From Smithella sp. PtaU1.Bin162 (GTDB lineage Bacteria; Desulfobacterota; Syntrophia; Syntrophales; Smithellaceae), in the NCBI GenBank assembly GCA_002068015.1, contig MVRV01000171.1, positions 1-34,869 of the forward strand: a stretch of 34,869 nt of DNA, read 5' to 3'. A model generated the notes under the pieces. It had not been told where the DNA came from and searched no databases. It saw only the letters and a program-made list of their open reading frames with translations. Positions 1-34,869 of the stretch are shown one piece after another. The translations under genes and the position numbers were made by a program. Numbering within the stretch: the first letter of the stretch is position 1; the number at the start of each line of letters is the position of its first letter.

Positions 1-104
1 TTTTTGACCGGAGAAGGATGGTTACGGTAAATTCATAATTTTTCGACTTCGTGAATACAATAACTCAATAATTGACTGATTAAAGAATTTGTGCAAAAGT
101 TCAA

Positions 105-137
105 CCGGCAATGCATTAATGATTAATGCACGGCCGG
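105..137 (+). repeat. Imperfect inverted repeat in the leader of the GNAT gene
   Basis: The arms TGCATTAAT (112-120) and ATTAATGCA (122-130) are perfectly complementary around one base. They are flanked by CCGGC (105-109) and GCCGG (133-137). There is no T-tract on either side, so this is not a clear intrinsic terminator. It could be a protein-binding dyad or a leader hairpin about 100 bases before the first gene. I see no gene in bases 1-240. Confidence 0.35.
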
Positions 138-242
138 GAAGCAAGCGATGAGGGGGTAATCACACATAATTTTACTGCAAAGGGAATACCAGGCTATTCA
201 ACGTATCATTACAGGTCTTTACAAAGAAAGGAGAAATGAGAC

Positions 243-1262
243 ATGAAGATTAATGTTCCAGACCAGGCTTACGGCAACTACAAGATTCGATTGATGCGGG
301 ATTCAGAAGCGCCGGCGGTGGTTGATCTTTACCGGGCCGTCTATGGTGATCATTTTCCGATCAAGGAGATGTACGATCCCAAATTCATTATCAGGCAGCA
401 GGAAGAGGGCCTGATGTACCGGGTGGTGGCGGTGGACGCCTCCGATAAGGTGCTCGCCCAACATGCCATGTATCGTTTGGCGGAAACCTACCACGGTCTG
501 TATGAAGGGGGACAGGGCATGGTTTATCCGGAACATCGCGGCAAGGGATTCAGCAATGTCCTGCAGGAGTATATCGCAGGGCCGCTCGCGTCGGCGGTAG
601 GAGTGGAGGAATTTTGGGGCGAATCGGTGACCAATCATGTGATGATGCAGAAAGCCGCTCTTAACGTCGGCGTAAAAGAGTCGGGAATTGAACTGGAAAT
701 AATGCCCGCCGAATCCTATCAAGCGGAAAAATCTGCACCCGGCCGCGTCGGCGCTGTTGTCTGCTTTCTTGTAGTCAAGGAAAAACCGCAAACAATCTTC
801 TTGCCCGATCCGTACGCGCAACTGCTCAAGAAGATCTATGAAAACGGAAAGAGAAACCGAAAGTTTGCAGCCGGTGTTCAGGTTTTGCCGGAAGGAGTCC
901 GGAGTCGTTATACCGATACCTTCATTTCCTCCGCCGGCGTGCTGCGTGTTTCTCTCTTTGAAGCAGGGAAAGACTTGTCAGATGTTATGACCGGACTCGT
1001 TAAAAAATATACTGCCGCCGGGGCCGTGGTGCTGCAGGTGCTTTTACCTCTGGATAAACCCTGGAGCGGAGCGGCAACGGAAGCTTTGAACCGTCAGGGA
1101 TTTTTCTTTTCCGCCCTCGTTCCCCGCTGGTTTGACGGCGATGCCCTGATGCTGCAAAAGCTGATTCGTCCCACTAACTATGACGAAATGAAAATTCATA
1201 CGGATTTTGCCAAGGAGATGCTGAAATTCATTATTGACGACCGTATCCGCGTAAAATCATGA
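243..1262 (+). CDS. GNAT-family N-acetyltransferase-like protein
   Basis: The 339-residue protein begins with a GNAT-type fold: an N-terminal strand 'YKIRLMRDSEAPAVVDLY' (residues 13-30) and an acetyl-CoA pyrophosphate-loop-like segment EHRGKGFS (97-104) directly after 'GMVYP'. GNAT enzymes move an acyl group from acyl-CoA to an amine; no substrate can be read here. The protein is about twice the usual GNAT length, and the C-terminal 160 residues may be a second, degenerate GNAT-like or substrate domain. The start is ATG 243, supported by AAGGAG at 228-233. The gene stands alone: the next gene lies beyond a strong terminator at 1377-1410. Confidence is good for the family and low for the function. 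Confidence 0.72.
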   Translation: MKINVPDQAYGNYKIRLMRDSEAPAVVDLYRAVYGDHFPIKEMYDPKFIIRQQEEGLMYRVVAVDASDKVLAQHAMYRLAETYHGLYEGGQGMVYPEHRGKGFSNVLQEYIAGPLASAVGVEEFWGESVTNHVMMQKAALNVGVKESGIELEIMPAESYQAEKSAPGRVGAVVCFLVVKEKPQTIFLPDPYAQLLKKIYENGKRNRKFAAGVQVLPEGVRSRYTDTFISSAGVLRVSLFEAGKDLSDVMTGLVKKYTAAGAVVLQVLLPLDKPWSGAATEALNRQGFFFSALVPRWFDGDALMLQKLIRPTNYDEMKIHTDFAKEMLKFIIDDRIRVKS

Positions 1263-1376
1263 GCAGTCCGGGAAAAATGTTTTGAGGGCAGTTTTTCAGG
1301 ATCAAGGATACGGAGCATAATATGTAATTCATCGGACAATGGATGCTTTTCATTGTTTGCTTGCCTTTCCTAACTG

Positions 1377-1410
1377 GACAAAAGGCCGGGCCTGGGCCCG
1401 GCCTTTTGTC
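1377..1410 (+). terminator. Strong rho-independent terminator after the GNAT gene
   Basis: The perfect 16-bp inverted repeat has a left arm GACAAAAGGCCGGGCC (1377-1392) and a right arm GGCCCGGCCTTTTGTC (1395-1410), with only two bases between. The A-rich and T-rich outer parts of the arms make it usable from either strand. It lies 115 bp after the stop of the GNAT gene and separates it from the PAS gene. Confidence 0.85.
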
Positions 1411-1498
1411 GGATTGAAGATAATTAAAATGAATAACAACAGCGGGGCAAAATAAAACTTATAAAAGAAATGGCCTTAGATGCCGGAAAGCTGGTTCA

Positions 1499-2524
1499 GT
1501 GGAAGAATCGAAAACAAATTGTCAGAAGCGGGATAATGAGCTGCAGGAAAGCAAGGAGCTTTATACAAAACTTGTCAATACCATTCCCGATGTTATTGTC
1601 CGTACCGACCTCGAGGGTAAAATTCTGTTTGTGAATGACCATACTCTTCAGATCAGTGATTATAGCCGTGCTGAACTGGAAGGTCGGAACATGCTCATGT
1701 TTATAGCTCCCGAGGAGTGGGACAGAGTGGTTCAAAACACATTGCTCATGATGGAGCGCAGACTGGGCCCGCGGGAATATCTGATGACGATGAAAGACGG
1801 CAGAAAGATACCCTTCGAAGTGAATGGCGATGTCCTGCGCAGTGAGGACGGTACACCATTCGGACTTGTATTTGTGTGCCGAGATATTACCGACCGCAAA
1901 CTGGCCGAGGAGACGATACATAAATCATATGCTCTCCTGCAAAGCGTAGTGGAGAGTTCCAAAGAAATTGTAATTTTTGCTCTGGACCGGCAATACAGGT
2001 ATATCGCTTTTAATGAAAATCATTCTGAAACCATGAAACGGATATGGGGTGCGGATATTGTTCTGGGAAGCAGCATGCTGGAATATATCAAGAACCCCGA
2101 AGACAGGATGAAGGCAAAAAACAACTTTGACTGCGCCCTGTCGGGGAAATCTTTCAAGGTATCCGAGGCATACGGGGACACAGCGCTGGAGCGCAGATAC
2201 TATGAGGATATCTACAATCCGATAATTGATGAAAATGGTAATGTCATCGGACTCACACTGTTCCTCACCGACGTCACCGACCGCAGGCTGGCGGAAGCAG
2301 AGCGTGAGAAGATTATTGCGGAACTTCAGCAAGCCCTGTCACAGGTCAAAACGTTAAGCGGTTTGCTTCCGATATGTGCCTCCTGCAAAAAAATTCGTGA
2401 CGATAAGGGTTATTGGCATCAGGTTGAGTTGTATGTCCGGGATCGTACGAAAGCGGAATTCAGTCATGGCATATGTCCGGATTGCGCACAAAGATTGTAT
2501 CCGGAATATTATACGAAAAAATAA
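1499..2524 (+). CDS. Orphan two-PAS sensor protein with C-terminal Cys4 module
   Basis: Two PAS domains are visible (about residues 15-130 and 140-260), each ending in the S-box-like 'DITDRKLAEE' or 'DVTDRRLAEA' sequence. A short amphipathic coiled-coil follows (about 262-288). There is no histidine kinase, GGDEF, EAL or HTH domain. The protein ends in a compact module with C293-x2-C296 ('PICASCKKIRDDKGYW') and C326-x2-C329 ('GICPDCAQRLYPE'), which looks like a zinc-ribbon or cluster-binding fold. From memory, this tail recurs on PAS and receiver proteins of Desulfobacterota; its role is unknown to me. The start is GTG 1499. The Shine-Dalgarno sequence is weak (GGAAAG, 1485-1490), so the start is uncertain; the frame is open upstream but I see no better start. 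It is presumably a cytoplasmic redox or ligand sensor that acts on a partner encoded elsewhere. Confidence 0.8.
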   Translation: MEESKTNCQKRDNELQESKELYTKLVNTIPDVIVRTDLEGKILFVNDHTLQISDYSRAELEGRNMLMFIAPEEWDRVVQNTLLMMERRLGPREYLMTMKDGRKIPFEVNGDVLRSEDGTPFGLVFVCRDITDRKLAEETIHKSYALLQSVVESSKEIVIFALDRQYRYIAFNENHSETMKRIWGADIVLGSSMLEYIKNPEDRMKAKNNFDCALSGKSFKVSEAYGDTALERRYYEDIYNPIIDENGNVIGLTLFLTDVTDRRLAEAEREKIIAELQQALSQVKTLSGLLPICASCKKIRDDKGYWHQVELYVRDRTKAEFSHGICPDCAQRLYPEYYTKK

Positions 2525-2654
2525 TAAATTAATTGATAATATCTTAACGCTTCTTTATTGCTCCTCATATGTTAAAATTACGGACTCATAAGGGTAGCCA
2601 ACATTTCCGCTGATTCAGTAACTTTGCAAATTCAGGAAGAGGTTTTCCATATTA

Positions 2655-2900
2655 TTATTTCTTTAAACGCATGTCGGCCTGAATGTCAGCCACTTCTTTT
2701 TTTATTTTTTGATAGGCAAGAAAGCTGTGCAAAAACCACCCAAGAGCAAAACCTATGGCTAATGCAAAAAAAATCAGCAGGGCGAGAGACAAGGAAATTG
2801 ACCAGAAGAAGAGACTGACAGTAACAGCTGACACATTTTGTGTGACAAAAATGACGACGAGACAGGACACAACAATCAGCAGAATTATCTTTAAATTCAA
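2655..2900 (-). CDS. LapA-like (DUF1049) small inner-membrane protein
   Basis: The 81-residue protein has two hydrophobic segments (about residues 3-22 and 31-58), the 'FVTQN' motif after the first helix, the 'FALGWFLHSF' end of the second, and a basic/coiled C-terminal tail 'YQKIKKEVADIQADMRLKK'. This is the architecture of LapA/YciS (DUF1049) proteins, which help assemble lipopolysaccharide at the inner membrane together with LapB. I chose TTG 2900 because GGGAGA (2908-2913) sits seven bases upstream. An upstream in-frame TTG at 2930 would add ten residues and has no ribosome-binding site. No lapB lies next to it. The gene is alone on this strand between two + strand genes. Confidence 0.75.
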   Translation of the reverse strand: MNLKIILLIVVSCLVVIFVTQNVSAVTVSLFFWSISLSLALLIFFALAIGFALGWFLHSFLAYQKIKKEVADIQADMRLKK

Positions 2901-3196
2901 TTCGTGGTCTCCCAATGGATATAATGACAATCGGATTATGATGCCCCGCTGCTTGCGGCTAAGTAAATATTTTCATAAAAAATACTTCATGTTATCGGTG
3001 AATGCAATATAAATATTGGTACCGGATGCCACAATTCAAGTGGTAAACAGCAATTTTGTGGTGCAAGAACTTCTTCCTGCTGCTTTTCTTGTGTTTTCAA
3101 TTTCCGCAATATTTCGATTGAAAATAATTAAAAAATGAACTTAATAAGGCTCCGGTATGAGCATCCGGAAAAAATTAAAGATATGGGAGTTGGAAC

Positions 3197-4189
3197 ATGA
3201 AAGGCGAATTTTCTAATGTGAACGTTGAAATTTTAAAAAAGACATTAATCCTTTTGTCGTTTTTCTTTTGTCTGTTGATAACGCCGCCGCCAGGCTTTGC
3301 CCAGTCGGTTGTGATCGATGCCGGCATGAGCCCCAACCAAACCGCGTGGGCTTTTGACCGGGATGCCCGTGATGCAAATAAAGAAGTAACGTTCTGGTTT
3401 CGTGTACAAAAGGAGAGTATTTATAAATATAACTTCAGGGCACAGGTCTTCCGTCCCGACGGCTCGGAGGTTTGGAATACATCATACGGATTTAACGTGG
3501 AAGGATATGCCGACCAGAAGTTGACATTCCCGGTTTTTTTCTATGACCGGAGTCCGAATAAGCTGGCTTTGTCGTTCGGTATGTGGAAAGTCAGAACGGC
3601 GGTTTATGAAAAGGAGTCCAAAAGAGAAGTTTCCGTAAAAGAGTATTCTATCGCTTTTAGCGATGGCAAAAAACAGACACCAGCGGCGGAGGTCAGTTTG
3701 CCCGGCAAGAGTGGCAACCCCTTTCCCGTTCCTTCTTTTCAATACAAGCAATGGAGATTGAAAAACTGGGGTCTGGGGATCTATGACGAAGTTTCCGTTG
3801 GCCCGAATACCTATGACAGAGAAATTAGATCGATTGACGTCCGGGATACTTTTTCCGTCAAGGAAGCCCTGAATGCCTGGGGCAAGGGGCACAAGTTCGG
3901 AGCAATGCTGGAAGGACCACCCGTCAATACTTACTTCAATACCAACCAATTACCCCAATATGTTTTCGGGTATATCCTTAAGCATCCCGACGGAGATAAC
4001 AACGGGCTGAATCCGCGATACCGCACAAGTTCATATTGCAACAATCCGGGAGCAGTTCTTTTTTCTTTTGACATCAGGAAATTGGGGCGTTACCGCATTG
4101 AATTCCTGCTTCGGGAGCGTGACAAACCCGATTGGGAGGAATCATCATGGGTGCCTATTGGAGGTTTCGACTTTACCTTGACGCAGTAG
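3197..4189 (+). CDS. Exported protein of unknown function
   Basis: The 330-residue protein has an N-terminal signal peptide: a basic start with 'ILKK', a hydrophobic core 'TLILLSFFFCLLI', and a likely signal-peptidase I site after 'GFAQ'. The mature part is rich in aromatic and beta-strand-type sequence, with no cysteine pair or catalytic motif I recognise. 'KEVTFWFRVQKESIYKYNFRAQVFRPDGSEVW' suggests an immunoglobulin-like beta sandwich near the N-terminus. It is probably periplasmic. The start ATG 3197 has GGAG about eight bases upstream. The 266 bp before it hold no clear promoter. Neighbours are unrelated, so context gives no function. Confidence 0.7.
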   Translation: MKGEFSNVNVEILKKTLILLSFFFCLLITPPPGFAQSVVIDAGMSPNQTAWAFDRDARDANKEVTFWFRVQKESIYKYNFRAQVFRPDGSEVWNTSYGFNVEGYADQKLTFPVFFYDRSPNKLALSFGMWKVRTAVYEKESKREVSVKEYSIAFSDGKKQTPAAEVSLPGKSGNPFPVPSFQYKQWRLKNWGLGIYDEVSVGPNTYDREIRSIDVRDTFSVKEALNAWGKGHKFGAMLEGPPVNTYFNTNQLPQYVFGYILKHPDGDNNGLNPRYRTSSYCNNPGAVLFSFDIRKLGRYRIEFLLRERDKPDWEESSWVPIGGFDFTLTQ

Positions 4190-4313
4190 ATTCAGCAGAC
4201 TATTTGTTGTCCGGCCTAAGCCAGGGAATTACCGTATCGGGTGCAGAAATCATACCTGAGATTACGATTGCAATATGGCTCGAGTTAAAACTTATTATAA
4301 TTAGAGCACTTCT

Positions 4314-5486
4314 TTATTGACGCACCCGCTCAGGCTGATAAATGAAATAAAATAAAAAAATTGCCGCAAACGACAGCGATCCCAAAATCAAAAAGGCCGG
4401 TGTGTAAGTACCAGTTGTATCAAATATTTTTCCGGCCAGGGGAGGGGCGATAAAACCGGCAAAACCGTTGAACGGCATAAGTATGGAATAAATAATTCCC
4501 ATCCTTTCCGTTCCATAAGTATGGGCAATTTCCGCAGCATAAAGCACCATAACGGAGGCATAGTTAAAACCGGCAAAAAAAGCGAAGATTTGGAAAGATA
4601 TGCCGCCTGTTATGGCAACCGGTGCAGCCAGACAAACAATACTGGTGCTGACAAGCGAAAGAATAATTACTTTTTTCCCGGCCATCAGATTGCCGATCAG
4701 GCCCCAGCCAATCCGGCCCAGGGTGTTGAAAAGTGCAACTACGGTTACTGCCGCTCCGGCAACAACCAGACTTAAATCCAAAGAAAGGCCGAAAGGCTTA
4801 ATATTCCCAATGCACATTAAGCCGACACATGATCCCGGAAAAAATCCGCATAAAAGCCCCCAGAAGTTGCGATCCCTTAAGATAGCTGTAATTTTCAGGT
4901 GAGGTTTGCTGATCATTGTATTTTTTTCAGCAGGAGGATTCTGTAAAAATAAAGAGGCTGTTGTGATGATCAGGAGAGAGCAAATGCCCAGATATTGGAA
5001 AATAGTCAGAACATCGACTTGCCGGGCCAGCAGATATTCACCAAGGCGGGAAACAAATATGGCGCTACCCCCGAACCCGGCCACAACTATGCCGATTACC
5101 AAACTTCTATGCTGCGGAAAACATTTTGTCACACAGGGAAGTGCGCTCATGTAGCATAGCCCCGAGCCAATGGCACTGCAGATTCCTATGAGGACTAACA
5201 AAGAAGTATATGATCCGGTAGAATAACCCGCCAGGATATAACTTGCGCCGTAGATGATCCCGCCGATAAAAGATGTAATCCGCGGGCCGATGCGGGTTTC
5301 CAGCTTACTGCCAACGAACATAAAACAAGTTACAACAAAAATTGCCGTACCGAAGACCGTCTGTGTTTGGGCAACGGAGAATCCATAGTTCTGTTTCAAA
5401 ACGGGGACGAATGTGCTCCACGCCAGATGAAAGCCGATGAAAAGCATCATCAGGAATGCTGCAATTAAAATTATATATCTTTTCAT
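4314..5486 (-). CDS. MFS transporter, oxalate/formate antiporter (OFA)-like
   Basis: The 390-residue protein has about twelve hydrophobic segments, typical of the major facilitator superfamily. The N-terminal 'FHLAWSTFVPVLKQNYGFSV', the 'GSKLETRIGPR' loop between helices 2 and 3, and 'GSGLCYMSALPCVTKCFPQHR' in the fourth/fifth helix region resemble the OFA group of monocarboxylate and formate/oxalate exchangers. The substrate is unknown. An inner-membrane carboxylate carrier would suit a fermentative or syntrophic organism. Start ATG 5486 has AAGGAT about six bases upstream. It is transcribed away from the substrate-binding lipoprotein gene at 5660, so the two share the 173-bp region between them. 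Confidence 0.85.
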   Translation of the reverse strand: MKRYIILIAAFLMMLFIGFHLAWSTFVPVLKQNYGFSVAQTQTVFGTAIFVVTCFMFVGSKLETRIGPRITSFIGGIIYGASYILAGYSTGSYTSLLVLIGICSAIGSGLCYMSALPCVTKCFPQHRSLVIGIVVAGFGGSAIFVSRLGEYLLARQVDVLTIFQYLGICSLLIITTASLFLQNPPAEKNTMISKPHLKITAILRDRNFWGLLCGFFPGSCVGLMCIGNIKPFGLSLDLSLVVAGAAVTVVALFNTLGRIGWGLIGNLMAGKKVIILSLVSTSIVCLAAPVAITGGISFQIFAFFAGFNYASVMVLYAAEIAHTYGTERMGIIYSILMPFNGFAGFIAPPLAGKIFDTTGTYTPAFLILGSLSFAAIFLFYFIYQPERVRQ

Positions 5487-5659
5487 AAATTATCCTTGAA
5501 ATGCTGAATCGATCTATAAGATAAATAACCCGGTGTCAATGAGGGAAAGTTTTTCCAGGTCGTAAGATCAAGGGTTTTTGATGTAAAATTTCTATTATTG
5601 TGCTATGCAAGCCGCATATTTGCGCACTACATCACTACATCTCGGGGAAGGGACCATTT

Positions 5660-6445
5660 ATGAAAAAAATCGTTTGTTGCAGTTTGCTATTGAGCTTAGT
5701 TATCCTTACCGGTTGTGTATGCACAACTCAGCAAAGCACGAAAGGTAATAACGGGATTAAAATATTGACGGAAGAATATCCTCCGGTAACTTTTATGAAA
5801 GACGGGAAGGTCACCGGTTTTGCAACGGACGTGGTCAGAGAGATTATTGCACGGCAGGGTATTGCGGATAATATTCAATTGACCTCATGGGATGAAGCCT
5901 ACAATGTGGCGTTGCGTAATCCGAATGTAGTTATCTTCAGCACGGAAAGAACGGAAAAACGGGAAAAACTGTTCCGGTGGGTGGGTCCGGTCGGTAAAAA
6001 CAGCGCGATCTTTTACGCTAAGAAGGGTTCGGGAATCAAAATCAAAAGTCTCGATGATGCCAAAAAAATTGCCGCCATTGCCACGACCACCAACTGGTTT
6101 ACCGAGCAGTATCTGAAAGATAAAGGTTTTAAAAATCTGGTTTCTTCTCCTCTTCCCGCGACCAGTGTTCAACAGCTGATGAACGGAAAAGCGCAGATTT
6201 CCATTTTTACCGATATTACCATACCGGAAATTGTGAGGAATGCAGGATACAGCATGGATGATCTGGAACCAGTTTTTACCGTGAGCAGTACCTATTTTTA
6301 CATTGCCGTTTCGCTCGGGACCCCTGATGAAACAGTCCGAAAATGGCAGTCTGTCCTGGATGATTTGAAGGCGGACGGCACCTTCGAAAAGATATACCGG
6401 AGCTATATTCCGAATGCGGATTTGCGTGATCTGATCAAAAGATAG
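5660..6445 (+). CDS. Substrate-binding lipoprotein, SBP family 3
   Basis: The protein belongs to the periplasmic solute-binding family 3, which usually binds polar amino acids for ABC transporters or acts as a sensor module. The start ATG 5660 follows GGGAAGGGA (ending near 5653) and gives a short lipoprotein signal with lipobox L16-T17-G18-C19. An ATG at 5600 would put 20 odd residues before the signal and is rejected. Family marks include 'ILTEEYPPVTFMKDGKVTGFATDVVREII' and 'GNAQISIFTD'-like text near the middle. No permease or ATPase gene is adjacent, so it is an orphan binding protein. The mature length of about 240 residues is normal for the family. Confidence 0.85.
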   Translation: MKKIVCCSLLLSLVILTGCVCTTQQSTKGNNGIKILTEEYPPVTFMKDGKVTGFATDVVREIIARQGIADNIQLTSWDEAYNVALRNPNVVIFSTERTEKREKLFRWVGPVGKNSAIFYAKKGSGIKIKSLDDAKKIAAIATTTNWFTEQYLKDKGFKNLVSSPLPATSVQQLMNGKAQISIFTDITIPEIVRNAGYSMDDLEPVFTVSSTYFYIAVSLGTPDETVRKWQSVLDDLKADGTFEKIYRSYIPNADLRDLIKR

Positions 6446-6502
6446 ATTACAGAGCCGTCAAACGTTAATGGAATTATTTTCATGGGGTCTCCTGAGAAAC
6501 AC

Positions 6503-6952
6503 ATGAAAATCTATTTTGCCGGATCGATCCGGGCAGGCCGGGATGACGCCGCGATATATGAAGCCATGATTACGTGGTTACGATCTTTCGGAGAAGTGTT
6601 GACCGAACACGTGGGCGACCCCGCTCTCTCGGCGGCGGGCAATGACGGACCCGGCGATCGACATATCCACGACCGCGATATGGCCTGGCTTTTCTCCTGT
6701 GATCTTGTGGTGGCCGAAGTTACGGTGCCATCCCTGGGAGTCGGCTATGAGTTGGGATGGGCTGCGGCATTAAAAAAACCGGTCTTATGTCTTAATCGAT
6801 CCACCGCGGGGCGATCATTGTCCGCTATGATTGCCGGCAGCCCCGGGATCCAAACCGCCGCATATTCTTCGCTGGCCGAAGCCAAAACAATCACGGAGGA
6901 ATTCATTCGCAAGAACGCCCACGGAGGCACTGGCTCTGCAAGGAGTATTTAG
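6503..6952 (+). CDS. DNPH1/Rcl-like 2'-deoxynucleoside 5'-phosphate N-hydrolase
   Basis: The protein matches the nucleoside 2-deoxyribosyltransferase fold and specifically the DNPH1 (Rcl) type, which cleaves the glycosidic bond of deoxynucleoside monophosphates. Visible family marks are 'KIYFAGSIRAGR', 'VLTEHVG', 'GDRHIHDRDMAWL' and 'VVAEVTVPSLGVGYELG'; the Glu of GVGYELG fits the catalytic Glu. 'NRSTAGRSLSAMI' also matches. I prefer ATG 6503, whose product begins MKIYFAG like the core fold; an in-frame ATG at 6482 would add seven residues and neither has a strong ribosome-binding site. The stop codon is immediately followed by the ATG of the U32 gene, so the two are probably cotranscribed. 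It may clean the nucleotide pool or salvage bases. Confidence 0.85.
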   Translation: MKIYFAGSIRAGRDDAAIYEAMITWLRSFGEVLTEHVGDPALSAAGNDGPGDRHIHDRDMAWLFSCDLVVAEVTVPSLGVGYELGWAAALKKPVLCLNRSTAGRSLSAMIAGSPGIQTAAYSSLAEAKTITEEFIRKNAHGGTGSARSI

Positions 6953-8830
6953 ATGGTCACATCGCTGGAATTACTGGCACCGGCCGGCAGCGCCGCCATT
7001 GGTATCGCCGCGATCGATCACGGGGCGGATGCCGTATATATCGGTGCTCCGAAATTTTCCGCCCGGGCCGCAGCCGGAGTGAGCCTCTCGGATATTGACC
7101 GCCTGATCCGGCATGCGCACCTCTATTACGCTAAGGTCTATGTGGCGCTCAACACCATCCTGACGGACCGGGAACTTGCCGAGGCGCTCGATATTATCCG
7201 GGAAGTCTATGAGTTGGGTGCCGACGCCCTGATTATTCAGGATGTTGGCTTGCTTGAGCTTGCCCTCCCGCCGATTCCCCTTATTGCCAGCACCCAAATG
7301 CACAACAATACTCTTGAAAAAATCCGGTTCCTTGAGGCCGTGGGTTTTCAACGGGTGATCCTGGCGCGCGAACTCTCTTGCGACGAGATTGCCGATATTC
7401 GCCGGAATTCCCGAATAGAGCTGGAAGCTTTTGTGCACGGGGCATTATGCGTTTCCTACAGCGGACAATGTTATATGAGTCAGGCCGTGACCGGACGGAG
7501 CGGCAATCGTGGTATCTGCGCACAGCCTTGCCGTTCCCGCTACACCTTAATGGATGGCGACGGCAATATTATCCGGCAAAACAAATTTCTCCTTTCCCTT
7601 CAAGATCTGAACCTGATGAACTTCATACCGGATCTAGTTGCCGCCGGAGTCACCTCTTTTAAAATTGAGGGCAGATACAAGGGAATCGATTATGTAAAAA
7701 ATGTGACCGCCGCTTATCGGCAGGCTATCGACCGGTTTATCAGCGAACATCCCGGTTACCGGAAGAGCAGTTCCGGGAAAAGCGCGCTTACCTTTTCACC
7801 GGACCCGGAAAGGACCTTCAACCGCGGCTATACACAATACTTCCTTTCCGGCAAAAGAGAAAAAGTTGCCTCGCTCGACACACAGAAATCCATAGGACAG
7901 CATGTGGGTGAAATCACCGGCGTGGAAAATAATTATTTTAAAATAGCCCGCCATGATCTGCAAAACGGGGACGGGCTTTGCTTTTTCACAAAGAAAAATG
8001 ATCTGGCCGGTTTTCGGGTGGAGCGGGTGGATAAGGGAAAAATCTATCCGAACAGTATGAAGGGGCTCGCCATCGGTACTTCTCTCTATCGCAACTACGA
8101 CCTGGCCTTCACGCGAATTCTGAAGAAATCTTCGGGTGACCGCCGCATAGCGGTGGAAATGGATTTCCGGCAGGAGAATAACTCCATCCGCCTTACGGTA
8201 AGAGACGAAGACGGCAATACGGCCGAAGCGGTCAAGGATGTTTTGCTTGAGCCTTCCCGGGATCCGGCTCAAACCGGAAAACAGACAGAGACACACCTGA
8301 TGAGTACCGGCAACACTCCCTACCGGGTGGTCAGTCTGACGATTGAACCTCAGGGACCGTCTTTTCTTCCGGCCGGGACGCTAAACGGCATCCGGCGGGA
8401 TGTTTTGGAGAAGCTCACCATAATTCGGCGTGAAGCATGCCCCCGCCGGAGCATACCGTTTATACCCAACGACGTTCCCTATCCGGAAAAAAAGCTCGAC
8501 TTCCACGCCAATGTCGTAAACGCCCTGGCCCGGCGATTCTATGAACGTCATGGTGCGGTAGTCACGGAGCCCGCTTTGGAAACCCTTTCCGTTACGACCG
8601 GAAAAACCGTCATGACCACCCGCTACTGTATCCGTTATCAACTGGATTTATGTCCCCATGGGCGAAATTCGGGTCGCTCCATTCGGGAGCCTCTCCGGAT
8701 CAGAGATGGTCATCATACCTATCGTCTCGAATTTGACTGCCGGCAGTGCCGAATGTTTTTGATCCTGGAGGGAAAAAACAGTCTGAAAAAACGCAAATTG
8801 ACGAGAAAGGAAAGAGAGGTGAGATCATGA
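6953..8830 (+). CDS. Peptidase U32-family protein (RlhA/YdcP-like)
   Basis: The N-terminal half is a U32 TIM-barrel-like domain: 'LELLAPAGS' (5-13), 'GADAVYIGAPKFSAR' (24-38), and the four-cysteine set C166, C173, C189, C193 around 'SGQCYMS' and 'SGNRGICAQPCR'. Those cysteines hold an Fe-S cluster in U32 RNA- and ubiquinone-hydroxylating members. At 625 residues, with a long C-terminal region and a cysteine-rich end ('RYCIRYQLDLCPH', 'CRQCRMFLI'), it resembles E. coli RlhA (23S rRNA C2501 hydroxylation). That specific activity is an inference. AAGGAG at 6940-6945 precedes ATG 6953. Its TGA overlaps the ATG of the next gene (ATGA, 8827-8830), so translation is likely coupled. Confidence 0.87.
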   Translation: MVTSLELLAPAGSAAIGIAAIDHGADAVYIGAPKFSARAAAGVSLSDIDRLIRHAHLYYAKVYVALNTILTDRELAEALDIIREVYELGADALIIQDVGLLELALPPIPLIASTQMHNNTLEKIRFLEAVGFQRVILARELSCDEIADIRRNSRIELEAFVHGALCVSYSGQCYMSQAVTGRSGNRGICAQPCRSRYTLMDGDGNIIRQNKFLLSLQDLNLMNFIPDLVAAGVTSFKIEGRYKGIDYVKNVTAAYRQAIDRFISEHPGYRKSSSGKSALTFSPDPERTFNRGYTQYFLSGKREKVASLDTQKSIGQHVGEITGVENNYFKIARHDLQNGDGLCFFTKKNDLAGFRVERVDKGKIYPNSMKGLAIGTSLYRNYDLAFTRILKKSSGDRRIAVEMDFRQENNSIRLTVRDEDGNTAEAVKDVLLEPSRDPAQTGKQTETHLMSTGNTPYRVVSLTIEPQGPSFLPAGTLNGIRRDVLEKLTIIRREACPRRSIPFIPNDVPYPEKKLDFHANVVNALARRFYERHGAVVTEPALETLSVTTGKTVMTTRYCIRYQLDLCPHGRNSGRSIREPLRIRDGHHTYRLEFDCRQCRMFLILEGKNSLKKRKLTRKEREVRS

Positions 8831-10419
8831 ATATCGACAGAAGGGATTTTATTAAGTACGGTGTCATTGGCATGGGCGCAACTGCCATCCTTGGTCCCGG
8901 GGCTGCCGTGGCGTCTTCGCAAGCGGCGCGAAAAGTTGATTGGGGGCGTGGGAGCTCCATGAAGCCATCCGGGAAAGAGGCCCGGATCGCCGATCATCCG
9001 CTTTCGTGGTGGGTCAACAAGTTTCAACTTCCCCTGCACATCTACTCCGGCTCCGTCATCGGGGAGAATGTAAAGGCCTTCCGGCAGGTTTTTCAGAATC
9101 TCTATCCTCAGGGTCACATACGGTTTGCCGCCAAAGCCTGCGCTCATCCGGCGGTGTTCAAGATCATCAGCCGGGAAGGGGCGGGAATCGATGTGGCCTC
9201 CTACTATGAGGCCCAGTGCGCTCTTGCTTCCGGCGTTCCTCCGGAAAAGCTTGATCTCAACGGAAACTGCAAGGAAGATTTTCTCATCGCCAAAGCAATT
9301 GAGACGGATATGCTGATTGTGGCGGACAGCATCGAAGAATTTCAGATTATTTCCCGGATTGCAGGCCGGATGGGCAGGCGACCCCGGGTAGTCATGCGGC
9401 TCAGCGGATTTGAACTCGGCCACGTCACTGCCGAAGCTATTTTTACCGCGGGTAAATGGACGAAATTCGGGGCGGACGTAGATGATATTCCCGCTTTTCT
9501 GAAAACTCTGGACAGCTATTCCTCTGTCCGCCTGCTGGGATTTCACACCCATATCGGCTCTCAAATTGCCGATCTGGAGCCTTACCTTGCCGTTTTGGGC
9601 AAAATGATCGAACTCGGGCATCTCCTGAAAAAGACAGGCAGAAATTGCGAGATCATCAACATTGGTGGAGGCTATCCCATCTCTTACGTGAATAAAGAGG
9701 AATGGGAGCGTTTTCTGGAAAGAATCCGGGAAGGCTATCTTGCTGCCCGGAGTGGCGACCCAAGCCGCATCTTCATCTGGCACAACCGGACAAGGGGATT
9801 TGAGACAGAGCCGGACGGCAGGCTCGCCACGTCACACTGGAATGACGAAAAATTCTACAGTCCTTATCCCAAAGAAAAAATGGTGGAAGCCGTTCTCCGG
9901 GGTAAGGTGAAGGTTTACGGAGAAGAGGTGAATACCGTGGCGGCCCTCCGGGCTTTGGGAGAACCGGCACTGGTGATCGAGCCGGGCCGGAGCCTGGTGG
10001 GTGATTCGGCGATAACACTGGCCAGAGTGTCTCAGGTGAGAAAGATCGGAGGAAGCCATAATTTGATGACCCTGGAAATGGGTGTGACCAGTTTGGGAAC
10101 CGCCCTGGTCTACATGCCGGTTCATCGATGGGAAATCATCAATGATTATGACCGGAAGGATCCGGAGCCATTTGAGACCTTTGTAGGAGGCAATCTATGT
10201 TTCTCGGGCGATATGCTTGCGAAATACAAGATTGCGCTTCAGAGAAAACCGGTTCGGGGTGATATTGTGCTGATTCGTGATACGGGTTCTTACGGGCCCC
10301 AGTTCTTCGCATCAAATGCCAATGCCTTTCCACGTCCGGCGCGGGTTCTTGTCGATGCCACCGGCAAATTGACGGTAATGAGAAAAAGAGACACCTATGA
10401 AGATATTTTCTCCGTATAA
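8827..10419 (+). CDS. Tat-exported PLP fold-III decarboxylase (LysA/NspC-like)
   Basis: The protein is a group IV (fold III) PLP-dependent decarboxylase related to diaminopimelate and carboxynorspermidine decarboxylases. Marks are the PLP lysine K103 in 'IRFAAKACAHP', 'GAGIDVASYYEAQ', 'FHTHIGSQI', the phosphate-binding 'INIGGGYPI', and 'VIEPGRSLVGDSA'. Unusually, it starts with a twin-arginine signal: DRRDFIK at residues 4-10, a hydrophobic stretch 'GVIGMGATAILGPGAAVA', then a possible cleavage site, so a folded holoenzyme would be sent to the periplasm. Start ATG 8827 overlaps the U32 stop and lies just after a purine-rich GAGAGGTGAG. The 530-residue length exceeds the roughly 420 of LysA because of the signal and insertions around 300-360. 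The substrate is unknown. Confidence 0.8.
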   Translation: MNIDRRDFIKYGVIGMGATAILGPGAAVASSQAARKVDWGRGSSMKPSGKEARIADHPLSWWVNKFQLPLHIYSGSVIGENVKAFRQVFQNLYPQGHIRFAAKACAHPAVFKIISREGAGIDVASYYEAQCALASGVPPEKLDLNGNCKEDFLIAKAIETDMLIVADSIEEFQIISRIAGRMGRRPRVVMRLSGFELGHVTAEAIFTAGKWTKFGADVDDIPAFLKTLDSYSSVRLLGFHTHIGSQIADLEPYLAVLGKMIELGHLLKKTGRNCEIINIGGGYPISYVNKEEWERFLERIREGYLAARSGDPSRIFIWHNRTRGFETEPDGRLATSHWNDEKFYSPYPKEKMVEAVLRGKVKVYGEEVNTVAALRALGEPALVIEPGRSLVGDSAITLARVSQVRKIGGSHNLMTLEMGVTSLGTALVYMPVHRWEIINDYDRKDPEPFETFVGGNLCFSGDMLAKYKIALQRKPVRGDIVLIRDTGSYGPQFFASNANAFPRPARVLVDATGKLTVMRKRDTYEDIFSV

Positions 10420-10459
10420 GTGGGGGAAAGACAAACCTTATATGCCTGCAATAATCGTC

Positions 10460-10488
10460 TTGACACATAAATACCGTCTTCATATACT
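10460..10488 (+). promoter_or_regulatory. Near-consensus sigma-70 promoter for the enoyl-CoA hydratase
   Basis: TTGACA (10460-10465) and TATACT (10483-10488) are separated by exactly 17 bases, giving a full consensus -35 and a one-mismatch -10. Transcription would start near 10495, about 40 bases before the chosen ATG at 10537. This is the best vegetative promoter in the window. Confidence 0.8.
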
Positions 10489-10505
10489 CTGGCAGTTGGT
10501 GCCAG
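10489..10505 (+). promoter_or_regulatory. Palindromic putative operator at the transcription start
   Basis: CTGGCA (10489-10494) and TGCCAG (10500-10505) form a perfect 6-bp dyad with a 5-base spacer, directly abutting the -10 box and covering the predicted transcription start. A repressor bound here would block the strong promoter. The cognate regulator is not in the window. Confidence 0.5.
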
Positions 10506-10536
10506 ATTGAATTTGTCGAATATGGAGAAGAAAGTA

Positions 10537-11325
10537 ATGAGTGAAGATCATGTATTGTATGCTGTTGAAAAAAATTGTGCTTTGATTACATTGAACCGTC
10601 CGAAGGCAAAAAATGCCTTCAGCCCTGAAATGATTCGCCTGTGGCGAGAATATCTGGAAGAGTCCGGAAAAGATGACCGCGTCAAGGTTGTTATTGTGAC
10701 CGGCAAGGGGGATACCTTTTGTTCGGGTGGCGACCTCCGGGAAATGGCCGCGGGAAAGCTCCGTTCCTGGGATATGAAGAATTTCCTGTGGAAGGGTGTG
10801 CAGCGCATTGCCCTCACGCTGGAAGATATGGATAAGCCGGTTATCGCGGCGATCAACGGCGCCGCCATGGGAGCGGGACTCGATATGGCGCTCATGTGCG
10901 ATATGAGAATTTGCTCGGATAGAGCGAAACTCGCCGAATCCTATATTCTGATCGGAGCGGTGCCCGGTGACGGCGGGGCTTATTTTCTGCCGCGTCTGGT
11001 GGGTGTTTCGAAAGCTCTGGAGCTTTTCCTCACCGGTGCTTCCCTGACTCCGGAGGAGGCTTTTAATCTCGGGATGGTAAACCGGGTTGTGCCTCACGAC
11101 CGTCTCTTGGAGGAAACCTTTGCTTTTGCGGAAAAGATAGCGTCGCATCCGCCGCTGGCCATCCGGATGATGAAGAGGGCCGTATATCAGGCTCAAACGA
11201 GCACGCTGCGGGCGCATCTCGACTACATCTCTTCCCAGCTCGCCCTGCTTACGGAAACGGAAGATCACATCGAAGCGGCGAAGGCCTTTTTAGAGAAGAG
11301 AAAACCGGTTTTTAAAGGGAAATAA
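10537..11325 (+). CDS. Enoyl-CoA hydratase/isomerase (crotonase) family protein
   Basis: This crotonase-superfamily enzyme would act on acyl-CoA thioesters. Visible motifs are 'ITLNRPKAKNAFSPEM', the first oxyanion-hole region 'DTFCSGGDLREM', and the second 'AAINGAAMGAGLDMALMCDMRI', followed by 'AESYILIGAVPGDGGAYFLPRLVG', where Glu/Asp residues act as general acid/base in hydratases. I chose ATG 10537, with GGAG at 10524-10527 nine bases upstream; TTG 10507 and ATG 10522 are alternatives in frame. The resulting 262 residues is standard. It has its own strong promoter and a palindromic operator. It could be hydratase, isomerase or dienoyl-CoA-type; the sequence alone does not decide. Confidence 0.87.
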   Translation: MSEDHVLYAVEKNCALITLNRPKAKNAFSPEMIRLWREYLEESGKDDRVKVVIVTGKGDTFCSGGDLREMAAGKLRSWDMKNFLWKGVQRIALTLEDMDKPVIAAINGAAMGAGLDMALMCDMRICSDRAKLAESYILIGAVPGDGGAYFLPRLVGVSKALELFLTGASLTPEEAFNLGMVNRVVPHDRLLEETFAFAEKIASHPPLAIRMMKRAVYQAQTSTLRAHLDYISSQLALLTETEDHIEAAKAFLEKRKPVFKGK

Positions 11326-11378
11326 AACAGATGCATCTGGAAACGCGGGTGTAGTAACAATAAAGTGGAGGTGACGGA

Positions 11379-11978
11379 ATGTTTTCGAAAAAATATTTTC
11401 AGCAGGTGACTTTATTTATCGCGAGTCTCTTTTTGTTGACTTCTTTTTCCGCCTGCGGAGGCGGTCAGGCCGTAAAATCCGACGAATCCGGCAAGGCGGG
11501 TCCGGCTAAAGAAGAATCCAGAGAAGTTCCTCTGTCCAAAAAGTACGACAAAATAGTTTTTCAAAAATTTGAATATGATCCGAAGATCGAAGCGGACTAC
11601 CCGGGTGCGGTTGCCGAGTGTGAAAACAGCGCACTGGCTGCCGTCAAATCAAAAAAAATCTTTAACTCCGTAGCAAAAGGAACCGCCGGAGCAAAAAAGG
11701 CCGGAGTTCTTTTAGTCAGGGCAAAAGTTACCAATCTCAGGATTGTCAGCAGCACCGCCCGCATGTGGGGTGGTGCATTTGCCGGAAGCTCGGATATGAG
11801 CCTGGAGATGAAACTCATAGATGCTTCGACAGGGCAGGTGGTTCGGGAAAAACAATTGTCGACGGCCAATAATCCCTGGGGTGCCGCCTGGACGGCCGGC
11901 AGCAGCGATAAAACTCTTCCCGCCGATTTGGGCAAGATGGTTGCCGAATACATTGCGGCGATCCAGCCCAGGAAGTGA
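11379..11978 (+). CDS. DUF4410-type lipoprotein
   Basis: The 199-residue protein has a lipoprotein signal: a lysine-rich start, hydrophobic core 'VTLFIASLFLLTSF', and lipobox S-A-C followed by GGG. The mature part fits the DUF4410 family: 'YDKIVFQKFEYDP', 'VRAKVTNLRIVSSTARMWGGAFAGSSDMSLEMKLIDASTGQVVREKQLS'. The function of the family is unknown; these are outer-membrane or periplasmic lipoproteins with a repeated beta-strand core. A GGAGG lies nine bases before ATG 11379. It is 53 bp from the crotonase gene and may be cotranscribed with it. Confidence 0.8.
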   Translation: MFSKKYFQQVTLFIASLFLLTSFSACGGGQAVKSDESGKAGPAKEESREVPLSKKYDKIVFQKFEYDPKIEADYPGAVAECENSALAAVKSKKIFNSVAKGTAGAKKAGVLLVRAKVTNLRIVSSTARMWGGAFAGSSDMSLEMKLIDASTGQVVREKQLSTANNPWGAAWTAGSSDKTLPADLGKMVAEYIAAIQPRK

Positions 11979-12025
11979 AACACATAAATGTTTCGCTTGC
12001 CGGCTTCATAAAAAGGATAGATAAA

Positions 12026-12559
12026 ATGATCAATACCGAACAAATGGATAAAAAAGCCGTATACGATGTAATGCTGGATTTACTTTATACCGTTAATGCA
12101 AGCTGGTTTAAACTGGAAACTCAGTTAAAGGGCATCTATGCATCTTTAGGCAAAAGTTCTGAATTAAATCAGATATTATTTCAGCTTTATGAAGATTTCG
12201 GCCGCTATGAAGCAAAAAGACTAAAAAAAACCATGAATATAAAGGCAGGAGACATTGACTCTCTGATAAAAATGTTAAAACATTCCCACTGGTGCGCATT
12301 TGAAAATGTACAGACTGAAAAGCTTGCGGAAAAAACATTCAGAATGAGGACAGTTGACTGCACCACGCAGCAGGCGGCTAAAAAAAGAGGGGAAAAGTGC
12401 TACGACTGTACCACTGATGCCAATCGGCTGTTGCGACACGCGTTCTTTGCCGGGATAAATAGTTCCGCCCGGGTAAGAAGAATTTTTGCCCCTCCGGAAG
12501 AGTCGCCGCTGGCTGCTGAGAAAAACGTATCCTGTGAATGGGAAATATCAATCGATTGA
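12026..12559 (+). CDS. DUF6125-like protein
   Basis: The 177-residue soluble protein contains 'VNASWFKLETQLKGIYASLGKS' and a conserved-looking cysteine region, 'FRMRTVDCTTQQAAKKRGEKCYDCTTDANRLLRHAFFAGINSSARVRRIFAPPEE', ending with 'CEW'. This pattern of a C-x2-Q segment, a later Cys and a PP turn matches what I know of DUF6125, which has no assigned role. I chose ATG 12026 because AAGGATAG (12013-12020) is suitably placed; an in-frame ATG at 11975 would overlap the lipoprotein stop by four bases. A weak terminator follows at 12590-12611. Confidence 0.65.
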   Translation: MINTEQMDKKAVYDVMLDLLYTVNASWFKLETQLKGIYASLGKSSELNQILFQLYEDFGRYEAKRLKKTMNIKAGDIDSLIKMLKHSHWCAFENVQTEKLAEKTFRMRTVDCTTQQAAKKRGEKCYDCTTDANRLLRHAFFAGINSSARVRRIFAPPEESPLAAEKNVSCEWEISID

Positions 12560-12589
12560 TTTTTCACGGTGGGAACGGGGGCAAAAAAC

Positions 12590-12611
12590 AGCTCAATAAC
12601 CGGAGCTTTTT
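12590..12611 (+). terminator. Possible rho-independent terminator after the DUF6125 gene
   Basis: AGCTC (12590-12594) and GAGCT (12603-12607) form a short stem with an 8-base loop, followed directly by a T-run (12607-12611) and preceded by an A-run. The stem is only five base pairs, so this is moderate evidence. Confidence 0.45.
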
Positions 12612-12798
12612 AAGATTGCTTTGCTTGCAATGAACGGGTATTATTTAAAAGTAGTGTGTAATAAAGCGTATAACAGTGCTGGGAAATAAATGGCGGCGGA
12701 CATTGTTGCTCTGTTATGAACAGGAGGTAACTGCAAACTGGTCTGGAAAAAGCTTTCAGTTATCCGTTAACAATCAAAGAAAAATAGGAGCAAAAACT

Positions 12799-13320
12799 AT
12801 GTCGAAAAGTGTGGGAGAAAAAGCTTATGAAAAAGGATTTGCCAACGAAAGGGATTTCGGCGGCTGTGCCCAGTGCGCCATTGCCGCACTGTATGATGTT
12901 TTTCCGGAATTGAAAAATGAAGACGTTTTTCGCGCGGCAACGGGCCTCGGCGCCGGAGTCGGTTTATCTACGCGAGGCAACTGCGGAGCGCTCACGGGAG
13001 CGGTGCTGATGGTAAGCCAGCTCTATGGCCGTGATTTGACAAATATTGCCGATCCGGAAAAGAAAAGATTTGTCGCCTACCGGCTGGGTAAAAAACTTGT
13101 CGGTAAATTTCTTGCCGAATATGGGACGGTTACCTGCGGAGAAATTCAGACGAAAATCATGGGGCGTTCGTTTGATCTCTACACGGAATGGAATGAGTTT
13201 CTGGCCGCCGGCGGCCATTCCACAGCCTGCACTTCGGTTGTAGGCAACGCCGCCAAATGGGCGGCGGAACTGATTACCGAGGTAAGGCAAAAAGGCGTTG
13301 AAGAAGTTTTAAAGACATGA
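12799..13320 (+). CDS. C_GCAxxG_C_C family redox-active protein
   Basis: The 173-residue protein carries the hallmark spacing of the C_GCAxxG_C_C family: 'GGCAQCAIAALYDVF', then 'TRGNCGALTGAVLMVSQLYG', 'GTVTCGEIQ', and a last cysteine in 'STACTSVVGNAAKWAAEL'. Members are small anaerobe proteins thought to be redox-active or metal/cluster binding, sometimes linked to C1 or selenium metabolism; no exact role is known. The start is ATG 12799, with AGGAG at 12786-12790; the frame is open to 12676 but that extension has no family resemblance. It ends just before a bidirectional terminator shared with the convergent Fe-S gene. Confidence 0.85.
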   Translation: MSKSVGEKAYEKGFANERDFGGCAQCAIAALYDVFPELKNEDVFRAATGLGAGVGLSTRGNCGALTGAVLMVSQLYGRDLTNIADPEKKRFVAYRLGKKLVGKFLAEYGTVTCGEIQTKIMGRSFDLYTEWNEFLAAGGHSTACTSVVGNAAKWAAELITEVRQKGVEEVLKT

Positions 13321-13356
13321 AAACATAAAACAGGAAAGATGATACTGTGGGAAAAG

Positions 13357-13395
13357 AAAAAGGCGGGCGGATGTTGTTACATCCCCCGCCTTTTT
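13357..13395. terminator. Bidirectional terminator between convergent genes
   Basis: A near-perfect hairpin: AAAAAGGCGGG (13357-13367) pairs with CCCGCCTTTTT (13385-13395), and GGATGT (13369-13374) pairs with ACATCC (13379-13384). One C (13368) is bulged and the loop is TGTT. A T-run follows on the + strand, and the 5' A-run gives a T-run on the other strand. It serves the C_GCAxxG_C_C gene (+) and abuts the stop of the CCG-domain gene (-). Confidence 0.88.
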
Positions 13396-14556
13396 TTATT
13401 TCGTTTCGAGGCGGCTCAAAACAAGTTCCGCAATATCTTTAACTGCCAGTTTATCTTCCAGGTCTTCAGCTTTGACAGCGTCTTCAAGCATTTTGGCGCA
13501 CTGGGGACAGGCGATAGAGATGATTCCGGCACCGGTCTCTTTGGCCTGAGCAACACGGATGCGGGCAGGGCTTTCTTTTCCGCCGCCCAGAATATCGCTG
13601 AAGAAGTTGCCGCCTCCCCCGCCGCAGCAAAGGGCATTGCCCCGGTTTGCGACCATTTCGGCAAATTTCACGCCCGGCAGTGCCGCCAGTATTTTCCGCG
13701 GTTCATCGTAGAGGTTATTGTGCCGGCCGAGATAACAGGGGTCGTGATAAGTTACTTCCAGAGGATCTGTTTTCAGGCGGTCGGCCAGCGCAGCGGTTTT
13801 TTCCGCCAGTATCTGTGTATAGTGATACACCTCCAGATCGGCTCCCAGAGTTTTGTACTCGAGGGTAAAGGCATTGTAAGCATGGGGATCGAGAGTAATT
13901 ATTTTTTTGATATTCCGTGTCTTAAAATATTCAATGTTTCTTTGCGCCAGACCTTCAAAAAGCCATGTTTCTCCGAGTGCTCTCACTTCATTGCCGTCGC
14001 AAATTTCTTCTGCACCAAGAATGCCGAAGGAAATATTCAGTGTTTTCAGAAGAAGGGCGACCGACCGGGCAATTTTCCGGGCCCGTTCGTCATAGGACCC
14101 GACGCAGCCGATATAGAGCAGATATTCCTGACCGTCATAGGCGGGAACGGACAAACCGTTTGCCCAATCGCCGCGTTTTGCGGAGGGTTCTTTATAGGGA
14201 TTTCCATAGGTTTGTATAGACTTGAGATAATCCCGGACTGCCGGAGGCAGTGTGCCTTCTTCAACCAGGGATTCCCTGGCGGCGGTGAAAATATTGACCA
14301 GGTCTTCCTTAAAAGGAAAAATGCAGTGGGTGACGCAGTTTGCGCACAACGTGCAGGAGTAAAGAATCTGCTGATAACGCTCCGAAATTTGCACGTCACC
14401 TTTGATCCGGGCGCGAATAAGCCACATTCTTCCTCCCGGCGAGAATGATTCGAGCCGGTATTTCTTATGGGGCGGGCAGTTGAATTCTTCATAATCGTCG
14501 GTCAGTTTACAAAATCCGCAACGGAAGCAGCGATGGATAATGTCTTCGTATTTCAT
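13396..14556 (-). CDS. CCG-domain Fe-S oxidoreductase subunit
   Basis: The 386-residue protein has N-terminal ferredoxin-like cysteines ('CFRCGFCKLT' near residue 10, and 'CTLCANCVTHCIFP' near 68). Two CCG-type domains follow: 'YIGCVGSYD' and 'HDPCYLGRHNNLYDEPRKIL' with 'ALCCGGGGGNFF' and 'ACPQCAKML'. This is the architecture of HdrD/GlpC/GlcF-like electron-transfer subunits. The gene overlaps the upstream FAD oxidase (ATGA at 14553-14556), so the two very likely form a complex in which the flavoprotein oxidises a substrate and this subunit passes electrons to a quinone or redox partner. No membrane segment is visible, so it is probably cytoplasmic or peripheral. Confidence 0.88.
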   Translation of the reverse strand: MKYEDIIHRCFRCGFCKLTDDYEEFNCPPHKKYRLESFSPGGRMWLIRARIKGDVQISERYQQILYSCTLCANCVTHCIFPFKEDLVNIFTAARESLVEEGTLPPAVRDYLKSIQTYGNPYKEPSAKRGDWANGLSVPAYDGQEYLLYIGCVGSYDERARKIARSVALLLKTLNISFGILGAEEICDGNEVRALGETWLFEGLAQRNIEYFKTRNIKKIITLDPHAYNAFTLEYKTLGADLEVYHYTQILAEKTAALADRLKTDPLEVTYHDPCYLGRHNNLYDEPRKILAALPGVKFAEMVANRGNALCCGGGGGNFFSDILGGGKESPARIRVAQAKETGAGIISIACPQCAKMLEDAVKAEDLEDKLAVKDIAELVLSRLETK

Positions 14557-15926
14557 CGGGGCACCTCCCAGTTTCCGGGATTCATGATTCCCCGGGGATC
14601 CATGGCTTTTTTGATTTTTTCAATGAGCATTGCCGTAGCAGGATCCATCTTTTTCATAATCAGTTTCTGGGCCTCGCTGCTTCCTTTCCAAATCATGCCT
14701 TCGGTTTCGAGGATGAACCTGTTCGATTCGTCTATGGCCTGTCTGGCCGCTGCAATATCCTTATCATCGGCCCGGTTAAAGGAATAATTGAAGCCGAACA
14801 TAATGCTGTGACAGGTCAATACCTGGTGAACGTAAGAGGCAACCATGCCGTGATTGTGGGCGATTTCAATTCCCTTGCGCCAGCAGGCGGGAACCTTGTC
14901 GAAAGACAAAATGGCTGCGGAATATTGAAATCCGCCGCCCTTGCGGAAATCGGCGGCTACTGCCGCCTGGGGAGGGACGTCGAGAAACCGCTTGTAGAGC
15001 GCCGGATGAAGGTTTTCAACCACCTTTATCGTCTTTCCATTGCCGATTTTTTTGGCGACATCGCTATAAATCCGTATCTTCATGGCAAGTTCTTCCTCGA
15101 AATGAGCGGACAAAATGACTACATAAAAAATATGGTTCATCCAGTCCGGCTTTTCCTGTGTGATCAGAAAGAAATCTTCCAGAAGATCAAGCTGGGTCAA
15201 CTCAAAGATCACTTCGGGGATTGCGTCGATATCGTCGGAAGAAAAAACGATAACTTCACGGTATTGTGGTCTGGGGTATAGTTTCAGCGAAAGCTTGGTT
15301 ACCACGCCGGTAGTGCCGAACCAGCCGATGAAGAGACCGGGCAGATCGGGGATAGGTCCGCGGGTGTACCAGGAATCGGTGACTGCCGACGAACCGAGGC
15401 GGCATACTTCCCCCGTGGGAAGCACGACTTCCATTCCGTTTACCATGTCGGAGGTGAGTCCGTAGCGCGGAGTGATGTGACCGTGCCCCTGAATGAGAGC
15501 GTTACCGACGACCGTGACCGCAGGCGGTGCTTCCGGTGTGGAGTGCTGCAGGCGCGGATGGTGTTTTTTCAGATAGGCGCGCAAGGAGGCCTGCGAAACT
15601 CCCGCCTCGATAAGGGCATAGCGGGAAAGCTCGTTTACTTCGATGATTTTATCCATCCTCTTCATGTCCAGGACTATTCCGCCTTTTTGGGGGACAACGA
15701 GTGCCGAAAGCGTAAAGCCGCCACCCAGGGGAGTGACGGGAATTGCTTCTTCGTTGGCGAACAGCAAAATGCGCTGAACTTCTTCGACGGTGCCCGGCAT
15801 TACCACATAATCAACCGGACGGGGAGGTTCGGCTCCGGAATCGCGCGAATAGATGTAAGTATCTTCTTTTTCCCGGGAGACGTAATCACGTCCTGTGATT
15901 GCGCAAAGCGACTCATATATATTCAC
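14553..15926 (-). CDS. FAD-linked oxidase of the GlcD/VAO type
   Basis: This flavoprotein has a PCMH-type FAD-binding domain ('PRPVDYVVMPGTVEEVQRILLFANEEAIPVTPLGGGFT', then 'ALIEAGVSQASLRAYL' and 'GLTSDMVNGMEVVLPTGEV') and a C-terminal FAD-oxidase domain. Such enzymes oxidise 2-hydroxyacids, phenolic alcohols or related compounds; the substrate cannot be read. I chose GTG 15926, because AAAGGAG (15932-15938) sits five bases upstream; the longer frame to 16007 runs into a strong hairpin. The 457-residue length is normal for the GlcD family. It is translationally coupled to the CCG-domain partner downstream. Confidence 0.85.
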   Translation of the reverse strand: MNIYESLCAITGRDYVSREKEDTYIYSRDSGAEPPRPVDYVVMPGTVEEVQRILLFANEEAIPVTPLGGGFTLSALVVPQKGGIVLDMKRMDKIIEVNELSRYALIEAGVSQASLRAYLKKHHPRLQHSTPEAPPAVTVVGNALIQGHGHITPRYGLTSDMVNGMEVVLPTGEVCRLGSSAVTDSWYTRGPIPDLPGLFIGWFGTTGVVTKLSLKLYPRPQYREVIVFSSDDIDAIPEVIFELTQLDLLEDFFLITQEKPDWMNHIFYVVILSAHFEEELAMKIRIYSDVAKKIGNGKTIKVVENLHPALYKRFLDVPPQAAVAADFRKGGGFQYSAAILSFDKVPACWRKGIEIAHNHGMVASYVHQVLTCHSIMFGFNYSFNRADDKDIAAARQAIDESNRFILETEGMIWKGSSEAQKLIMKKMDPATAMLIEKIKKAMDPRGIMNPGNWEVPR

Positions 15927-15989
15927 AAAAGCTCCTTTATCAGTCTTGGCATGGCAAAATTTATTGATGATTTCTGTATGACGCTTCCA

Positions 15990-16028
15990 CCGGGCGGCAG
16001 GCGGCATAATAAGCCGCCTGCCGCCCGG
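15990..16028 (-). terminator. 16-bp GC-rich hairpin after the selenoprotein gene
   Basis: The perfect inverted repeat CCGGGCGGCAGGCGGC (15990-16005) and GCCGCCTGCCGCCCGG (16013-16028) has a 7-base AT loop. It lies five bases after the peroxiredoxin stop and about 60 bases before the FAD oxidase start. No T-run follows, so it could terminate, attenuate or protect the 3' end of the peroxiredoxin mRNA. Confidence 0.5.
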
Positions 16029-16033
16029 CTTGA

Positions 16034-16756
16034 TTAATCACCGGCCATACTGGTTTTCCAGATTTCCCAGACTTTTCCAACGAGATCAGGTCCGGGTTTG
16101 AGCGTTGGTTTCCCCGGACGCCATCCTGAAGGAGTGGCCTCGGTTCCCTTGCTGTTGCGAACGTATTGAAATGCCTGAATCTGGCGAATTGTTTCGTTGA
16201 CATTGCGTCCCACCGGCGGTGTCAGAACTTCAAAGCCCTGAATGATTCCGTCGGGATCGATGAGGAATCTGCCGCGTGCTTCGACGCCGGCGTCTTCGAG
16301 GTAAACGCCGTAAACGCTGCCTACTTTTCCTCCGCCGTCGGAAAGCATCGGAAAGGGAACGCCGCCCTTGACCATTTTGGAAAGCTCATGGTCGTTCCAC
16401 ATTTTATGCACGAAAACACTGTCCACGCTCATGGAGAGAACCTCCACACCCAGTTTCTTGAATTCGGGATATTTCTCGGCGACCGTCGAGATTTCAGTCG
16501 CTCAGACGAAAGTGAAATCTCCCGGATAGAAGCACAAAACAACCCATTTACCCAAATACTCAGAAAGCTTTACCGAAATGAATTTCCCTTTTTGATACGC
16601 CGGAGCCGTAAAGTCCGGTGCTTTCTTGCCGACTGTGACCATAGTTTTAACCTCCCTGATCAGTGGTTCCGGTGATTTACCTTTTTGCTCAGCAATTTTT
16701 TCTCCGACCGGTCCGCCGGTGGGCCTGGCGCATCCGGCCTTGATTTCTTCAGCCAT
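16034..16756 (-). CDS. Selenocysteine-containing peroxiredoxin (in-frame UGA)
   Basis: Read through one in-frame TGA (16502-16504), this frame gives a complete 240-residue AhpC/Prx-type peroxiredoxin. The TGA is codon 85 in '[14 protein letters not shown]', exactly the peroxidatic cysteine of the PxxxTxxC motif (P78, T82), so it most likely encodes selenocysteine. The catalytic Arg is in '[12 protein letters not shown]'. Peroxiredoxins reduce H2O2 and organic peroxides. There is no cysteine after residue 85; the usual C-terminal 'VCPAGW' is 'ATPSGW', so the resolving Cys is absent. An N-terminal extension of about 38 residues carries C9 ('[10 protein letters not shown]'). ATG 16756 has a strong AAAGGAGG. 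ATG 16642 (M39, '[11 protein letters not shown]') also has GGGAGG and could be a second start. A SECIS-like hairpin follows the UGA. Confidence 0.88.
16474..16491 (-). promoter_or_regulatory. Putative bacterial SECIS element
   Basis: In the mRNA, 11 bases after the UGA, UCUCG pairs with CGAGA (five base pairs), then an A/C mismatch and a C-G pair close an apical GGUC loop. The loop's GU lies about 19-20 bases after the UGA, inside the usual 16-37 window for SelB-binding bSECIS elements, and resembles the GGUC-containing loop of E. coli fdhF. A competing stem (GCGAC at +1 to +5 with GUCGC at +19 to +23) is also possible. Confidence 0.6.
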
Positions 16757-16839
16757 AAACCTTTACCTCCTTTCCCGAATATGAAGTTCAGTAAATAAGT
16801 TTACTCCTTTCATCCGTGTCCGACGCGTTGAAAATTATT

Positions 16840-17082
16840 TTATGCGACGGGTTTTGTGCCCGCTGCCGCTTCCCGTAACTCTTGCCATATAATCTCCAAA
16901 TTTAAAAAAAATCCGGAGACTATATCCTCAATCTTATCGAAAAGACAGACACAGCAAATACAGACGCCGGCTTTGCCGTCATAGCGTTGTAAAACTTCCT
17001 GCGCAGCGGGCCAGCGTGCCACTACATCCGGAATAACCGTATCGGCGTCGATAATGGAATTTTTTGAGGCGTGATCCGTCAT
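16840..17082 (-). CDS. Small Cys-rich DUF1858-like protein
   Basis: The 80-residue protein reads 'DADTVIPDVVARWPAAQEVLQRYDGKAGVCICCVCLFDKIEDIV', resembling the DUF1858/ScdA-N type helical module, in which a Pro-Ala/Glu segment is followed by a redox disulfide 'CxxC'. Here it is C-I-C-C-V-C. Such modules accompany hybrid-cluster and sulfur-transfer proteins. Its ATG (17082) follows the stop of the CoA-disulfide reductase with no gap, and a purine-rich GGGAGAAATAA lies within the end of that gene, so the two are coupled. The peroxiredoxin follows 83 bp downstream. The family match is tentative. Confidence 0.6.
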   Translation of the reverse strand: MTDHASKNSIIDADTVIPDVVARWPAAQEVLQRYDGKAGVCICCVCLFDKIEDIVSGFFLNLEIIWQELREAAAGTKPVA

Positions 17083-18783
17083 TTATTTCTCCCGCGGATA
17101 TGGCCAGGCCATGATACCGCCTTCCATAACCTTTACATTTTTCCAGCCGTTGCCTTCCAGGGCGAGCGCCGCCTCGTAACCGCGCAGGGAGATTTTGCAG
17201 TAACAGATGATTTCTTTATTCTTGTCGGCGGGCAGTTCCGGAAGGCGCTTGCGCAGAGCGCCCAGCGGAATCAGTGTCTCTCCGATGCCCAGGCGCATTT
17301 CCTCAAACTCTTCCGGACCTCTTACATCGATCAGGAAAGGTTTTTCACCGGATTGCACTTTTTGCCACACTTCCCTGGAGGTAATGCCCTTGAGACGGCC
17401 TTTAATTTTGTTCTGCATAATATGCGCCGTGGCAATAAAGTGATCGATGGCGAGCGAAAAAGGCGGTGCGTAGGGCAGATCGGAATTTGTGATATCTTCG
17501 ACGGTGAGTTTTCCCTGAATAGCCATCGCCCACTGGGCGATTTGTTTGGCTACGGTACCCGGACCGATGCACTGAGCTCCCAGTACACGGCCGGTTTTCC
17601 GGTCGGCAACCATTTTTGTAATGAGCAGTTTCCCTTGCATAAAGCCGGGTTTATCGGGACTGGCGTTGATGACTGAAACAATATCCGCAAAACCGAATTT
17701 TTTTGCCGTTGCTTCGGAAAGCCCCGTGGCTCCCGCCGCATAATCAAAAACTTTGCAGATGCCTGTTTGAATTGTTCCGGGAAATTTTACGCAGTTTTCC
17801 GAAGCGGCGTTTTCCCCGGCAACCCTTCCTTCGAGGTTCGCGAGATCGCCGTAAGGTGCGAGCACTTTTTTACCGGTGATCCGGTTTACCGTTTCCACGC
17901 AGTCGCCTGCCGCATAAATATCCGGATCCGATGTCTGCATATATTCGTTGACGTCAATGCCGCCCAGCTCACCGATTTTCAGCCCCGCCTGCCGGGCCAG
18001 CGCGACGTTGGGAATAACTCCGATGGCTACGACGGCGAGCTCGCAGGGCAGTTCCGTGCCGTTTTGCAGTTTGACCGCCGAAAGTTTTCCTTCTTCACCC
18101 AGGAAGGCGGCGATGCCGTTTTCGGTAATTACATTGGCTCCCTTGCTCCGCACGTGATTTTCGATAAGTTTGGCGAGTTCCCAGTCGAGAAAAGTCAGCA
18201 GTTGCGGCAACAGCTCGATCACGGTGATTTCGATGCCGGCGAGCTGCAGGGCTTCACAGGTTTCGATCCCGATGAGTCCTCCGCCCACTACAACCGCTTT
18301 TTTAATTTTGCCTTCGTCACGGACGCGGCGCAGAAAATCAGCATCTTTCATGGATTGCAGCGTGGTAATTCCGGAAAGGTTGGTGCCGGGAACGGGAGGC
18401 AGGCGGGACAGTGCACCGGTGGCGATGATGAGCTTGTCGTAATTCATCGTGCCTTGTTCACCGGAAAGAGTATTTTTAAAAGAAACCGTATGATTTTTCC
18501 GGTCGACGGCGGTGACTTCGGTATTTACCTTCGCCTCGATGTCCTTGGCATTGAGATAAAAAAGCGGGTTTCTGACTACTCCCGTTCCTGTGGCAAGCAG
18601 GGCATTGCGGTCGTTAAAACATCCGCCGACGTAGTAGGGATAACCACACGAAGCCATGGAAAGGTCGGCTTCTTTTTGTATAATGACAACATCCGCATCG
18701 TTGTCGATGCGGCGGGCTTTGGCTGCTGCTTTAGGGCCGGCGGCCGACCCGCCGATAATTATGATTTTTCTTTTTAAAGACAT
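17083..18783 (-). CDS. CoA-disulfide reductase-type FAD enzyme with rhodanese domain (CoADR-Rhd)
   Basis: The 566-residue protein starts with 'KIIIIGGSAAGPKAA' (FAD-binding), then the single active-site cysteine of the CoADR/NADH-oxidase group, C46 in 'SMASCGYPYYVGG'. A second Rossmann motif 'AVVVGGGLIGIE' binds NAD(P)H, and 'IYAAGDCVE' belongs to the FAD site. The last ~100 residues form a rhodanese domain ('FLIDVRGPEEFEE') with active loop C529-K-I-S-L-R534. CoADR-Rhd enzymes reduce CoA disulfide, CoA persulfide or polysulfide. The domain fusion points to handling of sulfane sulfur, and the selenoperoxiredoxin two genes downstream points to redox defence. Start ATG 18783 has GGAG eight to nine bases upstream. 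Confidence 0.9.
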   Translation of the reverse strand: MSLKRKIIIIGGSAAGPKAAAKARRIDNDADVVIIQKEADLSMASCGYPYYVGGCFNDRNALLATGTGVVRNPLFYLNAKDIEAKVNTEVTAVDRKNHTVSFKNTLSGEQGTMNYDKLIIATGALSRLPPVPGTNLSGITTLQSMKDADFLRRVRDEGKIKKAVVVGGGLIGIETCEALQLAGIEITVIELLPQLLTFLDWELAKLIENHVRSKGANVITENGIAAFLGEEGKLSAVKLQNGTELPCELAVVAIGVIPNVALARQAGLKIGELGGIDVNEYMQTSDPDIYAAGDCVETVNRITGKKVLAPYGDLANLEGRVAGENAASENCVKFPGTIQTGICKVFDYAAGATGLSEATAKKFGFADIVSVINASPDKPGFMQGKLLITKMVADRKTGRVLGAQCIGPGTVAKQIAQWAMAIQGKLTVEDITNSDLPYAPPFSLAIDHFIATAHIMQNKIKGRLKGITSREVWQKVQSGEKPFLIDVRGPEEFEEMRLGIGETLIPLGALRKRLPELPADKNKEIICYCKISLRGYEAALALEGNGWKNVKVMEGGIMAWPYPREK

Positions 18784-18847
18784 ATTACATTCTCCTTCCG
18801 GCGATTATTATTCAGTATAATTAGAAATGCTCTGCCTTCTGAACTGC

Positions 18848-20413
18848 CTACATCCTCATGCCTCTCTTCTTGATTCCTAAATTTTTTCTTTCCACCTCAT
18901 AGGCGATTTCAACCCATTCACACAAAAGCTCCCGTGTGTCCATCGGGTTGATAATATCCTCTATGCCAAAAGCCTCTGCTGTTCGAAATGGCGAAGAAAC
19001 AGCTCTGTAGGTTTCCTGCAATTCGTTAAGATATTTCTTCGGATCCTGTGCCGATTCGATTTCAGCCCGGTGGGCGGCATAAACACCGCCCTCAACCGGT
19101 ATGTTTCCCCATACCGCGGACGGCCAGGCATAACGCCAGCAGAATCCCATTGCCGTCTTCTGTGCGGCACCGGCAACTCCGAAACACTTCCGCAGATATA
19201 CGACAGCCAAAGGCACCGTGGCTTGTGCAATGGCAAAACTCGCCCTAACCCCTTTGCGGATATTGCCATGAATTTCACTTTCCACCCCAATCGTAAACCC
19301 CGGCTGGTCGCAGAGATTGATGATCGGTAAATGAAAAGTATCGCACATATCGATGAAACGGATGAACTTCTCAGAAACGTCGTAATTAAATGAGCCTGCC
19401 AGGAATCGCGGGTCATTAGCCAGTAAGCCCACCGGATGGCCATTCATTCGTGCCAAGCCGGTAATTTGGGAGCGCCCCTGGTATTTGCCGATCTCGAAAA
19501 AAGACCCCTGATCGACTACGCCATCGATGATTCTGCGCATATCATAAGGCTTTCTCCCATCCTGCGGGATAATGGAGACCAGATCTTCGTCTTTGCGTTT
19601 GGGATCATCTTGCCCATCCCTTTGGATCGCGGGCATGTTCCATACATTCGGGGGCAGGAAAGATAGAAATCTCTTTATTTGCTCCAGTGCATCGTTTTCG
19701 CTTTCGGCTATATTGTCCACCACTCCTGACACATACCCGTGAACTTTGTATCCCCCAAGTTCTTCCTTGGAAAAGTTTCCCCCGCCGGCCGCCTTCACCA
19801 GAGGAGGACCGCCTACAAAGACCTGGGTTTGTTCCTTGATCATAATACAGAAGTGACTCTGGACCAGATACATGGCGGCCAGGCCGGCAATTGCCCCGAA
19901 ACCGACCGACACGACAGGAACTTCCGACATCATATCCACCTGATCCTGCGCCGCTTCATCATTCCATGTGGGTAGCTCCGTATACCCGATATTCAGAATC
20001 TCCTTGATCGAGCCTCCGGCGCCTTCCAGCAATCTGACAACCGGAAGCTGGAGCCGCCGCGCCATCTTGGCAAAATAAGCGTTCTTGGCCTTATACAACC
20101 TCCCCACCGATGCGCCCTTTATGGTAAAATCATCCCCACTCACAGCAACTCTTTGCCCATTGACTTTGGCGATACCAATGACAAGAGGACAAGGGGTAAT
20201 ATTCTCATGGCCTTCCTCATTTCCCTCTCTATTTTGATCCACTCCCGCCAGAATTCCTCTTTCAAGAAAAGAGCCTTCATCCGCAATACAATTGATCCTC
20301 TCCCGTACGGTCATCTTCCCGGCGGCGTGATGCTTGGCCACGTTACTCTTGCCGCCCAGTTCGAATGCTGCCCTTTTTCTTCGTTCCAGTTCCTCGATTG
20401 CACTATTCCACAT
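18848..20413 (-). CDS. Acyl-CoA carboxylase beta subunit (carboxyltransferase)
   Basis: The 521-residue protein is a biotin-dependent carboxyltransferase of the propionyl-/methylmalonyl-/glutaconyl-CoA type. It has both crotonase-like halves: 'KMTVRERINCIADEGSFLERG', the N-terminal oxyanion region 'LPVVRLLEGAGGS', and the C-terminal 'FHLPIINLCDQPGFTIGVESE' with 'GVAGAAQKTAMGF' and 'WGNIPVEGGVYAAHRAE'. It transfers carboxyl between biotin and an acyl-CoA. No biotin carrier, biotin carboxylase or decarboxylase membrane subunit is adjacent, so whether it makes or removes carboxyl groups is open. ATG 20413 has a GAGGAGA about 13 bases upstream, slightly far. It is 64 bp from the CoADR gene and may head that gene series. 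Confidence 0.88.
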   Translation of the reverse strand: MWNSAIEELERRKRAAFELGGKSNVAKHHAAGKMTVRERINCIADEGSFLERGILAGVDQNREGNEEGHENITPCPLVIGIAKVNGQRVAVSGDDFTIKGASVGRLYKAKNAYFAKMARRLQLPVVRLLEGAGGSIKEILNIGYTELPTWNDEAAQDQVDMMSEVPVVSVGFGAIAGLAAMYLVQSHFCIMIKEQTQVFVGGPPLVKAAGGGNFSKEELGGYKVHGYVSGVVDNIAESENDALEQIKRFLSFLPPNVWNMPAIQRDGQDDPKRKDEDLVSIIPQDGRKPYDMRRIIDGVVDQGSFFEIGKYQGRSQITGLARMNGHPVGLLANDPRFLAGSFNYDVSEKFIRFIDMCDTFHLPIINLCDQPGFTIGVESEIHGNIRKGVRASFAIAQATVPLAVVYLRKCFGVAGAAQKTAMGFCWRYAWPSAVWGNIPVEGGVYAAHRAEIESAQDPKKYLNELQETYRAVSSPFRTAEAFGIEDIINPMDTRELLCEWVEIAYEVERKNLGIKKRGMRM

Positions 20414-20522
20414 GGATTCCGTATATCTCCTCTTCTATCCGGTCTGTTTTTGCAAAGTATTGTTACCTTCACACAAAAAACTTTTTAGGATTTTAGTCGT
20501 ATAATTCGGGTTAAAATTATTC

Positions 20523-20540
20523 CTGATCTTTTCGGATCAG
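20523..20540 (-). terminator. Weak hairpin after the metallo-beta-lactamase-fold gene
   Basis: CTGATC (20523-20528) and GATCAG (20535-20540) form a perfect 6-bp stem with a 6-base loop, 20 bases after the stop of the upstream - strand gene. The downstream sequence on that strand is AT-rich (GAATAATTTT). It is a possible terminator separating the ORP-like cluster from the carboxyltransferase gene. Confidence 0.35.
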
Positions 20541-20559
20541 CCCTTATTGCAAACAGCCG

Positions 20560-21513
20560 TCAGACAAAGGTTAGTTTCGTTCCCGCCATGTTCAGTAAAA
20601 ACTGTTCCGGCATCTCTCTTTCCACGGCCAGTACGGCCTTGCGTCCCGTGCAATGCGCGGGAATGACGTAGTCCGGATGAAATTTACGAAGCTCCGCAAC
20701 AGTCCGGCCGATGATGGGTTCGAACAGCGGCCCGGAAAGATGAAAACCGCCCATGATGACATGAATCTTTTCCATACCGGTGACTTCGACGGCGTATTGC
20801 ACCGTATTGATTATTCCGGCATGGGCGCACCCGGAGAGAATTACGAGCCCCTTGTCCTTCAGGTTCATGACTACTGATGTGTCGTCTTCAATGGCATCCC
20901 ATGTTTCTTGTCCGTCTTTCTGCCAGTAGGCAACCGGAATACCTTTTTCGAAATCAGTCCGGCGCGGTATCTCGCCGAGAAAGAGGATGGTGTCATCCAG
21001 CAGAAGATAAGGCTTAGCCGTCTCGATTACGGACAGCCCCGCCTCCCGGACCACCCCGCGCGTCAGTTGCGGCAGGTTGACCCTGTAATCTTCACCGTAT
21101 TTAATGTAGCGCGGGAATTTGAAGACGGACGGGTGGACAACGAAGGGAATATTTCTTTTGCCGATAAGAGCAGTGAGCTTTTGCATGCCTCCCGTATGAT
21201 CCATGTGCCCGTGAGAAAGGGTTGCGGCTTCCACCTGTGTCATATCGGCACCAAGTACCCTGGCGTTTTGCGCAGCGCCGTCTTCGGAAAAACCGAAATC
21301 AAAAAGCAATGTGTGCGTTTTGCTCTGGAGAGAGGTCTTGACCAGTGCGGAAAATCCGTGTTCCGCCAGCACCGAAACGCGAAATTCCCCTTCTTTGAGC
21401 GGTCTGGCCCGCGAGATTACCGGCGAATCGTCCATAGCGGTTATTTCTATATAGTTATCCTGCAGGGTTAATATCTCTACCTTATCAACGGCTTTTAACG
21501 TCGTGGAAGTCAT
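20560..21513 (-). CDS. Metallo-beta-lactamase-fold hydrolase
   Basis: The 317-residue protein has the metal-binding 'SHGHMDHTGG' (HGHMDH at 101-106), 'ILSGCAHAGIINTV', 'IMGGFHLSG' and the C-terminal 'VIPAHCTG', the pattern of the MBL group that includes the dihydropterin (methanopterin precursor) synthase-like proteins of anaerobes. Two metal ions and a hydrolytic or redox role are expected; the exact substrate is not readable. Such proteins often sit beside NifX and MinD genes in anaerobes, as here. A TTGACA-like element on the - strand (21667-21672) lies just at the end of the upstream NifX-like gene and may give it its own promoter. Confidence 0.83.
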   Translation of the reverse strand: MTSTTLKAVDKVEILTLQDNYIEITAMDDSPVISRARPLKEGEFRVSVLAEHGFSALVKTSLQSKTHTLLFDFGFSEDGAAQNARVLGADMTQVEAATLSHGHMDHTGGMQKLTALIGKRNIPFVVHPSVFKFPRYIKYGEDYRVNLPQLTRGVVREAGLSVIETAKPYLLLDDTILFLGEIPRRTDFEKGIPVAYWQKDGQETWDAIEDDTSVVMNLKDKGLVILSGCAHAGIINTVQYAVEVTGMEKIHVIMGGFHLSGPLFEPIIGRTVAELRKFHPDYVIPAHCTGRKAVLAVEREMPEQFLLNMAGTKLTFV

Positions 21514-21672
21514 AAAGGTTGCATCTCCTTGATCTTTTATGAGCGAATGTTCGAATCCACAATAAGAAGGACAGTGCTGTTTGATGGATTATATAGATTT
21601 TCCCTGTTTCGTCAACCGGCAGATAAAACCATAAACTTTGTCCGCATATTATTATGGCCGCTCATTTGTCAA

Positions 21673-22014
21673 TCAATGGTCGCAGACATTATCACCGGTC
21701 TGCAGAGTGCCGGCAAAATATTTTTTAATCAGCAATTCGGGTATTTCCGCAGGTGCTCCCACGACCACTTGAATATTTTGTTCGGTAAAAAGCTCACGGG
21801 CGCGCTGGCCCATGCCACCGGCGATAATCATCGTAACGCCGCGTTCGGCAAGCCACGGAGGCAAAAGCCCCGGCTGATGGGGCGGAGCGGCAACGTCTTC
21901 ACGGGTGCGAATTTCTTTAGTTTGGGGGTCGACATCGACGAGCGCAAAGCTCGAACAATGTCCGAAATGCATGGTCAGCTTTCCTTCCGCTAAGGGAATG
22001 GCAATTTTTATCAT
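21673..22014 (-). CDS. NifX/NifB-family (FeMo-cofactor-binding fold) protein, candidate ORP
   Basis: The 113-residue protein has the dinitrogenase iron-molybdenum cofactor fold (COG1433): 'KIAIPLAEGKLTMHFGHCSSFALVDVD' at the start and 'ITMIIAGGMGQRARELF'-type text ('GVTMIIAGGMGQRA') in the middle. Relatives include NifX, the C-terminal part of some NifB proteins, and the Mo/Cu-containing orange protein ORP. It directly follows the IscU-NBP35 fusion gene, the same neighbourhood as orp and its Mrp ATPase in Desulfovibrio. 'HFGHC' and H/C residues near 17-20 are possible metal ligands. AAGGAG precedes ATG 22014. It could bind a Mo, Fe or Cu sulfur cluster. Confidence 0.85.
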   Translation of the reverse strand: MIKIAIPLAEGKLTMHFGHCSSFALVDVDPQTKEIRTREDVAAPPHQPGLLPPWLAERGVTMIIAGGMGQRARELFTEQNIQVVVGAPAEIPELLIKKYFAGTLQTGDNVCDH

Positions 22015-22024
22015 ATATTTCTCC

Positions 22025-23314
22025 TTATGAATTTAGTTTATTTTTACTGTCCGGTACTGTTATTTGTTCAAGGATGTCCTGCATAATTTTTGCCGAGGGG
22101 CTTGTCGCATACTGATGGATAAATGCGCGGCCGGAGTCTCCCGCTTTCGCTATGGCCGGGTCCATGGGAATGGCTCCCAGAAAGGGTACTTTCATATCTG
22201 CGGCGATTTTGCGTCCTCCGCCGGAGGGTAAAATCTGAGTTATTTCTCCGCAGTGGGGACAGACAAAGCCGCTCATGTTTTCCACGACACCCAGCACCGG
22301 TACGGAAACCTGACGGCAAAAACTGATGGATTTGCGCACATCCACTGCCGCCACTTTCTGCGGAGTGGTGACGATGACCGCACCGTCGAGCGGCTGGATC
22401 AACTGGCATAAGGAAAGAGGTTCATCCCCGGTTCCGGGGGGCGCGTCTACAATCAGATAGTCGAGATCACCCCATTCCACATCCGTCAGAAATTGTTTGA
22501 TTACGCCCATTTTCATGGGGCCGCGCCAGATTACGGCATCATCCGGGTTTTGTAAAAGAAATCCCAAAGACATGACTTTCATGTTTCCCATTTCCACGGG
22601 GAGCATCCCTTCGGTGCCGCTCCGGAGGGTTTCATTTTCCAGACCCAGCATGGTGGGGATGCTGGGACCATGAATGTCCACATCAAGTAATCCGACACGC
22701 TGATCGGCGAGCATAAGCGCCGTAGCCAGGTTGACGGCGACAGTGCTTTTGCCGACGCCGCCTTTGCCGGAAAGGACTATTATCTTATGTCGGATTCGGC
22801 AGAGTTTTGTCTGCAGCCGGCGCCGGTCGGCAAACTCCTCAGGAGTTTCGCCTTTTCTCTGTTTTGACGCCGAACAGGAAGAATCAGCACATGTTTCACA
22901 TGTTTTTTGCGTATCCGTACCACCCGGTTTTTTCTGCTGCGTCAGGTAATCATTACAGGCCGCGTTCAGGGTGTTGGCTGCGAGAAGCGCACAGTGCTCG
23001 TGATCTTCGGGCAGACCTTCGAGTGCTGCGAGGACATCCTTTTGCGTGATGTTTTTTGCTTCTTCCAGAGTTTTCCCTTCAGCCAGGCAGGTGGTCATGC
23101 TGCCGCAGGCCAATGATGGATCACAACCGTCGGTAATAAATGATATTTTCTCTATCCTGCCGGCATGGGCCTGCAGCCAGAACTCCATAGTATCGCCGCA
23201 TGGTCCGGTGATTCTGGCGTGCCCGTTAAATTTTTCGAGGGGTCCCAGGTTATGCGGATCTTTTGCGTGACGGCGAGCGGTCAGATAAAATTTATTAAAA
23301 TCAACTTCTTCCAT
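22025..23314 (-). CDS. IscU/NifU-like domain fused to Mrp/NBP35 Fe-S carrier ATPase
   Basis: Residues 1-125 resemble an IscU/NifU scaffold ('FYLTARRHAKDPHNLGPL', C39, C64 in 'FITDGCDPSLACGSMTT', C108 in 'EHCALLAANTL'). A linker carries C139-x2-C142-x4-C147. From about 175 onward it is an Mrp/NBP35 ATPase with deviant Walker A 'SGKGGVGKST' (182-191), 'DVDIHGPSIPTMLG', 'DAPPGTGDEPLS' and a C-terminal CxxC ('GFVCPHCGE'). Such ATPases carry and transfer Fe-S clusters; the fusion joins scaffold and carrier in one chain. The start overlaps the end of the MinD-ferredoxin gene by 14 bases, and it is followed within 11 bases by the NifX-like gene, so the three are one unit. Confidence 0.9.
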   Translation of the reverse strand: MEEVDFNKFYLTARRHAKDPHNLGPLEKFNGHARITGPCGDTMEFWLQAHAGRIEKISFITDGCDPSLACGSMTTCLAEGKTLEEAKNITQKDVLAALEGLPEDHEHCALLAANTLNAACNDYLTQQKKPGGTDTQKTCETCADSSCSASKQRKGETPEEFADRRRLQTKLCRIRHKIIVLSGKGGVGKSTVAVNLATALMLADQRVGLLDVDIHGPSIPTMLGLENETLRSGTEGMLPVEMGNMKVMSLGFLLQNPDDAVIWRGPMKMGVIKQFLTDVEWGDLDYLIVDAPPGTGDEPLSLCQLIQPLDGAVIVTTPQKVAAVDVRKSISFCRQVSVPVLGVVENMSGFVCPHCGEITQILPSGGGRKIAADMKVPFLGAIPMDPAIAKAGDSGRAFIHQYATSPSAKIMQDILEQITVPDSKNKLNS

Positions 23315-24203
23315 TTACGTTACTTTCCTCCTGTAAATTAATATTTTTCCAAATTTGCTTGATGTCGCAAGCGCATTCTGATTCAATTTCCACAACCGCT
23401 TTTTGCAGGATCTGGGCCTGTGTGACGCTTCGGTCATAGCGGATACGTCCGGCAATGCGCGCTCCGGCGAGTATTGCGTTCTCTTCAATGCTTTTTGCCA
23501 TGTCCGGATTGATGTCCCATTTATTGATGCAGACAGCGGTTGGAATTTGAAAGTGGCGTGTCAGCGACAGAACCCTTTCCAGATCGTGCCTTCCTGAAAC
23601 AGTGGGTTCAGTTACAACCAGCACCAGTGATGCTCCGGTAACCGAAGCAATTACCGGACATCCTATTCCGGGAGGGCCGTCCACGAGAATGGTGGAGATA
23701 TTTTTTTCTTCGGCGATCCGGCGCGCTTCCCGCCGCACGGTGGAAACCAGCTTGCCGGAATTTTCAGCGGCGGCGCCTAAACGTGCATGCACCATCGGGC
23801 CAAAACGCGTATCCGCGATAAACCATTCGCCGCAAAATCTTTCCGGAAATTCAATGGCGACCGCAGGGCAGAATCTTACGCATACTCCGCATCCTTCACA
23901 GGAAAGGGGATCGATGGAAAACAGGAAATCACCTTTACCGACAGGCTGTCTGCGAACTGCGCCAAAACGGCAATAATCATAACAAAGGCCGCATCCGCTG
24001 CAGTTATCCCGGATAATTAAAGCCTCATGTCCACTGTAAAATTTATGTCTTTCCCTGATATGGGGCGTGAGTACCAGGTGCAGATCGGCGGCATCCACAT
24101 CACAGTCGCAGATTACCGGATGATCGGCCAGTGCGGCGAGTGATGCCGTCACACTGGTTTTACCCGTTCCTCCCTTACCGCTGATGATGACGATTTCTTT
24201 CAT
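23301..24203 (-). CDS. MinD-superfamily ATPase with inserted 2[4Fe-4S] ferredoxin domain
   Basis: The 300-residue protein starts with deviant Walker A 'SGKGGTGKTS', 'CDCDVDAADLHL', and then a ferredoxin insertion of two CxxCxxC type motifs ('CSGCGLCYDYC' and 'CEGCGVCVRFCP'). 'LVDGPPGIGCPVIASVTGASLVLVVTEPT' follows, typical of MinD-type P-loop ATPases. Orthologous pairs (DVU2103/DVU2104) belong to the orange protein complex of Desulfovibrio. The role is probably ATP-dependent cluster or cofactor insertion. It pairs with a paralogue at 26200. The 118 bp upstream hold a short inverted repeat but no clear promoter. Confidence 0.88.
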   Translation of the reverse strand: MKEIVIISGKGGTGKTSVTASLAALADHPVICDCDVDAADLHLVLTPHIRERHKFYSGHEALIIRDNCSGCGLCYDYCRFGAVRRQPVGKGDFLFSIDPLSCEGCGVCVRFCPAVAIEFPERFCGEWFIADTRFGPMVHARLGAAAENSGKLVSTVRREARRIAEEKNISTILVDGPPGIGCPVIASVTGASLVLVVTEPTVSGRHDLERVLSLTRHFQIPTAVCINKWDINPDMAKSIEENAILAGARIAGRIRYDRSVTQAQILQKAVVEIESECACDIKQIWKNINLQEESNVNGRS

Positions 24204-24217
24204 AATAAAACCTTTTC

Positions 24218-24236
24218 AAAAACAGATACTGTTTTT
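24218..24236 (-). terminator. AT-rich inverted repeat upstream of the MinD gene
   Basis: AAAAACAG (24218-24225) and CTGTTTTT (24229-24236) form a perfect 8-bp stem with a 3-base loop, between phosphatidylserine decarboxylase and the next MinD gene. It could be a terminator for the upstream transcript or an operator. It lies only 15 bases before the MinD start codon. Confidence 0.35.
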
Positions 24237-24321
24237 TGGCTGGTGTTGTCTAACATTAAAATGCGCCGGTCAACAAACAAATTCCGTTTAGTCCTTATGT
24301 TTCTTCTGTTAAAAATTAAAA

Positions 24322-24966
24322 TTATTTCAACACCGCGATAACACTTTTTGCACCCTTTACGGTGTTCCCCACTTTCACCCTGATCTCTGAATCTTCCGGC
24401 AGGAAAATATCAACCCGCGAGCCGAAACAGATCAGCCCGTAAAACTGTCCTTTTTTAACCGTATCTCCCGGTTGAATGTAACAAAGAATCCTTCGGGCAA
24501 TAATGCCGGCAATTTGCTTGACGAGTATTTTCGTGGTTCCGCTCATGATTAGTAACGCCGTTTGTTCATTTTCCAGCGAGGCTTTGGGAAGTGCCGCGAT
24601 ATGAAACTTACCCGGATTATATTTTACCAGTTCCACCGTTCCGGCGATCGGTGTACGGTTGACGTGTACGTTGAAAATTGAAAGAAAAATACTGATCCGC
24701 CAGACGGATTGATCAAGATAATCTGTTTCATTGATTTTGGCGATATCCACAATTCTGCCGTCGGCCGGTGATACTACGAGCTTGTTGCCCGGAGCGGCAA
24801 CGCGCCGGGGATTGCGGAAAAAGAACAGAACAAACAAGATAAAAATTAAAGTTGTCCCTCCCGCAATGATCCATTGCTGTGAAAAAAACACGGCTGTTAA
24901 AACGGCCAGAGGAATAATCAACTTTAATCCCTCAAAGGCTACAGGCATTCTTGTTTTATCTATCAT
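24322..24966 (-). CDS. psd: Phosphatidylserine decarboxylase proenzyme (short form)
   Basis: The 214-residue protein has N-terminal hydrophobic segments (about residues 14-50), 'FFRNPRR', 'VVSPADGRIVD' (65-74), 'FNVHVNRTPIAG' (98-109) and the self-cleavage site 'CFGSRVDIF', where Gly182-Ser183 splits to form the pyruvoyl group on Ser183. This is the short bacterial/archaeal form. It makes phosphatidylethanolamine from phosphatidylserine at the inner membrane. It follows the radical SAM gene by 15 bp, so it may be cotranscribed. No phosphatidylserine synthase gene is present in the window. Confidence 0.93.
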   Translation of the reverse strand: MIDKTRMPVAFEGLKLIIPLAVLTAVFFSQQWIIAGGTTLIFILFVLFFFRNPRRVAAPGNKLVVSPADGRIVDIAKINETDYLDQSVWRISIFLSIFNVHVNRTPIAGTVELVKYNPGKFHIAALPKASLENEQTALLIMSGTTKILVKQIAGIIARRILCYIQPGDTVKKGQFYGLICFGSRVDIFLPEDSEIRVKVGNTVKGAKSVIAVLK

Positions 24967-24981
24967 AAATCAAAACTTTTA

Positions 24982-25938
24982 TTATAACCGGCCTTTCTCT
25001 GATATTTTATAGAAAATGTCATGATTGATATATGAAGTCATGATCCGTTTTTCGTCGATAAGCGTCTTTAGCTTTTTTACCGTCTCCTGCGAATGCAGGC
25101 CCAACCCCGAGCAGATTCCGGCCAGCGTGCAGGGGCGCCGTGCCAGCAGATTGATAATATCCGCACCGGCTGCGCTTTGGAATGAATATTCTCGTGTAGA
25201 TTCGGATTTGTCGTCGCTGATAACGTCGACTTTTCCCGGAAACAGCAAGGCCAGGTTATCCATTTGCCGTCTGGATACAGCGCAGGCGAATTCTTCTGCC
25301 GTCGGCCTGCAGACTGTATTGAGCTCTACCCGATCCGGATCTATTTGTCGGGCGCAGGCGGCTATTTTTTTCGCTTCCACAGTAATGCCGGTTACGCCGG
25401 AAAGCAGAAACACTTCCAGCCGGACCTCGCCTGAAAAGGATCGGGTGAATTCGGTAATGCCGTTGACCATTTCTGCAAAGCTGATATCAGGATGCGGCCG
25501 GTTGATATAATGAAACAGCTGTTCATCTCCGGCATCGAGTGACGGAATAACCAGATCCGCGCAGCTTAGCTCCTGCCGGACTTCCGGCATAAAAAGCAAC
25601 GAGCCGTTCGTCAGGCAAGCTACCGGAATGTTTGTGATTTGCTTAATTCCGGCGATAAGTTCACCGATTCCGGCATGCAGTGTCGGTTCACCGGAGCCGG
25701 CGATACTGATATAGTCGGGAGAACTACCCGCCTCCAGTGCTTCTTTCAGTTCATCCAGGATATTTCCAACAGGTACGTAGTGTGCACGCTTAACCGTTTT
25801 TTCGGTTGTACGTCCCAGTTGGCAGTAGATGCAATCGTAGGTGCAGGTTTTAAAAGGCACCAGATCAAGACCGAGAGACCTTCCCAGACGCCGCGATGGA
25901 ACCGGGCCGTAAAGATATTTGTAACGCTTTGTACTCAT
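24982..25938 (-). CDS. Radical SAM protein with C-terminal winged-helix-like region
   Basis: The [4Fe-4S] SAM motif is 'KTCTYDCIYCQLGRTT' (C-x3-C-x2-C), preceded by 'LYGPVPSRRLGRSLGLDLVPF', typical of the COG0731-like group. 'SIAGSGEPTLHAGI' is the GGE-like SAM-binding motif. The last ~70 residues ('INLLARRPCTLAGICSGLGLHSQETVKKLKTLIDEKRI') resemble a winged helix. The frame is open to 26028, but ATG 25938 starts at the family motif, lies two bases after the TGA of the FmdB gene, and has GGAAG nearby. The substrate is unknown; members of this group are often beside NifX/MinD genes in anaerobes. Confidence 0.83.
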   Translation of the reverse strand: MSTKRYKYLYGPVPSRRLGRSLGLDLVPFKTCTYDCIYCQLGRTTEKTVKRAHYVPVGNILDELKEALEAGSSPDYISIAGSGEPTLHAGIGELIAGIKQITNIPVACLTNGSLLFMPEVRQELSCADLVIPSLDAGDEQLFHYINRPHPDISFAEMVNGITEFTRSFSGEVRLEVFLLSGVTGITVEAKKIAACARQIDPDRVELNTVCRPTAEEFACAVSRRQMDNLALLFPGKVDVISDDKSESTREYSFQSAAGADIINLLARRPCTLAGICSGLGLHSQETVKKLKTLIDEKRIMTSYINHDIFYKISEKGRL

Positions 25939-25939
25939 G

Positions 25940-26197
25940 TCAGCTTCCGCAATGCGGCTCACTGCAACGGCTTGTTGCGCCGCAGCAGGTTCTGCCGGTT
26001 TCTTCGAGAGAACAGCTTTTTCCGGCATTACGGTTTGTTGCGCCCGGCGATTTCAGAATAAAACCGCTGCCGCCGCTTACGATTCTGCGGACATTTCCAC
26101 CACAGGCCGGGCATTTTTCCAGCGCCTCGTCCTTGATGCTTTGTTGTTGTTCAAAACGATGATTGCATTGATCGCATTCATATTCATAGGTCGGCAT
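25940..26197 (-). CDS. FmdB-family zinc-ribbon protein
   Basis: The 85-residue protein begins 'MPTYEYECDQCNHRFEQQQSI' with C-x2-C, then 'CPACGGNVRRIVSGGSGF', the FmdB/CxxC_CxxC_SSSS type ribbon. A second Cys-rich tail ('SCSLEETGRTCCGATSRCSEPHCGS') follows and is longer than usual. FmdB-type proteins are small regulators or metal-binding adaptors linked to formamidase and other operons. A GGAGA precedes ATG 26197. It starts two bases after the MinD gene stop and ends one base before the radical SAM start codon. Confidence 0.85.
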   Translation of the reverse strand: MPTYEYECDQCNHRFEQQQSIKDEALEKCPACGGNVRRIVSGGSGFILKSPGATNRNAGKSCSLEETGRTCCGATSRCSEPHCGS

Positions 26198-26199
26198 AT

Positions 26200-27048
26200 T
26201 TAAAATCTCCCTGTTTTTTCAAATTTCTTGATTTTTAAAATAAGACTTTGAAACAAAGTCCGATATTCCGGCAACGCCTCCACCATCAGAATACCCCGTG
26301 AGTAGGCCTCGGCGATCCTGCGGTCGTCGGGTATCTCCAGCAGGATGGGAATATTTTCCCCGGCGCAAAATCTGTGGACACGGTCATCCCCGCTGCCCAT
26401 CCGGTTCACTATGACACCGCAGGGCACTTGCAGTTCTCTTACCATATCAACGGCGAGCATGAGATCATGAAGACCGAAAGGCGTCGGTTCCGTGACGAGT
26501 AAAACAATATCGGAATCCCGGATGGCGGCCATAACCGGACAGGATGTTCCGGGAGGCGCGTCTAAAATAGCCGAGACGGTTTTCGGCAACCGGTTTTTAA
26601 CTGCACGGATCAGCGGCGGCGCCATAGCCACACCTACTAATAACTTTCCGGAAATAAGAGTTATGTTATTCTGCTTCGATGTCTCTATAACGCCGATGGG
26701 ACGGTTCGTTTCCGTAATTGCCTCAGTGGGACAAACAAGAGTGCAACCGCCGCAACCGTGGCACATTTCCGGAAAGACAAGGGGAGTTGTCCCGAATGTG
26801 ACTATGGCCGAATATTCGCAAATGCGTCCGCATTCACCGCAGGAATTGCAGCGGGCTTCATCTACGCGCGGCACGGGAATCGATATGCTTTCTTCCGAGT
26901 GTCCGTCCGTATTTAAAAAGAGATGGGCGTTCGGTTCTTCCACGTCACAATCAGCAAGGATTATGTCGGAGTCATATAGTCGCGCCATGTTTACACTGAC
27001 GGTTGTTTTACCTGTTCCTCCCTTGCCGGAAGCTACGGAAATTCTCAT
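26200..27048 (-). CDS. MinD-superfamily ATPase with ferredoxin domain (paralogue)
   Basis: The 282-residue protein begins 'MRISVASGKGGTGKTTV' with deviant Walker A, then 'ADCDVEEPNAHLFL', followed by a ferredoxin insertion ('CNSCGECGRICEY' and 'CHGCGGCTLVCPTEAI') and 'LDAPPGTSCPVMAAIRDSDIVLLVTEPTPFGLHDL'. It is a paralogue of the protein at 23301 and the two probably act together, as in the Desulfovibrio ORP complex. It is four bases from the membrane-protein gene and three from the FmdB gene, so all are one unit. The ferredoxin could couple ATP use to an Fe-S cluster redox state. Confidence 0.9.
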   Translation of the reverse strand: MRISVASGKGGTGKTTVSVNMARLYDSDIILADCDVEEPNAHLFLNTDGHSEESISIPVPRVDEARCNSCGECGRICEYSAIVTFGTTPLVFPEMCHGCGGCTLVCPTEAITETNRPIGVIETSKQNNITLISGKLLVGVAMAPPLIRAVKNRLPKTVSAILDAPPGTSCPVMAAIRDSDIVLLVTEPTPFGLHDLMLAVDMVRELQVPCGVIVNRMGSGDDRVHRFCAGENIPILLEIPDDRRIAEAYSRGILMVEALPEYRTLFQSLILKIKKFEKTGRF

Positions 27049-27695
27049 AAGACGGTTCCTTTATTATCGATGGTTATGGTGTTTTCGAGAGGCAGACTTG
27101 TCTTTTTAATAAAAAGCAGAGGGAAAACAATGTCGCTGGTACAGCAGGGAATCCATACCGCCAGAAATAGAAATAAGGATATTATAAGAATCTGTACGAT
27201 ATTGATTTGTGTCCCCAATGCCGTGACGATATGAAAGAGTGAAGCCCATGTGCTCAAAAGAACATGCCCCGCATGAGGAATTTTTGTATGAGGCAGGAAA
27301 TAACCCAATATTATACCGATTATAGCCAATGGATTCACCAGCCACCATTTTTCAATAAAGCCCAGGTGTAAACCACGATTGGGTAAATCAAGCAGCCACT
27401 CTCCCATAAAAGGGATAACCGAGTCGCTGATAGTGGCAATTCCTACTGATCCGATATATCCGATTACTATCGTGCGAAAAGGATCATTACTTGAATAAAG
27501 CCTGTACATGGCTGTAGTGACTAATGCGCTCAAAAGCACATGCAGAGGGTGCGTAACCCAGAATAATGTAAATGAAACATCCCTGGATATATGAGAGTAC
27601 ATGAAAACCGTCAGAATGATAACTCCCGTTACGGTGCCAAAAGCCGTAAAGGGGACATGCTTTCTAAGCTCGGTCGTAATTACAGTCACGTTCAT
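27045..27695 (-). CDS. Multi-spanning membrane protein of unknown function
   Basis: The protein starting at ATG 27695 has about 216 residues and six hydrophobic segments. Marks are 'VTHPLHVLLSALVTTAMYRLY', 'DSVIPFMGEWLLDL', 'HLGFIEKWWLVNPLAIIGIILGYFLPHTKIPHAGHVLLSTWASLFHI' and a striking 'IPCCTSDIVFPLLF' near the C-terminus. His residues recur near the ends of helices, and the CC-SD motif could bind metal. The start shares one base with the stop of the DUF89 gene (TAATG), so the longer frame to 27905 is a shadow of that gene. I do not recognise the family. Its place between MinD and DUF89 genes makes metal or sulfur transport possible. Confidence 0.65.
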   Translation of the reverse strand: MNVTVITTELRKHVPFTAFGTVTGVIILTVFMYSHISRDVSFTLFWVTHPLHVLLSALVTTAMYRLYSSNDPFRTIVIGYIGSVGIATISDSVIPFMGEWLLDLPNRGLHLGFIEKWWLVNPLAIIGIILGYFLPHTKIPHAGHVLLSTWASLFHIVTALGTQINIVQILIISLFLFLAVWIPCCTSDIVFPLLFIKKTSLPLENTITIDNKGTVL

Positions 27696-28570
27696 TAATT
27701 GCAGGAGATATCCTTTCTGGTAAAATGATTGGCCGCTACATAGGTTCCAAGATCGAATCCCGAATTGCTGCTGATAACCGGGCACTTGGTCCGGAAAAGG
27801 AAAAAAATATTTCCGGATTTTTCGGTTAAACTTTCGAAATTGCCCTGCCCTTTGGCAATGACTACGTCCGCCTCGCCAAAACGGCGGCGGAATTCGCTGC
27901 TGCAATCGTCCAGAATTGTTCCCGGCGCATCCGACCCGTTATCTATGATTTCCGCGACAGCACCAATATCTGCCGCCTGCGCGTCGGAGCGAGTCGCATC
28001 ATTAATGACCGGATTGCCGCGTACGGCCAGAGTAATTTTTGCGTCGGAAAGCCTCTCTATGAGCAGACGGTCGAAAAATATTTCTCCGGCGTTGTCAGTC
28101 AGGTATAAAATTGTCTTTGCCTGTTTGATTGCTTTTTTGAAAGCTTCCATATCGCCGAAGATAGGCTGCTGCGGCGCGCTTTGCAATTCCGCGTAAATTT
28201 CTCCGAACCCAATGCTGTTTTTAGCGCCCAGGTCGATGATGTTGCCTGTTATGGCATAACGAACCGCCATAGTCAGGGGATCCGGCGAGGCTTCAATCCG
28301 CCGCCGGATGGAAGGGGTCAACGATGCGGCGAGCGCGTTGTGCATATTCTTGGCGGCACGATAGGGATCATCAGTCGGCAGGATTCCGCGCAGCCGTCGA
28401 TGAATTATTTGTGCAATGGCGGGCGGTGATTGATCCAGATCAACTTCGCCGATCCATTGCAAAAAATTGTTTATTAAGCGCATTCTGTCATTTTCCGATT
28501 TGGCCGCCATTTTAAGCGTGTCTGTAGCCTGACGGATAAAACAGGGGATACAATCCAGGGATGTTTTCAT
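27695..28570 (-). CDS. DUF89 (ARMT1-like) damage-control phosphatase family protein
   Basis: The ~291-residue protein begins 'MKTSLDCIPCFIRQATDTLKMA' with the N-terminal C-x2-C of subfamily I. The metal-binding core is 'YLTDNAGEIFFDRLLIERL', with 'AVRGNPVINDATRSDA' and 'VIAKGQGNFESLTE' at the C-terminal side. DUF89 enzymes are metal-dependent phosphatases that remove damaged phosphometabolites. I chose ATG 28570, which overlaps the TrmO stop (ATGA, 28567-28570); TTG 28579 is an alternative. It is one of several unexpected passengers in the ORP-like cluster. Confidence 0.86.
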   Translation of the reverse strand: MKTSLDCIPCFIRQATDTLKMAAKSENDRMRLINNFLQWIGEVDLDQSPPAIAQIIHRRLRGILPTDDPYRAAKNMHNALAASLTPSIRRRIEASPDPLTMAVRYAITGNIIDLGAKNSIGFGEIYAELQSAPQQPIFGDMEAFKKAIKQAKTILYLTDNAGEIFFDRLLIERLSDAKITLAVRGNPVINDATRSDAQAADIGAVAEIIDNGSDAPGTILDDCSSEFRRRFGEADVVIAKGQGNFESLTEKSGNIFFLFRTKCPVISSNSGFDLGTYVAANHFTRKDISCN

Positions 28571-29061
28571 AATCTGCAATACCCTCGCTTTCCCCGCTTT
28601 TGGGCGGTTTGTTCGTCTATTTGATCCTGCCAGCCGCTGTTTTTTACATTACAAGAATCAAACTTGGCCGTATAAGGTTTGATATCCAGAAGCGGTGTGC
28701 CGTCCAGGACATCTATGCCGTCCACATGCAGAATGTTTCTTTCCACTTTTTTCAACTCAACTACACTCAAACCTACGGGGTTCGGACGAAATGGTGCGCG
28801 AGTCGAAAAAATTCCGCGATCAATATCCTGCAAGAAAGGTTTAACGATTAGTTTGCACTGTGGTGATTGATGAAAGTGATAAATAAGGTAGATGTGTGAA
28901 AATCCCTCCAGGTCTTTTAATCCTTCCGTAAAATCCGGAAACACTTCGGCATATCCCTTACAGCCTTCGGCATAGACGGGCTGGATCGGAGTCTTTTCAG
29001 CTACGGTATGTTCGCTGTGAATGATGCCTATTGGCCGATAGATGATTTCCGACGGTTTCAT
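28567..29061 (-). CDS. trmO: TrmO (TsaA-type) tRNA methyltransferase
   Basis: The 164-residue protein shows the TsaA/TrmO beta-barrel: 'YRPIGIIHSEH', 'GFSHIYLIYHFHQS', 'GIFSTRAPFRPNPVGLSVVEL' and 'LLDIKPYTAKFDS'. TrmO N6-methylates t6A37 in tRNA with SAM; some relatives are standalone with other substrates. It is coupled to both neighbours: ATGA overlaps at 28567-28570 and 29058-29061. The short basic tail 'TAQKRGKRGYCRL' extends past the usual end. Confidence 0.88.
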   Translation of the reverse strand: MKPSEIIYRPIGIIHSEHTVAEKTPIQPVYAEGCKGYAEVFPDFTEGLKDLEGFSHIYLIYHFHQSPQCKLIVKPFLQDIDRGIFSTRAPFRPNPVGLSVVELKKVERNILHVDGIDVLDGTPLLDIKPYTAKFDSCNVKNSGWQDQIDEQTAQKRGKRGYCRL

Positions 29062-29420
29062 GCCCAGTGTCCCTCAACATCGGCCGATACAGCTTCGGAC
29101 AGTTTGCCTGTTCGGTAAAGGTCCAGCGCTTCCGCTACGGTTCCCGCGGATGTGTTGTAAATTTTAATGCCTGCCGCCACAAGCACCCGAAAGGCTTTGG
29201 GGCCGCAATGTCCGGTGACGAGAGCTTTTACGCCCAATCGGGCGATGTTTTGTGCGGATTGAATACCCGCGCCCTGGGCTGCATTCAGGTTTTGATTGTT
29301 ATCCTCGACATCAAAAGTGTTGGTTTCCAGATCGTAGATTAAAAATTGCGGAGCCCGGCCGAAACGGCTGTCCAGCGGTGCATTCAGGTCTTTACCGGAA
29401 GTTGTAAATGCTATTTTCAT
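29058..29420 (-). CDS. NifX/NifB-family metal-cluster-binding protein
   Basis: The 120-residue protein reads 'MKIAFTTSGKDLNAPLDSRFGRAPQFLIYDLETN', the classic COG1433 start, then 'GIQSAQNIARLGVKALVTGHCGPKAFRVLVAAGIKIY' and an acidic end with 'EGHWA'. I chose ATG 29420, with AAAGGAAC just upstream; the in-frame ATG 29468 adds 16 charged residues without family support. The fold binds Mo-Fe-S-type cofactors in relatives. It is the second of three paralogues in this locus. Confidence 0.87.
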   Translation of the reverse strand: MKIAFTTSGKDLNAPLDSRFGRAPQFLIYDLETNTFDVEDNNQNLNAAQGAGIQSAQNIARLGVKALVTGHCGPKAFRVLVAAGIKIYNTSAGTVAEALDLYRTGKLSEAVSADVEGHWA

Positions 29421-29481
29421 ATGTTCCTTTCTTTTTTTTTCATTGCCTTCGTTTTCAGCGAGTGTCATTGATTTAAATTGG

Positions 29482-29520
29482 TGGTGGCGGCGCGAAGCGG
29501 TGAAAATTGCGTCGCCACCA
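29482..29520 (-). repeat. Inverted repeat between DUF5320 and NifX genes
   Basis: TGGTGGCG (29482-29489) and CGCCACCA (29513-29520) form a perfect 8-bp stem with a 23-base loop in the 150 bp between the two genes. No T-run follows on the - strand, so an attenuator, mRNA-processing site or binding dyad is as likely as a terminator. Confidence 0.4.
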
Positions 29521-29570
29521 TCCGGACATGAACGGAATCCATGCCTATGTTTAATTCCCGGCTGATTATC

Positions 29571-29900
29571 TCAGTCCTTTGTTGTTAATTCATCGAGACG
29601 CTTTTTAATTGCGTCTATTTCCGCCTGCAGGTATTCAGCCTGCTTCTGCAAAGCGATTTTTTCCGTTTCCGGCGTCGCCGGTTGTGCATTGTAGCCGCCG
29701 AACCATGCTTTCCCCGGCACGCCGGTGGCGTAGAAACGATTACGCCTTCCGAATCCGTCGCCCCGCCGGAACCCCCTGCCATAAAATTGTCCCGGTGCAT
29801 TATTTTGATATCCGGGTACATTAAAACCTGCGCAGAATCCTGCCGCTCTTCCGGTCATAGGCCCCATTCCCATGGGACCAGTTCCATTTCCTCGTGGCAT
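29571..29900 (-). CDS. DUF5320-family small protein
   Basis: The 109-residue protein starts 'MPRGNGTGPMGMGPMTGRAAGFCAG', the hallmark of DUF5320, then a Gly/Arg/Phe-rich stretch ('GRGFRRGDGFGRRNRFYATG') and a C-terminal coiled-coil of about 40 residues ('EKIALQKQAEYLQAEIDAIKKRLDEL'). These proteins occur beside NifX and MinD genes in anaerobes; the role is unknown. AGGAGG lies nine bases before ATG 29900; the frame is open to 30032 but that part overlaps the neighbouring gene. Confidence 0.86.
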   Translation of the reverse strand: MPRGNGTGPMGMGPMTGRAAGFCAGFNVPGYQNNAPGQFYGRGFRRGDGFGRRNRFYATGVPGKAWFGGYNAQPATPETEKIALQKQAEYLQAEIDAIKKRLDELTTKD

Positions 29901-29935
29901 AACAAATACCTCCTTTAATAACAAATATAGTTCTT

Positions 29936-30136
29936 TTACTCCCTGATCAACATCGTTGCGCATTGGGGACATTTTATTGTCGTACAGGGAACTCCTTGTT
30001 TGTGAGTTTGCCGATGACCGCACTGGGGGCATATACAGTTGCCGCCGATACCGCCGGTTTTATTTCCACCCATACGCCCCCGTCCCCCGCCTCGGCCCAT
30101 GCCCATTCCTCTGCCGCCCTGATTTGCCGAATTCAT
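29936..30136 (-). CDS. Small Gly/Met-rich zinc-ribbon protein
   Basis: The 66-residue protein has a low-complexity N-terminus ('GGRGMGMGRGGGRGRMGGNKTGGIGG') and a C-terminal Cys4 ribbon, C-x2-C ... C-x6-C-x2-C: 'CICPQCGHRQTHKQGVPCTTIKCPQCATML'. It is a metal-binding small protein, commonly found with DUF5320. GAAGGAGGG is positioned before ATG 30136; the longer frame to 30223 lies inside the decarboxylase gene. Confidence 0.75.
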   Translation of the reverse strand: MNSANQGGRGMGMGRGGGRGRMGGNKTGGIGGNCICPQCGHRQTHKQGVPCTTIKCPQCATMLIRE

Positions 30137-30162
30137 ATTTTTCCCTCCTTCGTTACACGCTT

Positions 30163-30711
30163 TCAGAAAACAAAAACCGCCGCCGCCAGTACCGTTGTAT
30201 ATCCTTTCGTTTTCAAAACACATGATTGCGTCGTATTACGGGTGCCGACGATTTTTCCGCTGATCTTAAATAGCTCTTTCTTTTCATCCCAGCTTTCATC
30301 AACATTGAAATCGATACCCAGAGTGGAAGCGAGCATTGCCGCCGCCAGATCTTCCGCATAATCGCCGGTTTGCCGTTCGGTGCAGCCGAAAGCATGGTGT
30401 TCACTGATGTAGCCGTAAGTTTTTTTATCCACCGGTATGGCGCAGCCGACAGCCGCCGAAATCAGCCGCCGTGGTTCATTACTGCAGCAGCGGCTCATAA
30501 CGCAGAAGGTAATTGCCCCCGGCTTCAACTTTTTGAGGCCTTCGGATCGCGATATTACCCGGCAACCCGGAGGCAGAATGCTCGATACCTGCACCAGATT
30601 ACATTTTTCAATACCGGCATCGCGCAGTGCCAGTTCAAATGAGTGCAGTTGTTCCGTGTGGGTACCGCAGCCTTTGGTGAAGAACAGCTCTTTAGGGATG
30701 GACTGATTCAA
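30163..30711 (-). CDS. Pyruvoyl-dependent arginine decarboxylase (PvlArgDC)
   Basis: The 182-residue protein has the PvlArgDC self-cleavage site 'NLVQVSSILPPGC', where Ser43-Ser44 splits to give a pyruvoyl N-terminus. It also has 'ELFFTKGCGTHTEQLHSFELAL' and 'YGYISEHHAFGC' with the catalytic Glu104. These enzymes convert arginine to agmatine, the first step to polyamines. I chose TTG 30711, with AAAGGAG upstream; the frame to 30861 overlaps the NifX-like gene and is not credible. Its presence in a Mo/Fe-S cofactor cluster is unusual, and its activity there could be altered. Confidence 0.9.
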   Translation of the reverse strand: MNQSIPKELFFTKGCGTHTEQLHSFELALRDAGIEKCNLVQVSSILPPGCRVISRSEGLKKLKPGAITFCVMSRCCSNEPRRLISAAVGCAIPVDKKTYGYISEHHAFGCTERQTGDYAEDLAAAMLASTLGIDFNVDESWDEKKELFKISGKIVGTRNTTQSCVLKTKGYTTVLAAAVFVF

Positions 30712-30772
30712 TTTATTTCTCCTTTCCAAATGTTCCTGATAAAGCAAAATCGAGCTTATGAAAGATTGTTTT

Positions 30773-31165
30773 TTACGGCCTGCCGCAGCGTCTTCTGTGG
30801 TTGGACTGACGGTTGCCGGCAAATCCATGTTTGCGGCAACCGGGCAGAGCAAAAACCGCATGATTAATCAGTCCTTTTTGATAGGCGCTGATGACATCAT
30901 CCACCGGTCCGCGGACAAAGGGATAAATCTCGATGCCTGCTGATTTGATTGCCGACTGAAACTGCCGGGAAATGGCGCCGCAAATCAATATATTGACTTT
31001 CTGATCCATAAGTTGCAGCACGCGGCCTAATATGTCGGGCGTATTGAACTTAATCAATGTCCTTTTTTGTTTTTTTGCCTCGTCTATTTCCACAATCAGT
31101 AAGTTATCCGCGGCATCGAAAACGGTAGACATGTAGTCCTTCCACACAGACAGCGCTACTTTCAT
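30773..31165 (-). CDS. Divergent NifX/NifB-family protein, first gene of the sigma-54 unit
   Basis: The 130-residue protein begins 'MKVALSVWKDYMSTVFDAADNLLIVEIDE' and contains 'VNILICGAISRQFQSAIKSAGIEIYPFVRGPVDDVISAY', the COG1433 fold. It is the most divergent of the three paralogues and has a basic, Cys-bearing tail ('GCRKHGFAGNRQSNHRRRCGRP'). It lies directly downstream of the sigma-54-type promoter at 31221-31236. ATG 31165 has an AAGAAGA-type ribosome-binding site. Confidence 0.8.
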   Translation of the reverse strand: MKVALSVWKDYMSTVFDAADNLLIVEIDEAKKQKRTLIKFNTPDILGRVLQLMDQKVNILICGAISRQFQSAIKSAGIEIYPFVRGPVDDVISAYQKGLINHAVFALPGCRKHGFAGNRQSNHRRRCGRP

Positions 31166-31220
31166 AAGATCTTCTTTCTTTAATTATTTTGTGAACAAAT
31201 ACTATCTGGATAAGCACTTC

Positions 31221-31236
31221 TGCAAATTGAATGCCA
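31221..31236 (-). promoter_or_regulatory. Sigma-54 (-24/-12) promoter of the ORP-like unit
   Basis: On the - strand the sequence is TGGCATTCAATTTGCA: TGGCA-T and TTGCA with the five-base spacer of the consensus TGGCAC-N5-TTGCW. The GG and GC doublets are at the required distance, and only one base of the core differs. Transcription would start near 31209, about 45 bases before ATG 31165. Confidence 0.78.
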
Positions 31237-31315
31237 AACCTGGAAGATACGATGATACGTTAATAATAACGGCGTGTTGTGATAATAGCAGTAAATTACA
31301 AAAATTATTATTGGT

Positions 31316-31360
31316 GCAATAATGCGACAATAATTGCCGTTTAGTTGCAATAATGCGACC
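31316..31360 (-). promoter_or_regulatory. Tandem 14-bp repeats, putative enhancer (UAS) of the sigma-54 activator
   Basis: TGCAATAATGCGAC occurs twice, at 31316-31329 and 31347-31360, start-to-start 31 bp apart, close to three helical turns. The repeats sit 80-125 bp upstream of the -24/-12 promoter and just after the activator gene, the usual arrangement for enhancer sites of bacterial enhancer-binding proteins. A further AT-rich half-match (ATAATTGC) lies between them. Confidence 0.65.
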
Positions 31361-31365
31361 TTTGC

Positions 31366-32745
31366 TTATAACGGCGGTTCAATGCCCAGAGACTTGATTT
31401 TGCGGTAAAGAGTGCTTTTATGAATGCCCAGTTGCCGGGCTGTTTGCGGCCGGTTCCAGTTGTTTTGTTTGAGAATATCAAGCAGGTAGCTGGATTGAAC
31501 ATCCCGTAAGGAATTGGAATGGCTGTCGGTGCGGACGGTGTTTCCCGGAAGCAACGCTTCGGGCAGATGTTTCTTTTCAATGAAATCCGTTTTGCAGAGA
31601 ATAAAGGCGCGTTCAATAATGTTCGCCAGCTCCCGAATGTTGCCCGGATAAGAATGTGTCATCAGAATGGACATGGCTTCGCTGCTTATGCCGGAGATAG
31701 ATTTTTTCTGAATGGCGTTGAAACGGGTGATGAAATGTTCAATCAGCAGGGGAATATCTTCCATGCGCTCGCGCAACGGAGGAAGATTGATTTTGAAAAC
31801 GTTAATCCGGTAGAAAAGATCTTCCCGGAAACGGCCCTGCCGAACGAGGTCTTCCAGATTTTTATTGGTGGCTGCAATAATCCGCACATTATGCTCGACA
31901 CTTTCCGTTGATCCCAGCGGCTCATAGGTTTTTTCCTGCAGGACACGCAAAAGTTTGACCTGCATGGAGGAGGGAATATCTCCGATCTCATCTAAAAAAA
32001 TAGTACCGTTTTCGGCCATTTTAAAGCGGCCCGGTTTATCTTTTTTTGCGTCGGTAAAGGCACCGGCCTTATAACCGAAGAGTTCCGATTCCAGAAGCGT
32101 ATCCGGCAGGGCACCGCAGTTTACGGCGACAAAAGGCTGTTTTTTTCTGGGGCTCAAGTTGTGAATTGCCCGTGCGACCATTTCTTTTCCCGTTCCGCTT
32201 TCCCCTTCAATGAGGATTGTGCTGGCGCTTGCCGCGATGTCGGGAAGAATATCAAATAAGCGGATCATTTTGTGATTTTTGGAAATGATGTCCGCAAAAG
32301 AGTATTTTGCCTTGATGGCTTTGCGCAGATCCTCCTCGATGCTGATGTCGCGAAAGGTTTCCACAGCTCCCAGGAGAACACCTTTGTTGTTTTGCAGCAA
32401 AGCAGTGGAAATGCTGATAGTTCGTCTTCGTCCATCGGCATTGATTATATAAACCTTTTTATCGACAATCGGCTCGCCGGTTTTCATGGTTTCCCGAAGA
32501 CAGCAGCTTTTTTCGCAGATATCCGCCTTCAGGACGTCTTTGCACAGCTGGCCTACGGCTTCCTCCCGGGCAACGCCGGTTATTTTTTCCGCGGCGCGGT
32601 TGAATGAGGTGATCCGCCAGTCGGCATCCACAGTAAAAACACCGTCGGCAATGGAATCCAAAATTATTTCCTGCTGTTCTCCGGCGGAAAAAGGGAGAAG
32701 TTTTTTTTGTTGACGAGATTTCATGGCCCGGCCTTGTTTAAACAT
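31366..32745 (-). CDS. PAS-type sigma-54 enhancer-binding regulator
   Basis: The 459-residue protein has an N-terminal PAS domain (about residues 22-140) with clustered cysteines C68, C77, C81 and C82 ('LCKDVLKADICEKSCC'). An AAA+ domain follows with Walker A GESGTGKE (181-188) and Walker B 'IFLDEIGD', then a Fis-type HTH ('RPQTARQLGIHKSTLYRKIKSLG') at the end. The sigma-54-contact loop reads GAFTDA (228-233) rather than GAFTGA, a variant I know from other functional activators. It probably senses redox or a cluster through the cysteines and drives the -24/-12 promoter next door, like DVU2106 of the Desulfovibrio ORP locus. ATG 32724 (with AAGG upstream) is an alternative start. Confidence 0.88.
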   Translation of the reverse strand: MFKQGRAMKSRQQKKLLPFSAGEQQEIILDSIADGVFTVDADWRITSFNRAAEKITGVAREEAVGQLCKDVLKADICEKSCCLRETMKTGEPIVDKKVYIINADGRRRTISISTALLQNNKGVLLGAVETFRDISIEEDLRKAIKAKYSFADIISKNHKMIRLFDILPDIAASASTILIEGESGTGKEMVARAIHNLSPRKKQPFVAVNCGALPDTLLESELFGYKAGAFTDAKKDKPGRFKMAENGTIFLDEIGDIPSSMQVKLLRVLQEKTYEPLGSTESVEHNVRIIAATNKNLEDLVRQGRFREDLFYRINVFKINLPPLRERMEDIPLLIEHFITRFNAIQKKSISGISSEAMSILMTHSYPGNIRELANIIERAFILCKTDFIEKKHLPEALLPGNTVRTDSHSNSLRDVQSSYLLDILKQNNWNRPQTARQLGIHKSTLYRKIKSLGIEPPL

Positions 32746-32926
32746 GATTATCGACTGCCTGCTAAATTACCCTAGTTTTTTTCTACAGGCAAGAGAAACA
32801 AACAGCAAGGTAATAAAAGATTCCATAATTATTATTGCTGCCGCGAATATTTTATTATGATTCTTCGTATTAATTGAGGGAATAAATTTATGCAGGCCGG
32901 AAATAATATTTCATAATTTCGATCTT

Positions 32927-33235
32927 TTATGTGTCATCATTATTGTGCTGCTTATTTCTGCGGTATATTTCTTTAACTATTTCAAGCTGTGTCATGCCCG
33001 TGGTGTCGATCTTCAACCTTGCCACTTCATCATCCAGAAAATAGGCACTTTCCGATATAAGGGGATAGGCTGATTCGAAGGAATCAAAATAGTTGAGATC
33101 GTTTTTAGTCTCTGCACATGCCTCCTGCAATTCAGATTTGACTGCAGAATATCCTTTTTGGGCTTCCGTTAACACGCTCATTGCGTTTTTAAAGAAATAA
33201 TCGTGGAAAAAACTTCGGCGGGACATGTCAGCCAT
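32927..33235 (-). CDS. Hypothetical 102-residue protein
   Basis: The helical protein has an acidic/charged composition with 'RRSFFHDYFFKNAMSVLTEAQKGYSAVKSELQEAC' and 'FDSFESAYPLISESAYFLDDEVARLKIDTTGMTQLEIVKEIY'. I do not recognise a characterised family. ATG 33235 has a well-placed GAGGT and overlaps the stop of the TM-encoding frame before it by eight bases. The 191 bp between it and the activator gene show no promoter I can name. Confidence 0.6.
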   Translation of the reverse strand: MADMSRRSFFHDYFFKNAMSVLTEAQKGYSAVKSELQEACAETKNDLNYFDSFESAYPLISESAYFLDDEVARLKIDTTGMTQLEIVKEIYRRNKQHNNDDT

Positions 33236-33431
33236 AGTTTATAACCTCGCTAATGTTGCTCACTATAACAACTGCACAGACAGCAATCGTTGTCATGAAA
33301 ATGATGATCATTAATCGACCACCATAAAGAATTGTTCCACTGAGCAGGAATAACCGTTGAATCATTCCACAGACCGATAAAGTTTTTTGATTGTGATCGG
33401 AGAGTTGTTTCGGTAGCGTGCAAATCATCAC
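33228..33431 (-). other. Overlapping reading frame with a C-terminal transmembrane helix
   Basis: In the other frame from the 318-residue gene, this stretch ends with 'LYGGRLMIIIFMTTIAVCAVVIVSNISEVINYG', an excellent membrane helix, and its stop overlaps the next start codon (ATGGCTGA). The 318-residue frame ends instead in an unlikely 'HHFHDNDCCLCSCYSEQH'. Either a one-base frameshift near 33325-33345 joins the two, or a small membrane protein starts inside. Confidence 0.4.
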
Positions 33432-34206
33432 TTTTTCTAAAAGACACCAGCAGTAAAAGTTTCATAAACTGCGCATTTTTTATTGCTCTGACATTGCCGG
33501 AGTCGTCGATCGGATATTCATTTAGCGGACAGGCTGCTGCACTGATAAAAGCAGGTTGCTGGTGAGTCATAAAAATGTAAGCTGAAATTATTTTATCGAA
33601 GATATGTCGGCTCAAATTCCATCCTTCTACGTCGCGATTCCGGGAAATCTCTCTAGTTTTCACCCCGGCGTTATCTGAAAGAGCGAGGCTGTCTGTTTTA
33701 TAGTTCTTACAACTGTCGGCTGCCCGGCAGGAGAAATCAATAACATTACTGCTCTGATCCAGTGAAATCGTCACATGACCTACAGCGTAAAAAACATCGG
33801 GCATGTTACGCTTGCCTTCAAAGGTAGGTGTCCCCGTAGCGTCAAAGTCAGATCCCTTGCGGAATATTTGTTCGGCCCGGGAAAAATAATTATAATTTTT
33901 TTCATCAGGAGTAGGAAAATATCTGAGAACAAATTGCACCATTCTAACTGCATCACACTGCATGAAATTCATCGAATCCTTATTTACGGGATGGACACTC
34001 TCGCCGGTTGTTTCTATACAGTAAGCGCCTTTTATATCATTAAACCAAAGATACCAGCCGGGAAAACCTTCCGCGGAAAAAGTTTGGGAAATCTGAGAGT
34101 ACCCAAGGTACTCACGGGCATGGTTATTTTGAAAAACATGCTGAAATATTTCATTGAATAAAATTTCAACTGAGTTTATGGGATCAATACGTTCCGTAGC
34201 CAGCAT
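33250..34206 (-). CDS. Hypothetical 318-residue protein, probably frameshifted at the 3' end
   Basis: The protein starts 'MLATERIDPINSVEILFNEIFQHVFQNNHAREYLGYSQI' and contains 'YLWFNDIKGAYCIETTGESVHPVNKDSMNFMQCDAVRMVQFVLRYFPTPDEKNYNYFSR'. I do not recognise it. It has no signal peptide and no clear membrane segment in this frame. An AGGG precedes ATG 34206. Translation after about residue 285 looks spurious, whereas the overlapping frame encodes a membrane helix and leads into the next gene. The true product may be a tail-anchored protein of about 310 residues. Confidence 0.5.
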   Translation of the reverse strand: MLATERIDPINSVEILFNEIFQHVFQNNHAREYLGYSQISQTFSAEGFPGWYLWFNDIKGAYCIETTGESVHPVNKDSMNFMQCDAVRMVQFVLRYFPTPDEKNYNYFSRAEQIFRKGSDFDATGTPTFEGKRNMPDVFYAVGHVTISLDQSSNVIDFSCRAADSCKNYKTDSLALSDNAGVKTREISRNRDVEGWNLSRHIFDKIISAYIFMTHQQPAFISAAACPLNEYPIDDSGNVRAIKNAQFMKLLLLVSFRKSDDLHATETTLRSQSKNFIGLWNDSTVIPAQWNNSLWWSINDHHFHDNDCCLCSCYSEQH

Positions 34207-34236
34207 AAAGAGATTCCCTTATTGCAGAAAGTCTTA

Positions 34237-34273
34237 TTTTCTACAGCCTCCGGACAGAAGAGGCTGTAGAAAA
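34237..34273. terminator. Perfect 14-bp hairpin between genes
   Basis: TTTTCTACAGCCTC (34237-34250) and GAGGCTGTAGAAAA (34260-34273) pair perfectly with a 9-base loop. It lies 17 bases after the stop of the edge membrane-protein gene and before the 318-residue gene. There is no classical T-run on the - strand, though the stem itself starts with U-rich and ends with A-rich sequence. Confidence 0.55.
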
Positions 34274-34289
34274 ATTTTGGCGATAAATC

Positions 34290-34869
34290 CTATTTCTTAA
34301 GTTTGTATCCCGGCCAGCCGTCCATAAAATAATCCTGAATCATAATGAGGTTGATAATCATGATTAGAAAAGCGGAGGCGTTTTCCGAAGGATGAGATAC
34401 GCCTGCGACTACACCCAGAAGCGTTGGCCCCCAACTGTAATATGCCCAGGCGAAAAGCAGTCCCACAACAACAGCAACGATTGTTTTAATAATTCCGCGC
34501 AGAAGGCCCGATAATTTTGCATAGGCCTGCCCGAAAAAAGAATTTTGAATAATGGCGATCACGAGGATAAAATTGGCCATCGTTAAAGTATGGCTGTAGC
34601 GCCAGCCGTAATTCATTTCATTCTGGCCACCTATATAGGCCTGATCCCATAAATAATTGAAAATAAAGAGTTGCACCTGAAAAATAATGTAGCCGAAAAT
34701 CAGACTTAGGATGGCAAAAAAGATAATCCGCCCGGGCTGTTTTTTTACTACATTGAACGGCCAGCCGTCCCACAGGTGAGTGGCGTAAAAAACACCGATA
34801 ACGGAGCAAAAGAGAATGCCCAGACCTAATTCTGCGCTATTGGTGTGCGCAAATTTCTCCCACCACGGT
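34290..34869 (-). CDS. Multi-spanning membrane protein, truncated by the window edge
   Basis: The open frame runs from the stop at 34290 to the window end with no interruption, about 192 residues, so the start lies outside. GTG 34676 is only an internal codon. Several membrane helices are visible ('LGLGILFCSVIGVFYATHLWDGWPF', 'RIIFFAILSLIFGYIIFQV', 'TLTMANFILVIAIIQNSFFG', 'TIVAVVVGLLFAWAYYSWGPTLLGVV', 'FLIMIINLIMIQDYFMDGWPGY'). The text DGWP occurs twice. I do not recognise the family. Confidence 0.7.
   Translation of the reverse strand, partial: PWWEKFAHTNSAELGLGILFCSVIGVFYATHLWDGWPFNVVKKQPGRIIFFAILSLIFGYIIFQVQLFIFNYLWDQAYIGGQNEMNYGWRYSHTLTMANFILVIAIIQNSFFGQAYAKLSGLLRGIIKTIVAVVVGLLFAWAYYSWGPTLLGVVAGVSHPSENASAFLIMIINLIMIQDYFMDGWPGYKLKK

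Follow-up and report, generated by a model that had tools for sequence, protein, structure and literature searches.

The region between the gene for a PAS/AAA+/Fis activator and the gene for an ORP/NifX-type protein in Smithella sp. PtaU1.Bin162 very probably places an ORP-type operon under sigma-54-dependent control, with the PAS activator, as judged from the sequence, driving transcription through two dyads. The layout of this region, its conservation, the co-occurrence of its sites with the activator, an unlinked second target and the covariation between the dyads and the activator's HTH were each established computationally. ORP-type operons are widespread in anaerobes, yet little is understood of what they do or of the signal that induces them; an activator together with its operator, its promoter and a second target provides a specific regulon that can be tested in syntrophic bacteria, along with a route to this signal.

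Layout of the control region and the downstream genes

Within the window (i.e., the whole stretch of 34,869 nucleotides analyzed here), the control region has the activator gene on one side and the ORP/NifX-type gene on the other, and all elements are located on the minus strand (Table 1). The probable remainder of the operon encodes a pyruvoyl arginine decarboxylase, a small Gly-rich protein, a DUF5320 protein, a second Nitro_FeMo-Co protein, TrmO, an ARMT1-like protein, a membrane protein, a ferredoxin-MinD ATPase, a zinc ribbon protein, a radical SAM protein, a PS decarboxylase, a second ferredoxin-MinD ATPase and a NifU-Mrp fusion. The pyruvoyl-dependent arginine decarboxylase, found here within an ORP-type operon, occupies positions 30163-30711 and has a probable TTG start at 30711. 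The fusion protein (22025-23314) joins a NifU-like N-terminal domain (NifU_N) to an Mrp/NBP35 ATPase and differs in this from MrpORP.

Table 1. Features of the control region and of the genes on either side of it (positions in the window)
Feature	Position	Strand	Remarks
PAS/AAA+/Fis activator gene	32745..31366	minus	sigma-54 enhancer-binding protein, 459 aa
Distal dyad GTCGCATTATTGCAAC	31359-31344	minus	12/12 vs GTYGCANNNNTGCRAC; center ~-142 relative to predicted start; candidate enhancer
Possible third half-site GGCAATT between dyads	31332..31338	minus	predicted role
Proximal dyad GTCGCATTATTGCACC	31328-31313	minus	11/12 vs GTYGCANNNNTGCRAC; center ~-111 relative to predicted start; candidate enhancer
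Spacer, 76 bp	31237..31312	minus	AT-rich (71%), unconserved
Sigma-54 promoter TGGCATTCAATTTGCA (-24/-12)	31236-31221	minus	predicted from sequence and conserved distance in relatives
Predicted transcription start	~31209/31210	minus	placed from the -12 position
5' leader with AAGAAG ribosome-binding sequence	31166..31210	minus	predicted from sequence
First gene downstream, 130-aa ORP/NifX-type protein	31165..30773	minus	Nitro_FeMo-Co, PF02579
Probable rest of operon	22025..30711	minus	extent predicted from gene orientation only

Two palindromic sites upstream of the promoter

The first-pass annotation had described two exact repeats, 31 bp apart, upstream of the promoter and after the activator gene, and this description was borne out. 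Exact copies of TGCAATAATGCGAC occur at 31315-31328 and 31346-31359; the window holds no other exact direct repeat of a 14-mer within 100 bp, and second-order Markov shuffles (n = 100) contained none. The annotation had also presented the repeats as tandem 14-bp units. While the copies are indeed exact, the recognized unit does not appear to be a 14-bp direct repeat, as each copy represents most of a 16-bp imperfect dyad, i.e., GTCGCATTATTGCAAC and GTCGCATTATTGCACC (consensus GTYGCA-N4-TGCRAC). These dyads become apparent when the 14-mers are extended by two bases, so that the direct repeat corresponds to two palindromes with identical orientation. Counted from the first base of the -24 element, the dyads lie 77-123 bp upstream, and the distal dyad starts 6 bp past the stop codon of the activator gene.

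The predicted sigma-54 promoter

As had been claimed, TGGCATTCAATTTGCA shows correct sigma-54 spacing, with GG and GC doublets 10 nt apart that match the spacing of the -24/-12 consensus, and it deviates from TGGCAC-N5-TTGCW at a single position (C to T in TGGCAC). It is also the sole match to TGGCAY-N5-TTGCW in the 34.9-kb window (0.14 expected). The genome carries one copy of the sigma-54 gene (rpoN). When two mismatches were allowed, sigma-54-like sites in the window were not found above chance frequency (8 observed vs 16 expected); the promoter call is thus based on position and conservation, as the consensus alone is insufficient.

The chance frequency of these degenerate sites would also be compatible with a fortuitous -24/-12 match, in which case the operon would be transcribed from a sigma-70 promoter or by read-through from the activator gene, which is co-directional and has no clear terminator. 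We consider this extremely unlikely, however, given that the window contains the exact motif only once, that the element shows near-maximal information at a fixed distance across 22 loci, that the second target on contig C187 repeats the arrangement (both below), and that no minus-strand sigma-70-like sites were found in 30900-33000.

Conservation across Syntrophales

In the region past the activator stop codon, the 30 orthologous loci contained 27 dyads matching at least 11 of 12 positions (0.1 expected) and 17 sigma-54 sites matching at least 11 of 12 positions (0.2 expected); a few of the orthologous loci had no clear dyads where these would be expected. An information profile of 22 Syntrophales loci, aligned by anchoring on the dyads, showed near-maximal information at the dyad cores, TGGCA and TTGC, and near-zero information over most of the spacer. 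The two dyads were exactly 31 bp apart in 16 of these 22 loci (range 29-32 bp), with the promoter starting 87-93 bp from the first base of the second dyad; in more distant families of the order, dyad spacing was mostly 32-34 bp. Between the dyads, positions 22-24 of the pair carried 1.05-1.86 bits, and relatives often have TGCRAC or TCGCG there, which may represent a third half-site.

All elements are kept in UBA2262, the nearest named relative (94.8% DNA identity over 1.86 kb), and in most related loci the control region is followed by a gene of the ORP/NifX type. In three genomes (G001, G029 and G049), the dyad pair precedes an ORP gene approx. 1-2 kb from the activator gene, not adjacent to it.

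The description of the control region as "complete" in the first-pass annotation was too strong, since no convincing IHF site was found in the spacers. Only 4 of 22 spacers reached 8 matches (1.9 expected), and the best matches barely exceeded those in shuffled sequences; the IHF-like matches across the 22 spacers showed weak positional clustering approx. 40 bp upstream of the promoter.

The activator and its co-occurrence with the dyads

By Pfam, the activator consists of PAS, Sigma54_activat and HTH_8 domains, with a Fis-type HTH that carries TARQLGIHKSTLYRKIKSL; the features of a bacterial enhancer-binding protein of the NtrC class (i.e., AAA+ domain, GAFTGA-type loop and C-terminal Fis HTH) are thus present. 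The loop of the AAA+ domain reads GAFTDA in all 30 activator orthologues from the family and order. Three PAS cysteines (Cys68, Cys77 and Cys81) are invariant in 30/30 orthologues and Cys82 is present in 22 (window positions 32490-32550); these conserved cysteines suggest that the domain may sense a metal, Fe-S or thiols.

When used as a sequence model (E <= 1e-3), the double dyad matched 16 of the 18 family genomes with an activator orthologue and none of the 17 genomes without one (Fisher's test, ~4e-8, calculated by hand); these data are partly non-independent, as the model was trained on 11 loci that it found again and as sites adjacent to the activator gene vanish with that gene.

A probable unlinked target and further dyad pairs

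The first-pass annotation had suggested a search of the genome for further copies of the repeat, and this search yielded a second, unlinked copy on contig C187 (G000:C187:2127-2262), where two dyads 31 bp apart are found together with a perfect -24/-12 element, TGGCACTTCTTTTGCA (locus L080). This copy lies upstream of a Tat-signal metallo-beta-lactamase-fold gene (assigned by Pfam matches just below the curated cut-offs), which is probably an unlinked regulon member, such that the activator would control at least one further gene. In G006, this same metallo-beta-lactamase-fold gene (86% identity) is located directly behind the activator gene and its control region, and homologues at 46-49% identity (L210 and L211) had no such control region. 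In relatives, dyad pairs that are likewise unlinked are found ahead of a ferredoxin gene (G023) and of DUF5320 genes (G030 and G015). With the exception of C187, single dyads found elsewhere in the genome when one mismatch was allowed lack a partner dyad or a promoter and were dismissed as chance occurrences; the total number of single dyads at one mismatch equals that of a reversed-pattern control (14 vs 14).

The location of these pairs also bears on whether the dyads could be RNA hairpins (e.g., terminators of the activator gene) instead of protein-binding DNA sites. Each dyad could fold into a hairpin (6-bp stem, 4-nt loop), one of them lies 6 bp past the activator stop codon, and a terminator-like match was found at 31344-31359. 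This match is on the plus strand, though, and no minus-strand terminators were called. Moreover, the two dyads stay 31 bp apart and at a fixed distance from the sigma-54 promoter, and pairs that do not adjoin an activator gene are found at G000:C187, G023:C19, G030:C6 and G015:C119, as well as at 1-2 kb from one in G001 and G029. Based on the spacing and the unlinked copies, we rejected the hairpin explanation, which appears exceedingly improbable as compared to binding of a protein to the dyads.

Core length and the recognition helix

At 65 activator loci across phyla, core length was recorded for strictly defined dyads (GCA...TGC core) that follow the activator gene; shuffled regions yielded almost no such dyads. 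An N4 core was found for all sites beside helices of the IHK type (23/23) and the IHP type (5/5), and an N3 core for all sites beside INP/INA helices (5/5) and for two additional loci, L159 and L168, in which the helix reads DINPSTLFRK. Loci with IHR-type helices were divided (one with N3, L204, vs two with N4), and L186 showed an N3 core beside a helix that the script did not classify. Core length thus largely appears to track the recognition helix of the activator, a rule that is strong but not absolute and that was drawn from loci that are not phylogenetically independent. This covariation is evidence, independent of the window, that links the adjacent activator with the dyads, and it provides a simple rule to predict sites of this activator family elsewhere.

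With approx. 40 sigma-54 activators encoded in the genome, the dyads could be bound not by the adjacent PAS protein but by another enhancer-binding protein or Fis-type regulator, and in some relatives a paralogue (53-57% identical) adjoins a similar dyad pair. The nearest other activator in the genome, however, is only 41% identical to the one in the window, genomes of the family tend to have the site and the orthologue together, and core length follows the helix type of the adjacent protein, all of which makes binding by another regulator very unlikely. Conservation, co-occurrence, the second copy and the helix covariation therefore support what the first-pass annotation had predicted from the sequence, i.e., that the adjacent activator is the probable controlling factor and the upstream repeats its probable sites.

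At a number of planctomycete and other distant loci (L155, L159, L167, L168 and L170), the activator-ORP arrangement is kept, with N3 dyads and an INP/INA helix. We tentatively propose, as a reading that is plausible but somewhat short of probable, that a regulator family extending across Desulfobacterota as well as Planctomycetes and Calditrichaeota acts through paired dyads on ORP-type operons, that core length and helix changed together in this family, and that three PAS cysteines perceive a redox or sulfur signal.

Proposed mechanism and comparison with known systems

We propose that the PAS activator would bind as dimers to the two GTYGCA-N4-TGCRAC dyads, which lie three turns apart and would face the same side of the helix. 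Upon receipt of a signal by the PAS domain, the activator would assemble and loop over the ~76-bp AT-rich spacer, and its GAFTDA AAA+ motor would open sigma-54 RNA polymerase at the -24/-12 element, giving transcription from ~31209. The signal may be read by the conserved PAS cysteines and might, speculatively, be related to redox state, sulfur or Fe-S, as suggested by these cysteines together with the Fe-S-related targets.

At the enterobacterial glnAp2 promoter, which is of the -24/-12 type, the NtrC sites are two upstream dyads centered near -108 and -140, approx. three helical turns apart. The Smithella region is similar in having a dyad pair with this spacing upstream of such a promoter; site sequence and regulon differ, and NtrC carries a phosphorylated receiver domain whereas the Smithella activator carries a PAS sensor.

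In Desulfovibrio vulgaris Hildenborough, DVU2106, which also has the GAFTDA loop variant, activates two divergent orp operons (orp1-orp2) through palindromic sites, with sigma-54 and IHF (PMC3897727, PMC4641369); these sites are located ~90-130 bp upstream of the sigma-54-driven start (PMC3897727). Both systems have a one-component GAFTDA activator beside ORP-type and ferredoxin-MinD genes, as well as palindromic sites upstream of a sigma-54 promoter, a likeness judged by position. On the other hand, the two D. vulgaris operons are divergent and flank the activator gene, whereas the single Smithella operon is co-directional with, and behind, the activator gene. IHF sites are present between enhancer and promoter in D. 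vulgaris, while no significant site was found in the Smithella spacer. MrpORP of D. vulgaris combines Mrp with a C-terminal dinitrogenase-type domain, as compared to the NifU-Mrp fusion in Smithella, and an unlinked metallo-beta-lactamase-fold target is found in the Smithella system, unlike in the DVU2106/orp system. A scan of named genomes with the first gene (ORP/NifX-type) did not return D. vulgaris. As the organization differs (one co-directional operon, NifU-Mrp, IHF unsupported), we classified the Smithella locus apart from the Desulfovibrio orp system; control of an ORP-type operon by sigma-54 and an activator, distinct from the orp system itself and likened to it by shared features, is well supported.

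At three loci (L119, L120 and L121; G021:C30, G013:C1 and G009:C48), the activator paralogue adjoins a further dyad pair as well as a further ORP-DUF5320 cluster.
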